Below, piece after piece: positions 1-64,000 of a stretch of 64,000 nucleotides of DNA; the first letter of the stretch is position 1, and each line of letters begins with the position of its first letter. The notes under the pieces were generated by a model. It saw only the letters and a program-made list of their open reading frames with translations, was not told the DNA's origin and did no database searches. The translations under genes were made by a program, and so were the position numbers. Source of the DNA: a virus; IMG/VR virus record IMGVR_UViG_3300020595_000010, positions 62,001 to 126,000 of that record, one strand, 5' to 3'.

Positions 1-31
1 ATTGCAAATTAAATAAATTAAAATAAAAGTT

Positions 32-1396
32 ATGACATTAACCAGTTTAAATCAATATGGAAACCATTTCCAAATAAAGGTACTATCTTCACTTTTAACC
101 CATAAAGAATTCTTAACCAATATTCATGATATTTTGAGTGATGAATATTTTGATAACCAAGCACATCAATGGGTTATTAATGAAATTCTTAGGTATTATG
201 ATAAATACCATACTACGCCTTCAATGGATACCCTTAAGGTAGAACTTCAAAAAATTGAAAATGAAGTATTAAAACTATCAGTAAGAGAACAACTCAAATC
301 AGCATATGAATCATCTGATGAAGATTTAGAGTATGTTCAAGAAGAATTTTCAACATTTTGTAAAAATCAACAATTAAAAAAAGCCTTACTTAATAGTGTA
401 GATTTACTTAAGGCTGGGGATTTTGATGGGATTAAATATCTAGTAGAATCTGCATTAAAAGCAGGAAACGATAAAAATGTAGGTCATGAATATAATAAAG
501 ATATCGAATCACGTTTTAGAGAAGATTCAAGAACTACATTACCAACTCCTTGGGAAAATGTCAACGACATATTGCAAGGTGGATTGGGAAATGGAGATTT
601 TGGTCTTATATTTGGCAATCCAGGAGGTGGTAAATCTTGGTCATTAGTTGCCTTAGGTGGGTATGCTGTAAGGATGGGATTTAATGTTTTACATTATACT
701 CTTGAATTAGGCGAGCAGTATGTTGGTAGAAGATATGATGCTTTCTTCAGCAAAATCCCAGTAGACCAAGTACTTAAAAATCGAGATAAAATTGAAGAAA
801 TTTTACCTCAACTTCCTGGAGAACTTATTATCAAAGAATTCCCTACAGGAAGAGCAACAATTTCAACAATTGAATCTCACATTCGTAAAGTAGAAGATTT
901 GGGAACTAAAGCAGATTTAATTATAATTGATTATGTAGATCTTCTCTCAACAAAGAAAAGAACAGCTGATCGTAAAGGGGAAATTGATGATATTTATACA
1001 AGCACTAAAGGACTTGCTAGAGAATTAGATGTACCAATTTGGTCAGTTTCTCAAGTAAATCGTGCAGGTGCAAAAGATGATGTTATTGAAGGAGATAAAG
1101 CAGCAGGATCATATGATAAAATTATGATTACTGATTTTTGTATGTCTTTATCAAGAAAAAAACAAGATAAGGTAAATGGAACAGGAAGATTTCACATTAT
1201 GAAGAATAGGTATGGTATGGATGGTTTAACATTTGGTGTAAAAGCTGATACATCTACAGGACATTTCGAAGTTCATGATTACAATCCAGATGACTATGAA
1301 TCAGATGAACCTACCCCACAAAATAAAGGTTATGGTGATTTTGATACCTTTGATAAGCAAGTATTAAAAAATAAATTTTTTGAATTAAATAAATAA
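32..1396 (+). CDS. DnaB-family replicative DNA helicase (T4 gp41-like)
   Basis: The 454-residue protein has the two-part layout of DnaB/gp41 helicases: an alpha-helical N-terminal region to about residue 150 and a RecA-type ATPase domain behind it. The Walker A motif GNPGGGKS lies at about 195-202 and a Walker B run LIIID ends at D300. This class forms a hexamer that unwinds DNA ahead of the replisome using ATP. The ATG follows AAATAAAAGTT, the start context used by many genes here. nrdB follows after 6 bp, so the two are probably cotranscribed. The promoter must lie upstream of the window. A RadA-type ATPase is a less likely alternative because of the long N-terminal domain. Confidence 0.9.
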   Translation: MTLTSLNQYGNHFQIKVLSSLLTHKEFLTNIHDILSDEYFDNQAHQWVINEILRYYDKYHTTPSMDTLKVELQKIENEVLKLSVREQLKSAYESSDEDLEYVQEEFSTFCKNQQLKKALLNSVDLLKAGDFDGIKYLVESALKAGNDKNVGHEYNKDIESRFREDSRTTLPTPWENVNDILQGGLGNGDFGLIFGNPGGGKSWSLVALGGYAVRMGFNVLHYTLELGEQYVGRRYDAFFSKIPVDQVLKNRDKIEEILPQLPGELIIKEFPTGRATISTIESHIRKVEDLGTKADLIIIDYVDLLSTKKRTADRKGEIDDIYTSTKGLARELDVPIWSVSQVNRAGAKDDVIEGDKAAGSYDKIMITDFCMSLSRKKQDKVNGTGRFHIMKNRYGMDGLTFGVKADTSTGHFEVHDYNPDDYESDEPTPQNKGYGDFDTFDKQVLKNKFFELNK

Positions 1397-1402
1397 AAAT
1401 AA

Positions 1403-2389
1403 ATGGCAAAAACTTCCCTACTAAAAGAACGTATAGTATATAAACCTTTTGAATATCAGGAGGCATCAGATTTTTGGTTACAACAACAACAAGCTCATTG
1501 GTTACATACAGAAGTTCCAATGATGAGTGATGTTAATGATTGGAAACAAAATTTAACAGAGAATGAAAAAAATATAATTGGAACTATATTAAAAGGATTC
1601 GCTCAAACTGAAACAGTTGTAAATGATTATTGGTCAACTTTAGTTACAAAATGGTTTAGAAAACCTGAGATAATTAAAATGGCTGTTACATTTGGGGCTT
1701 TTGAAACTATTCATGCTGAAGCTTATTCTTTGTTAAATGAAGAATTAGGGTTAGATGATTTTAGCGAATTTTTAGAGGATGAAGCAACAATGGCTAAAAT
1801 TGATGCCTTAACAAAAGTAAGAGATTCACATGATGGTACTCCTAATTGGCATGAAAGAGCTAAATCATTAGCTATATTCTCAGCATTTACGGAAGGTGTT
1901 AATTTATTTTCTTCATTTGCTGTTTTATTATCTTTTAAATTAGATAATAAACTTAAGGGTGTAGGTCAAATAGTTGAGTGGAGTATTAGAGATGAATCAT
2001 TACACTCAAATGCTGGGTGTTGGCTATTTAGAACCTTAATGCAAGAACACCCTGAATTTAACACCCCAGAGTTGAAAACTGATATTGAAGAAGCAGCTAA
2101 ATTATCTTTAAAATTAGAATTAGATTTTATTGATAAAGTTTATGAAATGGGGGATTTAAAAGGATGTCCAAAATATGATTTAGTATCATTCATTAAACAT
2201 AGAGTAAACACTAAAATGGGTGATTTAGGATATGGCGCAATTGTTAATGGTATAGATAAAGACGCAGTACAAAGAATGAAATGGTTTGATAGTCTATCAG
2301 GTGGTAAACAACACACAGATTTCTTTGCGAATCGAGTTACTAACTATTCCAAAGGAGTTCAAGATTGGGATGCTAATTCAATATTTTAA
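1403..2389 (+). CDS. nrdB: Class I ribonucleotide reductase, small subunit
   Basis: The 328-residue protein carries the ferritin-like di-metal pattern with canonical spacing: E70, E101, H104, E164, E198 and H201, with a radical-type tyrosine Y108 in HAEAY. It would generate the radical needed by NrdA to make deoxynucleotides. Without gaps, the first ligand, Asp in the classical class Ia enzyme (D84 of E. coli R2), is Glu here, while the tyrosine is kept. That combination is unusual and could affect the metal or oxidant used. The nrdA gene starts 4 bp downstream. Confidence 0.95.
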   Translation: MAKTSLLKERIVYKPFEYQEASDFWLQQQQAHWLHTEVPMMSDVNDWKQNLTENEKNIIGTILKGFAQTETVVNDYWSTLVTKWFRKPEIIKMAVTFGAFETIHAEAYSLLNEELGLDDFSEFLEDEATMAKIDALTKVRDSHDGTPNWHERAKSLAIFSAFTEGVNLFSSFAVLLSFKLDNKLKGVGQIVEWSIRDESLHSNAGCWLFRTLMQEHPEFNTPELKTDIEEAAKLSLKLELDFIDKVYEMGDLKGCPKYDLVSFIKHRVNTKMGDLGYGAIVNGIDKDAVQRMKWFDSLSGGKQHTDFFANRVTNYSKGVQDWDANSIF

Positions 2390-2392
2390 GAT

Positions 2393-4108
2393 ATGGAAAA
2401 TAACGCACTACAAGTAGATTATAGTAATTGGGAAGCTGGAAAGCAATACCCAGAATGGATGGATGAAATATCTTTAGCTACAATTTCCAAAGGATACTTA
2501 CTCCCAGGGGAAACCGTAAGAGTAGCTTATAAAAGAGTAGCCAATGCAGCTGCTATAAGACTTAAAAAACCAGAATTATCTAATAAATTTTTTAAAATAA
2601 TGTGGAATGGTTGGTTAGGATTAGCATCACCAGTATTATCAAATATGGGGACTGATCGAGGTTTACCAATTTCATGTTTTGGTGTTGATACACCTGATTC
2701 TATACGTGGTATAGGCCTAACAAACGCAGAGCTAATGAAATTAACAGCATCCGGTGGTGGTGTTGGAATCTCATTATCTCGCATTAGACAACGTGGGGAA
2801 GAAATTACAGGAAATGGTAAAAGTGAGGGTGTAGTGCCTTGGGCTAAAATTTATGATTCATCTATTATAGCTACTAACCAAGGAAATGTTAGAAGAGGAG
2901 CAGCATCCGTTAATTTAGATATTGAGCATGGAGACATAGATGAGTTTTTACAAATTCGTAGACCTAAAGGAGACCCTAACAGACAGTGTTTAAATCTCCA
3001 CCAATGTGTTGTTGTAGGTGATTCATTTATGAGAAAATTAGAAGCTAGAGACCCAGAATCAATGAATAGGTGGGCTACAGTTTTAAAATCAAGAATGGAA
3101 ACTGGTGAACCTTATATTATGTATAAGGATAATGTTAATAAAGATAACCCAATTGCCTATAGACTAAATAATTTAGATGTAAGTATGACTAATATTTGCT
3201 CTGAAATTACTTTATTTACAGATGAAGAGCATTCATTTATTTGTTGTTTATCATCTTTAAACTTAGCTAAATATGAAGAGTGGAAAGATACAGATACTGT
3301 AGAATTAGCTACTTGGTTTTTAGATGGGGTAATGCAAGAATTTATTGATAAATCTAATGGTAAAGATTCGTTAAGGAGAACCCACCAACATGCCAAAAAA
3401 GGTAGAGCATTAGGTTTAGGTGTAATGGGTTGGCATTCATTTTTACAACAAAAAAGCTTACCATTTAATTCAATTGCTTCAACTGCTTGGACTCACACTA
3501 TTTTTAGTGATATTAGAGGGAAAGCAGAAAAAGCATCTATGGATTTAGCTAAAGAATATGGTGAACCTCTATGGTGTAAAGGTACAGGTATGAGAAATAC
3601 CCACTTATTAGCAATTGCCCCAACAGTATCAAATTCAGTTATTGTAGGAGGTATCAGTGCAGGTATTGAACCATTACCAGCAAACATTTATACTTTTAAT
3701 GGAGCAAAAGGTACATTTATTAGAAAAAATAAAGTACTACAAGCATTATTAAAGGAAAAAGGTGAAGATAAAGATGAATGGTGGGATCAAATGTTAGTTG
3801 ATGGGGGTTCTGTAATGAATTTACCCGATACTATTCTAACACCAGATGAAAAAGAATTATTTTTAACATTTCCGGAAGTAAACCAATTAGAATTAGTAAG
3901 ACAAGCAGCTCTAAGACAAAGATATATAGATCAAACTCAATCTTTAAATTTATCTTTTGATGTAAATGATTCACCAAAATGGATTAATCAAGTGCATTTA
4001 GAAGGGTGGAAATTAGGAATTAAAACATTTTATTACCTAAGAACTGATTCAGTTATTAAAGGAGATTTAGGAAGTAGAATGGCAGATTGTGTATCTTGTG
4101 ATGGGTAA
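2393..4108 (+). CDS. nrdA: Class I ribonucleotide reductase, large subunit (short form)
   Basis: The 571-residue protein reduces ribonucleoside diphosphates together with NrdB. Visible catalytic features are C95 in LPISC, the N267-x-C269-x-E271 active-site trio in NICSE, the partner cysteine in FICC (284-285), the tyrosine pair YY (547-548) and a C-terminal CVSC that would be re-reduced by thioredoxin. It is much shorter than cellular NrdA (about 750 residues) and starts close to the catalytic barrel, so the N-terminal ATP-cone that mediates dATP inhibition is missing. A phage thioredoxin at 14.6 kb could be the reductant. Confidence 0.95.
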   Translation: MENNALQVDYSNWEAGKQYPEWMDEISLATISKGYLLPGETVRVAYKRVANAAAIRLKKPELSNKFFKIMWNGWLGLASPVLSNMGTDRGLPISCFGVDTPDSIRGIGLTNAELMKLTASGGGVGISLSRIRQRGEEITGNGKSEGVVPWAKIYDSSIIATNQGNVRRGAASVNLDIEHGDIDEFLQIRRPKGDPNRQCLNLHQCVVVGDSFMRKLEARDPESMNRWATVLKSRMETGEPYIMYKDNVNKDNPIAYRLNNLDVSMTNICSEITLFTDEEHSFICCLSSLNLAKYEEWKDTDTVELATWFLDGVMQEFIDKSNGKDSLRRTHQHAKKGRALGLGVMGWHSFLQQKSLPFNSIASTAWTHTIFSDIRGKAEKASMDLAKEYGEPLWCKGTGMRNTHLLAIAPTVSNSVIVGGISAGIEPLPANIYTFNGAKGTFIRKNKVLQALLKEKGEDKDEWWDQMLVDGGSVMNLPDTILTPDEKELFLTFPEVNQLELVRQAALRQRYIDQTQSLNLSFDVNDSPKWINQVHLEGWKLGIKTFYYLRTDSVIKGDLGSRMADCVSCDG

Positions 4109-4110
4109 TA

Positions 4111-4120
4111 TATTTATAAG
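4111..4120 (+). promoter_or_regulatory. TATTTATAAG motif, putative late promoter
   Basis: This is one copy of a TATTTATAAT-like element placed shortly before the start of several lysis and structural genes in this window. Here it lies 24 bp before the ATG of the small membrane protein and just after the nrdA stop. The role is inferred from recurrence. Confidence 0.4.
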
Positions 4121-4144
4121 GGTAAATCATAAAAATTAACAAAA

Positions 4145-4390
4145 ATGGCACGTAAAAAAGCAATTAAAAAAGAAGTAGTAGTTGAAAAAATCTCAGCTAT
4201 TAAAAAAACAATCAACGCAGTAAAATCTTGGTTGGAAGGTAATGGAATTGAAGGTATATTAGGTCTAGTTGCAGGTCTATTACTTTGGTCTTTTGGTTTT
4301 AAAATTTATGCTGGGTTTGCATTTGGTGTATTTGCTACACGAAATTGGGATTTAGCTAAAGCATGGGTATTAAGAGTACTTAATAAATAG
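4145..4390 (+). CDS. Small membrane protein of unknown function
   Basis: The 81-residue protein has a lysine-rich N terminus (about 25 residues), then a hydrophobic stretch at roughly 37-66 that can form one or two membrane segments, and a basic C terminus. It opens the envelope/lysis block and is followed by a strong terminator. Size and charge would suit a holin-like or accessory lysis protein, but no family signature is visible and a better holin candidate lies at 7.6 kb. Confidence 0.7.
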   Translation: MARKKAIKKEVVVEKISAIKKTINAVKSWLEGNGIEGILGLVAGLLLWSFGFKIYAGFAFGVFATRNWDLAKAWVLRVLNK

Positions 4391-4416
4391 TATAAAAATA
4401 ATTTATTAAAACTTTG

Positions 4417-4445
4417 AAAAGGGGGTGCATCAGCACCTCCTTTTT
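4417..4445 (+). terminator. Rho-independent terminator
   Basis: GGGGGTGC, loop ATCA, GCACCTCC form an 8-bp stem with one G-T pair, flanked by AAAA and TTTTT. It closes the transcript of the preceding small membrane protein gene. Confidence 0.85.
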
Positions 4446-4448
4446 ATG

Positions 4449-4458
4449 TATTTATAAT
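4449..4458 (+). promoter_or_regulatory. TATTTATAAT motif, putative late promoter
   Basis: An exact TATTTATAAT lies directly after the terminator and 32 bp before the preferred ATG of the next gene. A terminator followed by this element supports a promoter role. Confidence 0.5.
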
Positions 4459-4490
4459 TGAATAAGTTTTCATCTAAATCATGTTATATA

Positions 4491-4760
4491 ATGAACTATA
4501 TTAAAGATAAATTAATGGCATTTAGAGATATATTTAAAGATAACAACGATATAAACGAAAAAAGCGTTATAGGGTTTATGTCATTTGCAGTAATGGTAAT
4601 ATTTGCGGTAGCTGATTTAGTTACTGGTTACTTTAGTAAAGACTTAGTAATAAATGAGTTTATATATGAATCGTTTTTAATAATAACTTTAGGTTGTTTT
4701 GGGATTGCGGGATTAGAAAAAATCTTTGTGGGGAAAAAGAACCCCAATAAAACAGAATAA
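4491..4760 (+). CDS. Two-helix membrane protein of unknown function
   Basis: From the ATG at 4491 this encodes 89 residues with two hydrophobic segments separated by a short polar stretch. The reading frame extends upstream to a TTG at 4458, but that would begin inside the TATTTATAAT element, so I prefer the ATG. It belongs to the lysis/envelope block and could be a holin or pinholin-type protein. No family is recognised. Confidence 0.65.
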   Translation: MNYIKDKLMAFRDIFKDNNDINEKSVIGFMSFAVMVIFAVADLVTGYFSKDLVINEFIYESFLIITLGCFGIAGLEKIFVGKKNPNKTE

Positions 4761-4774
4761 CTTAAAATTAAAAA

Positions 4775-5977
4775 ATGAAAAAACTAATATTTATTGCTTT
4801 ATTATTAATAGGAACCCAATCCCAAGCTCAGGGTTTATTAGATTCATTTTATCAAGACTTCCTAAAATATGGTACTATATATGGAGCTGGAGAAGTAAGA
4901 AATTCCATTGAGGCATCAGAACCAACATATTTTTTAAGAACTAACCCAGATGGCAGTCTTTATTCTATTCCTGATGTAGTAGATAATACTCCTATTTATC
5001 CATTTGATTATAGATTAGGATTTGGTATAAGAAAATTAGCTAGATTTAATTATGAAAGAAAACCTAAAAATTACTATGATGGTACTGAAGAACAATTAGT
5101 GTTTGGTGCCCCCACATCTGCAGTTACAGGTTTAGAATATCAATTTCATTTTGAAAAAGAAAGATGGAGAGGTGAAAATTTTACAAATTATAACTTTTTT
5201 ATAAAACACACAGGAAAATATCATATTGTAAAAGTTCAATCTAGAGAAGTAGGTAAAATAAATTTAAATTTTAACTCTGCTGAAGTAAGAGGTAGATTAC
5301 CAATTGGTGAAAAATTTAGTATATCAGCAGGTGCTATTTTAAGAGGACATGAAAGAGCATATGGTTATAATCCAGTAGAAATATGGTTAAATGAAACACA
5401 AATAATAGGTGGTCAAGAATACCCAGTTAATTATTGGTATGAGTTAGGCTATCAATATGGTTATCAAGATGTTTTTTATACACAAACAAGTACTGATCCT
5501 AATACTGGAGAAGAAATAACAACCCAAGATTGGTGTTGGATTGATTCAAATGGTGCTGAAGTAGCTCATTCAGATTTAGATTTTAGAGAAACAATAATGC
5601 CTGGATTAATGAATCGTTTTAATGGTGAAGCTTGGGATTTATTAGATCCTTGGATGGAAGTAGCTCCAATAGTAGGTATAGATTTTTATCATTATAAAAG
5701 AGATTTTTGGTTACATGCCTATGCAAATTATATTCTTCCATATCACAAATATATTGCTGGAGAAGAAGAATTTAGTTATCTTAATAGAAACAATTGGGGT
5801 AAAGGTGGATTAATACAAGACTCAGAACTAGAACAATGGAATGATTATTCAGCAGGAATTAGTTTTGGTTATAAATTTGGAAAAAACTTAGGAATTTTTG
5901 CAGAAGGTGAATTTTCAAAAATGTGGGATAGTAGATTATATCAAACTAGTTTTGGAATAAATTATACATTTAAGTAA
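4775..5977 (+). CDS. Exported protein, probable outer-membrane beta-barrel
   Basis: The 400-residue protein begins with a clear Sec signal peptide (KK, then a leucine/isoleucine core, then SQAQG near residue 20). The rest is rich in aromatic residues and alternating polar/hydrophobic strands and ends in a terminal aromatic strand (FGINYTFK), typical of Bacteroidetes outer-membrane barrels. It is probably placed in the host outer membrane during infection; roles in superinfection exclusion or envelope modification are only guesses. It sits between small membrane-protein genes upstream of the endolysin. Confidence 0.75.
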   Translation: MKKLIFIALLLIGTQSQAQGLLDSFYQDFLKYGTIYGAGEVRNSIEASEPTYFLRTNPDGSLYSIPDVVDNTPIYPFDYRLGFGIRKLARFNYERKPKNYYDGTEEQLVFGAPTSAVTGLEYQFHFEKERWRGENFTNYNFFIKHTGKYHIVKVQSREVGKINLNFNSAEVRGRLPIGEKFSISAGAILRGHERAYGYNPVEIWLNETQIIGGQEYPVNYWYELGYQYGYQDVFYTQTSTDPNTGEEITTQDWCWIDSNGAEVAHSDLDFRETIMPGLMNRFNGEAWDLLDPWMEVAPIVGIDFYHYKRDFWLHAYANYILPYHKYIAGEEEFSYLNRNNWGKGGLIQDSELEQWNDYSAGISFGYKFGKNLGIFAEGEFSKMWDSRLYQTSFGINYTFK

Positions 5978-5980
5978 AAA

Positions 5981-6265
5981 ATGGCAAAACAAATAGGAGA
6001 AGAAACAAAAGTAACGTTAGATTTAAAAACTATCGGAATGGTACTAGTAGGAGTAGCTACTGTAGTAGGTATGTGGTTTGCTCTACAAGCTGATATACAA
6101 AAAGCTAAAGAACTCCCAGTACCCCCAATAGATCGTATAGAGTATGATTTAAAAGATGAATTAATTCGCCAAACTATTATGGATACTCAAGATGATGTTG
6201 AATCAATATTAGAAGAATTAGAAAAAATTGATCAACGTCTTTATGAATTACAAAAACAAAGATAA
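5981..6265 (+). CDS. Small membrane-anchored protein with C-terminal coiled coil
   Basis: The 94-residue protein has one hydrophobic segment at about residues 17-35 and a charged, heptad-like C-terminal half rich in E, L and Q. This layout resembles inner-membrane spanin or lysis accessory proteins, and it lies between exported proteins upstream of the endolysin. A spanin role is an inference from position and topology. Confidence 0.65.
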   Translation: MAKQIGEETKVTLDLKTIGMVLVGVATVVGMWFALQADIQKAKELPVPPIDRIEYDLKDELIRQTIMDTQDDVESILEELEKIDQRLYELQKQR

Positions 6266-6266
6266 T

Positions 6267-6698
6267 ATGAGAAATCTATTAGTATTATTATTTTTATTTC
6301 CTATATTTATTTTTGCTCAAGATAGAATCCCTGAAAAATATTGGATTAATGATAATACTTTTGAAGGTGTAATTTCTCCTAATGGAGGATTTGAAGATGA
6401 TTATCATGAAGTTATTGTTATTGAGTTTTATGCAGATTTTAATAAAAGTAATGCATTTAGTGATTGGAAAAAATTAGATGATTTAGAAGGGGTTAGTTAT
6501 TATCGTATTGATATAGCAACCTCCCCTAAACTTAAAAAAGAATTAAGAATTCGAATGGCCCCAACTATTTTACTTTATCTTAAAGGAGATGCATATATAA
6601 AATTCACAGCAAAAGCAGGATTAGATTTATTATGTCCTGTAGACTATCCTAAAATGTTAAGAGCTATAGAAGTAGTTAAACAAGAATCAGCTTACTAA
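6267..6698 (+). CDS. Exported thioredoxin-fold protein lacking the CxxC motif
   Basis: Starting at the ATG at 6267, one base after the previous stop, the 143-residue protein has a signal peptide (hydrophobic core, cleavage near FAQD). The mature part has a thioredoxin-like order: a strand ending in IEFYADF, a helix, then a cis-proline-type loop (RMAPTILLYL). The usual WCxxC after the first strand is replaced by NKSNAF, so it is unlikely to be a disulfide oxidoreductase. It probably works in the periplasm, perhaps as a binding protein. Confidence 0.6.
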   Translation: MRNLLVLLFLFPIFIFAQDRIPEKYWINDNTFEGVISPNGGFEDDYHEVIVIEFYADFNKSNAFSDWKKLDDLEGVSYYRIDIATSPKLKKELRIRMAPTILLYLKGDAYIKFTAKAGLDLLCPVDYPKMLRAIEVVKQESAY

Positions 6699-6708
6699 TA
6701 TTTATAAT
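6699..6708 (+). promoter_or_regulatory. TATTTATAAT motif, putative late promoter
   Basis: An exact TATTTATAAT lies 16 bp before the endolysin start, in the short gap after the thioredoxin-fold gene. Confidence 0.55.
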
Positions 6709-6724
6709 AAACAATTACTATAAA

Positions 6725-7606
6725 ATGGTATTAAAATTAGGATCAAAAGGTTTAGAAGTTAAAAAATTACAAGAATTTTTAAATATTTTAGCTGATGGTA
6801 AATTTGGTAAAGGAACTGAAAAAGCAGTTAAAAAATATCAATCACAAAATAATTTAATTTCTGATGGGATAGTAGGCCCTGTTACTTTAGATTATATGGG
6901 GTTAATAAGTACAGACAATTCAGAATCAGTATACACTACATTTAATGATTTATTAATCCATAAACATTACTTACCTAAAGGTGAATATAAAGAAGGTAAT
7001 ATTGAACCTGAATTTTTATTCCTTCACCATACTGCAGGGTGGAATAATCCTTACAGAACAATTGATCATTGGGGGAGAGATAATAGGGGGGCAGTAGCAA
7101 CAGAATTTGTATTAGGAGGACAATCAATAAAAGGAAATGATGATGAATATGATGGAGAAGTTGTTCAAGCTTTTCCTGAAGGATGCTTTGGGTGGCATTT
7201 AGGTAAAAATGGCTCACAACACATGCATGTTTATTCTGTTGGTATCGAAGTAAACAACTTTGGATACTTAAAAAATGGTAAAACATATGCAGGAACTACA
7301 GCAAATGAATCACAAATCGTTACATTAGATAAACCATTCAGAGGATATAAAACATGGCACAAATATTCAGATAAACAAATAGAATCTTTACGTAAATTAA
7401 TTTTACACATTGCAGATAGAGATAATATAGATGTAAGAGCAGGTCTTCCTGCTTTAATTAAAGAAAAAGGGGCTAAAGCCTTTGAGTTTAATCCAGATGC
7501 TTATTATGGTAAAGTAAAAGGATTATGGACACACACCAACACACGTAAAGATAAATTTGATATGTTTCCACAACCAGAACTTTTAGAAATGTTAATAAAT
7601 TTATAA
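6725..7606 (+). CDS. Endolysin: peptidoglycan-binding domain plus amidase
   Basis: The 293-residue protein has an N-terminal PG_binding_1 repeat (about 1-58: GSKGLEVKKLQ, then DGIVGPVT) and a C-terminal amidase_2 domain. Candidate zinc and catalytic residues are H101/H102 in LHHTAG, H270 in WTHTN and D279. It would cut the N-acetylmuramoyl-L-alanine bond of the host wall at lysis. There is no signal peptide, so release should depend on the holin encoded directly downstream. A putative late promoter precedes it. Confidence 0.9.
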   Translation: MVLKLGSKGLEVKKLQEFLNILADGKFGKGTEKAVKKYQSQNNLISDGIVGPVTLDYMGLISTDNSESVYTTFNDLLIHKHYLPKGEYKEGNIEPEFLFLHHTAGWNNPYRTIDHWGRDNRGAVATEFVLGGQSIKGNDDEYDGEVVQAFPEGCFGWHLGKNGSQHMHVYSVGIEVNNFGYLKNGKTYAGTTANESQIVTLDKPFRGYKTWHKYSDKQIESLRKLILHIADRDNIDVRAGLPALIKEKGAKAFEFNPDAYYGKVKGLWTHTNTRKDKFDMFPQPELLEMLINL

Positions 7607-7609
7607 ACA

Positions 7610-8023
7610 ATGCAAACTAAATTATCAATAGTGGGAATAACATCATTTTGTACATATCTTTGTACGTACTTTCTAAACTTATCAATGGAAAATATGGAAC
7701 AGTATTTAGCTGTAGTAGCAGTATTATGGTTAGATGGCATATTCGGTATTTGGGCTGGAATAAAAAGAGAAGGATTTAAAACATATAAAGCTCTAAAAAT
7801 AACAAAAAATACATTTGTGTGGTTAGCTATTTTAACAGTTATTTTAATGGTAGAAAAAGGATTTACAGGAGCAGGTTGGCTATCTGAAGTAATTATTGTA
7901 CCGTTCATGGTATTACAGCTAATAAGCGCTCTTAAAAATGCATCTATGGCAGGTTTAATTAAAGTTAAAGAATTAAATAAAATTTTAGACCGAATAGATA
8001 AGCATAAGGGTTTTAGAAGCTAA
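7610..8023 (+). CDS. Probable holin (phage holin 4 / toxin-secretion type)
   Basis: The 137-residue protein has about four hydrophobic segments and the WLDGIFGIWAGIKR stretch (about 40-53) that resembles the LD-x-I-x-G signature of holin_4 proteins. It starts 4 bp after the endolysin stop, and this adjacency is the main support for a lysis role. It would make inner-membrane lesions that let the endolysin through. Confidence 0.7.
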   Translation: MQTKLSIVGITSFCTYLCTYFLNLSMENMEQYLAVVAVLWLDGIFGIWAGIKREGFKTYKALKITKNTFVWLAILTVILMVEKGFTGAGWLSEVIIVPFMVLQLISALKNASMAGLIKVKELNKILDRIDKHKGFRS

Positions 8024-8034
8024 AACTTTTTATT

Positions 8035-9147
8035 ATGTTTGAAAAAATCAAAGAAAGAATATTCCCTTTCATTATAGCACTTTCTGCTTTATCAGTAAGT
8101 GCATCTGCTGCTTTTTATTCAATAAGTGGCCTTAGTAAACTATTTGCAGGAGCAACCTTTGCTGTTATCGTAATGGCAACATCTTTAGAAATAGCAAAAC
8201 TAGTAATTGCATCTCTTTTATATCAATATAGAAAAGGATTACCTAAATTTTTAAAATATTATCTATCAGTAGCTTGTATAATATTAATTCTTATTACATC
8301 AATGGGAATTTATGGATTTCTTTCATCAGCATATCAAGAAACAGCAGCAAAAGCCGGAAATATAGATTCCCAAATTGCATTAGTTGAAACCAGAAGAGAT
8401 AATACTAAGGGGCAACTTGACGTATATAACGACGAAAAAGAAAATATCAATAAAGCCGTTGCCGATTTACGTACTGGACTAGCAAACAACGTTATACAAT
8501 ATACAAACGCCGAAGGTGTATTGATTACTACAACTTCAAGAGCAACTCGTAATGCTTTAGAAAAACAATTAGATCAAGCTATTGATAGACAAACTAAGAT
8601 TAATGATAAGGTAGATATTTTAAATGAGAAATTATTTAATTATGAAACAGAAATAGTCGAAATAAAAACAAGTAGTTCTGTCGCTAGTGAATTAGGCCCT
8701 TTAAAATATCTATCAGGATTAACAGGTTTACCTATGGATCAAATTATTAATTATTTACTATTAACTATTATATTTGTATTTGATCCTTTAGCAATTGCTT
8801 TAGTAATAGCTGCTAACTACGCATTTGAAAGAATACGCCCTATTACAAAAAAAAACCTTTATGGTGAAAAAGTTATAGTTAAACCAAAAGATAATGAAGA
8901 AAACATTGATGATGATAAATTTACTGATATTTATGATTACGAAATTGATAAGGAACCCACAAGCCATACAGAAGAATCGGCATTCCCACAAGGGTACTCA
9001 TCAGAAATAGAACAATTAGAAAAACAAATTCAAAATACCTCAAAAAATCGAAAAAGAGGTCCTAGAGGTTTAGCAGCTTTAAACAAAAAGTTGAATAAAC
9101 TCAAAGGAAAAAATAATGATGATGACGACTTAGTCATTCGTTATTAA
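8035..9147 (+). CDS. Multi-pass membrane protein with central coiled coil
   Basis: The 370-residue protein has three hydrophobic segments in the first 105 residues, a long charged coiled-coil-like region (about 110-215), another one or two membrane segments near 235-265, and a hydrophilic, basic C-terminal tail. I do not recognise a characterised family. Its place right after the holin makes an envelope role during lysis or superinfection control plausible, but this is not shown by sequence. Confidence 0.75.
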   Translation: MFEKIKERIFPFIIALSALSVSASAAFYSISGLSKLFAGATFAVIVMATSLEIAKLVIASLLYQYRKGLPKFLKYYLSVACIILILITSMGIYGFLSSAYQETAAKAGNIDSQIALVETRRDNTKGQLDVYNDEKENINKAVADLRTGLANNVIQYTNAEGVLITTTSRATRNALEKQLDQAIDRQTKINDKVDILNEKLFNYETEIVEIKTSSSVASELGPLKYLSGLTGLPMDQIINYLLLTIIFVFDPLAIALVIAANYAFERIRPITKKNLYGEKVIVKPKDNEENIDDDKFTDIYDYEIDKEPTSHTEESAFPQGYSSEIEQLEKQIQNTSKNRKRGPRGLAALNKKLNKLKGKNNDDDDLVIRY

Positions 9148-9307
9148 AGAATATCCAATTCTGTTACTTTAGGTTGGATATATTGGTCAATTTTATTATC
9201 GTTCCGGTTCGACATTTGAATAATGTATATAGGTCACGATAAGTTATCCAAAGTAGCTGGCCACTACGTTTTCAAATATTAATTATTTATTAACCAAAAT
9301 CAAAAAA
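9148..9307 (+). other. Intergenic region with inverted repeat and late-type motif
   Basis: This 160-bp gap holds a short inverted repeat (ATATCCAA ... TTGGATAT within about 9152-9180), which may terminate the upstream transcript, and a TATTTATTAA element at 9284-9293. No coding sequence is evident, and a GGTTCGA-like stretch near 9207 does not fold into a tRNA that I can recognise. Confidence 0.4.
9284..9293 (+). promoter_or_regulatory. TATTTATTAA motif, putative late promoter
   Basis: A variant of the TATTTATAAT element lies 14 bp before the ATG of the small exported barrel protein, the spacing seen before the endolysin gene. Confidence 0.35.
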
Positions 9308-9733
9308 ATGAAAAAGATGATTTTAACACTAGCTTTAGGACTGTTTATTGCAGTTGGAGCTAACGCACAAGAAGTGCAAAACGCAAAAGGTGATTGGTAC
9401 GTTGGTACTGGTAACATTGCAGATGTATCATGGACTGAATGGTCTTTAAGCCCAACAGTGGGATATGCTATAACAGATGACCTTATGATAGGGGCAAATG
9501 TTTCTCAAGCAGATTCTTCTAAGGATGTAAGTTTAGATCTACATGCAAGATATTTCTATAAAGGATATTTCGCATATGTAGCTACAGACGGACTAGACAC
9601 AGATGGTATGAAATTAGGAGTTGGTAGAATGTTTGCCTTTCATAAAGGTGGAATGTTCCTAGATCCGAAAGTTGTGTACGATACACAAGCTAAAACTACT
9701 AACTTACAGTTAGGGTTTGGTTTGAAGTTTTAA
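9308..9733 (+). CDS. Small exported outer-membrane beta-barrel protein
   Basis: The 141-residue protein starts with a strong signal peptide (KK, hydrophobic core, GANAQE near residue 21). The mature part alternates aromatic, glycine-rich strands and ends with a terminal strand finishing in F (LQLGFGLKF), as in OmpA/OmpX-type eight-strand barrels. It is likely inserted in the host outer membrane. Together with the 4.8 and 6.3 kb genes it makes three exported proteins in the lysis block. Confidence 0.75.
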   Translation: MKKMILTLALGLFIAVGANAQEVQNAKGDWYVGTGNIADVSWTEWSLSPTVGYAITDDLMIGANVSQADSSKDVSLDLHARYFYKGYFAYVATDGLDTDGMKLGVGRMFAFHKGGMFLDPKVVYDTQAKTTNLQLGFGLKF

Positions 9734-9760
9734 TTATTGTTTAACTTAAATTAAATTAAA

Positions 9761-9988
9761 ATGGAAAATGTAATTAAGTATGTAACTGGATTTTTTGGAG
9801 GTTTGTTATCAATTATGATGGCAGTTCTTCCAGTAGCGATCCTATGGAATGTTTTAACTGGTCAAACTATATTCGGAATGGATGTAGTTGGTAACTTAAC
9901 AGGTTTAATCTCAAGCTTTGGTGAGGGTGGATTTGTTGGTTTAGTAGCACTAGTTATTTTAGCTCAATTCTTTATTAATAAGAAATAA
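9761..9988 (+). CDS. Small two-helix membrane protein
   Basis: The 75-residue protein has a hydrophobic stretch at about 8-30 and a second near 55-72, separated by a glycine-rich linker. It follows the exported barrel gene and is followed by a strong terminator, so the two form a short transcription unit. Function unknown; a holin-like role is possible. Confidence 0.65.
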   Translation: MENVIKYVTGFFGGLLSIMMAVLPVAILWNVLTGQTIFGMDVVGNLTGLISSFGEGGFVGLVALVILAQFFINKK

Positions 9989-10008
9989 GCTTAATCTATA
10001 TAGTAGAG

Positions 10009-10036
10009 AAAGGCGCCTTAATTGGCGCCTTTTTTC
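10009..10036 (+). terminator. Rho-independent terminator
   Basis: AAAGGCGCC, loop TTAATT, GGCGCCTTT form a perfect 9-bp stem followed by a T run. It ends the envelope/lysis block. Confidence 0.9.
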
Positions 10037-10052
10037 TTTCTATGCGAAAAAA

Positions 10053-10084
10053 TTTGGAGAAGCGGAAGAGGGTTCGTATATTTA
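10053..10084 (+). promoter_or_regulatory. Host-type promoter TTTG-N20-TATATTTA
   Basis: TTTG (10053-10056) and TATATTTA (10077-10084) are 20 bp apart, matching the Bacteroidetes -33/-7 consensus. It lies just after a terminator and drives the gene at 10130 through a leader of about 40 nt ending in AAATAAAAGTT. Confidence 0.85.
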
Positions 10085-10129
10085 CGTATAAATAAGGGCG
10101 TTAAGCCAAGTATAAATTAAATAAAAGTT

Positions 10130-10456
10130 ATGTCAAAAGAAATTAAAGAAACATTAAAGAAAGGTAAAGTTGATTTTACAGTCACAGGTATTACTACTTA
10201 TTGTAAAGGTGATGATGGTAAGTGGGGGATGAATCCAAAAGTATTTACTGTAAGTGAAAAAGGTGATTCAATTAATTGTGATTGGAATGGAATGAATGTT
10301 ACTAAATGGGGTCCTACCTGTGTTACATTATATACATTTGATATGTTAGGTAAAAAATCAGTAGGGAAAATTAATTATAAAGACATTACACTAAAAGAAA
10401 TAAAAGTAGAATGTTCAGCAGCATTAGATAATGAATGGGCTAACGAAAGTATTTAA
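10130..10456 (+). CDS. Hypothetical protein, 108 aa
   Basis: A soluble, lysine- and aspartate-rich protein with several aromatic residues and four cysteines (in TYCKG, NCDW, PTCV and VECS). It is the first gene behind a strong host-type promoter, which suggests early expression. No family recognised. Confidence 0.7.
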   Translation: MSKEIKETLKKGKVDFTVTGITTYCKGDDGKWGMNPKVFTVSEKGDSINCDWNGMNVTKWGPTCVTLYTFDMLGKKSVGKINYKDITLKEIKVECSAALDNEWANESI

Positions 10457-10471
10457 TTAAAAAATAAAATT

Positions 10472-10609
10472 ATGTTTATAGACATTGAAGTATTAGCAGA
10501 TCAATGGGAATTAGAACAAGAACTAATAACCCAACTCCAAGAAGAATTATTAGAAAACCCAGGAATTTTCCTTACTGAAGAAGGGGAAGAAGATGATTTA
10601 CCATTCTGA
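10472..10609 (+). CDS. Very short acidic protein, 45 aa
   Basis: ATG at 10472 to TGA at 10607-10609 encodes a glutamate- and leucine-rich, probably helical peptide with an acidic tail (EEGEEDD). It sits in the 15-bp-spaced gap between two well supported genes in the same transcription unit. Function unknown. Confidence 0.5.
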   Translation: MFIDIEVLADQWELEQELITQLQEELLENPGIFLTEEGEEDDLPF

Positions 10610-10610
10610 T

Positions 10611-11006
10611 ATGAAAGTTCCAAATAATTTATATGTAAAGTGGACTGATAAAAAAGGCTATGGAGTCTTCACAGACACACCTATTAAAAAGGGAGAACTT
10701 ATTGAAAGATGCTATTGTATAAAAACTGGTAGTCCAAAAGACCATGTTAATGGTACTTTAATGGATTATGTATTTAATTATCCTAGAGGTACTAGTATGG
10801 ATAATGGAGCAGAACATGTATTACCTTTAGGTTTTGGTTGTATATACAACCATAGTAATGATAATAGTAATGCAATGTGGGATAATACTAAAGATATACC
10901 TTACCATTTTGATTTTATTGCTTTAAAAAATATTGAAGTTGGGGAAGAAATTTGCACTTATTATGGAGATGAATATTGGCCAACTAAAGACATATCACCA
11001 ATATAA
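10611..11006 (+). CDS. SET-domain protein (putative lysine methyltransferase)
   Basis: The 131-residue protein contains the core of a SET domain: GYGVFTDTPIKKGE at the N terminus, the NHS pseudoknot motif in CIYNHSNDNSN, and the C-terminal VGEEICTYYGDEYW motif with the active-site tyrosine. SET enzymes transfer methyl groups from SAM to lysines. The frame extends to an ATG at 10593 that overlaps the previous gene, but 10611 directly follows that gene's stop and is preferred. A target, host or phage, cannot be read from sequence. Confidence 0.8.
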   Translation: MKVPNNLYVKWTDKKGYGVFTDTPIKKGELIERCYCIKTGSPKDHVNGTLMDYVFNYPRGTSMDNGAEHVLPLGFGCIYNHSNDNSNAMWDNTKDIPYHFDFIALKNIEVGEEICTYYGDEYWPTKDISPI

Positions 11007-11007
11007 C

Positions 11008-11508
11008 ATGAAAACCCCTAAAAAACCAAGTGGAAGAAGAGCTTTACCTTTTTATTGGTGGAGGCGTTTTAGAACTCATAAATCTTTACCTTATAAATTT
11101 TCCCTTTTAGATAAAATTAGAAACGGGGATTTTGAATACCCAGAATACTTCCAACAAGCAGAATGGGAGTTAAAGTGGATGAAGGATGAACAAAAAGAAT
11201 TTATTGATAATTACCAAGGTCGAGAACCAGAGCAAGATAGACTTTATCTTGAAATTGAGTTGCGTGCTAGGAAACGCTATAATAAATTGTTTGAAGATGG
11301 TATGAAAACCGAGTATGAAAGAATGGATGATTTAAAACAAAAATTGGGTAAAGTATTTAAAATTAGTAAACAAGAAGTTCAAGATATTATGGAACAATTT
11401 GGAGGTACTACTGAAGAGTTGTATTTTCACATAGCAAAGATTAAAAATTATAACATAGACACTTTAAATAAATTAAATGCAAGTAAAACTATTAAACATT
11501 ACTCCTAA
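11008..11508 (+). CDS. Hypothetical protein, 166 aa
   Basis: Starting at ATG 11008, one base after the SET gene stop, this is a charged, aromatic-rich soluble protein with a basic N terminus (WWRRFRTHK) and long helical, glutamate/lysine-rich stretches. Its last 32 bp overlap thyX, implying translational coupling. No family recognised. Confidence 0.65.
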   Translation: MKTPKKPSGRRALPFYWWRRFRTHKSLPYKFSLLDKIRNGDFEYPEYFQQAEWELKWMKDEQKEFIDNYQGREPEQDRLYLEIELRARKRYNKLFEDGMKTEYERMDDLKQKLGKVFKISKQEVQDIMEQFGGTTEELYFHIAKIKNYNIDTLNKLNASKTIKHYS

Positions 11509-12133
11509 TGCTGAAGAGCATATTGTGGAGATTGCACGTGTATCTAGTTCACGTAAGGATAAGAAGACTAATGCAGCAGGCCTTCTCAAATACCTTGTAC
11601 GCCACAAGCACTGGTCGCCGTTTGAACATAGTCACGCGACGTTCGAAATTGAAACTTCCAAAGCAATCGGAATCCAGCTCATCCGCCACCGTTCGTTTTC
11701 TTTTCAAGAGTTTAGCCAACGATATCAAGATGTTAATAAAGTTGGATCCATTTTTGAACCCATCGAGCTTCGAGAACAATGCGAAGACAACAGACAAAGC
11801 TCAACCAAAGTAGTTAATCCTATTATAAAGGGAGTAGACCTAAAAACCATTCAAACTACAGCTTTAAACGCTATCAACGGACTTTTAAATAACTCCCATA
11901 TTCTTTATAATCAACTTTTAGAAGCGGGAGTTGCTAGGGAGCAAGCTAGAATGATTTTACCATTAACTACTACTACTAAAATTCAAATGACTGGATCGAT
12001 TCGTTCTTGGGTTCATTTTCTTGAATTAAGAGATGATGAGCACGCCCAAAAAGAAATACAACTAATAGCAAAAGAAATTAAAAAACAACTAAAAACAAAC
12101 CTTCCAGTAATATCGGAAGCCTTAAATTTTTAA
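11477..12133 (+). CDS. thyX: Flavin-dependent thymidylate synthase ThyX
   Basis: The 218-residue protein carries the ThyX signature RHRSFSFQEFSQRY at about residues 70-83 (consensus RHRxxSxxxxSxRY) that binds FAD and dUMP. ThyX makes dTMP from dUMP with methylene-tetrahydrofolate. Length and motif are normal for the family. It complements the phage ribonucleotide reductase in dNTP supply and sits just upstream of the deazaguanine genes. Confidence 0.95.
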   Translation: MQVKLLNITPNAEEHIVEIARVSSSRKDKKTNAAGLLKYLVRHKHWSPFEHSHATFEIETSKAIGIQLIRHRSFSFQEFSQRYQDVNKVGSIFEPIELREQCEDNRQSSTKVVNPIIKGVDLKTIQTTALNAINGLLNNSHILYNQLLEAGVAREQARMILPLTTTTKIQMTGSIRSWVHFLELRDDEHAQKEIQLIAKEIKKQLKTNLPVISEALNF

Positions 12134-12134
12134 A

Positions 12135-12314
12135 ATGATAGAATTTTTTAAACATGCTTTAGGATTATGTGGTGAACATTGGCACCCAAACATTTTTACA
12201 ATTATCTTAGGTGGGCTTGGATTATCCGCTCCATTTTCGTATATTAAATACAAATTAAACAGTTATGGCAATAAAAATAAGTCACGAAACACCCCTATGT
12301 CTATTAAACGATAG
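12135..12314 (+). CDS. Short membrane protein, 59 aa
   Basis: ATG at 12135, one base after the thyX stop, opens a 59-residue frame ending TAG at 12312-12314 that overlaps the next gene by 50 bp. It has a histidine/cysteine-containing N terminus (GLCGEHWHP) and one hydrophobic segment at about 20-37. The start position and composition favour a real gene, but the long overlap lowers confidence. Confidence 0.5.
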   Translation: MIEFFKHALGLCGEHWHPNIFTIILGGLGLSAPFSYIKYKLNSYGNKNKSRNTPMSIKR

Positions 12315-13056
12315 TAGACGATTTAATGATTATGACTATTGTCTTCCCCATTTATTGGATGAAGAACCAGGTTATTTAGAATATTTTTTAGAATCTAAAA
12401 GACAAGGTCGTTATATTATAATGGATAATTCTCTTCATGAATTAGGCGAAGCCTATAACCATGAACGTCTTGTATATTGGGTTAATGAATTAGAACCTAA
12501 TGAATTTATAGTACCAGATGTTTGGGAAAATTGTGTAGAATCTATTCAAAATGCTGAAATATGGAATATTTATGATTTTCCTGAAGGAGTTGAGAAAGTT
12601 GCTGTAGTTCAAGCAAAAACAATTCATGAAGCTTCACAATGTGTTAAAGCTTATAAAAATTTAGGTTACGGTAAAATTTGTTTTTCATATGGGGCTTCTT
12701 ATTATAATGATGTTTGTCCTCACCCAAATAAGGATTTAGGTAAAGCTTTAGGAAGACTTTATGTAATTTCAGCTTTAATGAAAATGGGAGATATTAAACA
12801 AGATGATAGAATTCATTTATTAGGATGTGCTGTACCCCAAGAGTTTGGGTGGTATGAAGGTATTAATTGCATAGAATCAATTGATACATCAAACCCAGTT
12901 ATGGCGACATTAGAAGATGTTCAATATAGAAATTATGGTTTATATCAAAAACCAAAAGCAAATATGAATGATTATTTTTATATGTTAAATGATCAAGTTG
13001 ATTATGATCTTTTAACTTACAATTTAGATGTGTTTAAAATGATAAATAATTTATAA
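12265..13056 (+). CDS. TGT/DpdA-like transglycosylase, putative DNA 7-deazaguanine inserter
   Basis: The 263-residue protein has features of the TGT TIM-barrel. IIMDNSLHELGE near residue 54 is placed like the DSGGFQ substrate loop, VPDV lies near 84, and HLLGCAVPQEFGWYEGINCIESIDTSNP (184-211) aligns by eye with the LMGVGTPDD...VDMFDCVMPTR region of TGT, putting D207 at the nucleophile position. Phage DpdA proteins of this superfamily exchange guanine in DNA for preQ0 or derivatives. It lies directly upstream of queC, queD and queE and has no tRNA-binding zinc domain, which supports a DNA target. Identification is by motif reading only. Confidence 0.65.
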   Translation: MAIKISHETPLCLLNDSRRFNDYDYCLPHLLDEEPGYLEYFLESKRQGRYIIMDNSLHELGEAYNHERLVYWVNELEPNEFIVPDVWENCVESIQNAEIWNIYDFPEGVEKVAVVQAKTIHEASQCVKAYKNLGYGKICFSYGASYYNDVCPHPNKDLGKALGRLYVISALMKMGDIKQDDRIHLLGCAVPQEFGWYEGINCIESIDTSNPVMATLEDVQYRNYGLYQKPKANMNDYFYMLNDQVDYDLLTYNLDVFKMINNL

Positions 13057-13057
13057 A

Positions 13058-13252
13058 ATGGCAAAACTAACAAGAAATGTAAATTACGCAAATTACAGAT
13101 GGGAAGAATATGTGTTAACCGAAGAAGAATTAACACAGTGGAAAACGGGTGATGAAGATATCCAACAAGAGATTATAGATAATGCAGATTGGGATCTAGT
13201 AAGAGATAAACCAATTGATGATTACAGTGAACCAGAATTTATAGAAGAATAA
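13058..13252 (+). CDS. Hypothetical acidic protein, 64 aa
   Basis: A small, tryptophan- and aspartate/glutamate-rich soluble protein that follows the DpdA-like gene after one base. It probably belongs to the same transcript. No family recognised. Confidence 0.65.
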   Translation: MAKLTRNVNYANYRWEEYVLTEEELTQWKTGDEDIQQEIIDNADWDLVRDKPIDDYSEPEFIEE

Positions 13253-13256
13253 AGAT

Positions 13257-13481
13257 ATGTTAAAAAAACAATCAATAAGGTCTAATCAGACCATTTTTAT
13301 CAATAATAATGATAAATCAGCAAGTAAAGATGAAATTCTAGCACTTAGTGAATTTTGGACTGATAGAGAAGAAGGATTATTTCGAAAACTTCTTAAACAA
13401 GGTGGAAGTACAAAAATACAAGGTACTCATTTTAAAGTGGTTGTTGAAGAAAAACAACTTAAATTACGTGACATGCAATAG
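13257..13481 (+). CDS. Hypothetical protein, 74 aa
   Basis: A basic small protein with a polar N terminus (KKQSIRSNQT) and a helical middle section. It lies between the DpdA-like gene and queC. A weak AGCGT/ACGCT repeat overlaps its stop. Function unknown. Confidence 0.6.
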   Translation: MLKKQSIRSNQTIFINNNDKSASKDEILALSEFWTDREEGLFRKLLKQGGSTKIQGTHFKVVVEEKQLKLRDMQ

Positions 13482-13528
13482 CGTTTGCCTATACGCTTAA
13501 AATACCTGGCAAATATAAATAAATAAAA

Positions 13529-14401
13529 ATGACACAATTGGAATTAAATTTTAAGGACTCACGACGTCCGAAACACGCAGTAGTATCACTTTCAGGTGGT
13601 ATGGATTCAAGTACATTATTGCTTAAATGTCTTGATAAATTTGAAACAGTAACAGCTTTATCCTTTGACTATGGTCAAAAACATAAGGTTGAACTAAAAA
13701 GAGCAAGAGCATTAGTTGATTATTTAAATAGACAATGTACTGACAATAATTGTTATGGTGGTTGTAGAATTAAATATCAGGTTATTAAATTAGATGGATT
13801 AGTTGATTTACTAGATTCAGCATTAGTTGAAGGTGGTGAAGAAGTACCAGAAGGGCATTACGCAGCTGAAAATATGAAAGCTACTGTAGTACCTAATAGA
13901 AATAAAATATTTGCTTCTATAACTCAGGCAGTTGCTTTATCAGTAGCAAATAGAACAGAAGAAGGAACATCAATTGCTTTAGGAATTCATGCCGGGGATC
14001 ATGATATTTACCCTGATTGTAGACAAGAATTTAGAGATGCTGATGATCATGCTTTTAGAGAAGGTAATTGGGATGCTGAAAGAGTAGGTTATTATACTCC
14101 TTATCTTAAAGGTGATAAATTTACTATTCTTCAAGATGGAGAAGTATTATGTGAAAAATTAGGTATTGATTTTGATGAAGTTTATGCTAGAACAAACACT
14201 TCATATAAACCAACACCTGAAGGGTGGTCTGATTACAAATCAGCATCATCTGTAGAACGTATTGAAGCGTTCATTAAATTAGGAAGACCTGATCCAGTAC
14301 AATATGCCGATGAAACAGGTCCTGTTGATTATGAAACGGCAAGAATATATGTTGAACAAGTTCTTTCAGAATACGAAAAAGAACAATTAAAAATTAAATA
14401 A
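13529..14401 (+). CDS. queC: QueC, 7-cyano-7-deazaguanine (preQ0) synthase, zinc site lost
   Basis: The 290-residue protein has the PP-loop SGGMDSS (22-28), the QueC motifs VPNRN (121-125) and YPDCRQEF (161-168), and VERIEAF...GRPDPVQY at 242-259. QueC turns carboxy-deazaguanine into preQ0 with ATP and ammonia. It is longer than the usual 220-240 residues. The four-cysteine zinc site that normally precedes ERIEAF is absent: residues 223-241 contain no cysteine (DYKSASS where CGxCxxC is expected). A separate C70-x4-C75-x3-C79 cluster appears near the N terminus and could be a replacement metal site. Confidence 0.9.
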   Translation: MTQLELNFKDSRRPKHAVVSLSGGMDSSTLLLKCLDKFETVTALSFDYGQKHKVELKRARALVDYLNRQCTDNNCYGGCRIKYQVIKLDGLVDLLDSALVEGGEEVPEGHYAAENMKATVVPNRNKIFASITQAVALSVANRTEEGTSIALGIHAGDHDIYPDCRQEFRDADDHAFREGNWDAERVGYYTPYLKGDKFTILQDGEVLCEKLGIDFDEVYARTNTSYKPTPEGWSDYKSASSVERIEAFIKLGRPDPVQYADETGPVDYETARIYVEQVLSEYEKEQLKIK

Positions 14402-14402
14402 A

Positions 14403-14624
14403 ATGGAAAATAAAGAATTAAATAAAGAAGTAGATAAAATAGTTAACCAATTAGCAGGTGCTAATATAAAAGAATTACCTGATGCTTACATGCACCAAAA
14501 AATCAGTTTTATTAAATCTGGTGTAAGAATTTTAGGTTATTGTTTTATCCCATTTAGCTTGGGTTGGGCAACTGCTTTTCTTATATTGAGTGAAGTAATA
14601 GGTATAATCGAAGAATTAGTATAA
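14403..14624 (+). CDS. Small membrane protein, 73 aa
   Basis: A charged N-terminal half followed by a hydrophobic stretch at about 40-70 (one or two segments). It starts one base after the queC stop and lies between queC and the thioredoxin gene. Function unknown. Confidence 0.65.
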   Translation: MENKELNKEVDKIVNQLAGANIKELPDAYMHQKISFIKSGVRILGYCFIPFSLGWATAFLILSEVIGIIEELV

Positions 14625-14640
14625 ATTAAATAAATAAAAA

Positions 14641-14898
14641 ATGAATAGAGGAATTTTGTATTTCAGCGCACCATGGTGCGGACCTTGTAAAGTAATGTCT
14701 CCTTTGATGGAACAAATGGAAAAACAAGGAAAAATTAAGATGAAAAAAATTAATGTTGATTATGATGCTTCAATGCCTCAAAAATATAACATTAAAAGTG
14801 TACCTACTATGGTCTTAACAGATTTAGATGGTAATGAAATTAAAAGAACAACAGGAAATATGTCTGAGGTTCAAATAATGGAGTTTTACAATGGGTAA
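14641..14898 (+). CDS. Thioredoxin
   Basis: The 85-residue protein has the thioredoxin active site APWCGPC near residues 10-16 and the cis-proline loop KSVPTMVL near 55-62. It is short for thioredoxin (about 105), missing the first strand and helix, like T4-type small redoxins. It is a likely electron donor for the phage ribonucleotide reductase. Its end overlaps queD by 8 bp. Confidence 0.9.
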   Translation: MNRGILYFSAPWCGPCKVMSPLMEQMEKQGKIKMKKINVDYDASMPQKYNIKSVPTMVLTDLDGNEIKRTTGNMSEVQIMEFYNG

Positions 14899-15355
14899 AT
14901 TTTCATCAAGTAAAGTATTTGACGGGTTTAGTACAGTGTTTCGTCAATGGAAAGCTGAAGATACACATTGTAGATTTTTACATGGATATGGTATTAGTTT
15001 CAAAGTATATTTTGAAGGTGATTTAGATGATAGAAACTGGGTTTGGGATTTTGGTGGTATGAAGCGTGCTAAAACCCAAATTGAGGGTAAATCACCTAAG
15101 GAATGGATGGATTATATGTTTGACCATACTGTTATCATTGCAGAAGATGACCCAGGTATGAAAGGTTGGGAAACTATGAATCAACTAGGAGTAATTCAAT
15201 TAAGAGTAATTGAAGCTACAGGTGCAGAAAAATTTGCAGAATATATTTATAATAAGCTCAATGATTTTGTATTTGAAGAAACAGATAATAGAGTTAGAGT
15301 AACAAAAGTTAAATTTATGGAGCATGGAAAAAATGCTGCATATTATAGTGAATAA
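14891..15355 (+). CDS. queD: QueD-like 6-carboxytetrahydropterin synthase with altered metal site
   Basis: The 154-residue protein keeps the QueD/PTPS plan: catalytic C27 in HCRFLHG, D78-H79, a late TGAEKFAEYI segment and E144. The family binds zinc with three histidines, one in an FxxxH strand and two in HGH. Here the first is replaced (FSTVFRQW) and the second pair reads HGY, so only H31 of the three remains. The enzyme would convert dihydroneopterin triphosphate to carboxy-tetrahydropterin; with such a site it could be divergent or metal-independent. Its neighbours queC and queE support the pathway. Confidence 0.8.
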   Translation: MGKFSSSKVFDGFSTVFRQWKAEDTHCRFLHGYGISFKVYFEGDLDDRNWVWDFGGMKRAKTQIEGKSPKEWMDYMFDHTVIIAEDDPGMKGWETMNQLGVIQLRVIEATGAEKFAEYIYNKLNDFVFEETDNRVRVTKVKFMEHGKNAAYYSE

Positions 15356-15376
15356 AAAACCACTTAAAAAAATTGT

Positions 15377-16153
15377 ATGTTAAAAAGAATAGAAGATTAT
15401 AATAAAAATCTACCTGTTGTAGAAATTTATACAGCAGTTCAGTCAGAAGGATCAAGAGCAGGTTACCCAACAGTAGTTATTAGAACAACAGGTTGTACTC
15501 ATCGATGTTATTTTGGAGAAGGTGGTTGGTGTGACTCTTGGTATACTAGTATTCATCCTGAAAAAGGACATTTTAATTTCAAAGACATTATTGAAATGTA
15601 TGAGAAAAATCCTCATATAAAAGAAATGATGTTAACTGGAGGCTCACCTACTATGCATCCTGCTTTGGTAAATGAATTAACACATTTTGCACATGAAAAT
15701 GATATTTTTATTACTATCGAAACTGAGGGATCTCATTTCCTCCCCACAGACTATCCTATTAATTTATTATCTATTAGCCCTAAGTTTAGTAATTCTGTAC
15801 CAGTTGTAGGTGTTTTAACTCCCCAAGGTAAAGAAACGGATGAAAAAATGATTAAAACTCATAATAGGCTTAGACTTAATTATGATGCAATGAAACAATC
15901 AATTGAATATCATTCTGATTATCATATCAAACCAGTATGGGACGGTAAGGATGAAGGAGCATTAGCTGAGATTATGGAATGTATTAAAACATTAGAAGTA
16001 CCTCAACATAAAGTATGGTTTATGCCTGCTGGAGATTCAAGAGAAGCATTATTTAAGTCATACCCAGTATTATTTGATTGGGTTAGGGACAATGGTTATA
16101 GAATGACATGGAGACCTCACATTATTGCCTTTGAAGACAAAAGAGAAGTATAA
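15377..16153 (+). CDS. queE: QueE-like radical SAM 7-carboxy-7-deazaguanine synthase
   Basis: The 258-residue protein has the QueE opening (VEIYTAVQSEGSRAGYP) followed by a cysteine cluster C40-x3-C44-x7-C52, with D53 next as in QueE. It also has a SAM-binding MLTGGSPTMHP motif and a TIM-barrel-type remainder. It would rearrange carboxy-tetrahydropterin to 7-carboxy-7-deazaguanine. The cysteine spacing differs from the canonical CX3CX2C because of an inserted GEGGW-containing loop. It lies 21 bp after queD. Confidence 0.85.
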   Translation: MLKRIEDYNKNLPVVEIYTAVQSEGSRAGYPTVVIRTTGCTHRCYFGEGGWCDSWYTSIHPEKGHFNFKDIIEMYEKNPHIKEMMLTGGSPTMHPALVNELTHFAHENDIFITIETEGSHFLPTDYPINLLSISPKFSNSVPVVGVLTPQGKETDEKMIKTHNRLRLNYDAMKQSIEYHSDYHIKPVWDGKDEGALAEIMECIKTLEVPQHKVWFMPAGDSREALFKSYPVLFDWVRDNGYRMTWRPHIIAFEDKREV

Positions 16154-16287
16154 TGTCTAAAGAAGAAGCACTTGAAATACTGGAAGAAATATCAGAAAAT
16201 GTTAGTGTTTGTTGTGCTATAACAATGGAACCAGATGAAGTTTTACTATTAATAGATAAATTAAAGAAATACTTAGAAAATGTATAA
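16153..16287 (+). CDS. Very short acidic protein, 44 aa
   Basis: ATG at 16153 overlaps the queE stop (TAATG) and TAA at 16285-16287 overlaps the nuclease start. This tight packing on both sides argues for a real gene. The product is helical, glutamate-rich, with a CC pair in the middle. Function unknown. Confidence 0.55.
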   Translation: MSKEEALEILEEISENVSVCCAITMEPDEVLLLIDKLKKYLENV

Positions 16288-16618
16288 ATACAATGCAAAA
16301 TTAGATAGAGTTGTTGATGGAGATACTGTTGATGCCCTTGTAGATTTAGGATTTAATACTTGGAAAAAAGTAAGAATTAGAATGGTAGGGATGAATGCCC
16401 CAGAGTCAAGAACTAGAGATTTAGAAGAAAAAGCAAGAGGAATTGCTGCTAAAATTAGATTAGAAGAATTACTAGAAAAAGGATCATTTATTTTAGAATC
16501 TCAAGGTGTAGGTAAATACGGTAGATGTTTAGGAATTATATTTGTTAATGAAGTAAATGTAAATAAACAATTAATAACTGAAGGACATGCTGTAGAGTAT
16601 AATGGAGGGAAAAGATAA
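16280..16618 (+). CDS. Staphylococcal-nuclease-like (SNase) protein
   Basis: The 112-residue protein shows the SNase pattern: VVDGDTVDALVDLGF near the N terminus with calcium-binding aspartates, RIRMVGMNAPESR with the catalytic arginine and glutamate region, and GKYGRCLG with the second arginine. It has no signal peptide, so it would act in the cytoplasm, possibly in host DNA degradation or repair. The size is close to a minimal SNase domain. Confidence 0.85.
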   Translation: MYKYNAKLDRVVDGDTVDALVDLGFNTWKKVRIRMVGMNAPESRTRDLEEKARGIAAKIRLEELLEKGSFILESQGVGKYGRCLGIIFVNEVNVNKQLITEGHAVEYNGGKR

Positions 16619-16619
16619 A

Positions 16620-17006
16620 ATGCATTATATAACCCAACACCCAATTAAAAAATCAGATTTAGGATTCCATGGAAATTTATTTGGAGGAAAATTACTAGCT
16701 TGGTTAGATGCAGCAGCTGCTTCTTATGCTTCTGAGTTTTGTGATACCCCACGAATGGTAACTAAGAGTATAGATAAATGCATTTTTAATAAACCTGCTA
16801 AAGAAGGTCAGTTATTAAAAATATATGGTGATGTAAAAAAAATTGGAACTACTTCTTTAACATTATATATGGAAGCACGTTCACATAATGTTTATAATGG
16901 AAAGCAAAATGTTATTTTAGCAACAAATATTACATTTGTTAGAATAGATGAAATGGGAGATGCTATCCCAATATCAGATAGAGTTAAATCAAAATTAAAA
17001 ATATGA
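16620..17006 (+). CDS. Hotdog-fold acyl-CoA thioesterase-like protein
   Basis: The 128-residue protein has HGNLFGGKLLAWLDAAAA near its N terminus, a strong match to the YciA/acyl-CoA hydrolase family in which the asparagine and the aspartate of the long helix are catalytic. An in-frame ATG at 16602 exists, but 16620 directly follows the nuclease stop and is preferred. This family cleaves acyl-CoAs; why a phage carries one among deazaguanine genes is unclear. Lipid remodelling before lysis is one idea without direct support. Confidence 0.75.
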   Translation: MHYITQHPIKKSDLGFHGNLFGGKLLAWLDAAAASYASEFCDTPRMVTKSIDKCIFNKPAKEGQLLKIYGDVKKIGTTSLTLYMEARSHNVYNGKQNVILATNITFVRIDEMGDAIPISDRVKSKLKI

Positions 17007-17506
17007 ATCAATTAATTAGTGCTAAAGATATAGATATCCAAACAAAAATAGTTGCAAAACAAATATCAGATGAACATAAAGGTGATAAAACTCCTGTAGT
17101 AATGGTTGGGTTACTTAATGGTTGTTTTGCGTTTTATGCTGATTTAGTACGGGCTATGCCAATTGATGTGGAATGTGATTTTATGCGCGTTAAATCGTAT
17201 ATAAATCGTAAACAAGGCGATATAGTTATTGCTAAAGACCTTGAGACTCCTATTAAAGGTAAGCATGTTTATATTGTAGATGACATTTATGACACTGGAA
17301 ATACTATGAAAGTTGTTATTGATTATTTAAATGTTAAAAAACCAGCTTCTATTTCAATTGTAAGTTTAGTTACTAGAAAATCATCCCCAACACCTCCAGT
17401 TAAAATGTTTAATGCTTTTAAGATTGATAATGAGTGGTTAGTTGGATTTGGGATGGATAATGAAAAAGGTTATTTAAGAAATTTACCTGCTATTTATTCT
17501 CTATAA
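17003..17506 (+). CDS. Hypoxanthine/guanine phosphoribosyltransferase-like protein
   Basis: The 167-residue protein has the PRPP-binding signature VYIVDDIYDTGNTM near residues 88-101 and the HPRT-like order (VVGLLNGCFAF loop before, LVGFGMDNEKGYLRNLP near the C terminus). HPRTs salvage purine bases to nucleotides. It overlaps the thioesterase by 4 bp (ATGA). In this context it may salvage purines released from host DNA or, speculatively, handle a deazapurine base. Confidence 0.8.
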   Translation: MNQLISAKDIDIQTKIVAKQISDEHKGDKTPVVMVGLLNGCFAFYADLVRAMPIDVECDFMRVKSYINRKQGDIVIAKDLETPIKGKHVYIVDDIYDTGNTMKVVIDYLNVKKPASISIVSLVTRKSSPTPPVKMFNAFKIDNEWLVGFGMDNEKGYLRNLPAIYSL

Positions 17507-17516
17507 TATTTATAAT
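17507..17516 (+). promoter_or_regulatory. TATTTATAAT motif, putative late promoter
   Basis: An exact TATTTATAAT lies 8 bp before the start of a predicted structural gene that is embedded among metabolic genes, as expected if it gives that gene its own late timing. Confidence 0.55.
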
Positions 17517-17524
17517 AAAATACT

Positions 17525-18997
17525 ATGGGAAGACCTCTTAAACACGCTACATCAAAACCTGCAAGATCTATGAGGCAGGGGAATATTGCTGCTCGAGTAG
17601 GAAAAGGAAATATTGGCCCTACATCTGCAACAGGATATTATAATGCAATTGAACCTACAGAAATTGGTAAGTATGTAGTTTATAAAATGTTAGGAGCTTC
17701 CCAAGCACCTTTATCTTTTACTCCTCAAAATGATAATGAATTTTTAAGATTAGCTAATCAAGAAGGAGCAGGAGTTTCTGATGTCACATCAGCTTTAGAA
17801 TGGTTTGCTACGCAAAATAATTTTACAGTAGCAGCAATAATTAATTCTACAGGAAGCTTGAACGTTGATCCTTTTTGTATTTTTGATGCATTAGGTAATA
17901 ACCCATCACCTCAAGAAAAATGGTTTAATTCAGTTGCTCCTTTAGATAATATGAATGTAGATAATAGAGAGCATGCTTTATCTGAAATTGTATGTATGGA
18001 AAATACTACTGCTTATTGGGGTGCCCCCTATACTGGTACTATTATTTATGAAATAAATGGAAGTAGTATTACTACAAAGGTATCAGCTACATCAGCCCCT
18101 TCTAATGGCTCATTTGCAGCTATTGCTGGTCGTCGCTATGTAGGTAATAAACCAATATCAATTAAAGGTGTAAGTAATGGTCATGCTTTTTGTCCTATTT
18201 CTTATTATGGTAAAGAGTGGGGGTATTACTATTCTAGATATCAACCCCCAATAGTATTTTTCTATTGTCTTAAAGATAATACATCTATACAAATTTTTGT
18301 AGCTAATTCCTCATCAAGTGGTGGTAGAACCGGAATGGCGAATACTACATTACTTACAACTATTACTGGAAATGAAAATGATGTAGTAAATTATACATTT
18401 CCATCCTCACCAGATTATAGAAATTATTATATTACAATTAAATCAAATGAGCCTGTAGTAATGACTGCTAGAGGCACCTTAGGAGATAAATCAATTGGAG
18501 CTTTAGCAGGTGAGTATAATTATAGAAGAAGAAATGCATATGAAGCAACTGCTGAAAATACATCACCTTCTACTCAAGCTACTAATGTAGTTTATGATAA
18601 TTCTTATAATTCTTGGGCATTATCTATTGCAGATGGTTCAGGTGGGGATAATGAAGTAAGTATGCCTTTAGATATGTTAACTAAAAATTATACTTTTGGA
18701 GAACGTTTAAATTCTTATTATATTGTAAGTCCTTATGCTAGTAATAATATTACAATTTCTTCTTGGAATGGTGGTAGTTGGGAAATATTCTCAACTCACA
18801 CAGTTAATGGAACAATAACTAGCCCTGCTTTTGCTGAAAGTGGATCACAAAGTGGTGGTGGGGGTAATTTTAATGGTAACAGATTATGGAAGTTTACAGG
18901 TGATGATCCCTTTTACATTGTTGTTAACGATAATGGTAGAGATGAAGAAATGTTATTAGGATGGAATACCGGAGAAGTAGATACATTTTTTATGTAA
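17525..18997 (+). CDS. Predicted virion structural protein, 490 aa
   Basis: A long serine/asparagine/glycine-rich, beta-structured protein with few charged residues and many short strands. Its start includes GNIGPTSATGYYNAIEP, a type of segment found in tail/neck-associated structural proteins of marine T4-like phages (recalled, not searched). It is preceded by a putative late motif and followed by a host-type promoter, so it forms an isolated late unit. A tail or fibre-associated role is likely but not demonstrable. Confidence 0.6.
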   Translation: MGRPLKHATSKPARSMRQGNIAARVGKGNIGPTSATGYYNAIEPTEIGKYVVYKMLGASQAPLSFTPQNDNEFLRLANQEGAGVSDVTSALEWFATQNNFTVAAIINSTGSLNVDPFCIFDALGNNPSPQEKWFNSVAPLDNMNVDNREHALSEIVCMENTTAYWGAPYTGTIIYEINGSSITTKVSATSAPSNGSFAAIAGRRYVGNKPISIKGVSNGHAFCPISYYGKEWGYYYSRYQPPIVFFYCLKDNTSIQIFVANSSSSGGRTGMANTTLLTTITGNENDVVNYTFPSSPDYRNYYITIKSNEPVVMTARGTLGDKSIGALAGEYNYRRRNAYEATAENTSPSTQATNVVYDNSYNSWALSIADGSGGDNEVSMPLDMLTKNYTFGERLNSYYIVSPYASNNITISSWNGGSWEIFSTHTVNGTITSPAFAESGSQSGGGGNFNGNRLWKFTGDDPFYIVVNDNGRDEEMLLGWNTGEVDTFFM

Positions 18998-19011
18998 AAA
19001 TTTATATTTAG

Positions 19012-19043
19012 TTTGGAGTTAACCAAACATATTCGTATATTAA
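19012..19043 (+). promoter_or_regulatory. Host-type promoter TTTG-N20-TATATTAA
   Basis: TTTG at 19012-19015 and TATATTAA at 19036-19043 are 20 bp apart, preceded by GTTTGGAG as in other copies. It reads into folE. Confidence 0.75.
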
Positions 19044-19064
19044 ATCAAATAAAAAGTTATATTA

Positions 19065-19760
19065 ATGGAAAACAAACGAAGAAAAATTCACGAAGAATTA
19101 GAAGTAGTACAAACAGGTTTTGCAAATGGAGTTGCTGAAGGATTTCCCCTAGAACAATCTGAAAAAGATAAAATGATTGATGAAGCAGAAGTAGCTTATG
19201 GTCAATTTTTAGATGCTTTAAAATGTGATTGGAGAAATGATCCAAACTCAATGGAAACCCCAAGACGTGTAGCTAAAGCATATGTAAATGATTTATGGGC
19301 AGGTAGATATACTGCAATGTCTCCTATTACATCATTTCCTTCTGATGGTTATGATGGAATTATTATTGAAAGAAATATTCCTTTAACATCAATGTGTTCA
19401 CACCACCACCAAACAATTGGGGGGGTAGTTCATATTGGTTACATAGCAGGAGAAGGTGGTCAAGTAATTGGTTTAAGTAAACTAAATAGAATCGTTGAGT
19501 TATTTGGTCGTAGAGGAGCTATCCAAGAACAATTAACATCAGCTATTCATAATGCAGTATGTAAAATTACTGAAGGTAATAAAGGTGTTATTGTTACTAT
19601 TGTTGGTACTCATAATTGTGTGAGTTGTAGAGGTGTAAAACACCAAGGAGCAGCTATGGTTACAACCAAAGCATCAGGAGTATTTAGAGATAATGATAAT
19701 TTAGCAAGGAAAGAATTTTTTGACAGTCTGAAGATTAACAACGGAGGACATAATATTTAA
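19065..19760 (+). CDS. folE: GTP cyclohydrolase I
   Basis: The 231-residue protein has the catalytic/zinc motif SMCSHHHQTIGG (residues about 110-121), the GLSKLNRIVELF motif and the second zinc segment HNCVSCRG. It opens GTP to dihydroneopterin triphosphate, the first step towards preQ0 and towards folate. With queD, queE and queC it completes the GTP-to-preQ0 route within 6 kb, and it has its own host-type promoter. All zinc ligands appear intact, unlike in the phage QueC and QueD. Confidence 0.95.
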   Translation: MENKRRKIHEELEVVQTGFANGVAEGFPLEQSEKDKMIDEAEVAYGQFLDALKCDWRNDPNSMETPRRVAKAYVNDLWAGRYTAMSPITSFPSDGYDGIIIERNIPLTSMCSHHHQTIGGVVHIGYIAGEGGQVIGLSKLNRIVELFGRRGAIQEQLTSAIHNAVCKITEGNKGVIVTIVGTHNCVSCRGVKHQGAAMVTTKASGVFRDNDNLARKEFFDSLKINNGGHNI

Positions 19761-19773
19761 AATAATAATAGTT

Positions 19774-20271
19774 ATGAGTAAAAGTAATGTACCATTTGTA
19801 AATGAAGTAGAGGAATTTAATTCCACTATGGGTAAACCAAACAATTATGAACCTACAATCCCTGAAAAAAAGGAGTGGCAATTTGTTTATGATTTCATCC
19901 TCGAAGAACTCGAGGAATATAAACATGCTTGTGAAACAGGAGATATTGTTGAGATTCTTGATGCTTTATGTGATATTGCCTACGTTTCGTTGGGTAATGG
20001 AACTATGCTACATGGTCTTAAGGATAAGATATGGCCAGCATATCAAGAAGTACAAGGGTCGAATATGTCAAAGGCTTGCTCAAGCGAAGAGGATGCACAA
20101 GCGACCGTGGAGCTTAGATCAAAAGAGCAAGAGGAACCATGTCACTATGAGAAGGTTGGAAAATATTATATTGTCTATAGAACACGTGATAGAAAAGTGA
20201 TGAAAAATATTAATTACTACCGCCCGGACCTTAAACAATTCTTTACTAAGGAAGAAATTAAAAATTCATAA
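19774..20271 (+). CDS. MazG-like nucleotide pyrophosphohydrolase
   Basis: The 165-residue protein contains EELEEYKHACETGDIVEILDALCDIAYVSLG, the EExxE...D..D metal-binding pattern of the MazG/all-alpha NTP-pyrophosphatase superfamily, in its first half. The C-terminal half is not recognisable. Such proteins hydrolyse NTPs or dNTPs, or lower (p)ppGpp in some phages. It follows folE by 13 bp and is likely co-transcribed, so nucleotide-pool control is plausible. Confidence 0.75.
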   Translation: MSKSNVPFVNEVEEFNSTMGKPNNYEPTIPEKKEWQFVYDFILEELEEYKHACETGDIVEILDALCDIAYVSLGNGTMLHGLKDKIWPAYQEVQGSNMSKACSSEEDAQATVELRSKEQEEPCHYEKVGKYYIVYRTRDRKVMKNINYYRPDLKQFFTKEEIKNS

Positions 20272-20288
20272 TTTTTATTAAATTGTGG

Positions 20289-20299
20289 ATATGTATAAT
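20289..20299 (+). promoter_or_regulatory. ATATGTATAAT motif, possible promoter
   Basis: ATATGTATAAT occurs here and at 24332, with ATATGTATAGA at 32189 and a related GTATGTATAGA near 63220, each shortly before a gene start. Here it precedes a structural gene that lacks the TATTTATAAT element. Function inferred from recurrence only. Confidence 0.25.
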
Positions 20300-20344
20300 C
20301 GTATACAAATTTTCAATTATTAATTAATAAAAAACAAAAAAATT

Positions 20345-20899
20345 ATGGCATTTAATCAACCAACGTCTAGCGCAAGAGCTACACAAAACTTCAATTACAC
20401 CGCAGGAATAAACCCCTCTGATGTAGTAGGAGGAAGACTTAACGACATCGCTGCTTACTTAGGCGAAGTACAAAGAGCAAAATCATCAGCTACAATTACC
20501 ATCCCATCCGGTATTGCAACAACTAATTTTGAATTAGCTAGTTTCATACCAGCAGGATCTTTAGTATCATCTTTAGGTATTTTCTTTACTGAAAATGTTG
20601 CTACGGCTGCAGGTACATTAGCAGTAGGATTTGGTAACGTCTCAGGAGATGTATCAATTGTAGCATCAACAGTATTAAATGGTCCAGGTGACAATTTTAA
20701 TATTAACTCATTTACATCTACTTCAAGTAAACATAAAGTAGAACCTTCAGGTAATGCAATTGAATTTGCTGCTGGGTCAGAATTATGGTTTGGTAATGCA
20801 TCATCATTATGGTTCCAATCAATAGTAGCTACAGGTGCATTAGATACACCAGTTGATGTTAAAATAGTAATGGAATATTTAGCAGTTTCAAACGTATAA
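20345..20899 (+). CDS. Predicted virion structural protein, 184 aa
   Basis: A low-charge, alanine/serine/valine-rich beta protein with an N terminus lacking any signal peptide. The composition (IPAGSLVSSLGIFF, AAGTLAVGFGNVSGD) resembles capsid decoration or neck proteins of marine phages. A somewhat similar composition is seen in the protein at 62.8 kb. The exact role is unknown. A terminator-like repeat and a promoter follow. Confidence 0.55.
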   Translation: MAFNQPTSSARATQNFNYTAGINPSDVVGGRLNDIAAYLGEVQRAKSSATITIPSGIATTNFELASFIPAGSLVSSLGIFFTENVATAAGTLAVGFGNVSGDVSIVASTVLNGPGDNFNINSFTSTSSKHKVEPSGNAIEFAAGSELWFGNASSLWFQSIVATGALDTPVDVKIVMEYLAVSNV

Positions 20900-20922
20900 T
20901 ATAACATTTCTTTAAAATAATT

Positions 20923-20952
20923 AGGGCTTAACTTGGAGACGGGTTAAGCCCT
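20923..20952 (+). repeat. Perfect inverted repeat inside the polB promoter
   Basis: AGGGCTTAAC (20923-20932) and GTTAAGCCCT (20943-20952) form a perfect 10-bp stem around a 10-nt loop that contains the -33 TTGG. It could be a terminator for the upstream gene, an operator for the polymerase promoter, or both. Confidence 0.8.
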
Positions 20953-20963
20953 CATTATATTTA
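20932..20963 (+). promoter_or_regulatory. Host-type promoter CTTG-N20-TATATTTA
   Basis: CTTG (20932-20935) and TATATTTA (20956-20963) are 20 bp apart and precede the split polymerase genes by about 20 bp. The 20923-20952 inverted repeat covers the -33 element and most of the spacer. Confidence 0.8.
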
Positions 20964-20981
20964 CGTCTAAATAGGTTATAG

Positions 20982-22664
20982 ATGTATAAAAAATGTTTTG
21001 CACAACGAAAAAAAGGAAATCAATTTTTGATTCACCTTTGGGAAGATACAGGTTATAGTAAAGTTGAATGGACTAATCAAGCTTATGTCGAGTGTGATGA
21101 TAATCAATCTACTCACACAGGTCTAAATGGAGAATCTTTAAAGAAAATAGCAAATTGGAAGTCAGATAATTCTAAACTTCACTTCCATGATATGACCCCA
21201 TACCAGAAATTTTTAGTAGAAAAATATGGGGTTAATGATGAACCTTCTACTACCCAAAAAGAATTTTTCTTTGATATTGAAACAGAAATGGGTGATGCTC
21301 TTACTGAAGATTATATCAAATCAGCTCCTAAAAAAGTAACATCAATTGCTTGGTACGATAAACAAGTAGATGAATGGGTTATTTTAATTTTAGACCCAAA
21401 ATCTAAATTAAAACGAACAAAGGCTAAAACAAAGGAAATTATACCTTGTGCTACTGAAGAAGAGTTATTACTTAAATTTCTAGAACGATTTAGAGAAATT
21501 GATCCTGATATTGTGGTAGGATGGAATAGTGATTATTTTGATATTCCATATTTGTATTATAGAATGTGTAATGTATTAGGGCAAGATGTAGCACGTTATT
21601 TATCCCCAATAGGCTATGTTCGAGAAACCCCTTGGTTTAAGGATCAATATATCCAAATTGCAGGAGTTGAATCTTTAGATTATATGAGACTACATAAAAA
21701 GTTTAGTTGGAAAGATGAGCCATCTTTTAAATTAGATGTTATTGGTGAAAAATATGCAGGTTTAAATAAAATTGAATATGATGGGAATTTAGATAAATTA
21801 TTTGAAGATGATCCACTTAAATTTATTCAATATAACTTTCGAGATGTTGAAATATTAAAAGTATTAGATGAAAAATTAGAATATTTATCATTAGTAAAAA
21901 ACTTAGCTCATAAAGGTAAACATAATTATAGTGAAGTTTATGCTAATACAAAAACTCAAGATGGAGCAATTTCAGCTTACTTACTAAGTAAAAAAATAGT
22001 TCCACCTGCTAAAGATCGTAATCCCCTATCTAAAAAGAATTATGCTGGTGGTTATTTATTCTGTCCTAAGGCTGGTATTTACAATTATGTATTTGATGAG
22101 GATTTAACTTCACTATACCCTTCAATTATAATGACTATTAATATTGGTAAAGAAACTATGGTTGGTAGGATTATAGATGCTGACGACAGAAATAATCGTT
22201 TAGGGTTAAATGATTTAAAACGTAGGGATCCTGAAGAAGAATTTATAGTAGAGAATATTAAAAGAAGTAGAACAAAAGTTAATGTTGGTCGATTAATTTC
22301 TATGATAGAACAAAATGAACTATCAGTATCAGCTAATGGGGTATTATTTAACACAAATCGTGAATCAGTACTATCAACCATATTAAAGAAATGGTTTGAT
22401 GAAAGGGTTTTATATAAAAACAAAATGAAAAAAGCATATAAAGCCGGGGATAAAGAGGCAGGTGCTGGTTTTCATATGAAACAATATACTATGAAGATTT
22501 TACTTAATTCATTATATGGCGCTACGGCTTTAGGGTCATTCCGTTATGGGAATGTTATATTATCTGAAGCTATAACGCTTAGTGGACAGCGAATTATACA
22601 GGAATCTGCACTAGCAGCTAATAGACATATGAATAAAGTAATGAAAAATGAAATAAAATTATGA
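20982..22664 (+). CDS. DNA polymerase family B, N-terminal part (exonuclease, palm motifs A and B)
   Basis: The 560-residue chain holds the proofreading exonuclease motifs: D98-x-E100 (FFFDIETE), N182...F186-D187 (GWNSDYFD) and Y284...D288 (YNFRD). It also has polymerase motif A DLTSLYPSI (D374) and motif B KILLNSLYG (505-513). It stops before motif C, which lies in the next gene. Together the two chains total 870 residues, close to T4 gp43. The stop overlaps the downstream ATG by 4 bp (ATGA), so the parts are translationally coupled and presumably assemble into one enzyme. Confidence 0.9.
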   Translation: MYKKCFAQRKKGNQFLIHLWEDTGYSKVEWTNQAYVECDDNQSTHTGLNGESLKKIANWKSDNSKLHFHDMTPYQKFLVEKYGVNDEPSTTQKEFFFDIETEMGDALTEDYIKSAPKKVTSIAWYDKQVDEWVILILDPKSKLKRTKAKTKEIIPCATEEELLLKFLERFREIDPDIVVGWNSDYFDIPYLYYRMCNVLGQDVARYLSPIGYVRETPWFKDQYIQIAGVESLDYMRLHKKFSWKDEPSFKLDVIGEKYAGLNKIEYDGNLDKLFEDDPLKFIQYNFRDVEILKVLDEKLEYLSLVKNLAHKGKHNYSEVYANTKTQDGAISAYLLSKKIVPPAKDRNPLSKKNYAGGYLFCPKAGIYNYVFDEDLTSLYPSIIMTINIGKETMVGRIIDADDRNNRLGLNDLKRRDPEEEFIVENIKRSRTKVNVGRLISMIEQNELSVSANGVLFNTNRESVLSTILKKWFDERVLYKNKMKKAYKAGDKEAGAGFHMKQYTMKILLNSLYGATALGSFRYGNVILSEAITLSGQRIIQESALAANRHMNKVMKNEIKL

Positions 22665-23593
22665 AGCATTTAGAAGATACTCCTTGGTGGATTTGTGATC
22701 CTGAAGATACAAATTATGTTGCATACTCTGATACCGATTCAATCTATATACATGCAGAACCATTACTTAGACATTTATACCCTAACTTTGAAGAAATGTC
22801 AAGTGAAGAAAAAGATGATGTTTTAGAAGAAGCAGCTTTAAAATACCAAGATATTATTACTGACTCCTATAGTGATCTAGCATCAGATTGTTTTAATGCT
22901 AGAGGTAAACATAGACTTGAAATGAAAACTGAATGTGTGATCAGATCAGCTTATTTTAGAGCTACAAGAAGATATGCTCAGTGGATTACTAAACAAGAAG
23001 GAATTGTAAAAGAATCACTTGATGTAAAAGGTCTTGAATTTAAAAAAGCAAATTTCCCTCCAGTGTTGGGTAAATTTTTTCACAAGACCTTAGTTGATGT
23101 TTTGAAAGGAGAACAACAAGAAGAGATAGATAAAAGGTTAAAAAAATTCAAAACCCAAATATTAGATGGTACAATTCCTCTTACCGAATTAGGTAACCCA
23201 ACATCCGTAAAAACATTAAATAAATATACTGAACGAAAAGCAAGGGCAGGAGAAATGTTTACAGTAGTAGCTAAAGGAGCTCCAGCAGCTGTAAGGGCAG
23301 TTATAAGATATAATGATTTACTTAATTTTTGGGGGTTAAACAAAACCCACCGTCAAATTGCTCAAGGTGATAAAATTAAATGGATTTACTTAAAACCAAA
23401 CCCATACCAAATTGACGCAATTGCCTTTTTAGAGTGGGATTTGCCAGAAAAAATTCGTATGTTTATTGAGCAAAATGCAGATAGGAAAAAGATTTTCGAA
23501 TCAATACTGCTTAATAAACTAGAAGGATTTTATAATGATTTAGGGTGGACTTTAAATTTAAACCCTTATAAAGAAATGTTTTTTAAATTTTAA
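22661..23593 (+). CDS. DNA polymerase family B, C-terminal part (palm motif C, thumb)
   Basis: The 310-residue chain opens with about 20 residues and then motif C, YSDTDS (22-27), with both catalytic aspartates; the rest matches the thumb region by position. The split lies between motifs B and C, inside the palm. Sequence directly upstream gives no intron, intein or homing endonuclease. A sequencing frameshift is unlikely because both ends look like genuine gene ends in an ATGA overlap, but a base-level check would settle it. Confidence 0.9.
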   Translation: MKHLEDTPWWICDPEDTNYVAYSDTDSIYIHAEPLLRHLYPNFEEMSSEEKDDVLEEAALKYQDIITDSYSDLASDCFNARGKHRLEMKTECVIRSAYFRATRRYAQWITKQEGIVKESLDVKGLEFKKANFPPVLGKFFHKTLVDVLKGEQQEEIDKRLKKFKTQILDGTIPLTELGNPTSVKTLNKYTERKARAGEMFTVVAKGAPAAVRAVIRYNDLLNFWGLNKTHRQIAQGDKIKWIYLKPNPYQIDAIAFLEWDLPEKIRMFIEQNADRKKIFESILLNKLEGFYNDLGWTLNLNPYKEMFFKF

Positions 23594-23595
23594 AT

Positions 23596-24330
23596 ATGAT
23601 AAATAAATTAACTGTACAAAGTATAATAGATAAATATTATCTAGGAACAAATGAATCCGTAAAATGGGTTATTGAAAATAACTCACTTAGTATTGATTTT
23701 ATGACACCTACTAAAGATGTTATTGGTAAAGTAACTTGTAAAGATTTTGAATTAGAAGATAGTAACTTAGCAATTTACGATACTAAAAAACTAAACAGTT
23801 TAATTAGTATTTGTAATGGAGATTTACTTTTAGAACTAGAAAAAAGAAATGCAATTTATACTAAGCTAAAAATATCAGATCTTAATTTTAATCTCAATTA
23901 TGCATTATCCGACCCTTTACTAATTGGTAAAGTTGGTGAAGTAAATGAAGCTGAGTGGGTTGTTAAACTAGATTTAACTCAAGAAGACGTAGTTAATATT
24001 ATTAAAGCAAAAAGTGCATTAGCACAAATTGATAATATGTTAGTAACAACCACAACTAATTTAGATGGTGAAAATGTTGTTGAATTTGTATTTGGGGATG
24101 AATCAGGACATAATAATAAAATCACATATCAAGTATTAGGGGATGTAAAAGAAACAGATTTAAAACTACCATTTAATTCAGACACATTTAAAACAATCCT
24201 ACAAGCTAACAAAGATATGGATGGTGGACAATTACTATTAAGCAGTATGGGATTAATGAGATTAAATTTTGATTTAGATAATATTTCTTCAAATTACTTT
24301 ATGGTAAGGAAAGCAGAAACTGAATTTTAA
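23596..24330 (+). CDS. Sliding clamp (T4 gp45-like)
   Basis: The 244-residue protein has the size and strand-rich, acidic make-up of phage sliding clamps and ends in a hydrophobic strand segment. No single motif is diagnostic, so the call rests on length, composition and its place 3 bp after the polymerase genes with a clamp loader 3 kb downstream. It would be a ring that tethers the polymerase to DNA. Confidence 0.65.
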   Translation: MINKLTVQSIIDKYYLGTNESVKWVIENNSLSIDFMTPTKDVIGKVTCKDFELEDSNLAIYDTKKLNSLISICNGDLLLELEKRNAIYTKLKISDLNFNLNYALSDPLLIGKVGEVNEAEWVVKLDLTQEDVVNIIKAKSALAQIDNMLVTTTTNLDGENVVEFVFGDESGHNNKITYQVLGDVKETDLKLPFNSDTFKTILQANKDMDGGQLLLSSMGLMRLNFDLDNISSNYFMVRKAETEF

Positions 24331-24331
24331 C

Positions 24332-24342
24332 ATATGTATAAT
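24332..24342 (+). promoter_or_regulatory. ATATGTATAAT motif, possible promoter
   Basis: An exact second copy of ATATGTATAAT starts one base after the clamp gene stop and 69 bp before the Hsp20 gene. The rest of the 81-bp gap has no other recognisable element. Confidence 0.3.
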
Positions 24343-24411
24343 AAATTGACCTAAGGGCGCACGTTTTATTTTATTAATCGGTGATCGAAAGACACCACAA
24401 AACCAAATGAT

Positions 24412-24831
24412 ATGAGTACATTATTTTATGAACACACCCCATTCGATATTTTATATCGAAATTTTTTCAAAGCAGATGAGCAATATGCCCCTGCATTAAA
24501 TTCCAAACAACCACATCCTCTAGACATCTACTACGATCAAGAAGGCATTTACTTCGAGATTGCGTGTACTGGTCTTACTAAAGAAGATATTAACATTGAG
24601 ATTGAATCTGATGTTTTACGTATTTCTTATGATAAACCAAAAGATGAGGAACCAAAAGATCTATCAGGGTATATTTACCATGGTTTATCTAGAAAGTCAT
24701 TTAGTTTAGGATATAAAATTGCTCCTAAATTTGACTTAACAAAAATAAATGCTGAAATGGAAGATGGATTATTAAAAATTGATATCCCACTTTCAAAAGA
24801 AGCAAAACCAAAAGCAATTAAAATCAAGTAA
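24412..24831 (+). CDS. Small heat shock protein (Hsp20 family)
   Basis: The 139-residue protein has an alpha-crystallin domain: HPLDIYYDQEGIYFEIACTGLTKEDINIEIESDVLRI and, near the end, the EMEDGLLKIDIPLS strand with its G-x-L motif, followed by a short charged tail with an IKIK motif. Hsp20s hold unfolding proteins. It stands next to GroES and GroEL genes, forming a phage chaperone block between clamp and clamp-loader genes. Confidence 0.9.
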   Translation: MSTLFYEHTPFDILYRNFFKADEQYAPALNSKQPHPLDIYYDQEGIYFEIACTGLTKEDINIEIESDVLRISYDKPKDEEPKDLSGYIYHGLSRKSFSLGYKIAPKFDLTKINAEMEDGLLKIDIPLSKEAKPKAIKIK

Positions 24832-24851
24832 CCTAAATGCGCCTTTAGGTT
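24830..24851 (+). repeat. Hairpin overlapping Hsp20 stop and next promoter
   Basis: AACCTAAA, loop TGCGCC, TTTAGGTT form a perfect 8-bp stem. The left arm overlaps the Hsp20 stop codon and the right arm contains the -33 TTG of the following promoter. It may terminate the Hsp20 transcript. Confidence 0.7.
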
Positions 24852-24880
24852 GGTTTATATTGATTCTCTTCGTATATTCA
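24849..24880 (+). promoter_or_regulatory. Host-type promoter GTTG-N20-TATATTCA
   Basis: GTTG (24849-24852) and TATATTCA (24873-24880) are 20 bp apart, preceded by TTCG as in other copies. It drives the gene before groES and probably the groES-groEL pair. Confidence 0.75.
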
Positions 24881-24903
24881 CGTTATAAATAAAAAATAGT
24901 TAT

Positions 24904-25199
24904 ATGTCAAAAATTACAGATCCAAGGATGAAGCCCTATTACATAGGCAAAGATTCACACTGTTACACAGTATATGAAGTAGTAACTCCACAAGAAAAAT
25001 ATTTAGAAAAAGGTAGTGAAGGTAAAGATTATGAAAAACCTGTAGCCCACTATTCTAGCTTTGGTAATGCTTTGAAAAAAGTTATGAAAGAAAAACTTCA
25101 TAATGAAACAGAAGAGTATACAAGTATCAAGGATTATATTGAACGATGGGAACAGTTACAAAATGAAATTACAGAAATTTTAACACAAAAACAATTATA

Positions 25200-25200
<1 letters not shown>
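24904..25200 (+). CDS. Hypothetical protein, 98 aa
   Basis: A charged, tyrosine- and lysine-rich soluble protein; the sequence suggests mixed alpha/beta structure. Its stop overlaps the groES start, so it is the first gene of the chaperonin operon. No family recognised. Confidence 0.65.
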
Positions 25201-27135
<1,935 letters not shown>

Positions 27136-27138
27136 ACT

Positions 27139-27411
27139 ATGGAAAAGAAAGTTGTTGAACACAATGAGTTGATTGCTACTAGAGTACCTCCTGGAGACAG
27201 GTGGTCTCTAGTTGGTGATCCAACTAAAGAAGTTTTTAATACTTTAACAGATGCCTTAGAAGCATTTTTCCATCAAACAAATTTTAATGGAGCTTTTAGA
27301 TTAGATCCTATGAATAGTAAATTATATGCTATCCAATCATCAGAAATTGAGGTTAAAAAAGAAGCACCAAAAGTCTATGGAATGTATGGAGAATTTAGAC
27401 AGGGAGTTTAA
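27139..27411 (+). CDS. Hypothetical protein, 90 aa
   Basis: A small soluble protein that follows groEL after 3 bp, with a segment LTDALEAFFHQTNFNGAFRLDP suggesting an alpha/beta fold. It is the last gene of the chaperonin operon; a promoter begins right after it. Function unknown. Confidence 0.65.
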   Translation: MEKKVVEHNELIATRVPPGDRWSLVGDPTKEVFNTLTDALEAFFHQTNFNGAFRLDPMNSKLYAIQSSEIEVKKEAPKVYGMYGEFRQGV

Positions 27412-27412
27412 A

Positions 27413-27444
27413 TTTGGTTTTTTAAATAAAAGTTATTATATTCA
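27413..27444 (+). promoter_or_regulatory. Host-type promoter TTTG-N20-TATATTCA
   Basis: TTTG (27413-27416) and TATATTCA (27437-27444) are 20 bp apart. The clamp-loader ATG is at 27448, so the expected transcription start falls on or next to the start codon and the message would be leaderless. Confidence 0.8.
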
Positions 27445-27447
27445 CGT

Positions 27448-28356
27448 ATGAATAAGAATCATAGTTTATTAGTAGAAAAGTATCGCCCCATTAATTTAGA
27501 AAATTATGTTGGGAATGAACATATTAAAAAAAGTATTAAACAATATCTAGGACAAAATGATATTCAAAATCTAATTTTTTATGGGCCTGCAGGAACAGGA
27601 AAAACAACTCTTGCTAAACTTATTGTTAAAAACCTTGATTGTGAGCATCTTTATATTAATGCCTCAGATGAACGTGGTATTGAAACGATTAGAGATAAAG
27701 TGTCAGGGTTTGCGTCATCAGCTAGTTTTAAACCACTTAAAGTGGTCATTTTGGATGAAGCTGATTTTCTTACTATACAAGCGCAAGCTTCTCTCCGTAA
27801 TGTTATTGAAACGTTTTCGCGTACTACTAGGTTTATCTTAACTTGTAATTATGTAGAACGTATTATTGATCCGTTACAATCAAGGTGTCAAACCCTAAAA
27901 ATTGTACCACCTAGTAAAGTAGATGTTGTTAGACATTTACAAAAAATTACTGAAAAAGAAAATATTAAATATCAGACTGTAAATGATTTAGCAATAATAG
28001 TTAATCAATTCTACCCAGATTTACGTAAATGTCTTAATACAATTCAGTTATCAACTCAAGATAATGAATTAAAGATTGATAAATCTATATTAGTATCATC
28101 TAACTATATGTCTGAAGTAGTTAGTGAACTATCAGGTAAAAAATCATGGAAAGGTATTAGACAAATTATAGCAGATGCTAATGTTCAAGATTTTGAAGAA
28201 CTATATCGTTATCTTTATGATAATGCTGATAAATTTGCTCCTGGTAAAGAAGGAATGGTAGCTTATTATGTTAATGAATATTCATACCAATCTAACTTTA
28301 GAATTGATAAAGAAATTAATTGTATGGCCTTAATAAACCAACTGATTACTTTATAA
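27448..28356 (+). CDS. Clamp-loader ATPase subunit (T4 gp44-like)
   Basis: The 302-residue protein is an AAA+ RFC-type ATPase: LVEKYRPINLENYVG at the start, Walker A GPAGTGKT (46-53), Walker B VVILDEAD (DEAD at 102-105) and the arginine finger in LQSRCQ. With the gp62-like protein at 29.4 kb it would load the sliding clamp. The ATG lies only 3 bp behind a strong promoter element, which suggests leaderless translation. Confidence 0.9.
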   Translation: MNKNHSLLVEKYRPINLENYVGNEHIKKSIKQYLGQNDIQNLIFYGPAGTGKTTLAKLIVKNLDCEHLYINASDERGIETIRDKVSGFASSASFKPLKVVILDEADFLTIQAQASLRNVIETFSRTTRFILTCNYVERIIDPLQSRCQTLKIVPPSKVDVVRHLQKITEKENIKYQTVNDLAIIVNQFYPDLRKCLNTIQLSTQDNELKIDKSILVSSNYMSEVVSELSGKKSWKGIRQIIADANVQDFEELYRYLYDNADKFAPGKEGMVAYYVNEYSYQSNFRIDKEINCMALINQLITL

Positions 28357-28985
28357 TGTACCCCAACAAAGAATACCATAACGAAAAACTTACATACACA
28401 AAACAAGGAGATTTACTAGATAGTAAAGGTTTACCTGTTATGATGGAGTGGGAAAGAGATATTATGGAACATGATGCTAGTATTATTTGTAAAAATGGTG
28501 GTGATATTCTTAATGTAGGTTTTGGATTAGGTATAATTGATAATTATATTCAATCTTATAACCCAAATTCACATTGGATTATAGAATCTCATCCTGACGT
28601 TTATAATAAAATAGTAAAAGATGGATGGTTAGATAAACCTAATGTAAATGTTATTTTTAAAACATGGCAGGAAGTATTAGAAGATTTACCAAAATTTGAT
28701 GGTATTTATTTTGATACTTGGAATGAAGACCAATTCTTATTTGATGCGTATGCTAATAGAATTTTAAAAGAGGGAGGTATTTATTCATTTTTTAATAACC
28801 CAAGAACATCAGATAAAAAGTTAAACCCTTTAACCCAACAAATATTAAATGAAAACTTTGACATAATAACAAACCCTGTAGAAATTAAAGGACCTATAAA
28901 AAATGCTGAATCATATTTTGATAAGGACATTAAAACTTATTGGAGTCCTGAGTGTAGATTAAAAAAGAATGAAAAGATTTATTGA
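28356..28985 (+). CDS. SAM methyltransferase of the RMT2/guanidinoacetate methyltransferase type
   Basis: From the ATG at 28356, overlapping the previous stop (TAATG), the 209-residue protein has MEWERDIMEHDASII, then the SAM motif DILNVGFGLGIIDNYIQ, HWIIESHPDVY and FDGIYFDTW, the order seen in arginine methyltransferase 2 and GAMT-like enzymes. It would methylate a guanidino or amino group on an unknown substrate. An upstream TTG start at 28320 is possible but less attractive. Confidence 0.7.
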   Translation: MYPNKEYHNEKLTYTKQGDLLDSKGLPVMMEWERDIMEHDASIICKNGGDILNVGFGLGIIDNYIQSYNPNSHWIIESHPDVYNKIVKDGWLDKPNVNVIFKTWQEVLEDLPKFDGIYFDTWNEDQFLFDAYANRILKEGGIYSFFNNPRTSDKKLNPLTQQILNENFDIITNPVEIKGPIKNAESYFDKDIKTYWSPECRLKKNEKIY

Positions 28986-29169
28986 ATTTGCTCTTATTTG
29001 GTATAGTCAACAGATGGCTATTCCATTTTGGATGATTGGACACGTTCATTTATCTTTGAATACATATCAAGACTTACATGAAATAATCGCTAGTGTAGGT
29101 TTAAATATTTTAGTAGCGATTGGATTTATAATAGATTTTAAACAAAATAGTAATAATAAAAAAAAGTAA
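28969..29169 (+). CDS. Small membrane protein, 66 aa
   Basis: The start overlaps the methyltransferase end by 17 bp. It has two hydrophobic stretches (about 6-24 and 40-55) and a lysine-rich tail. Function unknown. Confidence 0.6.
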   Translation: MKRFIEFALIWYSQQMAIPFWMIGHVHLSLNTYQDLHEIIASVGLNILVAIGFIIDFKQNSNNKKK

Positions 29170-29170
29170 A

Positions 29171-29416
29171 ATGGCAGAACAACAACAACAAATGAATGTA
29201 GATGTTAAAAACACTACAATTATCCAAACCCCAGAAGGTGGGGTAGTTTTTCAACAAGGAGTATTACTTCGTAAAGTATCCAAATTTGTAGTAGGTGCTG
29301 ATGAAGATGCATTAATGCCAATTCCAGTATTTTTTGATCCTTCAACCGGTAAAATACTTGAATCAACAGTACCAGCTGAACTTAGAGAAGAGTATAAAGA
29401 TTATACACTTGCCTAA
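29171..29416 (+). CDS. Hypothetical protein, 81 aa
   Basis: A soluble protein with a glutamine-rich start (AEQQQQ) and beta-type segments (TTIIQTPEGGVVFQQGVLLRKV). It lies between clamp-loader genes and overlaps the gp62-like start by one base. No family recognised. Confidence 0.65.
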   Translation: MAEQQQQMNVDVKNTTIIQTPEGGVVFQQGVLLRKVSKFVVGADEDALMPIPVFFDPSTGKILESTVPAELREEYKDYTLA

Positions 29417-29829
29417 TGAAGCTTTGGGATTGGTTAGATGAAATAACCGTTAAGAAAACACCAGCATCTCAATTCTCATCTGAGGATTGGGATAGCTGGA
29501 ATTCTTACATGGTTCATAGATTTATGTCTATGGGGAAGAATAATATAGAAATATCTAACATGGCACAAAGATTCTTACCTACAGATAAAATAGGAATTTA
29601 TAATTTTTATTGTAATATGATTCCTAGAAAAAAAGTATGGAATAAGTATATTAAATCTGGAGTTAAGGGTAAAAATAAAGAATTAGTTGAAGTAATAGCT
29701 AATTATTTTGAAGTTGGATCCCACGAAGCAGATGATTATATTGATGTTATAGGTAAGGATGAAGTTAAAAATATCCTTAAATCTATAGGAATAGAAAAAA
29801 AGGAAATAACTAAATTATTTAAAACATGA
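29416..29829 (+). CDS. Clamp-loader small subunit (T4 gp62-like)
   Basis: The 137-residue all-helical protein resembles gp62 of marine T4-like phages as I remember it: LWDWLDEITVKKTP at the start, NSYMVHRFMSMGKNN, IYNFYCNMIPRKKVWNKYIK and a C-terminal helical repeat. No ATPase motif is present, as expected for gp62. Location shortly after gp44 supports the call, which a profile search could confirm. Confidence 0.65.
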   Translation: MKLWDWLDEITVKKTPASQFSSEDWDSWNSYMVHRFMSMGKNNIEISNMAQRFLPTDKIGIYNFYCNMIPRKKVWNKYIKSGVKGKNKELVEVIANYFEVGSHEADDYIDVIGKDEVKNILKSIGIEKKEITKLFKT

Positions 29830-30047
29830 CAACAGAACTATTTAATATGCTTAAAACATCAGCTGAAGCTGATAGAGCTAAAGCATTATTATCACTAGAT
29901 TTATTAGGAAACAAAGCAACAGGTATTGGAGACCATTCAACAGAAGATTTTTATAAAAATGCTGAAGAAGCACTTATAAAATTAGTAGATGCTGATGATC
30001 GACTTAATACTTTAAAAATTTACTTTAACAACAAAACAGTAATATAA
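29826..30047 (+). CDS. Hypothetical protein, 73 aa
   Basis: A small helical, acidic protein (ALLSLDLLGNKATGIG, then an EEALIKLVDADDRL helix). It overlaps the gp62-like gene by 4 bp and the next gene by one base. Function unknown. Confidence 0.6.
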   Translation: MTTELFNMLKTSAEADRAKALLSLDLLGNKATGIGDHSTEDFYKNAEEALIKLVDADDRLNTLKIYFNNKTVI

Positions 30048-30454
30048 TGGGAAGTACAGTAGAAAAATATTATGACCAAAAGTCTGCAGAAAAATCTACA
30101 ATTACTACGGAAACAACAAATACTATAGAGATATTTCAAAGTGAGTATCCTGAACTATCTGATGAGTTTATTAGAATTCAAGCAGAAATGTATGAAATGT
30201 TTGCTCGTAAACATATGGATTATGGTTTAAACAATATTGCCTTAGGTGGTGACATATTAAATAATAATGATGATAAAAAGTTTTCATTAACAGGTTTAGC
30301 TATTAGACTTACAGATAAAATATCACGTTTGAAAAATCTTTTAGTTAATGGAAGAAATTTTGTAAAAGGTGAAGGAATGGAAGATACATTCATTGATATA
30401 GCAAATTACGGTATAATTGGTCTATTAGTAGGCCGCGATAAGTGGAAAAAATAA
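30047..30454 (+). CDS. Nmad1/DUF1599-like protein
   Basis: The 135-residue protein contains FARKHMDYGLNNIALGG, GLAIRLTDKISRLKNLL and DTFIDIANYGIIGLL, the conserved pattern of DUF1599, a family linked to nucleotide modification in phages. It may bind or process modified nucleotides. In this genome it could relate to the deazaguanine cassette, though no partner gene is adjacent. Confidence 0.7.
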   Translation: MGSTVEKYYDQKSAEKSTITTETTNTIEIFQSEYPELSDEFIRIQAEMYEMFARKHMDYGLNNIALGGDILNNNDDKKFSLTGLAIRLTDKISRLKNLLVNGRNFVKGEGMEDTFIDIANYGIIGLLVGRDKWKK

Positions 30455-30455
30455 C

Positions 30456-31172
30456 ATGGCTAGAAATACAAGATTAGTTAGTATAAAAGGGTGTCCTATG
30501 GTAATATTTGAAGCACCTGAATGCATTTCAGATGAAATTGTTAAGTACAACAATTTTTGGGAATATGAAGTATTTGATAAATGGAAACAACACTTTCCAA
30601 AAGAAGGATTAATGTTAGATATAGGAGCTAATATTGGAGGACATTGTATACAATTTCACCACCATTTCCCTAATTTAAAAATATGGGGTTTTGAACCGTA
30701 TCCTCCTAATTATGAATTATTAAGAGTAAATGTTGAAAATCTTCAAAATGTTCATAGTTTTTCTTTAGGAGTTGGAAGTGGAAATTCTATGGTTCACTTT
30801 GGAAATGAATATTCTAAAAATTGTGGATCTGTAATGGTAGTAAATCCGGATGAAAATTGCTTTACTAAACCTTACTCTAATTTTGTTATAGCTTTAGATA
30901 CCATTAAATTCCCAGAGCCTGTCAAATTTATTAAAATTGATATTGAAGGTCATGAATATTCAGCTTTTGAAGGTGCTAAAGAATTATTATTAAGAGATAA
31001 ACCTTTAGTATGGTTAGAAGATCATGGTCAACCTTTAGGTGAAGGAGATTCAATTAAATATCTAGAAGGATTAGGATATAAAATGTTAGATAGTTATTTA
31101 GAAAGAGACGATAAATCGTCAACATCCTCAGACTTTTTAATGTACCATCCAGACAATGTTTGGTATAAATAA
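30456..31172 (+). CDS. FkbM-family methyltransferase
   Basis: The 238-residue protein has the FkbM plan: SAM motif MLDIGANIGGHCIQF near residue 53, then IWGFEPYPPNYELL, and VKFIKIDIEGHEYSAFEGAKELL in the second half. Such enzymes usually O-methylate sugars or small molecules. It opens the 11-kb glycan block and may methylate a glycan product of the neighbours. Confidence 0.85.
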   Translation: MARNTRLVSIKGCPMVIFEAPECISDEIVKYNNFWEYEVFDKWKQHFPKEGLMLDIGANIGGHCIQFHHHFPNLKIWGFEPYPPNYELLRVNVENLQNVHSFSLGVGSGNSMVHFGNEYSKNCGSVMVVNPDENCFTKPYSNFVIALDTIKFPEPVKFIKIDIEGHEYSAFEGAKELLLRDKPLVWLEDHGQPLGEGDSIKYLEGLGYKMLDSYLERDDKSSTSSDFLMYHPDNVWYK

Positions 31173-31204
31173 TTAGGATACTCAATAATATTTTCGTATA
31201 TTTA
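31173..31204 (+). promoter_or_regulatory. Host-type promoter TTAG-N20-TATATTTA
   Basis: TATATTTA (31197-31204) is preceded by TTTTCG and, 20 bp upstream, TTAGGATA (31173-), close to the TTTGGATA seen at 42773. It drives the nuclease gene. Confidence 0.65.
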
Positions 31205-31224
31205 CGTCAATAAAATACATAGTT

Positions 31225-32181
31225 TTGGCTAAAAAAAAATTACCTGTAATAGTTAGAGATATAAGAGAAAATCCCCCAACACCCGTTAATTTTGGTGTTG
31301 AAAAAAATATCTCATATTCTCAATTATCAATGTTTACTCAATGTCCTAAAAAATGGTCTCTACAATATAGAGATGGTCATAAAATAAGTGAACAAAGTAT
31401 TCATATGACTTTTGGTACAGCCCTACATGAGGTTTTACAACATTATTTAGATGTAATGTATGCCAAAAGTGGTGCAGAAGCAGATAGGATTGATATTAAT
31501 GAATTATTTGAAGATACCTTAAGAGAATGTTATGCTAAAGACTATAAAAAAAACAAAAATCAACATTTTAGCACACCTGAGGAGTTAAGAGAATTCTATG
31601 AAGATGGGAAAGCTATATTAGATAATTTTAAAAAGAAAAAAGGTGGTTATTTTTCTAAAAAAGGGTGGTATTTAGTAGGTTGTGAAATACCAATAGTTAT
31701 GGCGCCTAATTTACGTCTTAACCGCGTTAAATACATGGGTTATTTAGATATCGTAATGTATCATGAACCAACGAATACATTTAAAATAATCGACATAAAA
31801 ACGAGTACAAAAGGTTGGAATAAGTACACTAAAAAGGATGAATCCAAACAATTCCAATTAATACTTTATAAGTACTTTTTTAGTAAACAATATAATATTC
31901 CAATTGAAAATATAGAAATTGAATTTTTTATTGTTAGAAGGAAAGTTTATTTAGATGGTGAATATCCTCAAAAACGTATACAAACATTTGTACCTGCTTC
32001 TGGTAGAAATAAAGTAAACAAAGCTACTAAAAATTTAGATGATTTTATAAATAGAGCATTTAATTTGGATGGCTCATATAAAGATACTACATTTATGGCA
32101 AAACCAAGCAAATGGAATTGTACATTTTGTCCTTATAAAGAAAATAAAGAACTATGTAGCGCAGTTGGTAAATCTTTATAA
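31225..32181 (+). CDS. PD-(D/E)XK (RecB/Cas4-type) nuclease
   Basis: The 318-residue protein has SYSQLSMFTQCPKKW at the start, TFGTALHEVLQHYLD, and the core FKIIDIKTS (D and K of PD-(D/E)XK) in the middle. Near the C terminus CTFCPYKENKELC, together with the N-terminal cysteine, gives the four cysteines of a Cas4/AddB-type iron-sulfur cluster. It begins with TTG in the context CATAGTTTTG, which matches the usual GTTATG start context with TTG in place of ATG. It is likely a DNA exonuclease in recombination or host DNA breakdown. Confidence 0.85.
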   Translation: MAKKKLPVIVRDIRENPPTPVNFGVEKNISYSQLSMFTQCPKKWSLQYRDGHKISEQSIHMTFGTALHEVLQHYLDVMYAKSGAEADRIDINELFEDTLRECYAKDYKKNKNQHFSTPEELREFYEDGKAILDNFKKKKGGYFSKKGWYLVGCEIPIVMAPNLRLNRVKYMGYLDIVMYHEPTNTFKIIDIKTSTKGWNKYTKKDESKQFQLILYKYFFSKQYNIPIENIEIEFFIVRRKVYLDGEYPQKRIQTFVPASGRNKVNKATKNLDDFINRAFNLDGSYKDTTFMAKPSKWNCTFCPYKENKELCSAVGKSL

Positions 32182-32188
32182 TCTGCAT

Positions 32189-32199
32189 ATATGTATAGA
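32189..32199 (+). promoter_or_regulatory. ATATGTATAGA motif, possible promoter
   Basis: A variant of the ATATGTATAAT motif lies 24 bp before the RHH-like gene. Evidence is recurrence only. Confidence 0.2.
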
Positions 32200-32223
32200 C
32201 AAATATATTAAAAAATAATAATT

Positions 32224-32418
32224 ATGTCACAAACAAAAGAAATGACACTTACGAGTGTAAAAGTAAAAAGCAATTTATTCGAAAATTTTAAAATAGAATG
32301 TGTAAAACGGAAATTTAGTTTCCAAAAACTTGCTGATCGAGCTATATTCTTATATCTTACAGATGAAGATTTTAGGAAAAAAATTAATAATCAAACTAAC
32401 TTAGAAATTAAAGACTAA
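32224..32418 (+). CDS. Small protein, possible ribbon-helix-helix DNA-binding protein
   Basis: The 64-residue protein reads MTLTSVKVKSNLFENFKIEC followed by a helix-turn-helix-like KFSFQKLADRAIFLYL, which fits an Arc/MetJ-type strand-helix-helix fold. It is preceded by its own upstream motif and sits at the head of the glycosyltransferase genes, so a regulatory role is possible. Confidence 0.5.
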   Translation: MSQTKEMTLTSVKVKSNLFENFKIECVKRKFSFQKLADRAIFLYLTDEDFRKKINNQTNLEIKD

Positions 32419-32425
32419 AACAAAA

Positions 32426-33856
32426 ATGAAAGAAGGTTATATTAAACAAGATAATAGAAAGAAAATTCTATTGTTAACTGATGATATTAGAGTACATTCA
32501 GGTGTTGCGCAGATTGGTAGAGAAATTATTTCAAAAACTTCTCATCGTTATAATTGGTGTCAATTAGCAGGATCAGTCCAACATCCAGAAAAGGGAAAAG
32601 TACAAGATATATCAGCAGATATTAACAAACAAGAAGGGATTGAAGATACTTATTGTAAGTTATATCCCGTAGATGGTTATGGAACTAGTGATATTTTAAG
32701 GGAAGTTATTAAAATAGAAAAACCAGATGCAATTCTTTTAATTACAGATCCAAGATATTTTAATTGGGTTTTTCAAATGGAAGATGAAATTAGAACTAAA
32801 ATTCCAATTGCTTATCTTAACATTTGGGATGATATGCCTGCCCCCCAATATAATGAGGAATTTTATGAATCTTGTGATGCTTTATTTGGTATTTCAAAAC
32901 AAACTACAGCAATTAATAAAATTGTTTTAGGAGATAAAGCTAAAGATAAAATTATTGAATACATCCCTCATGGTTTAGATAATAAAAAATTCTTCCCAAT
33001 GGTAGAAAAAGATGAGGAGTTTACAAAGTTTAAAAATCTACTAACTAAGGGTGTAGAAAAAGACTTTATTTTACTTTTTAATTCAAGAAACATTAGAAGA
33101 AAATCTATCCCAGACGCTATTGCAGCTTGGAAATTATTTGTAGATACATTAACTAAAAAAGAAAAAGAAAAAGTACAATTTATTTTACATACAGACCCTG
33201 TAAGTGATGCTGGAACAGATCTACCAGCAGTAATAGATTATATAATGGGTGAAGATGATGAAACTGTAGTAATTTCAAACCAAAAACTCCCACATACTCA
33301 TATGAATTATCTTTATAATATGGCTGATGGGGTTATATTATTATCTTCAGCTGAGGGTTGGGGATTAGCATTAACTGAATCTTTACTTACAGGAACACCT
33401 ATTATTGCTAATGTAACTGGAGGTATGCAAGACCAAATGAGATTTGTTGATGAAAATGGAAATTGGTATACTAATTCAAAAGAAATACCATCAAATCAAT
33501 TTGGTACATATAAAGAGCATGGAATATGGGCACTACCAGTTTTTCCAAAAGCAGTAGGTATGGTAGGTTCACCTATGACACCTTATATTTGGGATAGTAG
33601 ATGTGATTTTAGAGATGCTAAAGATAGAATTATTGAATTATACAAAATGCCTAAAGAACAAAGATTTACGCAAGGTAATGCTGGTAGAGAATGGGCTTTA
33701 AGTGATGAAGCTGGGTTTACAGCTGAACATATGGGTAATAGATTTATTGATGGAATGGAAAAATTATTTTCAACTTGGATGCCTAGAGAAAATTTCACAT
33801 TTTGGAAAGATACAGATTACAAATCAAGAAAACTTAATCATAAATTAGAATATTAA
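32426..33856 (+). CDS. Glycosyltransferase, GT-B fold (GT4-like)
   Basis: The 476-residue protein begins KKILLLTDDIRVHSGVAQIG and carries the GT4 acceptor/donor motif SSAEGWGLALTESLLTG near residue 310, with an FNSRNIRRKSI stretch before it. It would transfer a nucleotide-linked sugar. The next gene, another GT4-type enzyme, starts at the base after its stop codon, so both probably act on one glycan. Confidence 0.85.
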   Translation: MKEGYIKQDNRKKILLLTDDIRVHSGVAQIGREIISKTSHRYNWCQLAGSVQHPEKGKVQDISADINKQEGIEDTYCKLYPVDGYGTSDILREVIKIEKPDAILLITDPRYFNWVFQMEDEIRTKIPIAYLNIWDDMPAPQYNEEFYESCDALFGISKQTTAINKIVLGDKAKDKIIEYIPHGLDNKKFFPMVEKDEEFTKFKNLLTKGVEKDFILLFNSRNIRRKSIPDAIAAWKLFVDTLTKKEKEKVQFILHTDPVSDAGTDLPAVIDYIMGEDDETVVISNQKLPHTHMNYLYNMADGVILLSSAEGWGLALTESLLTGTPIIANVTGGMQDQMRFVDENGNWYTNSKEIPSNQFGTYKEHGIWALPVFPKAVGMVGSPMTPYIWDSRCDFRDAKDRIIELYKMPKEQRFTQGNAGREWALSDEAGFTAEHMGNRFIDGMEKLFSTWMPRENFTFWKDTDYKSRKLNHKLEY

Positions 33857-35161
33857 ATGAAGAATACATTTGTTATAAGCGCTCCAGTTGATACTTACTC
33901 AGGTTACGGAGCCCGAAGTAGAGATTTTGTGAAAGCATTAATTGAGTCAGATAAATATGATATTAAAATTATCCCTCAAAGATGGGGAGATACTAGAAAA
34001 GGATTTTTAGATGATTTTCCAGAATGGAACTTTATGAGAGAATATCTCACCCCTCAACTAACGTCAAAACCCGATATTTGGTGTCAAGTAACAGTACCCA
34101 ATGAATTCCAAGCTGTAGGCATATATAACATTGGTCTAACGGCAGGTATCGAAACTACAGCATGTGCCCCTCAATGGATTGAAGGGTGTAATAGAATGGA
34201 TATGATACTTACATCCTCAAACCATTCTAAACAAGTATTCGAAAATACTTCATTTGAGATACAAGATAAAAATACAGGTAAAAAAGGTGAATTAAAATGT
34301 ACTACCCCAGTAAACGTATTGTTTGAGGGAGCTAATTTAGAAATTTATAAACCGGTTAAAGAATTCACAAATAAAAAGTTATATGATCATATTAAGGATA
34401 TTCCTGAGAAATTTGCTTATTTATTTGTTGGTCATTGGTTACAAGGAAGTTTAGGGCATGATAGAAAAAATGTAGGTTTATTAATTAAAGCTTTTTATGA
34501 AGTATATAAAAATAAAAAAAATTCACCGGCATTAATTTTAAAAACCTCAATAGGGAAGGGATCACATATGGATAGGAGAGAAATACTTAAAAGAATGAAA
34601 AGTATTAGAGATACTCTCCCAAAAACAGACAGATTACCTTCAATTTATTTAATTCATGGGGATCTATCAGATGCTGAAATTAATGAATTATACCACAACC
34701 CAAAAGTAAAAGCTATGATTAGTGCTACTAAAGGTGAGGGATTTGGAAGACCATTATTAGAGTTTGCTTTAACAGGTAAACCCACAATAGCAACAGCTTG
34801 GTCAGGCCATATTGATTTTTTAAATCCTAAATTAGCACCTTTAATGGGGGGTAAATTAAATAACTTAGATCAATCATCAATACAGAAAGATGTACTTATT
34901 GAAGGTTCACAATGGTTTGATGTAGACCATCAACATTTGGGTCACTTCTTAACAGATGTTAAGAAAAATTATAAAACTTGGAATCAAAAATCAAAAACAT
35001 TAGCTGGTAGATTAAAGAAAAACTTTAGTTATGAAGCTATGAAATCTTTATTAATTGAGATTTTAGATGATAATGTTAGTGTTCCAACACAAATTCAATT
35101 AAACCTCCCAGAAGTTAAAAAATCTGGATTACCTAAATTAGAATTACCAATACTAAAATAA
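33857..35161 (+). CDS. Glycosyltransferase, GT-B fold (GT4-like)
   Basis: The 434-residue protein has SGYGARSRDF near the start, YLFVGHWLQGSLGHDRKN in the middle and the GT4 motif TKGEGFGRPLLEFALTG at about 293-310. It starts at the base after the previous stop. Substrate unknown. Confidence 0.85.
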   Translation: MKNTFVISAPVDTYSGYGARSRDFVKALIESDKYDIKIIPQRWGDTRKGFLDDFPEWNFMREYLTPQLTSKPDIWCQVTVPNEFQAVGIYNIGLTAGIETTACAPQWIEGCNRMDMILTSSNHSKQVFENTSFEIQDKNTGKKGELKCTTPVNVLFEGANLEIYKPVKEFTNKKLYDHIKDIPEKFAYLFVGHWLQGSLGHDRKNVGLLIKAFYEVYKNKKNSPALILKTSIGKGSHMDRREILKRMKSIRDTLPKTDRLPSIYLIHGDLSDAEINELYHNPKVKAMISATKGEGFGRPLLEFALTGKPTIATAWSGHIDFLNPKLAPLMGGKLNNLDQSSIQKDVLIEGSQWFDVDHQHLGHFLTDVKKNYKTWNQKSKTLAGRLKKNFSYEAMKSLLIEILDDNVSVPTQIQLNLPEVKKSGLPKLELPILK

Positions 35162-35162
35162 A

Positions 35163-35624
35163 ATGGACGATTTAAAAACGTGTGATAGATGTGGCTCAGA
35201 TGCTTGCTATGTACAAGAAGTAAATGAAAAAATAAAAAATTACCAATGCTATGGTTGTGGTTTTATTACTAATAGCTTATTAGTAAAAGATACTGAATTT
35301 TTTGAAGAACAAATGGAATTACTCCCAAATCTTTATAAAGAATTAATGGGTGAGGATGATGATGGTAAAATTTGGATGCCTTCAACAGTTAATATGCCTA
35401 CAAAAGGAATGATATTTGCTAATGGTAAAAGTATTGAAAATTGGAAGTGGGCTGCTGTATTAGCTATACCCGTAAAGGACGAAGAAAAAGAAAAATATCC
35501 AATACCAAATAAGGAAGGGGAATTTTATGAGTGGAGAATGGATATGAATAATGTAAAGGAATTCCCAGAAACAGATTATATAGAAGCTTTAGATTATATT
35601 GGAATTTTTAACCCTGAGAATTAA
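35163..35624 (+). CDS. Zinc-ribbon protein, 153 aa
   Basis: The N terminus has a two-CxxC zinc-ribbon pattern (CDRCGSDACYV ... YQCYGCGF within the first 37 residues). The remainder is acidic and aromatic without a recognisable domain. It overlaps the next gene by one base. Despite the glycan neighbourhood it may be a nucleic-acid-binding protein. Confidence 0.65.
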   Translation: MDDLKTCDRCGSDACYVQEVNEKIKNYQCYGCGFITNSLLVKDTEFFEEQMELLPNLYKELMGEDDDGKIWMPSTVNMPTKGMIFANGKSIENWKWAAVLAIPVKDEEKEKYPIPNKEGEFYEWRMDMNNVKEFPETDYIEALDYIGIFNPEN

Positions 35625-36505
35625 TGAAAGTATTAGTAACAGGTGGTGCAGGTTTTATTGGTCACAATTTAGTATGGAGACTTTTAGATGAAGGGCATGA
35701 AGTTCAATCATTAGATAATTATTCTACAGGTACAGTTAAAAATGAAGTTGATGGTTGCAAATATTGGCATGGTGACATTTCAACAATAACTAATCTTAAT
35801 AAAGATTTTGATTTAATATTCCACTTAGCTGCTCAATCTAGAGTACAACCTTCATTTGATAATCCAACTAAAACGTTTAGGGTAAATGTAGAAGGAACTG
35901 AAACTGTGTGTAAATTTGCTCTTGATATAGGAGCAAAAGTAGTATATGCGGGTTCATCTTCAAAACACCATAATCCAGCAACTTCACCCTATGCTATGTA
36001 CAAATACTTAGGTGAGGGAGTATGTAATTTATATAAAGAATCATTTGGGGTAAATATTGAGGTTTGTAGATTTTACAATGTATATGGTCCCGGTGAAGCA
36101 TTAGATGAAAAAAATGGCAATGTAATTGGTATTTGGAGATCTAGGATATCAAGGGAATCTCATATTGAGATTGTTGGGGATGGAGAACAAAAAAGAGATT
36201 TTACTCATGTGGATGATATTGTAGATGGATTATATAGAATTGGTTTATCTAATTTTTATACAGGTGAAGCTGATTTTCAAAGGCCATCATCAATTAAAGC
36301 TTGGGAATTAGGGACTGGAGTTAATTATTCTATTAAAGAATTAGCAGAAACTTTCCAAAATAAAACAGGCTGCGCCATTAAATTTACTACAGACCAACCA
36401 GGTAATTATAGAAAAACTTTATGTACTGATACTACAGCACAGGATATTTTAGGTTGGAAACCTAAAGACCAATTATTATATTATATTAATAATTTAAAAT
36501 TCTAA
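35624..36505 (+). CDS. NAD-dependent sugar epimerase/dehydratase
   Basis: The 293-residue short-chain dehydrogenase has the Rossmann motif GGAGFIGHNLV, LIFHLAAQSRVQPS, the catalytic serine region YAGSSSKHH and the YAMYK (YxxxK) pair. This is the UDP-glucose 4-epimerase/dTDP-glucose dehydratase superfamily. It would prepare a nucleotide sugar for the adjacent glycosyltransferases. Confidence 0.9.
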   Translation: MKVLVTGGAGFIGHNLVWRLLDEGHEVQSLDNYSTGTVKNEVDGCKYWHGDISTITNLNKDFDLIFHLAAQSRVQPSFDNPTKTFRVNVEGTETVCKFALDIGAKVVYAGSSSKHHNPATSPYAMYKYLGEGVCNLYKESFGVNIEVCRFYNVYGPGEALDEKNGNVIGIWRSRISRESHIEIVGDGEQKRDFTHVDDIVDGLYRIGLSNFYTGEADFQRPSSIKAWELGTGVNYSIKELAETFQNKTGCAIKFTTDQPGNYRKTLCTDTTAQDILGWKPKDQLLYYINNLKF

Positions 36506-37129
36506 ATGAAAATAAGCTACGCTATAACAGTTTGTAATGAAGCTGTAGAAATACAAAGATTAATATCATTTCTCCTAGAAAATAAAAGAAGTGAAGATGA
36601 AGTAGTAGTACTATTTGATTCTAAAAACGGAACTAACACTGTTGAAGAATATTTAAGATCTCATTCTATTAATGGTGAATTTATTTGGCATAAAAAAGAA
36701 TTTGAAGGACATTTTGCTGATTGGAAAAATTATTTAACTTCTTTATGTGATGGTGATTTTATATTTCAAATTGATGCTGATGAAATACCCCATCAAACTT
36801 TAATTGAATACCTCCCAGAAATTATTGATAGTAATCCTAAAAATGAAGTAATCAGAGTACCAAGGGTAAATACAGTACATGGTTTAACTGAAGAATATGA
36901 AAGACAGTGGGGTTGGAGAGTAAATGCTTTAGGTTGGGTTAATTGGCCTGATTTTCAATGGAGAATTTATAAAAATCACCCTAAAATTAAATGGGTTAAT
37001 AAAGTACATGAAGTATTAGAAGGTTATGATACATGGTCTAACCTAAATGAAGTTGAAGAATTTGCTTTATACCACCCAAAAGATATAGAAAGACAAGTAA
37101 AACAAAATAATTATTATAATACCCTCTAA
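36506..37129 (+). CDS. Glycosyltransferase family 2 (GT-A)
   Basis: The 207-residue protein starts ISYAITVCNEAVEIQRL and has the metal-binding DxD motif in FQIDADEIPH, with HKKEFEGHFADWKN nearby. This matches GT2 enzymes related to lipopolysaccharide core heptosyl/glucosyl transfer. It starts at the base after the epimerase stop. Confidence 0.8.
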   Translation: MKISYAITVCNEAVEIQRLISFLLENKRSEDEVVVLFDSKNGTNTVEEYLRSHSINGEFIWHKKEFEGHFADWKNYLTSLCDGDFIFQIDADEIPHQTLIEYLPEIIDSNPKNEVIRVPRVNTVHGLTEEYERQWGWRVNALGWVNWPDFQWRIYKNHPKIKWVNKVHEVLEGYDTWSNLNEVEEFALYHPKDIERQVKQNNYYNTL

Positions 37130-37130
37130 T

Positions 37131-37955
37131 ATGAAAATAGGAATAATAGGACAAGGTTTTGTTGGTAATGCAATTTATCAAAAGTTTAGTAAATATTATG
37201 ATGTTAAAACATATGATATTAAAGGTATGATTCATTGTAATAGTAGTGAACAAGAAACATTAGATAACGAAATAGTATTTATATGTTTACCAACACCAAT
37301 GAGTGCAGAAGGTAATTGCCATACAGATATCGTTGAAGCAGCTATTAAACGTGTATTTGAATTTGGAGTTGCTAAAACAGTAGTTATTAAATCAACTGTA
37401 CCCCCAGGTACGTGTGCAAAATGGAATAAGCAATTTAATTCACTTGATGTTGTATTTAATCCTGAGTTTTTAACTGAAGCAAATGCTGTGCAGGATTTTG
37501 AAAACCAAACTAGAATTATATTAGGAGGACCAAGACCTGCTACTACTAAATTAAAACAACTATATTCTAAAGTATTTCCTAAAGCAGCTATTGTTAAAAC
37601 AGATTCATCATATGCTGAAATGGTCAAATATGTTACTAATAGTTTTCTAGCAACTAAAGTATCATTTGCAAATGAAATGTATCAAATATGCGGTGCTTTA
37701 GATATTGATTATGATAAAGTTGTAGAATATGCTACATATGATGAAAGATTAGGTAAATCACATTGGAATACACCAGGACCTGATGGAGACTTTGGATATG
37801 GTGGGCATTGTTTCCCAAAGGATGTTAAAGCATTAATTCATTTAGCAGAAGAATTGGAATTGCATCCAACTATGTTAAGAGCCACCGATAAGAAAAACAA
37901 TGTGGTTCGAAAAAATAGGGATTGGGAAAAAATGAAAGGAAGAGCAATTATATAA
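37131..37955 (+). CDS. UDP-glucose/GDP-mannose dehydrogenase, short form
   Basis: The 274-residue protein has the NAD motif GIIGQGFVGNAIYQKF, FICLPTPM, VIKSTVPPGT, FNPEFLTE and the catalytic cysteine in GYGGHCFPKD (about 226-235). It ends about 40 residues later, lacking the C-terminal domain that binds the UDP-sugar in full-length enzymes (about 390-440 residues). A dimer partner, a different substrate or loss of activity are possible. Confidence 0.8.
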   Translation: MKIGIIGQGFVGNAIYQKFSKYYDVKTYDIKGMIHCNSSEQETLDNEIVFICLPTPMSAEGNCHTDIVEAAIKRVFEFGVAKTVVIKSTVPPGTCAKWNKQFNSLDVVFNPEFLTEANAVQDFENQTRIILGGPRPATTKLKQLYSKVFPKAAIVKTDSSYAEMVKYVTNSFLATKVSFANEMYQICGALDIDYDKVVEYATYDERLGKSHWNTPGPDGDFGYGGHCFPKDVKALIHLAEELELHPTMLRATDKKNNVVRKNRDWEKMKGRAII

Positions 37956-37966
37956 TTATTAAAAAA

Positions 37967-38995
37967 ATGGACAAACAAAAAACAGTATTAATTACAGGAG
38001 TAGCAGGACTACTAGGAAGTAGATTAGCAGATTGGATTATTGAAAACAAACCAGAATATAAAGTAGTAGGTATTGATGATTTAAGTGGTGGTTTTGAAGA
38101 AAACATTAACCCAAAAGTAGATTTTTGGACAATGAACCTTACAGAACATCCAATTGAAAATTGTTTTGAAGTAAATAATTTTGATTATGTATTTCATTTT
38201 GCTGCTTATGCTGCTGAAGGATTATCTCCATTTATTCGTTGCTACAACTATGATAATAACTTAAAATCTACAGCCCGCATAGTTAATGAGTGTATAAAAC
38301 ACGACGTTAAAAGACTGGTATTCACGTCAACTCTCGCAGTATATGGGCATGGTGATGGTGGAATATTTGATGAATCCCAAAGACAATCTCCAATTGATCC
38401 TTATGGTGTAGCTAAATATGCTTGTGAAATGGATATTCAAATTGCTGGAGAACAGCATGGTTTAGATTGGTGTATTGTTAGACCCCACAATGTATATGGT
38501 ATTAAACAAAATATTTGGGATAAGTATAGAAATGTATTAGGTATTTGGATGTATCAACATTTAAATGGTATGCCTATGACCATATTTGGTGATGGTGAAC
38601 AAACACGAGCCTTTAGTTTTATAGACGATTCTCTTGAACCTTTATTTAATGCTGCTGTTAGACCCGAAGCTAGTAATGAAATTATTAATTTAGGGGGTAT
38701 TGAAGAAATTTCAATAAATGATGCTAATAAGCTTTTATGTAAAGTAATAGGTGAAGATGCTGAAGTTCAACATTTAGAGGGTAGACATGAAGTAAAACAC
38801 TCAATTCCAACTTACCAAAAATCAATAGATATATTAGGGTTTAAATACAAAACCTCAATGATTGATGGTTTAACCCAAATGTGGGAATGGGCTAAAGAAC
38901 AACCTATGAGAAATAGATTTGTATGGCCAAGTTATGAATTAGAAAAAGGAATATATAGTTTTTGGAAAAATGAAACTAAAAAATCTAATAAATAA
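37967..38995 (+). CDS. NAD-dependent sugar epimerase/dehydratase
   Basis: From the ATG at 37967 the 342-residue protein has VLITGVAGLLGSRLADW, FDYVFHFAAYAAEG, FTSTLAVYGHGDGG and YGVAKYACE (YxxxK). It is a second extended SDR distinct from the one at 35.6 kb. Its frame runs upstream to a TTG at 37922 that would overlap the dehydrogenase gene. It overlaps the next gene by 26 bp. Confidence 0.88.
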   Translation: MDKQKTVLITGVAGLLGSRLADWIIENKPEYKVVGIDDLSGGFEENINPKVDFWTMNLTEHPIENCFEVNNFDYVFHFAAYAAEGLSPFIRCYNYDNNLKSTARIVNECIKHDVKRLVFTSTLAVYGHGDGGIFDESQRQSPIDPYGVAKYACEMDIQIAGEQHGLDWCIVRPHNVYGIKQNIWDKYRNVLGIWMYQHLNGMPMTIFGDGEQTRAFSFIDDSLEPLFNAAVRPEASNEIINLGGIEEISINDANKLLCKVIGEDAEVQHLEGRHEVKHSIPTYQKSIDILGFKYKTSMIDGLTQMWEWAKEQPMRNRFVWPSYELEKGIYSFWKNETKKSNK

Positions 38996-39761
38996 AAGCC
39001 ATTATTGTACTATAGGCCATATAGGCAGTGAAAGCGATCTACAACTCCATGAAAGGTACATACTATACAATCTCCCAGTACTAAAAGAGTACAAGGGTCA
39101 TATAGTAGTAACTAACTATTCAGGAAATTTCCGAAAAGAAAATAATACTTTGTGGAAAAAGTACTTCCCAGATTGTATAATTTTAGATTTGGGAATGAAT
39201 AGGGGCCATTCATTTGGGATAGCAGACCAGGAAAATGCTATAATTGATTATTGTCACGCTAAAGATATAAAATGGATATGTAAATCTTCTTATGATGTAG
39301 TATTCCAACCTACCATATTAGATATTGAAATTGATGATAGTGAATTTTATTATATGAATGGTATTGGTTTTGGGGGAATGGAAAAATATAATTTTGATTT
39401 AGATAAAATAGCTAAAGAAGATTTTTATCCACAAACAAACTTTTATTTTATAGATACGACTAAAGTAGATTATCTCTACGATAAAGAATATGTTGATGAT
39501 ACTTACAATTTTATTCAAAATTTAGAAAATTATAGTGGTAGAGTCTGGGAATATATTGAAGGATGGACTTGTGAAGATTTTCTAAAAGAATGTGTAATTA
39601 GAAATAATCTTTCAAAATATCATTTGGTTTCTAATAAAAGTTATCGTATATTATTGGAAACAATAAAAAAACAACAAATACACGATTGTAGTCACAAAAA
39701 CATCATGATAGAAGGAATATGTCATTTCCAACATCTTAACCAAAATATTTTAATTATATGA
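38970..39761 (+). CDS. Hypothetical protein of the glycan block, 263 aa
   Basis: A soluble alpha/beta protein with no recognised motif; segments such as GHIVVTNYSGNFRKEN, KWICKSSYDVVFQP and FYFIDTTKVDYLYD suggest a GT-A-like transferase fold without a clear DxD. It overlaps both neighbours, which are an epimerase and a methyltransferase-like gene. A glycosyltransferase is a reasonable guess. Confidence 0.6.
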   Translation: MKLKNLINKSHYCTIGHIGSESDLQLHERYILYNLPVLKEYKGHIVVTNYSGNFRKENNTLWKKYFPDCIILDLGMNRGHSFGIADQENAIIDYCHAKDIKWICKSSYDVVFQPTILDIEIDDSEFYYMNGIGFGGMEKYNFDLDKIAKEDFYPQTNFYFIDTTKVDYLYDKEYVDDTYNFIQNLENYSGRVWEYIEGWTCEDFLKECVIRNNLSKYHLVSNKSYRILLETIKKQQIHDCSHKNIMIEGICHFQHLNQNILII

Positions 39762-40357
39762 TAGTAAATTTAGAACAACTAGTAAATGATCTTTACAGAA
39801 CCCCATCGGATATTAATGAACATATCCCTACAATAATCAAATTATCTCAAGAATGTGACCATATTACAGAAATGGGTGTAAGAGGAATTTTTTCAACTTG
39901 GGGGTGGTTAGCAGGTATGCCCAAAAAAGGTTTATATTGTTATGATCTTTTAAATCCTGATAAATGGGGGGGAGATATTAATAATGTTTATGATACTGCT
40001 GAAGCATTAAATATTCCTTTTAAATTTACACAAGCTGATGTATTGGAAATTGATATTGAAGAAACAGATTTATTATTTATTGATACCTGGCATCGTTATG
40101 AACAATTAACAGAAGAACTAAAAACACACTCAGATAAAGTAAAAAAATATATCTGTTTTCATGATACTACAACTTATGCTCATCGAGGAGAAGCAATGTC
40201 TTCTGAAGGTGGTGAAAATTGGCATGGTAAGCCTTTATCAAAAGATAAAGGTTTATGGGATGCTGTTACTGAATTTTTAGATAATAATAAAGATAGTTGG
40301 GAATTAGTTAAAAGATATGAAAATAATAATGGGTTTACAATTATAAAACGTAAATGA
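39758..40357 (+). CDS. Methyltransferase-like protein (CmcI/TylF-like fold)
   Basis: The 199-residue protein has ITEMGVRGIFSTWGWLAG in the SAM-motif position, then KGLYCYDLLNP, DLLFIDTWHRYEQL and YICFHDTTTYAHRGE, the order seen in cephalosporin hydroxylase/macrocin methyltransferase-like Rossmann enzymes. It may methylate a sugar. It overlaps both neighbours by 4 bp. Confidence 0.65.
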   Translation: MIVNLEQLVNDLYRTPSDINEHIPTIIKLSQECDHITEMGVRGIFSTWGWLAGMPKKGLYCYDLLNPDKWGGDINNVYDTAEALNIPFKFTQADVLEIDIEETDLLFIDTWHRYEQLTEELKTHSDKVKKYICFHDTTTYAHRGEAMSSEGGENWHGKPLSKDKGLWDAVTEFLDNNKDSWELVKRYENNNGFTIIKRK

Positions 40358-41052
40358 AAGTAATATATAGAATATCAGACGCAGGCTATAATAAAATAAA
40401 ACCAGACTATATCAATAATGAAAAATGTTTGGCAAATGCTATAAAAGTATTTAAAGATGCTGAGTGGTCTGTAATTGCAGACAATATATCAGAAGAGACT
40501 AATAGTATGATTCAACAATATATACCCCGCAGTTATATTTACTATGTTAATGAAGGTAATGGTGCCCGTACATTTAATATAGCTTTAGATGAAGCTATAA
40601 TGAGTGATGATGATGATGAAATTATTTATTTTTTAGAGAATGATTATTTACATAAACTAGATTCACAAAAAATATTAGAAGAAGGATTTAAGTTAGGGGC
40701 ATCATTTGTATCACTATATGACCACCCAGATAAATATTTACCGCCTAATAAAGGAGGAAATCCTTATTGTGAGGGTGGAGCTGAAGACACAAGAGTATAT
40801 TTAACTGATAGTTGTCATTGGAAGATTACAAATAGTACAACAATGACATTTGCTGCTAAAGTATCTACTTTAAGGGTTAATGAAGATATTATACGCAAAC
40901 ATACTAATACTGCTCACCCTAATGACTTTGGTATGTTTTTAGAATTAAGAGAAAAAAATCAACTATTAATAACTTCAATCCCGGGTTATTCAACTCATGG
41001 TGAAACACAGTGGTTATCACCATTAAATGATTGGAAAAAAACATCAATTTAG
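40354..41052 (+). CDS. Putative glycosyltransferase-like protein, 232 aa
   Basis: The protein starts KVIYRISDAGYNKIKP and contains IIYFLENDYLHKLDSQKIL, an END motif in the place of the DxD of GT-A enzymes, followed by a histidine-containing C-terminal part (GYSTHGETQWLSP). Position among glycan genes and gene packing support a transferase role. Confidence 0.55.
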   Translation: MKVIYRISDAGYNKIKPDYINNEKCLANAIKVFKDAEWSVIADNISEETNSMIQQYIPRSYIYYVNEGNGARTFNIALDEAIMSDDDDEIIYFLENDYLHKLDSQKILEEGFKLGASFVSLYDHPDKYLPPNKGGNPYCEGGAEDTRVYLTDSCHWKITNSTTMTFAAKVSTLRVNEDIIRKHTNTAHPNDFGMFLELREKNQLLITSIPGYSTHGETQWLSPLNDWKKTSI

Positions 41053-41060
41053 AATAAAAT

Positions 41061-41855
41061 ATGATCAGCATAATAATACCAACTTACAGGAATCCTGCTT
41101 ACTTAGATCTATGTCTATTTTCAGCAATCGATCAACAAGGTTTTGATAATGAAATAATTGTTGTTGTAGATGGTTTTATTGAAGAAAGTCAAGAAGTACT
41201 AGACAAATACAAAGATAATATTAAAGTATTGGATTTGGGTGAAAACCAAGGAATGCAACAGGCCCTTAATTTAGGGGTTATGAATGCTACCAATGAACTT
41301 ATTTTAATAGTAAATGATGATAATGTTTTTTGTAAAGATTATGATTTAGCTGTATTAACTATATCTGATAAAGAAAAAACAGTATTGACTTTAAACCAAA
41401 TTGAACCTATAGGACCCGGTATATTTCATTTCCCAGTTAATAACTTTGGAAGAAACCCCAGTGAATTTGAATATGATGAATTTATTAAGTATGAAAATGT
41501 AATTAAAAAAGATGAATTAACTCTTGATGGGGGTATTTTTCCATTCGCGATGCATAAAAAATATTATATGGCAGCTGGAGGATTTGATACAATGTATCAA
41601 TCCCCATTTATATGTGATTGGGATTTCTTTCTAAAATTAGATTTGATGGGTTTAGGATTTGTTAGAACTCATAATGCTCATTTATATCATTTTGGAAGTA
41701 CAGCGACTAAAAATGGTAAAGAAAGTGAAAAATTTAGAGCAACAGAAAACCCAGCTGCTGAAATGTTTAAATATAAATGGGGAATGGTTCCTAACCTATA
41801 TGAAAACAATTCTCACCGTCCTAAAGGTGTTCGTATTAAAGGAATTATATTTTAA
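41061..41855 (+). CDS. Glycosyltransferase family 2 (GT-A)
   Basis: The 264-residue protein has the GT2 opening SIIIPTYRNPAYLDLCLFS, then EIIVVVDGF and the metal-binding ILIVNDDNVF, with an FDTMYQSPFICDWDFFLKL acceptor-side segment. It is the last gene of the glycan block; a putative late motif follows. Confidence 0.88.
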   Translation: MISIIIPTYRNPAYLDLCLFSAIDQQGFDNEIIVVVDGFIEESQEVLDKYKDNIKVLDLGENQGMQQALNLGVMNATNELILIVNDDNVFCKDYDLAVLTISDKEKTVLTLNQIEPIGPGIFHFPVNNFGRNPSEFEYDEFIKYENVIKKDELTLDGGIFPFAMHKKYYMAAGGFDTMYQSPFICDWDFFLKLDLMGLGFVRTHNAHLYHFGSTATKNGKESEKFRATENPAAEMFKYKWGMVPNLYENNSHRPKGVRIKGIIF

Positions 41856-41856
41856 A

Positions 41857-41866
41857 TATTTATAAT
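41857..41866 (+). promoter_or_regulatory. TATTTATAAT motif, putative late promoter
   Basis: An exact TATTTATAAT begins at the base after the glycosyltransferase stop, 15 bp before the next ATG. Confidence 0.5.
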
Positions 41867-41881
41867 CGAACCTATAAAACC

Positions 41882-42226
41882 ATGCTAAAGATGAAAGAAA
41901 AAGATAAAATGGATAAAGTAGTTAAAAGAGAGGTTGTAAATATAGAATTAGATTGGGATAATGAACAGGATTTAATTGAGTTGGGGGATAACGAAGTATT
42001 TGTTGATTTTATACTAGAAGAAAGTTTAAAAGCAATAGTTGATGCTTTAAAAAATAATAAAGAGAAGGCAGAATTATTTAATGTGTTTAATATGTCTGTT
42101 ATTATAGAATTAAAAAAACCCCAATTTAAAACAGTTTTGGAAAAAGTCAACCGTATGCTTATTAAAAATGAAGAATATGAAAGATGTAATGAGTTGAAAA
42201 AATTAATAAAAAAACATAACTTATGA
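41882..42226 (+). CDS. Helical protein with a UVR-like C-terminal motif, 114 aa
   Basis: A lysine/glutamate-rich helical protein. The end, EKVNRMLIKNEEYERCNELKKLIKK, resembles the UVR motif found in UvrB/UvrC and other proteins. An alternative start ATG lies at 41891. It overlaps the next short gene by 4 bp (ATGA). Confidence 0.6.
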   Translation: MLKMKEKDKMDKVVKREVVNIELDWDNEQDLIELGDNEVFVDFILEESLKAIVDALKNNKEKAELFNVFNMSVIIELKKPQFKTVLEKVNRMLIKNEEYERCNELKKLIKKHNL

Positions 42227-42381
42227 AAAAATACAAATATTACTCTTTAAACGATAAAACTAAAGAAAAAATAGGAAGTTGTTGGGCTGAAGATATAAAT
42301 GAAGCATTTTTAATAGCTAGTAGAATGAAAAAATTACCTTTAGACCAATTCAAAAAATTATTCACAGTCGAATTAATATAA
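42223..42381 (+). CDS. Short basic protein, 52 aa
   Basis: ATG at 42223 overlaps the previous stop (ATGA) and the TAA at 42379-42381 is one base before the next ATG. The product is tyrosine/lysine-rich and helical. The tight packing supports a real gene. Function unknown. Confidence 0.6.
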   Translation: MKKYKYYSLNDKTKEKIGSCWAEDINEAFLIASRMKKLPLDQFKKLFTVELI

Positions 42382-42382
42382 T

Positions 42383-42772
42383 ATGAATACAGGGAATGAT
42401 GGATTAAAAAAACTATTTAAAATAGTTCTGGGTACAGAAGTTAATATTAAAGATAATATTGATGTAACTGAAGAATTAGTATTTATAGGATTAATTACAA
42501 GGTTAGAAGAATCCGAAAAAATGGAACATACCGTGTTTCAAACTAGCGGTATAGATTTAAGTAAAGTAACAGATGGGTTATGGTTTGTTATAGAAAATCA
42601 AATGAGAATGTTATATGGTCCTGAAGCATCAGAATTGATTCAATGGTACATATATGACAGATTTAACCCTGATGGTAGTATAGTACCTTTAGAAGGTCCC
42701 CATGAAAAATTATTTATACTTAAGGAGCCAAAAGATTTATGGTCTTACATAAGATACAAATCCATAAAATAA
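42383..42772 (+). CDS. Hypothetical protein, 129 aa
   Basis: A soluble alpha/beta protein with no recognised motif (VTEELVFIGLITRLEESEKM, GLWFVIENQMRMLYG). It ends one base before the -33 element of the next promoter. Confidence 0.6.
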   Translation: MNTGNDGLKKLFKIVLGTEVNIKDNIDVTEELVFIGLITRLEESEKMEHTVFQTSGIDLSKVTDGLWFVIENQMRMLYGPEASELIQWYIYDRFNPDGSIVPLEGPHEKLFILKEPKDLWSYIRYKSIK

Positions 42773-42804
42773 TTTGGATATCTAACATCCTTTTCGTATA
42801 TTTA
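42773..42804 (+). promoter_or_regulatory. Host-type promoter TTTG-N20-TATATTTA
   Basis: TTTG (42773-42776) and TATATTTA (42797-42804) are 20 bp apart, with a small GGAT/ATCC inverted repeat in the spacer. It drives the zinc-ribbon and HTH-HNH genes. Confidence 0.85.
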
Positions 42805-42849
42805 CACGTAAATAGTTTATAATTATAGTGTAAATTAAATATAACTTTA

Positions 42850-43101
42850 ATGAAATTAAAAATGATATCATGCATCGCATGTAAAGAACCTATGCCTGAA
42901 TTAAGGTTAACTAAATATGGGTATAAATCATGCGTAGAATGCTCGACTGTAGGCGCATATAAGGCAGTAAGCATGCAACACGGCAAAGGTGACCACACAT
43001 GGAATGATATCCAAATTATGACACCTGAACAAATGGAAAGGTATAGTAAAGTTGAAAAACAAAAAGCAAAATTAGATTCATATAATAATTTAGATGCCTA
43101 A
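42850..43101 (+). CDS. Zinc-binding protein, 83 aa
   Basis: ISCIACKEPMPELRL and KSCVECSTVG provide two CxxC pairs of a zinc ribbon in the first 32 residues; the C-terminal part is charged and helical. It is translated ahead of the HTH-HNH gene, overlapping it by 8 bp. Confidence 0.65.
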   Translation: MKLKMISCIACKEPMPELRLTKYGYKSCVECSTVGAYKAVSMQHGKGDHTWNDIQIMTPEQMERYSKVEKQKAKLDSYNNLDA

Positions 43102-43720
43102 AGCAAGACCACTTACTAAAGAACTTATTCTAGCTGCAATGGCTAAGACAAAATCAAACATGGCAGCTGCTAGATATTTGAATTGTTCTTACCAGCATTA
43201 TAAAAAATGGGCTAAGTTCTATGAAAGTGAAACTCATGATAGTTTATTTGAACAACATAAAAACCAATCAGGTAAAGGCATACCTAAATTTTTAAGAATT
43301 GGTGGGAAAGAACCGGCATTGTTAGATATCATTGAAGGGAGAGCAAACGCATCATCTTTCACTCCAGCTAAGATTAAATATAGACTTATTACTGAGGGGT
43401 ATTTGGAAGAAAAATGTGCTAATTGTGGTTTTGAAGAACGTAGGGTATTAGATTATAAAATGCCTTTATTATTACATTTTAAAGATAATAATAAAAAAAA
43501 TTATAAGTTAGATAATATAGAATTGTTATGTTACAATCATTACTTTTTAACAGTGGGTGATATTTTTAGTGATAAACAGGTAGAAGGTATTGAAGATCAT
43601 AAACCAGTAAATCAAGGGAAGGTGGAATGGGAAGTTGATGATTATCATCTTCAACGTTTAAAAGAATTAGGGTTAGACCCAAATGATGAGGATGAATATG
43701 ATATAATTTCAAGAATATAA
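43094..43720 (+). CDS. HTH plus HNH-type zinc nuclease-like protein, 208 aa
   Basis: The N-terminal part (KTKSNMAAARYLNCSYQHYKKW) looks like a helix-turn-helix. The middle has CANCGFEERRVLDY, then LLLHFKDNNKKNYKLDNIELLCYNHYF, which gives the two CxxC-type cysteines and the H...N...H pattern of HNH endonucleases. It could be a homing-type or DNA-processing nuclease, or a transcription regulator that keeps only the zinc fold. Confidence 0.7.
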   Translation: MPKARPLTKELILAAMAKTKSNMAAARYLNCSYQHYKKWAKFYESETHDSLFEQHKNQSGKGIPKFLRIGGKEPALLDIIEGRANASSFTPAKIKYRLITEGYLEEKCANCGFEERRVLDYKMPLLLHFKDNNKKNYKLDNIELLCYNHYFLTVGDIFSDKQVEGIEDHKPVNQGKVEWEVDDYHLQRLKELGLDPNDEDEYDIISRI

Positions 43721-43896
43721 TGGCTAAAAAAACAAGAAATATTAAAAGGTCAAAACATGACAAACTTGTTAATGACTATGATAAACAAAAAGAAAAACAT
43801 CTAGAACGTTTAGCAAATAAAATGTTAAAAGATGAAGATAAAAAGGAGAGATTAAGAAGTAAAACAATTAAAGGAGATTTTTTAAACAAATTTTAA
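43720..43896 (+). CDS. Short highly basic protein, 58 aa
   Basis: ATG at 43720 overlaps the previous stop (TAATG); the frame ends TAA at 43894-43896. Lysine and arginine dominate (KKTRNIKRSKHDK). The packing between two good genes supports it. Function unknown. Confidence 0.6.
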   Translation: MAKKTRNIKRSKHDKLVNDYDKQKEKHLERLANKMLKDEDKKERLRSKTIKGDFLNKF

Positions 43897-43899
43897 GTT

Positions 43900-44460
43900 A
43901 TGAAACTATTTAAGTACAATGAAAGCCAATTGAAGTATGAACCTTTTAGTTCAACATCAATATTTTTAAAATTAGCAATAATATTTTTTAGTGCCTTCCT
44001 ATTTTTAGGATTAGCTAATTCCCCTGTAGTAGAATATGTAATTGAAACTGAAGATATACTTTTAGTAGAGACAACAGATGAATTTAGTGAGGACAAATTA
44101 ATAGAAAATATTCAAAAATTAAATTTCAAATTTCCTCATATTGTGTTAGCTCAGTCAATTCTAGAAACAGGACACTATGATTCAAAAATATTTAAAGAGA
44201 ATCATAATTTATTTGGTATGAAAGAAGCACGAGTTAGACTTAATTTAGCTAAAGGTACTCAATTTGGTCATGCTTATTATGAAAGTTGGGAAGAGTCACT
44301 TACAGATTATGCTTTATGGTATTCAACATATGCTTATAAATGTAAAACAGAAAAACAATTATATAAATTATTAGATAAGCAATATGCTGAAGCCGCGGCA
44401 TATGTATCAATGTTACAAGAAATAGTATTGATTAATAACTTAAAAGAAAAATTCGAATAA
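43900..44460 (+). CDS. Membrane-anchored glucosaminidase-type peptidoglycan hydrolase
   Basis: The 186-residue protein has a hydrophobic anchor at about 24-45 and a glucosaminidase/FlgJ-type domain: FPHIVLAQSILETGHYDSKIFKENHNLFGMK, with the catalytic glutamate in SILETG, then YESWEESLTDYALW. It would cut glycan strands of the wall. It is the second wall hydrolase here besides the amidase at 6.7 kb and, with its anchor, would act on the outer face of the inner membrane. Confidence 0.8.
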   Translation: MKLFKYNESQLKYEPFSSTSIFLKLAIIFFSAFLFLGLANSPVVEYVIETEDILLVETTDEFSEDKLIENIQKLNFKFPHIVLAQSILETGHYDSKIFKENHNLFGMKEARVRLNLAKGTQFGHAYYESWEESLTDYALWYSTYAYKCKTEKQLYKLLDKQYAEAAAYVSMLQEIVLINNLKEKFE

Positions 44461-44461
44461 A

Positions 44462-44599
44462 ATGGCTAAAATGGTATCATTCACCCACAGGGGGAGTGCA
44501 AAGAAAAAGCGTCCAGGTGTTCACGCTAAAACAAAAACATCAAAATCAAAAAATAGTGTTAATTATAGAAAGGCCTATAGAGGGCAAGGTAAAATTTAA
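44462..44599 (+). CDS. Very short basic protein, 45 aa
   Basis: ATG at 44462 follows the glucosaminidase stop by one base. The product is almost entirely lysine, arginine, serine and glycine and ends in YRKAYRGQGKI, a tail I recall in small basic proteins of other marine phages. It might bind nucleic acid. Confidence 0.6.
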   Translation: MAKMVSFTHRGSAKKKRPGVHAKTKTSKSKNSVNYRKAYRGQGKI

Positions 44600-44614
44600 A
44601 AATGTAGAAAGATT

Positions 44615-44737
44615 ATGTCAAAGAATTCAATGAAACAAACAGTAGACCAGAGTATGTTGTGGAGAAACTGGATGATTAATAAAGGAAGTCTGAAAATTGT
44701 AAAAAAATCTAAACCACTATATACTGTAAACAGATAA
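44615..44737 (+). CDS. Very short basic protein, 40 aa
   Basis: ATG at 44615 to TAA at 44735-44737, followed directly by the next ATG (TAAATG). A helical, tryptophan-containing peptide with a basic C-terminal half. Real gene status is plausible from packing only. Confidence 0.45.
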   Translation: MSKNSMKQTVDQSMLWRNWMINKGSLKIVKKSKPLYTVNR

Positions 44738-44917
44738 ATGTTAAAAACACCAACCAACCATTTTGAACACTTTGATGATGAAATATTATTGGAAATGGCA
44801 ATGTTTTATCCAATACAGTTAAGAAAAATGTGTGTATTAATTAGTTTAGACCAACAATTGGAAAAGGAAAGTTATGAAAAAGTTAAAAGTAGTAGTAGTA
44901 GGGGAAACTTGTGTTGA
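44738..44917 (+). CDS. Short protein, 59 aa, overlapping the kinase gene
   Basis: ATG at 44738 abuts the previous stop; the frame ends TGA at 44915-44917, 44 bp inside the heptose kinase gene. The N-terminal 45 residues look like a helical protein; the part within the overlap may be incidental. Confidence 0.4.
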   Translation: MLKTPTNHFEHFDDEILLEMAMFYPIQLRKMCVLISLDQQLEKESYEKVKSSSSRGNLC

Positions 44918-45620
44918 TAAATTTATCTATTGTAAAATTAATAGATTATCTCCTGAAGCACCTGTACCAGTTTTAATACCAACCCACACTGAAGTAAACC
45001 CAGGCATGTCAGGAAATACTTGTGCTAATATTAAGGCATTAGATCCAAGCTCACAAGTTATACATTTTTCAAACTTAAAACAAATAACTAAAACTAGGTA
45101 TGTTGAAGGGAAAACAAACCATATGTTTTTAAGAGTTGATGAAGGTGATAGTAAAATTGAATCTTTTAAGTGGAGTAATGACTATAAACATTTTATTAAA
45201 GAAGCTGATGTTGTTATCGTAAGTGATTATGATAAGGGATATTTAACAGATTTAGATTTAATAAAAATTGCTACACATTCAAGACTATCTATCCTAGACA
45301 GCAAACGTAAACTTACAGATAAAGTTATAAATTCTTTTAATTTTGTTAAACTAAATGAAGAAGAATGGGAAAACAATTATGGATTAGATGATAAAAATAT
45401 TATTGTAACTTTAGGTGCTAAGGGTTCAATGTACATGGGAGAAATATTCCCATCTAATAACCCACAAGAAACAATTGATGTTAGTGGTGCTGGTGACACA
45501 TTTACAGCTGCATTTGCTATATCATATGTAACAGCCCCATCTGTTCCTAATGCTATTAAATATGCTAATACAGTGGCGTCTAAAGTCGTTAGTAAACGAG
45601 GAGTAAAGACTCCCGCATAA
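44874..45620 (+). CDS. PfkB-family kinase, HldE/RfaE1-like (heptose 7-phosphate kinase)
   Basis: The 248-residue protein starts VVVVGETCVDKFIYCKINRLSPEAPVPVLIP; the LSPEAPVPV stretch is the RfaE/HldE kinase signature, and DVSGAGDTFTAAF near the C terminus is the PfkB anion-hole motif with its catalytic aspartate. It would phosphorylate D-glycero-D-manno-heptose 7-phosphate or a similar sugar phosphate. The matching adenylyltransferase domain is encoded separately at 62.4 kb. It is shorter than the usual kinase domain (about 310 residues). Confidence 0.8.
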   Translation: MKKLKVVVVGETCVDKFIYCKINRLSPEAPVPVLIPTHTEVNPGMSGNTCANIKALDPSSQVIHFSNLKQITKTRYVEGKTNHMFLRVDEGDSKIESFKWSNDYKHFIKEADVVIVSDYDKGYLTDLDLIKIATHSRLSILDSKRKLTDKVINSFNFVKLNEEEWENNYGLDDKNIIVTLGAKGSMYMGEIFPSNNPQETIDVSGAGDTFTAAFAISYVTAPSVPNAIKYANTVASKVVSKRGVKTPA

Positions 45621-45623
45621 ATA

Positions 45624-45655
45624 TTTGGAGAAGCAAAAGAAGGTTCGTATATTTA
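45624..45655 (+). promoter_or_regulatory. Host-type promoter TTTG-N20-TATATTTA
   Basis: TTTG (45624-45627) in ATTTGGAGAAGC and TATATTTA (45648-45655) are 20 bp apart. The upstream AAAGACTCCCGCA block, shared with other copies, runs through the end of the kinase gene. Confidence 0.85.
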
Positions 45656-45677
45656 GGTATAAATAAAGGTAACGCAT

Positions 45678-46118
45678 ATGGCACTCTGGAAATTTTCAAA
45701 TTTAAATAAATACGGAAACATTAGGTCTAGGATTATTTATAGACCTGATGGTGAAGCATTTGGTTTTAATCCTAAAGGATTTGGTCCCTTTGTTAATGTA
45801 CAAAGGTTCAAATATGAACATAAACATGAAATTATACCTCCGTCATTAGTAGAATCAAATGGTAAAATGTATATTGTACCAACATGGAAAGAAGTTGATC
45901 CAAACACTACTTTAAATGATATTCAGTGGATTAGACCAAAAGTTAAAGTAACTAAATCTGAAACTGTAGTTAAAATATCTAAAAGTAGTAGTAGTGATGC
46001 TGAGTATACTACGAAATACTACCCAGATTCAGGTAAATATCATTGTGATTGTCCTGGTACTTGGAGAACTAGAGGAAATTGTAAACACGTAAAACAAATG
46101 AGAAATGAGCAGGGGTAG
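45678..46118 (+). CDS. SWIM zinc-finger protein, 146 aa
   Basis: The C terminus has YHCDCPGTWRTRGNCKHVKQM, the CxC...CxH SWIM pattern, at about 120-140. SWIM fingers bind DNA or proteins and occur in recombination mediators. The rest is beta-rich and basic. It ends 14 bp inside the next gene. Confidence 0.7.
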   Translation: MALWKFSNLNKYGNIRSRIIYRPDGEAFGFNPKGFGPFVNVQRFKYEHKHEIIPPSLVESNGKMYIVPTWKEVDPNTTLNDIQWIRPKVKVTKSETVVKISKSSSSDAEYTTKYYPDSGKYHCDCPGTWRTRGNCKHVKQMRNEQG

Positions 46119-46527
46119 ACCATCAGAACAAACAGAACGTAGAACAAAATATGTTCTAGAATTTATTGATGTACCATCTAAACCAGAATTAGGTGGTAGA
46201 CAGTTATGGCATTTTGATGATGCCAAACATAAAAATGGTCCTTGGAAAGTAGAAAATTTTGAAGGTCCTGAAGAAAAAAAACTAAATAGTAAATTTAAAC
46301 CAAAGATTCAAAAAGGTAAACCATATGGTAAACTACCAGTGGTTATGGTGTTTAAATCATCAAATCGCTCAAATGCCGTAACTAAAATGAAAATTTGGAA
46401 TAATGAAAATATAGATTATATTAACTCTGCTAAAAAACTCCCAGGTGTACCTGATACATCTATTATATTAGAATTGGGGGTAGGTAAAAACCTTATTAAA
46501 AAATGGCAATTAGAATATAATTTGTAA
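46105..46527 (+). CDS. Hypothetical basic protein, 140 aa
   Basis: A soluble protein with SRGRPSEQTERR at the N terminus (AT-hook-like GRP), a lysine-rich middle and KLPVVMVFKSSNRSNAV. It is translationally coupled to the SWIM gene and may also bind DNA. Confidence 0.6.
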   Translation: MSRGRPSEQTERRTKYVLEFIDVPSKPELGGRQLWHFDDAKHKNGPWKVENFEGPEEKKLNSKFKPKIQKGKPYGKLPVVMVFKSSNRSNAVTKMKIWNNENIDYINSAKKLPGVPDTSIILELGVGKNLIKKWQLEYNL

Positions 46528-46537
46528 TATTTATCAA
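46528..46537 (+). promoter_or_regulatory. TATTTATCAA motif, putative late promoter
   Basis: A TATTTAT-type element begins at the base after the 140-aa gene and lies 19 bp before the next ATG. Confidence 0.35.
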
Positions 46538-46556
46538 CGAATATAAATTAAACAAC

Positions 46557-47189
46557 ATGGCAACACGAGCACTTATAGGTTATTTAGACGAAGACAGAAA
46601 CTTCACATGCACATATAACCACTATGATGGTTACCCAGAAGGTTTAGGTAAAGCATTACTAGACCATTACGATACTGATGAACAAGCTAAAAAAATAGCA
46701 AATACAGGATATATCTCATCTGTAGATGAAGATGGTACTATTGATTCAAAATATGATGAACCTGCTGACAAAATGGTTCTTGATGAGGATGTAATAGAAG
46801 CAGGATTACAAATCGGTGAGAAAGTAGATGAGTATGGTGGTGATTATGGTTATGTATGGTTTGGTAATGAATGGATGACACTTAAAAATAATGGTATTCG
46901 TTCAATTGCAGATCAATTTGAATTTAAAATGCCAGCTGACGGTGCAGGAATATTTAGAGTAGAAGAAAATTTAAACGAAAAAGAAAAAGAAGATATGGCA
47001 GAAAGTTACAAAGCAAAATGGAATGAATTTATTACTGAAAATAAAGTAATTGATGATCAATGGACAGTATATGTAAAATCATTAGTTAATTCTATTAGAT
47101 TAAATGGTGTTGATGATTATGTTAATTTTAGTGAAGATGATTTCAAAGAAGATTTTGATAATTATATAGCAGATAAAATGGATCTCTAG
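46557..47189 (+). CDS. Hypothetical acidic protein, 210 aa
   Basis: A strongly acidic soluble protein opening ATRALIGYLDEDRNFTCTYNHYDGYPEGLG, a start that I recall in phage hypothetical proteins of a widespread but uncharacterised family. A terminator follows, so it forms a single-gene unit. Charge would suit DNA mimicry, but this is speculative. Confidence 0.7.
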   Translation: MATRALIGYLDEDRNFTCTYNHYDGYPEGLGKALLDHYDTDEQAKKIANTGYISSVDEDGTIDSKYDEPADKMVLDEDVIEAGLQIGEKVDEYGGDYGYVWFGNEWMTLKNNGIRSIADQFEFKMPADGAGIFRVEENLNEKEKEDMAESYKAKWNEFITENKVIDDQWTVYVKSLVNSIRLNGVDDYVNFSEDDFKEDFDNYIADKMDL

Positions 47190-47216
47190 TATTATTTCCC
47201 CTCTGATCCTAAGATT

Positions 47217-47242
47217 GAGGCACCTAACGGTGCCTCTTTTTT
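47217..47242 (+). terminator. Rho-independent terminator
   Basis: GAGGCACC, loop TAAC, GGTGCCTC and a T6 run. It closes the acidic protein gene and separates it from the promoter at 47253. Confidence 0.9.
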
Positions 47243-47252
47243 ATGTTAAAAA

Positions 47253-47284
47253 TTTGGATAAGCCAAAAACTATTCGTATATTCA
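47253..47284 (+). promoter_or_regulatory. Host-type promoter TTTG-N20-TATATTCA
   Basis: TTTG (47253-47256) and TATATTCA (47277-47284) are 20 bp apart. The next ATG is at 47289, so the transcript probably starts at or beside it, as at 27.4 kb. Confidence 0.8.
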
Positions 47285-47288
47285 CCCC

Positions 47289-47687
47289 ATGAATAAAGAG
47301 AGCATTCAGTCTATAATAAATAAATCTTACCCAAAGATAGAAAAATATTATGGACATTCAAAATATCACAATTGTACTCCCTATATTGAAATTCACCACA
47401 ACATTTATATAAGAATAACAGGTGATGAGTATGACCAAGATATACTATCAGAAACAGAATGTAATCCTGATGCTGAATATGATAAAGTTGATAATACTAT
47501 TATAATTTATTGGCCTAAAATGATTAATAAAGAGACTATTATAAAATCCCTAATACACGAATACCAACATTATTTACAGTCTCCATCATGGATGAAAAGA
47601 TATTACAATATGGGTTATGATTATAATAACCATCCTTATGAAATAGCAGCAACTCAAGAAGAAAGTAATTGGAAGATATTCGCGTAA
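47289..47687 (+). CDS. HExxH metallopeptidase-like protein, 132 aa
   Basis: LIHEYQHYLQ (H90, E91, H94) is a zincin active-site helix, and NHPYEIAATQEES downstream supplies a glutamate at a plausible third-ligand position. This resembles SprT/IrrE-like small zinc proteases. The ATG lies 4 bp after the promoter element, so translation may be leaderless. Confidence 0.65.
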   Translation: MNKESIQSIINKSYPKIEKYYGHSKYHNCTPYIEIHHNIYIRITGDEYDQDILSETECNPDAEYDKVDNTIIIYWPKMINKETIIKSLIHEYQHYLQSPSWMKRYYNMGYDYNNHPYEIAATQEESNWKIFA

Positions 47688-47689
47688 AA

Positions 47690-47721
47690 TTTGGAGAAGC
47701 AAGGAAGCCTTCGTATATTTA
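47690..47721 (+). promoter_or_regulatory. Host-type promoter TTTG-N20-TATATTTA
   Basis: TTTG (47690-47693) begins inside TTTGGAGAAGCAAGGAAGCC, with TATATTTA at 47714-47721. The leader has ACGGGGTAAATGAGGC, a GGCATGAAGCC mini-hairpin and AATAAAGGTT. Confidence 0.88.
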
Positions 47722-47773
47722 CGGGGTAAATGAGGCATGAAGCCAATAGAACACAAATAAAAATAAAGGTTAT

Positions 47774-47956
47774 ATGAAAAAAGTAAATTTAAATCCGTCA
47801 AATTCAAAAGTTATTAATGGTACTGTATTTGTTACTGCATTAAAAGCATTAGCAATGTCTAAGGTGCTATCAGACCAATTAGAACATGGTAATAACATCA
47901 CTCACCCTACATTAGGAATTATGTATCAATATAATGGTCCTTATTCTCGCGCATAA
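47774..47956 (+). CDS. Hypothetical protein, 60 aa
   Basis: A small soluble, weakly basic protein behind its own promoter, with another promoter right after it. Monocistronic early-type gene of unknown function. Confidence 0.6.
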   Translation: MKKVNLNPSNSKVINGTVFVTALKALAMSKVLSDQLEHGNNITHPTLGIMYQYNGPYSRA

Positions 47957-47959
47957 AAA

Positions 47960-47991
47960 TTTGGAGAAGCAAGGAAGCCTTCGTATATTTA
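47960..47991 (+). promoter_or_regulatory. Host-type promoter TTTG-N20-TATATTTA
   Basis: TTTG (47960-47963) and TATATTTA (47984-47991). The sequence from -33 to -7 is nearly identical to the copy at 47690, 270 bp upstream. Confidence 0.88.
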
Positions 47992-48037
47992 CAGGGTAAA
48001 ACGGGTGCAAACCCAATTATTAATAAAAATAAAAGTT

Positions 48038-48223
48038 ATGTTGAAGAAAATTGATTTTAAGTATTTAGTAGGAGCAGTAAGTGCATTTATGCTTAGTATA
48101 GGAACAATGCATGGTGCCGTTCAGAATTATATCCCTTTTGAGGGTATTGATAATGAAATGGCATTTTGTGTTATGTCCTTTATGCTTGGTGGGATATGTT
48201 TAATGTGTATTAAAAAATCATAA
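48038..48223 (+). CDS. Small membrane protein, 61 aa
   Basis: The ATG at 48038 follows AAATAAAAGTT; a GTG in frame at 48005 lies in the leader and is not preferred. Two hydrophobic segments (about 10-25 and 40-58). Function unknown. Confidence 0.6.
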   Translation: MLKKIDFKYLVGAVSAFMLSIGTMHGAVQNYIPFEGIDNEMAFCVMSFMLGGICLMCIKKS

Positions 48224-48226
48224 GGT

Positions 48227-48457
48227 ATGAAAATTAAAACAATACATGATGGTTGGGATTGCGTCCCAGAATTAAAAGATGTTACCTATGAATTAAGCAC
48301 GGTGAATGATTACATTTATGAAATCAAAAATTGTGTAAGAAATTCAGATTTAGAGAGTATGGTAAATGATATGAGGGAGATTATGGATAATGTTAAATAC
48401 CATTTAGATAAAATAGACACTACTAAAGAGTTTATTACAGTAGATATAGAAGATTAA
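48227..48457 (+). CDS. Hypothetical acidic protein, 76 aa
   Basis: A small acidic, helical protein 3 bp after the membrane protein gene. No family recognised. Confidence 0.6.
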   Translation: MKIKTIHDGWDCVPELKDVTYELSTVNDYIYEIKNCVRNSDLESMVNDMREIMDNVKYHLDKIDTTKEFITVDIED

Positions 48458-48476
48458 TTAATTAAAAATAAAAGTT

Positions 48477-48854
48477 ATGGCAAAAATTGAAAAAAGTTTT
48501 TTAACCCCCAAGTGGTTAGTAGTTAAAGAAATGTATGAAACTGGAACTAATGGTTCTGATAAGTTTGGTGATAATTTCCCAGTTGATGGTGAGTTAAATG
48601 AATTAGCAAGTGAGTTTGTTGATATTTTAGGTGAATTTACTAGGCAATTTGGTTATGAAAGTACCATTGAAGGAGTTCATATGAATTTATGGAAAGAAAG
48701 AATTTGGTCATTAATTGAAAACGCAGGTTTACTTCCAGAAATTGCTTGGAGAGATGATTTAGAAACAGATCGTTTAAACCAAATGGAGGTAGAAGAAGAT
48801 GATATCTACGAGGTGGATTTAGATGAATTAGAAAAAGAAATTTATAACTCATAA
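48477..48854 (+). CDS. Hypothetical acidic protein, 125 aa
   Basis: A soluble protein with a long acidic C terminus (EVEEDDIYEVDLDELEKE) and a helical core. ATG follows AAATAAAAGTT. Function unknown. Confidence 0.65.
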   Translation: MAKIEKSFLTPKWLVVKEMYETGTNGSDKFGDNFPVDGELNELASEFVDILGEFTRQFGYESTIEGVHMNLWKERIWSLIENAGLLPEIAWRDDLETDRLNQMEVEEDDIYEVDLDELEKEIYNS

Positions 48855-48855
48855 T

Positions 48856-49074
48856 ATGGCAAATACAAAACAATACACAGGTGAATATATTTCACTATTC
48901 GACCATTTAGGTAGAGCTGCTGGTGGCGAATTAGGTACAAAAGTAGCTTATGCCGCTGCTAAAGCAGGCATTAAACATGGTACTAGACAACTGGAAGAAA
49001 GTTATTATACTGGTGAGGTTTATACTTACCCAAGTGACTTTTTAACAGATTACTTTAATGTAACACTAAAATAA
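48856..49074 (+). CDS. Hypothetical protein, 72 aa
   Basis: A small soluble protein with YISLFDHLGRAAGGELGTKVAYAAAKAG, suggesting one amphipathic helix. It follows its upstream neighbour by one base. Confidence 0.6.
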   Translation: MANTKQYTGEYISLFDHLGRAAGGELGTKVAYAAAKAGIKHGTRQLEESYYTGEVYTYPSDFLTDYFNVTLK

Positions 49075-49079
49075 ACAAA

Positions 49080-49214
49080 ATGGATAAACTAGAAAAGGAA
49101 AATCTATATCGAAAATTAAATTTAATACTTCAATTAGTAGAAGATCGTAACAATAGCGAAGCAATGCAACATTTAGAAGAATTAATTCATAGAATTCAAT
49201 TTAATAAAATTTAA
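49080..49214 (+). CDS. Short helical protein, 44 aa
   Basis: ATG at 49080 to TAA at 49212-49214; a charged leucine-zipper-like helix. It fills the only gap between two genes and is therefore plausible. Confidence 0.5.
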   Translation: MDKLEKENLYRKLNLILQLVEDRNNSEAMQHLEELIHRIQFNKI

Positions 49215-49218
49215 AGTT

Positions 49219-49569
49219 ATGTTGTATAAGGATATGCTAATTGGAATATTCATGTTTAGTATAGCTCATGTGCTAACATTCTTCCAATTAAACGGACAAT
49301 TTTTTAAAACAGATTGGTTTAGAAAGAATGAACTGTTAGTAGCAGCAGCGGGTATAATTCTATCATTTTTCTATATTTGGGGAACTAAATATACTGTTAG
49401 TGGATTTGAAGGTTTATTATGGCCTGCTAGGTTTGTAGGATTTGGGGTTGGGATGATAATTTATGCTGTTGGTGTTAATTATTTTTTCGGTGAAACTTTA
49501 AATCCTAAAACAATTGTTAGTTTATGTCTATCATTAATTTTAATTTGTATCCAAGTATTATGGAAGTAA
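49219..49569 (+). CDS. Four-helix membrane protein, 116 aa
   Basis: Four hydrophobic segments spaced through the whole protein, with short polar loops and a GFGVGMIIYAVGVNYFFGE motif. The topology resembles small multidrug-resistance or DMT-type proteins, but no function can be assigned. Confidence 0.65.
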   Translation: MLYKDMLIGIFMFSIAHVLTFFQLNGQFFKTDWFRKNELLVAAAGIILSFFYIWGTKYTVSGFEGLLWPARFVGFGVGMIIYAVGVNYFFGETLNPKTIVSLCLSLILICIQVLWK

Positions 49570-49742
49570 ATAAAAGAAAATATTTACTAGAAAATGGATG
49601 GTGGGCTCACTACCATGATGATTGTTGGTTTGATGGTAAACTAGATGAATTAGATGTTGATGAAAAAGGATTTATGGTTGGGTTTAGGCCCGAAAGTGAA
49701 GGAATAACATTAGAAGAAGCATATGAAAAAGCGAGAATATAG
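49560..49742 (+). CDS. Hypothetical protein, 60 aa
   Basis: Start ATG at 49560 overlaps the membrane protein gene by 10 bp. A soluble, acidic/aromatic protein (ENGWWAHYHDDCWFDGKLDE). Confidence 0.55.
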   Translation: MEVNKRKYLLENGWWAHYHDDCWFDGKLDELDVDEKGFMVGFRPESEGITLEEAYEKARI

Positions 49743-49854
49743 AGGTTGTGAATGGAATAGTCCAATCTATAGACAAATTGTAGCAGAAAAAAATAAAAAA
49801 GAAGGCAAAGCAACAATAAATGAATATAAAACAAAACGTGGAAAAAGAAGCTAA
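49723..49854 (+). CDS. Short basic protein, 43 aa
   Basis: ATG at 49723 overlaps the previous gene by 20 bp; TAA at 49852-49854. Lysine/arginine-rich with a KTKRGKRS tail. Plausible but unproven. Confidence 0.45.
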   Translation: MKKREYRGCEWNSPIYRQIVAEKNKKEGKATINEYKTKRGKRS

Positions 49855-49897
49855 AAAGCTTTTTATACAAATAATATCCAGTTAATACGTATATACG

Positions 49898-50125
49898 ATG
49901 ATAACCGATTACTTAAAATATGTAAATGACAATGCTTACATTGTAAAGCGTGAGGTACCAACCCACGTATTTGAAGTTAAAGGTCAAAATAAATTAAACA
50001 TGCAACTCTTACAAGACTATAGAGATTACCTTGGGTGCGATCACGTTCTTAGATCTCAAACCCATTTCCTAATGTGTGAAACCATTGAAGAAGCAGAAAT
50101 TCTAGAAGAAAATGTCAAAAGTTAA
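49898..50125 (+). CDS. Hypothetical protein, 75 aa
   Basis: A soluble alpha/beta protein of unknown function, overlapping the zinc-ribbon gene by 14 bp. A TATATACG sequence at 49890-49897 directly precedes the ATG but has no convincing -33 partner. Confidence 0.6.
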   Translation: MITDYLKYVNDNAYIVKREVPTHVFEVKGQNKLNMQLLQDYRDYLGCDHVLRSQTHFLMCETIEEAEILEENVKS

Positions 50126-50318
50126 TTATGGCGATTGGATTGAAGAAGATCCATTCCACCCCTGTTTGAAGTGTGGGGGAAATGATTTTAGTATAAACAT
50201 GATAACCGACTTATACACATGCGATAATTGTGGTGAGGTTTTGGTTGCGCCAAAAGAAGCGCATAAAAAGAAGAGGCCTACGAAAGCTCGTCCTCGCCTT
50301 GAGGAAGACTGGGAATAA
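50112..50318 (+). CDS. Zinc-ribbon protein, 68 aa
   Basis: CLKCGGNDF and YTCDNCGEV form a CxxC...CxxC zinc ribbon of the transcription-factor type in the middle; the C terminus is basic (HKKKRPTKARPR). It could be a DNA- or RNA-polymerase-binding regulator. Confidence 0.7.
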   Translation: MSKVNYGDWIEEDPFHPCLKCGGNDFSINMITDLYTCDNCGEVLVAPKEAHKKKRPTKARPRLEEDWE

Positions 50319-50333
50319 GAGTTGTAGGCTCAA

Positions 50334-50343
50334 TATTTATAAT
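50334..50343 (+). promoter_or_regulatory. TATTTATAAT motif, putative late promoter
   Basis: An exact TATTTATAAT lies 5 bp before the start of the adhesin-like structural gene. Confidence 0.55.
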
Positions 50344-50348
50344 CAAAA

Positions 50349-51485
50349 ATGAGAAAATGGAATGATTGGAAGTCACATGGTGTAGCAAGTGTTTTTCAAG
50401 TAGCAGAAGGCTTTAGACCTATGTCGGTTCATAATGGAAATCAATTTTCAGGCTTGCGTTTGTATACACAAACACCTCGTGTTGATATTAATGATGTTGC
50501 TAATCCAAATAATTGGACTTGGGTTAGTCATCAAGGTGGGTTAGGTGCTGGAGCAAATACAAGCCCAGATGGAGATCCACAAATGGTGTTTTGTTGTCAT
50601 GATATTTTATCAAGAGAAAATCCTGAAAATATAATAAATTTTTGGGAAGGTGATCATTTAGATGTAGATTGGTTACTCTCGCTTCCATATTTTACTACAT
50701 TAGGTAACACACCAGATTCAACTACAGATTGGAATACTATTGTACTACAGCTTTATAGAGTAGGTGGTTGGTTTTGGACTGAAGGTGGTTGGCCTCCAAT
50801 AAAAGGACCAGGTACTGAAAGTATTGATTTACGACCTGTACATAATTATGAGTTTCACATGGATGAGTGTTGGGATGGGACCACATTAACGTCTTATGTA
50901 GATAGTCATAATCAATCAGCAAATACAATTAGTGGTACTGCACCCTCTGAAACTGCTGCTTACACTTCATGGCCTTGGGATGCTACATTTAATTTTAATA
51001 ATGCTGCTGGAATTACAAATACTTCAGATCCAGCAATTACCGGGCAACTTACTTATGAGTATATAGGAAACACTAATAATGTTACTGATGATCAATATTT
51101 GTGTGATGGTAGGAATGATGGTGGAACTTGGAATTATATGGGCTATCAAGGGTTTAGGTGGAATTGGTCGGCAAGACTTCAATATAATGGAAGTGATAGT
51201 AGTATTAGACATCATGGTGTTATGACTGGGAATTCTTCAACCAATACTAGTAAATTATATTATGGTAGTGGGAATGGGTACACTGCTGGTCCAGTTGCCA
51301 GTGGAACTTGTTCTACAGCAATGACTACACTTGGGGATAATTTTACTATTGGGATGAGGTTTACCAATACTCAGAAATGGAGAGGACAAATGTCAATGTT
51401 TAGAGTTTGGGGGTTTGAATTTGATGATGATATGGCTGAAATAGCATGGTTACATAACCAAGCACGGATGCCGCTTTATATTTAA
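50349..51485 (+). CDS. Predicted structural protein with LamG/concanavalin-like C-terminal region, 378 aa
   Basis: The protein is rich in tryptophan, asparagine, glycine and threonine. The C-terminal half (TIGMRFTNTQKWRGQMSMFRVWGFEFDDDMAEIAWLHNQAR) resembles a LamG/pentraxin-type carbohydrate-binding sandwich, as in tail adhesins. It has no signal peptide and follows a putative late motif. A role in host-surface binding is likely but unproven. Confidence 0.6.
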   Translation: MRKWNDWKSHGVASVFQVAEGFRPMSVHNGNQFSGLRLYTQTPRVDINDVANPNNWTWVSHQGGLGAGANTSPDGDPQMVFCCHDILSRENPENIINFWEGDHLDVDWLLSLPYFTTLGNTPDSTTDWNTIVLQLYRVGGWFWTEGGWPPIKGPGTESIDLRPVHNYEFHMDECWDGTTLTSYVDSHNQSANTISGTAPSETAAYTSWPWDATFNFNNAAGITNTSDPAITGQLTYEYIGNTNNVTDDQYLCDGRNDGGTWNYMGYQGFRWNWSARLQYNGSDSSIRHHGVMTGNSSTNTSKLYYGSGNGYTAGPVASGTCSTAMTTLGDNFTIGMRFTNTQKWRGQMSMFRVWGFEFDDDMAEIAWLHNQARMPLYI

Positions 51486-51501
51486 GACTTCTGCAAAAAT
51501 A

Positions 51502-51533
51502 TGTGGAGAAGCAAGAAATTATTCGTATATTTA
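51502..51533 (+). promoter_or_regulatory. Host-type promoter TGTG-N20-TATATTTA
   Basis: TGTG (51502-51505) in ATGTGGAGAAGC and TATATTTA (51526-51533) are 20 bp apart. The region AAGACTTCTGCAAAAATATGTGGAG before it matches the shared upstream block. Confidence 0.85.
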
Positions 51534-51565
51534 TGGTATAAATGAGGCGCACGCCCAATACAGTT

Positions 51566-52057
51566 ATGAAACAAAAAATATTATATTTACATGGTTTAGA
51601 AAGTCCACAGGGTGGTGATAAGGTTGATTTCTTAGCAACTAAAGCATTTGTTCATGCACCTGAGTTAGATTATACAAGGAGTGATATATTTCCATTCCTT
51701 ATTAGCACAGTTGAGGAGTTTAAACCTGATGTAATTATAGGTTCATCAATGGGTGGTTATTCTGCATTCGTTTTAGGAGCGCTTTATAAAATTCCAGTTG
51801 TTGCTTTTAATCCTGCTTTGCATTCTAGAAGAATTGAGCCTAATTTCCCTAAATTTGTAAAAGAGCATGTTCCTGATAACTTTCATTTGGTGTTGGGTGA
51901 AAAAGACACCGTTATTGATGGTAGTAAAACGTTAGATTACCTTAAAGACCATGTTGCCGGTAAGTATATGCAATCTCAAATTCATCGCGTTAAAACAATG
52001 GGACATAGAGTGCCACTTGATGTGTTTTGCGATATGTATAATAAAACAATTAAATAA
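51566..52057 (+). CDS. Alpha/beta hydrolase of the YqiA/UPF0227 esterase type
   Basis: From the ATG at 51566 (context CAGTTATG) the 163-residue protein has ILYLHGLESPQGGDKV, the nucleophile elbow GSSMGG near residue 64, GEKDTVID supplying the acid and a late KTMGHRV histidine. It matches small esterases that act on CoA or lipid esters. An in-frame AUG in the leader at 51542 could add eight residues. Confidence 0.8.
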   Translation: MKQKILYLHGLESPQGGDKVDFLATKAFVHAPELDYTRSDIFPFLISTVEEFKPDVIIGSSMGGYSAFVLGALYKIPVVAFNPALHSRRIEPNFPKFVKEHVPDNFHLVLGEKDTVIDGSKTLDYLKDHVAGKYMQSQIHRVKTMGHRVPLDVFCDMYNKTIK

Positions 52058-52058
52058 G

Positions 52059-52418
52059 ATGAAGGAATTAAATAATTTTAGAGAATATCTTAACGAAGCT
52101 AAATTTAAAGTTGGTGATAAAGTAACCATGAATAATGGTGGTCCAGAAATGGAGATTACTAAAACACGTAGGATGTTTGGGTCTGATCTTAATGCTTACT
52201 CAGTTAAAAAAGCTGATGGAGAAGAAATGGAGTATGATGAAAAGCAATTGAGATTAGCTGAAATAAGCTTTGGTGCTGCGGGTACAGATAAAAGATCTGG
52301 CCAAGTAATAGGTGAAATAATTCAAATGATTAGAGATACAGGAATAGACCCATCAGATGTATTAGAAGAAGTAGGCCAAGAGTTTGGTATTGCTTTTGAA
52401 TTTGGAAGAGGTCAATAA
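52059..52418 (+). CDS. YodC-like domain protein with N-terminal capsid-targeting-like segment, 119 aa
   Basis: From the ATG at 52059 the N terminus reads MKELNNFREYLNEAKF, an amphipathic helix followed by LNE-A, the T4 prohead-protease cleavage consensus (L/I-x-E before A/G). Then FKVGDKVTMNNGGPEMEI resembles the DUF2158/YodC beta-barrel. This could be an internal head protein packaged and injected with DNA. The two following genes have similar N termini. Confidence 0.6.
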   Translation: MKELNNFREYLNEAKFKVGDKVTMNNGGPEMEITKTRRMFGSDLNAYSVKKADGEEMEYDEKQLRLAEISFGAAGTDKRSGQVIGEIIQMIRDTGIDPSDVLEEVGQEFGIAFEFGRGQ

Positions 52419-52441
52419 AAATAAAAATAAAATAAAATAAA

Positions 52442-52756
52442 ATGGATAAATTTAACTTGAAAAAATTTCTTGGTGAAAAATCACTATTAAATGAAAACTC
52501 ACCTGGGTATGATACTAGAAAGACAGGTGAAGCACTACCAACACTAGAAAGTGTTAAAGCAGCTTATGAAGCTAAACAAGATAAAGAAGAAATTAAAGAA
52601 GGTGTTTGGAATATGCCTTCAGCAGATGAAGTAATGGAATTTGTTGCTTATATGGAAGATGCTAAAGAAAAATTTTATCATATAGGTAGTGATGATGTAC
52701 ATGATGGTTTAGAACAAGCAATTATTAGTGCTAAAGATTTAGTAACTGGAGAATAA
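52442..52756 (+). CDS. Putative internal head protein, 104 aa
   Basis: The N terminus MDKFNLKKFLGEKSLLNENS has an amphipathic helix with two L-x-E sites (LGE-K at 12, LNE-N at 18). The mature part is acidic and helical. Similarity in N-terminal design to both neighbours suggests shared targeting to the prohead. No function recognised in the rest. Confidence 0.55.
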   Translation: MDKFNLKKFLGEKSLLNENSPGYDTRKTGEALPTLESVKAAYEAKQDKEEIKEGVWNMPSADEVMEFVAYMEDAKEKFYHIGSDDVHDGLEQAIISAKDLVTGE

Positions 52757-52757
52757 T

Positions 52758-53309
52758 ATGAGTTTTAATCTACAAAAATACTTTAAAAATCAATACCTGC
52801 TAGAAGGGGATTGGGATAAATTAAGTTCTACAGAAGCTTCTGATGAAGCTGATGATATTATAGAGTTAATTAAATCTGCTTATGCCTACATTGGAGGTCA
52901 TAGTAATTTTAAAAGTGTTGGTGACGTAGATAAAGAAACAGGCAGAGGTGCTGAGTATGAAGTGATTGATTTAGATGATGATGGAGATATTGATGCAGTT
53001 AACGTATCTAAACGTAAAGCTGCTGGTGAAAAGTTCGTTGCTACAGGCCATGATGGTTCTCGTGAAGCTAAAAGAGCTGTTATTACACATAAAATAGATA
53101 GGTTAAAAAAACCAGGTTTTTATGTTGAAGTATCAGGAAAAATAAAAGATATCTTACTTAAAGCAGGTGTACCTCAGGTAACTGACCAAGCTACTATTGA
53201 GAAAGCATTGGCTGGTAAAGATATTATTATGAACGATGATGGTTCATATACAAGGAGCATTGCTGGTACAAAGCATGAAAAAATAATGCTAGGAACTCCG
53301 CTAGTATAA
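52758..53309 (+). CDS. Putative internal head protein, 183 aa
   Basis: The N terminus MSFNLQKYFKNQYLLEGDWD is again an amphipathic helix, with LLE-G at residue 16, a good cleavage match. The remainder is charged with VIDLDDDGDIDAVN, a calcium-type loop, and no family I recognise. It follows its sister gene by one base. Confidence 0.55.
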   Translation: MSFNLQKYFKNQYLLEGDWDKLSSTEASDEADDIIELIKSAYAYIGGHSNFKSVGDVDKETGRGAEYEVIDLDDDGDIDAVNVSKRKAAGEKFVATGHDGSREAKRAVITHKIDRLKKPGFYVEVSGKIKDILLKAGVPQVTDQATIEKALAGKDIIMNDDGSYTRSIAGTKHEKIMLGTPLV

Positions 53310-53314
53310 AATGT

Positions 53315-53650
53315 ATGAAAGAATCTTTAGTAGTATTAGTACTCTTATCTATAATAAGTTGTGCTTCTTACCAACCTTCAACAGAGTATAATTTTGTTAA
53401 AGTATTAGGTGTCACTCCTCAGGGTGATACAATTCTTATTGATGTCAATTCATTAAGACCAAAAGTTTATAACAACTATTATTATGATAATGGGATTAAT
53501 AGATATCCTTACAACTACAATTATTATAATACACCTCCAGTAATTATAAGACCTGTAAATCCAAAGCCAAGACCTACAAAACCTGTAGTAACCCCACCTT
53601 CGTTTACAGCTCCTAAACCAATTACTAAACCCACAAAAGACAAACAGTAA
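53315..53650 (+). CDS. Lipoprotein with tyrosine- and proline-rich tail, 111 aa
   Basis: A lipoprotein signal peptide (hydrophobic core, SIISC lipobox at about 16) directs it to the envelope. The middle is rich in Y and N (NNYYYDNGINRYPYNYNYYN) and the end in P, K and T. It could be an outer-membrane spanin or an envelope lipoprotein; no catalytic domain is visible. Confidence 0.65.
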   Translation: MKESLVVLVLLSIISCASYQPSTEYNFVKVLGVTPQGDTILIDVNSLRPKVYNNYYYDNGINRYPYNYNYYNTPPVIIRPVNPKPRPTKPVVTPPSFTAPKPITKPTKDKQ

Positions 53651-53671
53651 ATTTATTAAAGACTCATGCGA

Positions 53672-53696
53672 GGGGATTTGGCTTAGCCAGATCCCC
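53672..53696 (+). repeat. Inverted repeat overlapping a promoter
   Basis: GGGGATTTGGC and GCCAGATCCCC (one G-T pair) form an 11-bp stem around loop TTA. The left arm contains the -33 TTTG of the promoter at 53677, the right arm fills its spacer. Confidence 0.75.
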
Positions 53697-53708
53697 TTCG
53701 TATATTTA
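53677..53708 (+). promoter_or_regulatory. Host-type promoter TTTG-N20-TATATTTA
   Basis: TTTG (53677-53680) and TATATTTA (53701-53708) are 20 bp apart, and the promoter is covered by the inverted repeat at 53672-53696. Confidence 0.85.
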
Positions 53709-53746
53709 CAAGGTAAATGGGGTGCGAGCCCAAAATAAAAATAAAA

Positions 53747-53929
53747 ATGGAAAAGTTTGAAGAAAAGATATTCTGGAAAGATGGTTTCGATGGGGAAGCA
53801 TTAAGTGGTATCATGTTTAGATCGTTTGATTTGAATAAGTTCATCAAAAAAGTAGAAGTTGATAATGGACATGAAGTTGTTGGTATCAAATTTGAAGATA
53901 ATAATTTAGAATTAATAATTAAAAAATAA
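53747..53929 (+). CDS. Hypothetical protein, 60 aa
   Basis: The ATG at 53747 is preferred; a leader AUG at 53717 is in frame and would add ten residues (MGCEPKIKIK). A small charged protein with alternating strands (EVVGIKFEDNNLELIIKK). Confidence 0.6.
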   Translation: MEKFEEKIFWKDGFDGEALSGIMFRSFDLNKFIKKVEVDNGHEVVGIKFEDNNLELIIKK

Positions 53930-53934
53930 AGGTT

Positions 53935-54261
53935 ATGAGTAAATTTGTTAGTACATTTAATAAAGGGTTTAATATGACCTTTGAAAACGGGTTTGGTATA
54001 TCAGTTCAATGGGGTGTAGGTAACTACTGTAGCAGGAAAAATGATGGTTCGTTTGATGAATCTATGAAGGGTGAATTTTGGGAAGCCACATCTGCTGAGA
54101 TTATGATTACAGGTAACAATAAGGATGTTGTTTTAGGTAATGGTGATCAAGTTGCAGGTTGGTTATCAACTGATAAAGTTGCTGAAGTGATTAGAATGTG
54201 TTCAACTGCTAGAAACACAGCTCATCTCAACCAAATGTTAAAGAATTCCACATTAAGTTAA
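53935..54261 (+). CDS. Hypothetical protein, 108 aa
   Basis: A soluble alpha/beta protein opening SKFVSTFNKGFNMTFENGFGISVQWGVGNYCSR, which I recall as a recurrent phage hypothetical family. ATG follows AAATAAAGGTT. Confidence 0.65.
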   Translation: MSKFVSTFNKGFNMTFENGFGISVQWGVGNYCSRKNDGSFDESMKGEFWEATSAEIMITGNNKDVVLGNGDQVAGWLSTDKVAEVIRMCSTARNTAHLNQMLKNSTLS

Positions 54262-54278
54262 AAATAATGCGCAAAATA

Positions 54279-54310
54279 TGTGGAGAAGCGAGGAAGCGTT
54301 CGTATATTTA
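54279..54310 (+). promoter_or_regulatory. Host-type promoter TGTG-N20-TATATTTA
   Basis: TGTG (54279-54282) in ATATGTGGAGAAGCG and TATATTTA (54303-54310) are 20 bp apart; it leads to the RadA-like gene. Confidence 0.85.
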
Positions 54311-54362
54311 CGGGGTAAATGAGGTGAGAGCCCAGAAATGTTAAATTAATTAAATAAAGGTT

Positions 54363-55163
54363 ATGGTAAATAAAGTTAAAAGAGGTCGTCCGAGTAAGAA
54401 AGTTGTTAACAACCCAACACAAAGTGTTGTTGTTAAAACAGTTAAAATGGATAATATGGAATTCAACAAGAAATTGTTTGAGCCAATGAAAACAGGTACA
54501 AAGGTTGATCCATTCTTCAGTATGGAAGGTGGAGTAATGCCTGGTACAAATGTTGTAGTTACTGGTGATCCAGGTGTTGGTAAAACAACAGTATTGTTAG
54601 ATGTTCTTGCTGATCTTAATCAGAAAGGTAAAAAATGTTTGTTCATTTCAGGTGAAATGAATGCTATTGACATGGTTGGTTATGTTAAGCGATTCCCAAA
54701 ATTTGGAGATTTAGATATCTTGTTTATGGGTGATTATAGTGAAGTTAATCCTGATGTTGTTCTTCGAACTGCACTTAAAGAGGGTTATGATTGTGTATTA
54801 ATTGATTCGCTTGCTGAGATTTCAGATAATTATGTTGATTATTTTGGTGGTACTGGTAAGTCAAATACCAACCGAATTTTGCAGTTGCTTGATGAGCATA
54901 ACCAAGCAAATAATGATGATAAAATTAATAGCACGTTTTTGATCATTCAACAAGTTACTAAAGGTGGAACGTTTGTTGGGTCAAATAAGATTAAGCATAT
55001 GACAACAGCAATGGGTCATTTAAAATTTGACGGTGATGGTCAGCGTTTTTTCCATTTCAGTAAAAACCGTCGAGGTGGTAGTGGAAATAAATTGTTCTTC
55101 AACTTGAACAGTAAAAATAAAGTTAACTGGTTATTTGATGAGCCGATAAACATGACAGCATAA
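54363..55163 (+). CDS. RadA/Sms-like recombination ATPase
   Basis: The 266-residue protein has an AT-hook-like KRGRPSKK start, then EGGVMPGTNVVVTGDPGVGKTT (Walker A 68-76), an ISGEM segment, DCVLIDSLAEIS (Walker B), and the RadA-type KNRRG motif near 234. It lacks the zinc finger and Lon-like domain of bacterial RadA. It could drive branch migration or act as a UvsX-type recombinase; the KNRxG motif favours RadA. Confidence 0.8.
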   Translation: MVNKVKRGRPSKKVVNNPTQSVVVKTVKMDNMEFNKKLFEPMKTGTKVDPFFSMEGGVMPGTNVVVTGDPGVGKTTVLLDVLADLNQKGKKCLFISGEMNAIDMVGYVKRFPKFGDLDILFMGDYSEVNPDVVLRTALKEGYDCVLIDSLAEISDNYVDYFGGTGKSNTNRILQLLDEHNQANNDDKINSTFLIIQQVTKGGTFVGSNKIKHMTTAMGHLKFDGDGQRFFHFSKNRRGGSGNKLFFNLNSKNKVNWLFDEPINMTA

Positions 55164-55339
55164 TGTATATTTTAATTTACATAGTAATAGGATCAGCTCT
55201 CACTTCATTGTGGGACTGGTTGCTATTTGGGACTAAGAATCAATTTTCAAATATAGAAAGAGCTGTTTGTATATTAGTTTGGCCTGCAGCTTTAGGTTTA
55301 TATTTGTATAATTTATATAATACATTTAAAAAAAAGTAA
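55163..55339 (+). CDS. Small membrane protein, 58 aa
   Basis: ATG at 55163 overlaps the RadA-like stop (TAATG) and its TAA overlaps the next ATG. Two hydrophobic segments (about 2-19 and 33-50) flank a short polar loop. Function unknown. Confidence 0.55.
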   Translation: MYILIYIVIGSALTSLWDWLLFGTKNQFSNIERAVCILVWPAALGLYLYNLYNTFKKK

Positions 55340-55578
55340 TGATGGGTAAAGAAGAAAAAAGATACGTTGTAAAGATGGATATGTATGTTTATGCTGAAAA
55401 TGATTATATGGCTCGTAAACGAGCTCATCAAATGAAGAAAGAAATTGATAGTAAATATGGTGGTGGAGTTGGTATATTAGAATTAGGTGAACAACCTTTT
55501 GCTTCTTTTAATTATAGAAAATTAGAAGACCATTCTGAACCTATTAGTAAACAAAAACAAGAAGAATTACCATTTTAA
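55339..55578 (+). CDS. Hypothetical protein, 79 aa
   Basis: A charged soluble protein with an acidic end (KQKQEELPF); the terminal QEELPF resembles a clamp-interacting peptide in position and hydrophobic/acidic character. A second ATG follows directly at 55342. Confidence 0.6.
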   Translation: MMGKEEKRYVVKMDMYVYAENDYMARKRAHQMKKEIDSKYGGGVGILELGEQPFASFNYRKLEDHSEPISKQKQEELPF

Positions 55579-55580
55579 AT

Positions 55581-56723
55581 ATGAAGGGAGAAAGAATTAA
55601 TTTTACGGTTAATACATCATTCTATAAACGAAGTGATTGGGTAGACCATATTTATGAAGGTTTAAAAGCTCAAACTTACAAATATTGGGAATGGGTTGTA
55701 ACTGATGATTTTTCTCCCGATAAAAATGCTGAAGAGCGTTTAAAAGAGATAGCTAAAAATGACCATAGGGTAGTTTATTACACTCAGTCTAGAAAAAAAG
55801 AATTATTTTATAATCCTAATTATGGTGCTAGTGGTAATGTTATCTTCCAGATGGATAGTGATGACACAATGTACCCTAATATACTTGAAGTTTACGCTAA
55901 ACATTTTATGGAAGATCCTTCATTGATTGGGATATGTTGTGGTGCTTTAAAAAATAAAAATGGTGTTGAGTTGTTTGAGTGGACTGCTCCTAATTTAGAG
56001 GCGCAGAGTAATTTTATTATGACTTATGGCCGAGCTTGGAGAAATGTAATACCACATTTTGATTATGATGGTAAATTAGATTATTTTCAAAATGATCTTA
56101 ATATTTGGAGACATATTGAAGCTAGGGGTAAAGTAATGTTTTTACCTAGAGAATTATATAAATACAATTATGCTAGTCAAGGTAGTTTCTCACACAGACA
56201 ATTTGATGGTTATGATAATGAATCAGAGCGATTAATTGAGGAAGAAAGATGTAGGATTGAAGAAAAGTATAGTACTATTTGGAAAGATGATGATGAGTGT
56301 ACTTTTGATTTAAAATATTTACCAATTAATAAGTTAGCCTGGGCTTTTTATGAAGCTGATTTTCATAAAACATCACATAATAGTAGAGTTAATTTTATAA
56401 AAACAGATATAAAGCCTTATGAAAAACAACTATTGAATGAGTTGTATTATGATAATACTATAATTTATAATGGTAGTGTTGAGGAGGAATATGATGAAGT
56501 TATTATTTATGTAAGTAATCAAGAAACATTAGATATAATGTATGAAAATTATGAAAAGTGGAAAGTTAATAAAGTAAGATTTCACATTAATAAACAAATA
56601 TTTGATTGTAATATTGATAATGCACCTCATAATTATTTTGGGTTTGGACACATATTGAATGGATGGTATGGATATATTAGTTATAATGGAGATGATGTTT
56701 TAAAAATTAGTGATGAGTACTGA
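55581..56723 (+). CDS. Glycosyltransferase family 2 (GT-A), 380 aa
   Basis: The protein has INFTVNTSFYKRSDWVDHIYEGL at the start, WEWVVTDDFSPDKNAEERL and the metal-binding FQMDSDDTMYP, all typical of GT2. It is separated from the main glycan block by about 14 kb and follows a different promoter. The C-terminal third is unrecognised. Its end overlaps the next short gene. Confidence 0.85.
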   Translation: MKGERINFTVNTSFYKRSDWVDHIYEGLKAQTYKYWEWVVTDDFSPDKNAEERLKEIAKNDHRVVYYTQSRKKELFYNPNYGASGNVIFQMDSDDTMYPNILEVYAKHFMEDPSLIGICCGALKNKNGVELFEWTAPNLEAQSNFIMTYGRAWRNVIPHFDYDGKLDYFQNDLNIWRHIEARGKVMFLPRELYKYNYASQGSFSHRQFDGYDNESERLIEEERCRIEEKYSTIWKDDDECTFDLKYLPINKLAWAFYEADFHKTSHNSRVNFIKTDIKPYEKQLLNELYYDNTIIYNGSVEEEYDEVIIYVSNQETLDIMYENYEKWKVNKVRFHINKQIFDCNIDNAPHNYFGFGHILNGWYGYISYNGDDVLKISDEY

Positions 56724-56883
56724 AAAGGATAAAAATAAAAAATTAGAGAAAGTAACACTCACTCAACAAGAAATTTGGCAGGCTATGCGAGGTAATATTC
56801 ATAAGAGTAAAAAAGATTATAAACGTAAACCTAAACATAAGGGTGGTGATGATTATAATTGGCATCCTGATAGACAAATTTGA
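56713..56883 (+). CDS. Short basic protein, 56 aa
   Basis: ATG at 56713 is 11 bp before the glycosyltransferase end; TGA at 56881-56883. Lysine-rich, hydrophilic, ending in DYNWHPDRQI. The overlap and promoter spacing are compatible with a real gene. Confidence 0.55.
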   Translation: MSTEKDKNKKLEKVTLTQQEIWQAMRGNIHKSKKDYKRKPKHKGGDDYNWHPDRQI

Positions 56884-56896
56884 AACTCCCGGTGAA

Positions 56897-56912
56897 TTGC
56901 TTGGAGAAGCAA
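56897..56912 (+). repeat. Perfect hairpin at the -33 element
   Basis: TTGCTT, loop GGAG, AAGCAA form a perfect 6-bp stem that includes the -33 TTG of the promoter at 56900. Confidence 0.7.
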
Positions 56913-56931
56913 GAGAGGGTTCGTATATTTA
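56900..56931 (+). promoter_or_regulatory. Host-type promoter CTTG-N20-TATATTTA
   Basis: CTTG (56900-56903) and TATATTTA (56924-56931) are 20 bp apart. The leader holds GAGGCGCGAAGCC and AATAAAGGTT before the ATG at 56981. Confidence 0.88.
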
Positions 56932-56980
56932 CGTATAAATGAGGCGCGAAGCCGAATTAATAATTAAAAAAATAAAGGTT

Positions 56981-57205
56981 ATGATTAGAAAAAAACAAGA
57001 TTTAAAACCGTCAACTCCAATGATAATTGACTTGACAGGTCCCGATGGTAATGCGTTTGCATTACTAGGCTTTGCTAAAAACTTTGCCAACCAACTCAAA
57101 TTAGATTTTAGTAAGATAAGTGATGAAATGACTTCAGGTGATTATGAGAATCTAATTGAAGTATTTGATAAGTATTTTGGTTCATTTGTAATATTAGAAA
57201 GATAA
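56981..57205 (+). CDS. Hypothetical protein, 74 aa
   Basis: The ATG at 56981 follows AAATAAAGGTT; a leader AUG at 56939 is in frame and would add 14 residues. A soluble alpha/beta protein with PMIIDLTGPDGNAFALLGFAKNF, overlapping the ligase start by one base. I recall the start of this pattern in phage hypothetical proteins. Confidence 0.65.
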   Translation: MIRKKQDLKPSTPMIIDLTGPDGNAFALLGFAKNFANQLKLDFSKISDEMTSGDYENLIEVFDKYFGSFVILER

Positions 57206-58494
57206 TGGTTATGACTGAATTAGAAGATTTTATAAATGAAATGCGAAGTACGAGCAGTGCTACGGACAAAATAGACATTATTAAGCGTAGTTCTGCGTTT
57301 ATTCATGATGTACTTGAAGCGACATATAACCCCTACAAACAATACTATGTCACCAGTAAAACGTGTAAGAAAAATAAAGGGAAATTCAAATATAACACAC
57401 ATAAGGATGTTTTTAGTTTGTTAAATGACCTAACTAATAGAGTTTACACAGGACATGATGCAATTCATCAAGTAAATGGGTTTGAAATGGCTACTGCTTA
57501 TGGACATAATGTTTATAAAATTATTGATAAAGATTTAGGTATTAGGGCTGGAGCTAAAGTTATTAATAAAGCAGTACCAGGTCTTATTCCTGAGTTTAAC
57601 GTAGTGTTGGCTCAAGAGTATAAAGGTAAATGTGAATGGAGTGATGAATGGTATGTTTCTAGAAAATTAGATGGAGTTAGATGTATAGCTAGAGTTGATA
57701 GTGAGGGTAATTGCTCATTATTTAGTAGAACAGGTAAAGAATTTACCACATTAAATAAAGTTAAAGAAGCTATTGAAGATACTGGTATTATTAGTACTAC
57801 ATTTGATGGTGAGATTTGTTTAGTTGATGAAGATGGTAATGAAGATTTTCAAGGTGTAATGAAGCAATTGAGACGTAAAGATCATCAAATTAAAAACCCA
57901 GCATATATGGTATTTGATATGTTGAGAAATGATGAATTTGATAGTGGTAAAGGTACAGAGCCATTAAAAACACGTTTGCTTAAATGTAGGTCTTGGGTTA
58001 GAAATAATTTAGATAAGCCAATGATAGAAAGTAAATGTGATATTTTACGTTTTACAGATCAAACATTAATTACAGGTGAGGATCATTTTGAATATTGGAG
58101 AAATATTGAATGTAAAGATAATTGGGAAGGTTTAATGTTACGTAAGAATTGTGGTTATGAAGGTAAGCGTACTAAAAACTTGGTTAAGGTAAAGAAATTC
58201 CATGATGCTGAGTATGAAGTGTTAGGGTGGGATAATGATACACATGAGGTAGTTAGAGATGGTAAGTCTGAGTCGATGACGATGTTGGCTCAGGTTTGGA
58301 TTGAACATAAAGGACATATTGTGAAGGTAGGTAGTGGATTTACCCAAGAGCAGCGTTTGGAGTATATGGATGGATCAATTTTAGGTAAAGTAATTACGGT
58401 TCAATATTTTGAGGAAACCAAAAATGATAAAGGTGGTATTAGTTTAAGATTCCCAACTGTAAAAGTAATACATGGGGATAAACGTGAAATGTAA
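57205..58494 (+). CDS. ATP-dependent DNA ligase (T4 gp30-like)
   Basis: The 429-residue protein has the adenylation motif VSRKLDGVRC with K154 as nucleophile, followed by FSRTGKEF, FDGEICLVD, NWEGLMLRK and KVKKFHDAEYEVLGW (motifs III to V). It seals nicks using ATP. A second ATG at 57211 in a GGTTATG context is an alternative start. Confidence 0.92.
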   Translation: MVMTELEDFINEMRSTSSATDKIDIIKRSSAFIHDVLEATYNPYKQYYVTSKTCKKNKGKFKYNTHKDVFSLLNDLTNRVYTGHDAIHQVNGFEMATAYGHNVYKIIDKDLGIRAGAKVINKAVPGLIPEFNVVLAQEYKGKCEWSDEWYVSRKLDGVRCIARVDSEGNCSLFSRTGKEFTTLNKVKEAIEDTGIISTTFDGEICLVDEDGNEDFQGVMKQLRRKDHQIKNPAYMVFDMLRNDEFDSGKGTEPLKTRLLKCRSWVRNNLDKPMIESKCDILRFTDQTLITGEDHFEYWRNIECKDNWEGLMLRKNCGYEGKRTKNLVKVKKFHDAEYEVLGWDNDTHEVVRDGKSESMTMLAQVWIEHKGHIVKVGSGFTQEQRLEYMDGSILGKVITVQYFEETKNDKGGISLRFPTVKVIHGDKREM

Positions 58495-58504
58495 ATTATA
58501 TAAT

Positions 58505-58681
58505 ATGATAGTAAATCAAGAATCAACATTAAGTTTTAAACATTGGGATGAAGAGGTTGTGATAAAAAGAGATCATAGCGATTTAACAATTGGTGAATTT
58601 TACCAAATATGTAAGCAATTAGCTTTAGGGGCTGGTTTTCAACCAAACAATGTAGATGAATATTTTAATATAGACCAATAA
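58505..58681 (+). CDS. Hypothetical protein, 58 aa
   Basis: ATG at 58505, 10 bp after the ligase stop; an upstream in-frame ATG at 58472 lies within ligase. A small soluble protein with EEVVIKRDHSDLTIGEFYQI and an acidic end. Confidence 0.6.
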   Translation: MIVNQESTLSFKHWDEEVVIKRDHSDLTIGEFYQICKQLALGAGFQPNNVDEYFNIDQ

Positions 58682-58692
58682 TATAACTTCAA

Positions 58693-58917
58693 ATGGAAAA
58701 TAAAACAGGTAGAAAATACAATCGTAAAAAGTGGAATTGGTGTGAGTTGGAAGATGGAAAATATGATGATGTAAAAAGTAAATATGATGAGCATCCTTAC
58801 TATGATAGCCCTAAGCGTAAGAAAAATGAGGAAGCATTCTTTTGGTTTATTACAATAGCTGGTGGTTGTGTTGTTGGAATGATTTTAGGTGGGTTAGTAA
58901 TTAAACTTATATTTTAA
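58693..58917 (+). CDS. Small membrane protein, 74 aa
   Basis: A hydrophilic lysine/aspartate-rich N-terminal half and one C-terminal hydrophobic segment (about 48-72, FFWFITIAGGCVVGMILGG): a tail-anchored layout. Function unknown. Confidence 0.6.
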   Translation: MENKTGRKYNRKKWNWCELEDGKYDDVKSKYDEHPYYDSPKRKKNEEAFFWFITIAGGCVVGMILGGLVIKLIF

Positions 58918-59147
58918 TGGGAGTAGAATTAGATAAAGAATTGATGAGTAAAATGACACTGCAAGAGCGTTTTGATTACATAAATGAAATTAAACGACTG
59001 AAGATGTTTGCTCAAAACCCAAAGCAGAGAAATGACGAATGGGTGGATAGAGATGAGAATGAATGGGATTCCAGCAGCGGTGGAGATAAATTAAATCGTC
59101 GCGGTGGAGAGTATAACGACGTGGGAGATGATTCAAATGAGTACTAA
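58917..59147 (+). CDS. Hypothetical hydrophilic protein, 76 aa
   Basis: A highly charged, probably disordered protein with a helical start and an acidic/glycine-rich end (SSSGGDKLNRRGGEYNDVG). It overlaps its neighbour by one base. Confidence 0.55.
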   Translation: MGVELDKELMSKMTLQERFDYINEIKRLKMFAQNPKQRNDEWVDRDENEWDSSSGGDKLNRRGGEYNDVGDDSNEY

Positions 59148-59166
59148 TAATTAAAATCAACATTAT

Positions 59167-59331
59167 ATGGATAATGAGATAATAATTGCTTTAATAGGTG
59201 TTCCTGCAATATTCCTATTTGCATTTGGGTGGACGTGGTTAGAGGAGCGTTCACGAGCGCGTTCTAAGCGTAAGTATGACCAACAAATGGCTAAATATGA
59301 CACGTGGATGGATGAGATTAAGCGTATGTAA
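59167..59331 (+). CDS. Short single-pass membrane protein, 54 aa
   Basis: ATG at 59167 to TAA at 59329-59331. A hydrophobic segment at about 5-24 and a basic, helical tail (RSRARSKRKYDQQM). It is the last gene of the ligase unit. Confidence 0.55.
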   Translation: MDNEIIIALIGVPAIFLFAFGWTWLEERSRARSKRKYDQQMAKYDTWMDEIKRM

Positions 59332-59495
59332 CAAACGTTGATAAGGGTATATGGACTAAAGTGGCACTGCCGTTAACCCCTCTTGCCCGCGCATCCAACC
59401 TTACCACTAGGTAACGAGTATATACTTGTGAACATAACGGAAACGCGCGGTTCGCGAATATTCATAACTATTTCTTTAAGGCACCGGCGAAGATA
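59332..59495 (+). other. Non-coding gap of higher G+C content
   Basis: The 164-bp stretch up to the next promoter has no start codon with a usable frame that I can support. It is richer in G and C than its surroundings (CTCTTGCCCGCGCATCC, ACGCGCGGTTCGCG) and includes a CGCG/CGCG short repeat. It may be a small RNA or regulatory region; nothing clearer can be said. Confidence 0.3.
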
Positions 59496-59527
59496 TGTGG
59501 TTCCCCGAGGGAGCCTTCGTATATTTA
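59496..59527 (+). promoter_or_regulatory. Host-type promoter TGTG-N20-TATATTTA
   Basis: TGTG (59496-59499) and TATATTTA (59520-59527) are 20 bp apart. AAGGC at about 59478 and GCCTT at 59513 bracket it as an inverted repeat. Confidence 0.85.
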
Positions 59528-59575
59528 CGGGGTAAATGAGGCGGGAACGCAAGTTAAATTAAAAAAATAAAGGTT

Positions 59576-59860
59576 ATGTATAGTGTAAGACAATTAAGTG
59601 AAGGGGATGTTAAGGACATCATGGAGTATGAGGGCAAGTTATTTAGCGATAACAACAGTAATACGGGCTCATGTCTGTGTTTGAAGGTTGATGTTGATGG
59701 TGATAAAGTGTACTACCAGGAGAGCTACAGTCGATATGGTAATTTCACTGGTAAGAATATTTACGGTGAGCGTCGTGACGATAAGCTCAATCACCCACGT
59801 CCAGGTTTGCTCACCTGCTCACTTACCACATTTTATGGTAAATCAATTGGTTGGGTTTAA
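59576..59860 (+). CDS. Hypothetical protein, 94 aa
   Basis: A soluble, cysteine-containing beta-rich protein (GSCLCLKVDVDGDKVYYQESYSRYGN). Behind its own promoter and followed by another one. Function unknown. Confidence 0.65.
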   Translation: MYSVRQLSEGDVKDIMEYEGKLFSDNNSNTGSCLCLKVDVDGDKVYYQESYSRYGNFTGKNIYGERRDDKLNHPRPGLLTCSLTTFYGKSIGWV

Positions 59861-59862
59861 TT

Positions 59863-59900
59863 AAAGACTCCCGCCAAAAGGCTTGGATACCCGAGTCTTT
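59863..59900 (+). repeat. Inverted repeat bracketing the -33 element
   Basis: AAAGACTC (59863-59870) and GAGTCTTT (59893-59900) are a perfect 8-bp inverted repeat with 22 bp between, enclosing the -33 CTTG of the promoter at 59882. Confidence 0.7.
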
Positions 59901-59913
59901 GTTCGTATATTTA
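59882..59913 (+). promoter_or_regulatory. Host-type promoter CTTG-N20-TATATTTA
   Basis: CTTG (59882-59885) and TATATTTA (59906-59913) are 20 bp apart. It drives the cysteine-peptidase-like gene. Confidence 0.85.
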
Positions 59914-59971
59914 CGGGGTAAATGATGAGATAAGTCCATCGAATAAAGGTTATTAATTAAAAATAAAGGTT

Positions 59972-60472
59972 ATGTTAAAGAATTTTAAAAGTGGTTATGC
60001 AGTTAGTGGTTCTGATCAAACAGCTAAAGGCGAGAGTAATGATTGCGTGGTGAGAGCCATTGCGAATGCTTGTGACGTGAATTATTCCCAAGCACACAAA
60101 TATGTTTCCGACACTTTCAAACGTAAGAAAGGTGAAGGTACAAAACAGTTTATGTCTACTTTGGACAACGTTAAGGAAATGACGTTTGATGAGGTGGGCC
60201 AATTGAGTCTATTTGATAGTGGCATTACTAGAAAGTTAAAGGTGCTAGGTCACGGGCCTAAACAAGGTGGTGACATGGTTAATCCAAAATATAAGCACAA
60301 GCCGGTTGCATTTACAGTTAAAGCATTTGCACAGCGGTTTAATAAAGGCAATTACATACTAGCCGTGAATAAACACGCATTGGCGATTAAGGATGGCGTG
60401 GTGATTGACAATGGTAATTATCAGTATGATGGTTATAGGCGCGTAGTAGAGGGTGCGTACCAAGTATCATAA
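59972..60472 (+). CDS. Papain-fold cysteine-peptidase-like protein, 166 aa
   Basis: C25 in ESNDCVVRAIANA, H135 in VNKHALAI and D146/N147 in VVIDNGN fit the Cys-His-Asp/Asn order of C39/papain-like peptidases. It has no signal peptide, so it would act in the cytoplasm, perhaps on a host protein early in infection. Similar short proteins occur in other phages (recalled). Confidence 0.65.
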   Translation: MLKNFKSGYAVSGSDQTAKGESNDCVVRAIANACDVNYSQAHKYVSDTFKRKKGEGTKQFMSTLDNVKEMTFDEVGQLSLFDSGITRKLKVLGHGPKQGGDMVNPKYKHKPVAFTVKAFAQRFNKGNYILAVNKHALAIKDGVVIDNGNYQYDGYRRVVEGAYQVS

Positions 60473-60518
60473 GTACTAGTACGTCATTATTAAATATAAG
60501 GTGGCGTCGACGGCCATT

Positions 60519-60564
60519 GTAAGTACCCCTACGGTGACATAACCTACCGTGGTGGGTACCTTAC
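60519..60564 (+). repeat. Long imperfect hairpin A
   Basis: Left arm GTAAGTACCCCTACGGT (60519-60535) and right arm ACCGTGGTGGGTACCTTAC (60546-60564) pair over about 17 bp with two small bulges around a 10-nt loop. Confidence 0.65.
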
Positions 60565-60622
60565 TATATATTACTTATTACTTATGTAGTACTGGGTGTA
60601 ATATAATATAGATAATAGTTCG

Positions 60623-60669
60623 GGCGGCGTGCGGCGTACGTACCGCATAATAACCCACGGTATGCCGCC
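60623..60669 (+). repeat. Imperfect hairpin B
   Basis: GGCGGCGTGC (60623-60632) pairs with GTATGCCGCC (60660-60669), including two G-T pairs. The 27-bp loop holds the palindrome CGTACG. Its G+C content stands out in this AT-rich genome. Confidence 0.55.
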
Positions 60670-60973
60670 GTCCATCGGGCGTGTATATGCGCAAGAAAGG
60701 GTGTAGTGGGCTTATTAGAGCGAGTATAAAACTAACCCATCGATTGTATATACAAATATATTATATGCAACTACATACAAAATAACGCATCTCAAAAAAA
60801 TTATATGTAAGCCCATATAGGATAAAGAAAATAAAAACCCGCAAGGCGCAAATAGTAGCGAACGACGATTTCTTCACATCGATAGAAGATATATGTATAT
60901 AACGTAATAGCTACTTCATCATGGGGTAATATAAATAACCATAGGTAATTAATTAAAACCCATATATATCGCC

Positions 60974-61054
60974 ATGAAACATAAAACAGACATATCCTCA
61001 GTGATTTATGTAGCACTTATGATTGTAGTGTTTACATTAGCAACAATTTCTTAA
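60974..61054 (+). CDS. Micro-membrane protein, 26 aa
   Basis: ATG at 60974 to TAA at 61052-61054 encodes a charged six-residue start (KHKTD) followed by one hydrophobic helix (VIYVALMIVVFTLATIS). It lies at the end of the non-coding region and directly before a promoter. Coding status is tentative. Confidence 0.35.
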   Translation: MKHKTDISSVIYVALMIVVFTLATIS

Positions 61055-61071
61055 AGGCTTCCGGTGACTTG

Positions 61072-61103
61072 CGTGGAGAAGCGAGAAAGCGTTCGTATAT
61101 TTA
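61072..61103 (+). promoter_or_regulatory. Host-type promoter CGTG-N20-TATATTTA
   Basis: CGTG (61072-61075) in GCGTGGAGAAGCGAG and TATATTTA (61096-61103) are 20 bp apart. The upstream CTTCCGGTGACTTG block matches that at 61513. Confidence 0.8.
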
Positions 61104-61153
61104 CAGGGTAAATGGGGTGCGAGCCCAAGTGTTAATTAAATTCAATAAAGGTT

Positions 61154-61504
61154 ATGTTAAATAAGCAAAAAGTTCAAGGTTTTAGAGGTGATTTCGCAAA
61201 AGCAGTCGCTCAATTAGAAAAAGATTATGGTGTTACTATTTCATTAGGCACAATTAGGTTTGATGCTCAAGAATTAAGAGCAAAAATGACAGCTCGAGTT
61301 GGTGATGCACCACAAAAAGCTTCAAAAGATGATTTTCAAATTGGAGATGTGGTTGGTATTAATCATAAAAAAGTCTCTCCTAATGATGAATTTAAAATTA
61401 TTAAAATTAACAATAAGAACATTAAAGTTCAAGCTATTAATGTTGGTGATGGTAGAATTGGTGGTTTGATTAATGTTTCACCAAGTCTATTAGTTAAAAA
61501 GTAA
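61154..61504 (+). CDS. Hypothetical protein, 116 aa
   Basis: A soluble, basic protein with FRGDFAKAVAQLEKDYGVTISLGTIRFDAQELRAKM, a pattern I recall from a phage hypothetical family. A KOW-like beta segment (QIGDVVGINHKKVSPNDEFKI) lies in the second half. Function unknown. Confidence 0.65.
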   Translation: MLNKQKVQGFRGDFAKAVAQLEKDYGVTISLGTIRFDAQELRAKMTARVGDAPQKASKDDFQIGDVVGINHKKVSPNDEFKIIKINNKNIKVQAINVGDGRIGGLINVSPSLLVKK

Positions 61505-61512
61505 TTTAAAGA

Positions 61513-61544
61513 CTTCCGGTGAATCGCTTGGAGAAGCGAGGAAG
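61513..61544 (+). repeat. Two-part hairpin containing the -33 element
   Basis: CTTCC/GGAAG (61513-61517/61540-61544) and CGCTT/AAGCG (61525-61529/61534-61538) nest around loop GGAG. The inner stem carries the -33 CTTG of the promoter at 61527. Confidence 0.65.
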
Positions 61545-61558
61545 CTTTCGTATATTTA
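61527..61558 (+). promoter_or_regulatory. Host-type promoter CTTG-N20-TATATTTA
   Basis: CTTG (61527-61530) and TATATTTA (61551-61558) are 20 bp apart; it drives the DUF932 gene. Confidence 0.88.
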
Positions 61559-61612
61559 CGGGGTAAATGAGGTTAAAACACAATAAAAGTTTAATTTAAA
61601 TAAATAAAAGTT

Positions 61613-62428
61613 ATGATGAATTCAGAAAATTTGCAAGAAGCAAAGTATTTAACAAAAGAAGCGATTGCCAAAATGGCACCTTCAGTTTTTTCAACGAAGC
61701 CAAGTAGTGAGGTTTCAGACAAGTATACACACATTCCAACGGAGCGTGTAATTGATGATATGGAGCTTCTAGGTTGGAAGCCAATTGAAGCCAAAGAAGT
61801 TAAGGCTCGTAAGAACTCAACAAAAGGATTTCAAAAGCACTTGCTAGTGTTTAGAAATGATGATGTTGTTATTAATGGTAGTGATGGTGATACAGTTTTT
61901 CCACAAATTCTACTAACAAATTCTCACGATGGTAAGAATTCCTTCCAATTTCAAGCAGGTTTATATCGTTTGATTTGTGCAAATGGTTTAGTTATTGCAG
62001 ATACGCAATTTGAAGCCGTTAAAATGCGTCATATGGGTTATACATTTGAGGATCTTCAGGTTTTACTTAAGGACATGGTAGAAAAGCTTCCGCTTACAGT
62101 TGAATCTATGAATAAGATGAAAGCTCAAGAAATGGCAGAAGAAGAAATTCTACAATTTGCTAAAGATGCCATTAATACTAGATTTTCAAAGCAAGAAATG
62201 AAGCGTATTGAAATTGATTATAAAGCTTTAGTTCAGCCCGTACGTAAGGAAGATTACGGTACAGACCTTTGGTCAGTATTTAATGTAGTTCAAGAAAAAA
62301 TTGTAACAGGTGACTTCGATTACCGAGCAGGTGGTAAAGCACGTAAAGCTCGTGAGATAAAGAACTTCAAGCAAGATATGAAGATCAATAAAGAATTGTT
62401 TGATGTAGCACTTCAATATGCGAACTAG
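61613..62428 (+). CDS. DUF932-family protein, 271 aa
   Basis: The protein has the DUF932 pattern: THIPTERVIDDMELLGWKP at the start, GFQKHLLVFRND, FPQILLTNSHDGKNSFQFQAGLYRLICANGLV and a helical C-terminal region. The family is common in phages and plasmids and its function is unknown. It starts after AAATAAAAGTT and overlaps the next gene by 11 bp. Confidence 0.85.
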   Translation: MMNSENLQEAKYLTKEAIAKMAPSVFSTKPSSEVSDKYTHIPTERVIDDMELLGWKPIEAKEVKARKNSTKGFQKHLLVFRNDDVVINGSDGDTVFPQILLTNSHDGKNSFQFQAGLYRLICANGLVIADTQFEAVKMRHMGYTFEDLQVLLKDMVEKLPLTVESMNKMKAQEMAEEEILQFAKDAINTRFSKQEMKRIEIDYKALVQPVRKEDYGTDLWSVFNVVQEKIVTGDFDYRAGGKARKAREIKNFKQDMKINKELFDVALQYAN

Positions 62429-62822
62429 AGTCACATGGTTAAATGGTTGTTTTGATGTGCTCCATGCGGGGCACATCCAACTATTTAAAAGAGCTTGGGA
62501 GGAAGGAAATGATGTGATAGTAGGAATTGACTCAGATGAGCGTATTCGTCAGATGAAGGGTGATTGTAGACCGGTGAATTCTCTTGAAAATAGAATGCTC
62601 TTCCTACAAAGTATAAAATACATTAGGAATGTAATTCCTTTCAATACGGATGATGAGCTAGATGGTTTAATTAAACGCTTGGCTCCCGAAGTATTTGTAA
62701 TTGGTGAGGAGTATAGAAATAAGACAATTATAGGTAAAAAGTGGGCTAAAGCAATGTTGTATGTGCCTCGCTATCAAGGCTTAAGTTCTTCGGATATTAT
62801 AAACGGAACCCACAACTCATGA
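62418..62822 (+). CDS. Nucleotidyltransferase, HldE/RfaE2-like (heptose 1-phosphate adenylyltransferase)
   Basis: The 134-residue protein has the cytidylyltransferase-like NGCFDVLHAGH (HxGH motif), VIVGIDSDERIRQMKG and NRMLFLQSIKYIRNV, and ends in SSSDIING. This matches the C-terminal domain of bifunctional HldE. It would make ADP-sugar from sugar 1-phosphate. Its kinase counterpart is 17.5 kb upstream at 44.9 kb, so the phage carries HldE as two separate genes. Confidence 0.88.
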   Translation: MRTRVTWLNGCFDVLHAGHIQLFKRAWEEGNDVIVGIDSDERIRQMKGDCRPVNSLENRMLFLQSIKYIRNVIPFNTDDELDGLIKRLAPEVFVIGEEYRNKTIIGKKWAKAMLYVPRYQGLSSSDIINGTHNS

Positions 62823-62832
62823 TATTTATAAC
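62823..62832 (+). promoter_or_regulatory. TATTTATAAC motif, putative late promoter
   Basis: A TATTTATAAC element directly after the adenylyltransferase stop, 14 bp before the structural gene ATG. Confidence 0.45.
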
Positions 62833-62846
62833 AAAATAATAGAATT

Positions 62847-63212
62847 ATGCCAACATATCCCAGCTCATCACTAAACGGAAGTGGATCTTTAGGAACGTCA
62901 GTTATGACTGCCGGTCAACAATATCTCTTTGAATTAGAAAATACCGCGACGACGATTGGTTCGGTAGCTTACTTTACACTGGAAGCTAACTCAACCGCAA
63001 ATCAAAATCTTCTTACTCAAACACCAATAGCCGGAGCGTTTGGTGGTTTTTTACAAGATATTGATGAAGGGTCTTTGCAAGAAAATACCTATGGTTTTTC
63101 CGTAAGTCTATTTGGTAAGGGTGGTTCATTTACATTTACCCCTACTACCACAATTCCTGCAAATACTTACTATTTAAAAACAACTGGTCGTGTAGGGTTG
63201 GTGATATCATAA
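62847..63212 (+). CDS. Predicted small structural protein, 121 aa
   Basis: A low-charge, serine/threonine/glycine-rich beta protein (PTYPSSSLNGSGSLGTSVM, GKGGSFTFTPTTTIPANTYYLKTTG). The composition and late-type motif suggest a virion component such as a decoration protein. No definite family. Confidence 0.55.
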   Translation: MPTYPSSSLNGSGSLGTSVMTAGQQYLFELENTATTIGSVAYFTLEANSTANQNLLTQTPIAGAFGGFLQDIDEGSLQENTYGFSVSLFGKGGSFTFTPTTTIPANTYYLKTTGRVGLVIS

Positions 63213-63284
63213 TATATACGTATGTATAGATGTTATATTGTTAAGGAGAGAAGTTTCGAGACGACCTAATTAAAATTAAAAAAT

Positions 63285-63422
63285 ATGTTATATAAAATCA
63301 AGATTACTGAAAGTGAAAGTGGAAAAGTACAAGAAATGCAAATTAAAACCGATCGTTTAGAATGGTTTATGGAGCAATATCAAAGAAATAGACCTGTTTT
63401 TACTTGGGAAATTATTAAGTAA
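63285..63422 (+). CDS. Short protein, 45 aa
   Basis: ATG at 63285 to TAA at 63420-63422. A charged alpha/beta peptide with LEWFMEQYQRNRPVFTWEI. Unknown function; supported by its tight spacing to the next gene. Confidence 0.5.
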   Translation: MLYKIKITESESGKVQEMQIKTDRLEWFMEQYQRNRPVFTWEIIK

Positions 63423-63425
63423 GTT

Positions 63426-63599
63426 ATGGATCTTTTTAATAAGAAGAAGGTTGTAAACCTTCAAAAAAATATTAATAAGTGTAATGCTACTATTCTAAAA
63501 ATGAGTCAAGACATTGATTATCTTAAAGAAGTTAATAGAAAACTAAAGGAAGAAAATAGCAATTTAAAATATACTCTAAAACATCAAAGAACTTATTAA
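63426..63599 (+). CDS. Short coiled-coil protein, 57 aa
   Basis: ATG at 63426 in GTTATG context to TAA at 63597-63599. Almost entirely helical with heptad-like leucine and isoleucine spacing. Function unknown. Confidence 0.55.
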   Translation: MDLFNKKKVVNLQKNINKCNATILKMSQDIDYLKEVNRKLKEENSNLKYTLKHQRTY

Positions 63600-63604
63600 A
63601 TAAA

Positions 63605-63636
63605 TTTGGTTTTTTAAGATATCTTTCGTATATTCA
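63605..63636 (+). promoter_or_regulatory. Host-type promoter TTTG-N20-TATATTCA
   Basis: TTTG (63605-63608) and TATATTCA (63629-63636) are 20 bp apart, before the UV endonuclease gene with its AATAAAGGTT leader. Confidence 0.85.
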
Positions 63637-63660
63637 CCACGTAATAAAAAAATAAAGGTT

Positions 63661-64000
63661 ATGAATCTAGGATACGCTTGTATTAATACTGCACTAAGTG
63701 CTAACAAAATTATGACAAATCGCACAATGCGTCGAAAAACATTTGATGCTAAAGGTATTGATTATGTCTCCGATCTTGCATTACTTAATGTTAAAGATCT
63801 TAAAACTATTGTTCAGTGGAATAATGAGATGAAAATCAAGTTATTTCGGTTATCTAGCCAAATATTCCCTTGGTCAGATGAATATGATGTTAAAACTCTT
63901 AAAGATTATGATGAGATTAAATCAATAATGTTTGAGATTGGGCAAATTGCTAAAGATGGAGGACAACGACTTACGATGCATCCAGGCCCTTATAATTGTT
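63661..64000 (+). CDS. uvsE: UV damage endonuclease UvdE (N-terminal part, cut by window end)
   Basis: The frame runs off the window; the visible 113 residues read LGYACINTALS, NRTMRRKTFDAKGIDYVSDLALLN, DLKTIVQWN, KLFRLSSQIFPWSDEYD and GQRLTMHPGPYN, the first half of the UvdE TIM barrel with its early histidine ligand. UvdE nicks next to UV photoproducts. The full enzyme should be about 300 residues. Confidence 0.92.
   Translation, partial: MNLGYACINTALSANKIMTNRTMRRKTFDAKGIDYVSDLALLNVKDLKTIVQWNNEMKIKLFRLSSQIFPWSDEYDVKTLKDYDEIKSIMFEIGQIAKDGGQRLTMHPGPYNC

Follow-up and report, generated by a model that had tools for sequence, protein, structure and literature searches.

What a set of deazaguanine genes does in a large virus, and which base it would place in the DNA, are the questions raised by positions 12265-19760 of the window, by which we mean the whole 64,000-nucleotide stretch analysed here. 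The phage is far-T4-like and about 164.0 kb long; its 163,571-base record is nearly complete, since two other contigs place its ends just 417 bases from each other. The hosts of this large virus are probably flavobacteria. The five-gene deazaguanine cassette is real and the observation is confirmed, with dpdA, queC, queD, queE and folE all lying inside 12265-19760 on the + strand. We consider it moderately probable that the cassette converts GTP to preQ0, that this base is exchanged for guanine in the phage DNA and that the freed guanine is salvaged to GTP. The genes are as follows.

12265..13056, + strand: DpdA-like DNA-guanine transglycosylase, the proposed inserter, 263 aa (phrog_19058, AF2 fold, conserved residues)
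13058..13252, + strand: small conserved ORF (10/41 clade representatives; no PHROG match)
13257..13481, + strand: small conserved ORF (26/41 clade representatives; no Pfam or PHROG match)
13529..14401, + strand: QueC-like 7-cyano-7-deazaguanine synthase without the CxxCxxC zinc motif (Pfam QueC 1.6e-36)
14403..14624, + strand: small conserved ORF (24/41 clade representatives; no Pfam match)
14641..14898, + strand: thioredoxin-like protein (Pfam Thioredoxin 1.2e-17)
14891..15355, + strand: QueD-like 6-carboxytetrahydropterin synthase, HGY for HGH (PTPS 7.9e-15, phrog_2389 1.1e-39)
15377..16153, + strand: QueE, a radical-SAM 7-carboxy-7-deazaguanine synthase with a C-x3-C-x7-C cluster motif (phrog_2076 1.7e-53)
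16280-16618, + strand: nuclease-like ORF (phrog_452 endonuclease; seen in only 23/86 loci)
16602-17006, + strand: thioesterase-like ORF (4HBT; seen in only 15/86 loci)
17003..17506, + strand: putative hypoxanthine-guanine phosphoribosyltransferase, proposed to salvage released guanine (NCBIfam HGPRTase 8.6e-44)
19065..19760, + strand: FolE GTP cyclohydrolase I (Pfam GTP_cyclohydroI 3.3e-41)
19774..20271, + strand: MazG/PRA-PH-type nucleotide pyrophosphohydrolase adjoining folE (PRA-PH 6.3e-10)

The cassette recurs with 61 relatives of the DpdA-like protein in other viral contigs at 55-100% identity, several of them from the same virus. QueC lies near dpdA in 58 of the 61, and in all 43 whose contig runs on for 3 kb or more downstream of dpdA; the thioredoxin-like gene is present in 22/22 clade loci with queE, folE and mazG. 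With nearly the same genes together in these other contigs, the grouping is not due to chance.

FolE, QueD, QueE and QueC convert GTP to preQ0 in the established pathway. The original prediction had all four present, and the matches listed above agree, each enzyme being a candidate assigned through homology. FolE scores 141.1 bits (cut-off 27) and has the CSHHH and HNCVSC residues; across the clade CSHHH is found in 19/25 unique sequences and HNCVSC or HSCVSC also in 19/25, with six giving no match in each case. The QueE cluster spacing is x7 in 39/41 clade segments and x8 in two.

QueC and QueD show changes at their metal sites. The window QueC keeps SGGxDS, YxQxHxxE, VPxRN and YPDC as well as a Tyr equivalent to Y189 (reference motifs from PMC13329287), and SGGMDS occurs in 40/41 unique clade QueC sequences. 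The canonical C(x)8CxxCxxC zinc motif was sought as CxxCxxC and found in 0/57 clade and 0/25 sister-lineage QueC segments, the latter coming from the 25 of 80 sister loci with QueC within reach; on its sequence we file the window protein as a QueC-like variant of canonical QueC (PF06508 cluster 1). The QueD metal site reads HGY in 49/50 clade segments (the other has no pattern match) and carries Phe in the ST.FRQ segment in 45/50 (five without match), whereas the canonical site has Cys plus HGH, whose His residues bind zinc. Both enzymes lack canonical metal-site residues, and according to PMC13329287 QueC requires zinc, so an altered activity is possible for either.

In order to place the inserter, the 12265 protein was compared with known families and structures. 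A TGT/DpdA-like barrel had been predicted, and profile searches bore this out in part: the protein matches phrog_19058 at E 6e-42, but PF01702 (TGT) has no match at E <= 1 in the whole record and a PADLOC DpdA model matches only weakly (E 0.021, 47 residues). For the known DpdA of phages Iggy and TA17A, the PADLOC models give no hit at E <= 0.1. Pfam gave no match to the protein at E <= 0.1, and its weak NCBIfam match is to an aldolase model (E 0.028). Two named relatives also match phrog_19058, namely the DpdA of immuto, a Flavobacterium phage, and protein APL47_gp056 of CP220, a Campylobacter phage; each is 37% identical to the window protein, and named relatives come no nearer than this. 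Profile comparison with four other phage DpdA was weak (probability 13%). The AlphaFold2 model (pLDDT 94.1, pTM 0.90) agrees with the predicted barrel, giving Z 17.2 to ArcTGT 1iq8 and Z 17.1 to DpdA 7ui4 among crystal structures, the latter with an rmsd of 3.2 over 231 residues, and a weak sequence match to 7ui4 runs across the HLLG...SID stretch (E 0.12). The protein is thus, as modelled, a TGT-type TIM barrel with a TGT/DpdA-type fold, and by sequence a member of the phrog_19058 branch of phage DpdA. Its Asp and His motifs coincide with those of the Iggy and TA17A DpdA in an alignment, and D54, D85, Q116, H184, G187 and D207 are each identical in 69/69 aligned relatives, two at 22-23% identity included; this agrees with the Asp pair and base-binding residues conserved in transglycosylases, whose presumed counterparts in Z. 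mobilis TGT are D102, D156, Q203 and D280. From the fold and the conserved active-site residues we infer that the protein swaps DNA guanine for preQ0.

The same pathway up to preQ0 would also serve a cassette that enriches host tRNA in queuosine to improve translation, the barrel then not being a DNA enzyme. tRNA-guanine transglycosylase carries a CxCxxC-type motif, however, and direct reading of the 263-aa barrel finds none, nor does the barrel match PF01702; its nearest named relatives include an annotated phage DpdA. We hold this explanation to be very improbable, although such a role has been raised for marine Bacteroidetes viruses, in whose genomes queuosine genes are reported to be widely found (PMC7198788). 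Exchange in DNA remains our preferred reading.

QueF had not been seen by the original prediction, and this holds over the whole 163,571-base record, in which QueF (PF14489) and formyltransferase searches returned no match at E <= 1; immuto served as positive control for QueF (E 4.1e-15). Where 3 kb or more is available downstream of dpdA, QueF occurs in 0/43 loci of the window clade versus 67/67 of the sister DpdA lineage, and formyltransferase in 0/43 versus 63/67. Among long records, QueF exceeds the cut-off in 0/8 of the window clade (two being the window's own virus) versus 7/7 of the sister lineage. With no QueF, formyltransferase or PF01702 match in the record, preQ0 is the likeliest inserted base, in line with the earlier proposal that it is the simplest product; ADG is the main rival. 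In CAjan and Rosebush, which have DpdA, the four preQ0 enzymes and no amidotransferase, dPreQ0 was measured, and deazaguanine DNA protects against restriction enzymes (both PMC6884629).

The proposal is weakened by CP220, which has a DpdA relative at 37% identity in the same family and lacks a QueF match above the cut-off, and for which 7-amido-deazaguanine (dADG) at 100% of G is reported in PMC8306585, so that preQ0 as the simplest product is something we infer. ADG is an intermediate made by QueC (PMC13329287), and the window system could be the same with ADG as the inserted base if QueC goes no further than the amide or if ADG is what DpdA selects, as in the Campylobacter phages CP220 and CPt10. 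We regard this as rather unlikely. In the window QueC all substrate-pocket motifs are intact and the zinc motif is missing, whereas the CP220 QueC is the opposite, with the zinc motif present and two pocket motifs changed (FPDC, YGSNH). QueC without the zinc motif is also found in 25/25 loci of the QueF-bearing sister lineage that have QueC within reach, and QueF acts on the nitrile preQ0, yet the host could supply preQ0 there. QueC has crossed between the two DpdA lineages (4 label changes). Furthermore, residues 142-144 of the inserter read YGA in 48/48 of the window clade, FDY in 60/60 of the sister lineage and FSG in CP220.

The base could instead be preQ1 or a further derivative, made by host QueF or an unrecognised phage enzyme, given that QueF and a PurN-like formyltransferase lie beside dpdA in the sister lineage and that several of the cassette's conserved small ORFs belong to no known family. 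QueF and formyltransferase matches are nevertheless absent from the record and from the clade's fetched loci (0/61 each), and the YGA/FDY difference between the lineages fits different ligands without showing them; we judge this improbable, and preQ0 continues to be the predicted base. A host QueF could reduce preQ0 ahead of insertion.

As for the fate of the guanine, the 17003 protein scores 149.2 bits against TIGR01203 (cut-off 150). Of the loci holding queE, folE and mazG, 86/86 have a purine phosphoribosyltransferase that belongs to either of two types (56 loci after dereplication at 95% DpdA identity), a comparison confined to phages with dpdA. It is on the same strand in all 86 and no more than 2.5 kb upstream of folE in 85. 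This constancy suggests salvage of DpdA-released guanine, and from the linkage the enzyme most likely returns freed guanine to GMP and so to GTP.

It may be doubted that the gene does more than ordinary purine salvage, held in place by gene-order inertia and unrelated to base exchange; phages often carry nucleotide-metabolism genes, and six with dpdA-like and que genes (CP220, MA9V-3, phi47:1, Iggy, TA17A and CAjan) have no PF00156 match at E <= 0.01. Indeed, CP220 lacks this match at reported 100% replacement, so heavy replacement does not in every host depend on a phosphoribosyltransferase encoded by the phage. We think ordinary salvage somewhat unlikely, since several neighbours are poorly kept in the same 86 loci (thioesterase 15, nuclease 23, ThyX 11), and the two phosphoribosyltransferase types substitute for one another, mostly in the same position, with 5-6 switches on trees. 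Moreover, loci fetched via the phosphoribosyltransferase alone hold a cassette gene in 146/148 cases (68 loci plus the best 80 of 133), or 92/94 once loci sharing sequence with dpdA-fetched ones are removed.

In the mechanism that we favour, FolE, QueD, QueE and QueC would make preQ0 from GTP, and the compact phrog_19058-family DpdA would cut the glycosidic bond of a DNA guanine and join preQ0 instead, freeing one guanine per exchange. With no QueF, formyltransferase or PF01702 protein found, the base would most likely remain preQ0, and the modification is expected to make the DNA resistant to host restriction, as has been shown for other phages. The phosphoribosyltransferase would convert freed guanine to GMP and then GTP, the FolE substrate, closing the cycle. 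More tentatively, far-T4 flavophages may run a closed, high-level guanine-to-preQ0 cycle in which much genomic guanine is swapped, their own phosphoribosyltransferase recycles it, QueD and QueC work without the usual metal sites, and the genes for the early steps pass between phage lineages, the final base being set by the inserter and by whether QueF accompanies it.

The split between lineages with and without QueF, the phosphoribosyltransferase and the missing metal-site residues all go beyond the original prediction. Large phages, probably of flavobacteria and represented in dozens of viral contigs, would join those known to replace DNA guanine, and the final base could be predicted simply from the genome, by DpdA lineage and QueF combined. 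What becomes of transglycosylase-released guanine when a phage replaces many bases is a neglected question, on which the constant phosphoribosyltransferase bears, and the missing residues in QueD and QueC question the requirements of two well-studied reactions.

The general trick is known; the gene arrangement and the guanine-recycling partner may be new. That the host group is little studied proved half right: it is not untouched, as immuto already has annotated DpdA, FolE, QueC, QueD, QueE and QueF, and Cellulophaga phages have annotated que genes. Of the latter, phi13:1 and phiST share FolE, QueD and QueE with the window, but no QueC is annotated in the stretch read. A 259-aa protein, gp036, has the same motifs as the window DpdA, and its phiST homologue has the same fold (TM 0.85); this DpdA-like protein belongs to phrog_20335, and its IMG/VR relatives are 22-23% identical to the window DpdA. 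The phi13:1 PF00156 match is about 19 kb from folE. CP220 resembles the window in its phrog_19058 protein (about 37% identity) and its annotated QueD, QueC and FolE; it differs in its reported dADG, where preQ0 is predicted for the window, in having no PF00156 match, and in genes scattered across some 55 kb. CAjan and Rosebush-type mycobacteriophages likewise have DpdA, FolE, QueC, QueD and QueE without QueF, but their DpdA is of another subfamily by the profile comparison above; CAjan and the Rosebush relative TA17A, unlike the window, have no PF00156 match and keep the metal-site residues of QueC and QueD, HGH included. Immuto (vB_FspM_immuto_2-6A, NC_055915) has QueF and a PurN-like formyltransferase directly downstream of dpdA, neither found in the window record, PolA rather than the split PolB of the window phage, and an XGPRT-like rather than HGPRT-like phosphoribosyltransferase. 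Its DpdA falls in the same PHROG yet is only 37% identical, whereas FolE (62%), QueC (69%), QueD (67%), QueE (84%), MazG (gp208, 75%) and the major capsid protein (61%) are much closer to those of the window phage.

The cassette runs along the forward strand, where gene positions and family matches confirm the coordinates and gene names of the original prediction:

12265-13056, + strand, barrel gene (263 aa), the proposed DpdA
13529-14401, + strand, queC
between queC and queD, + strand, thioredoxin-like gene
14891-15355, + strand, queD
15377-16153, + strand, queE
between queE and the phosphoribosyltransferase gene, + strand, nuclease-like gene and thioesterase-like gene
17003-17506, + strand, hypoxanthine-guanine phosphoribosyltransferase-like gene
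between the phosphoribosyltransferase gene and folE, + strand, 490-aa ORF of no named family
19065-19760, + strand, folE
19774-20271, + strand, MazG-like gene

A 137-aa ORF at 10593-11006 of the window has a weak match to phrog_28741 and a somewhat SET-domain-like sequence by eye; relatives of it (43% and 40%) sit within the cassette region of comparison records L037 and L046.

The barrel had been described as TGT/DpdA-like, and an unrelated family is ruled out, since the 50 PDB matches listed by Foldseek for its AlphaFold2 model (pLDDT 94.1, pTM 0.90; alignment of 69 sequences) are all TGT or DpdA. Structure comparison gave Z scores of 17.2 to ArcTGT (1iq8) and 17.1 to DpdA (7ui4). D54, D85, Q116, H184, G187 and D207 are invariant (69/69 sequences), and in alignment the Asp and His motifs coincide with those of Iggy and TA17A phage DpdA; going by chain order, the Asp and Gln residues would correspond to those of the tRNA enzyme. 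An aldolase was also rejected, the NCBIfam match (E 0.028) scoring 13.3 bits where the model's cut-off is 568.8. In the proposed profile check against DpdA and TGT families, the barrel matches phrog_19058 (6e-42), a group functionally unannotated in PHROGs that also takes in the DpdA of Flavobacterium phage immuto and a protein of Campylobacter phage CP220, each around 37% identical to the barrel; the PADLOC DpdA model gave only E 0.021, and there was no Pfam match, PF01702 included. Because the barrel family scored poorly in profile comparison against four DpdA from other phages (probability 13%, E 0.0022), its probable link to these four is by fold and motifs; with PF01702 also unmatched, it is fold, motifs and PHROG that argue for membership of DpdA.

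The window spans bases 62001-126000 of a 163,571-base virus record. In two other contigs (164,122 and 164,118 bases), both of which start elsewhere and carry the same DpdA, only 417 bases separate the final 150 bases of that record from its initial 150. We infer from this a circularly permuted genome of around 164.0 kb, of which the record holds nearly all. The major capsid protein is T4-type (Gp23, E 7.9e-76), with 61% identity to that of immuto, 53% to Microcystis phage Mel-JY01 and 38% to Rhodothermus phage RM378. The host is likely flavobacterial: a Shine-Dalgarno-like 4-mer is found at one of 51 gene starts versus 4.9 expected, and a contig assigned by binning to a Flavobacteriales genome carries a 79% identical barrel. 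Against this, or neutral, is the first half of PolB, with Mel-JY01 as best named match (34%), and the Bacteroidetes -7 promoter motif TANNTTTG (97 observed, 107 expected) lends no support to a Bacteroidetes host. PolB is split into two overlapping genes (window 20982-22664 and 22661-23593) which match phrog_262, a single DNA polymerase family, at positions 17-569 and 565-850 respectively.

The absence of QueF was upheld by a profile search of the whole record, which gave no match at E <= 1, the same profile detecting the immuto QueF at 4.1e-15; a QueF concealed by an incomplete record is made unlikely by the end-joining search. An archaeosine or preQ1 route was rejected for the window phage on the profiles searched: QueF, PF01702 and formyltransferase were all without match, and so was the preQ0 transporter (PF02592).

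We compared the neighbourhoods of 61 relatives of the barrel (window clade) with those of the best 80 of 98 relatives of immuto DpdA (immuto clade). With immuto QueF as tblastn query, none of the 61 window-clade loci gave a match, against 70 of these 80. When the count was limited to loci reaching 3 kb or more downstream of dpdA, QueF was found in 0/43 of the window clade and 67/67 of the immuto clade, and formyltransferase in 0/43 and 63/67 respectively, the immuto-clade loci again being drawn from the best 80 of 98. Long records searched whole yielded QueF above cut-off in none of eight from the window clade (two being records of the window virus itself), versus all seven from the immuto lineage; sub-threshold QueF-profile matches in two of the eight fall in 212- and 219-aa frames, taken to be FolE. 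There are therefore two DpdA lineages with two different pathway ends. The immuto QueF (L002:26096-27016, in the immuto record) bears the product name 'GTP cyclohydrolase', though the record's note says QueF, and its PHROG carries the same label. A thymidylate-kinase-like gene lies shortly downstream of dpdA in immuto and CP220; that of the window phage is a distant relative (23%), far away from dpdA (loci L002:25570-26094, L011:12813-13355 and L003:5572-6102).

Residues 142-144, after a core strand, read YGA in 48/48 distinct window-clade sequences, FDY in 60/60 of the immuto clade and FSG in three of CP220 type, and by chain order we take them to be the spot where the tRNA enzyme reads the base side chain. 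As they are three of 34 positions separating the window and immuto clades, this possible base-choice site is a lead only. The main rival to preQ0 as the inserted base is 7-amido-7-deazaguanine (ADG), CP220 being reported at 100% dADG in a passage of PMC8306585; no Pfam family pointing to a further tailoring enzyme was found in the ten conserved cassette or neighbouring ORFs scanned. As to preQ0 itself, passages of PMC6884629 put dPreQ0 at around 32% of G in CAjan and 28% in Rosebush, and give both phages DpdA and four preQ0 enzymes, without amidotransferase.

The QueC CxxCxxC motif is absent from 57/57 window-clade and 25/25 immuto-clade segments, QueC being within reach in just 25 of the 80 immuto-clade loci (best 80 of 98). 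It is kept in CAjan, TA17A, phi47:1 and CP220, and absent from Iggy QueC. Equivalents of Y35, R99, Y131 and Y189, essential in E. coli QueC according to part of PMC13329287, are retained in the window QueC, whereas CP220 has Phe in place of Y131. As the immuto lineage pairs the same QueC type with QueF, the data suggest that preQ0 is still produced by this zinc-motif-less type, unless it comes from the host. In comparison record L059, two QueC-like ORFs, 80% and 74% identical to window QueC, flank dpdA. QueD has HGY in 49/50 segments, where CAjan and TA17A have HGH; since Iggy and phi47:1 share HGY, it is a wider phage type. The QueE (window 15377-16153) cluster loop, C-x3-C-x7-C, has x7 in 39 of 41 clade segments and x8 in two, and the enlarged loop recurs in the immuto lineage (63/68) and Cellulophaga phage phi13:1.

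Choosing loci by queE, folE and mazG (22 window clade, 64 immuto clade), we found a purine phosphoribosyltransferase gene in every one. It is HGPRT-like in 14 and 12 loci and XGPRT-like in 8 and 52, respectively, and both types together in none; the immuto XGPRT-like gene matches the xanthine phosphoribosyltransferase model at 2.4e-16, under the model's cut-off. The gene is on the folE strand in 86/86 loci (56 after dereplication at 95% DpdA identity), within 2.5 kb upstream of folE in 85 and within 300 bases in 75. Such retention is poorly explained by gene-order inertia alone, because other neighbours are not kept across the same 86 loci (thioesterase in 15, nuclease in 23, ThyX in 11); MazG, a criterion for choosing the loci, is unusable in this comparison. 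The phosphoribosyltransferase type switches five to six times on the DpdA, FolE and QueE trees. Reverse searches from the phosphoribosyltransferases found at least one cassette gene in 68/68 and 78/80 loci, or 38/38 and 54/56 after removal of loci sharing sequence with those fetched by DpdA, the second set in each case coming from the best 80 of 133. Among eight named phage records, PF00156 matched immuto and phi13:1, in the latter some 19 kb from folE, and had no match in CP220, MA9V-3, phi47:1, Iggy, TA17A or CAjan. The simplest reading is that the phosphoribosyltransferase salvages guanine released by DpdA; of the papers listed by a literature search, none joined the two.

On trees of dereplicated sequences, the DpdA-lineage label changes 10 times for QueE (60 rows), 12 for QueD (64), 4 for QueC (49), 2 for FolE (54), 3 for MazG (60) and once for DpdA (89), the last true by construction. 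Collapsing branches with SH-aLRT < 90 leaves 7, 5, 3, 1, 2 and 1 changes, respectively; shuffled labels average 12 to 30. The early pathway genes, foremost QueE and QueD, thus pass between lineages, while QueF keeps to one inserter lineage.

Two further proteins, gp036 of phi13:1 (L074:15288-16067) and one of Chryseobacterium phage MA9V-3 (L075:19890-20684), are annotated as hypothetical yet align with the DpdA motifs. Their genes lie near FolE, QueD and QueE or homologues of these, and the annotation of that stretch includes no QueC. Judged by gene content, both phages may insert a base formed ahead of the QueC step.

Cui et al. (2023) reportedly describe DpdA3 with full replacement, formyl-preQ1 in immuto, and DpdM, DpdN and DpdL. 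Some of what is described here for the DpdA subfamilies may already be in print in that paper, on further deazaguanine derivatives, which is cited in a portion of PMC12783734. Deazaguanine DNA in phages and its anti-restriction role are known (passages of PMC6884629), as are que genes in Bacteroidetes viruses (part of PMC7198788), and the window cassette is a variant of the known phage deazaguanine DNA-modification systems.
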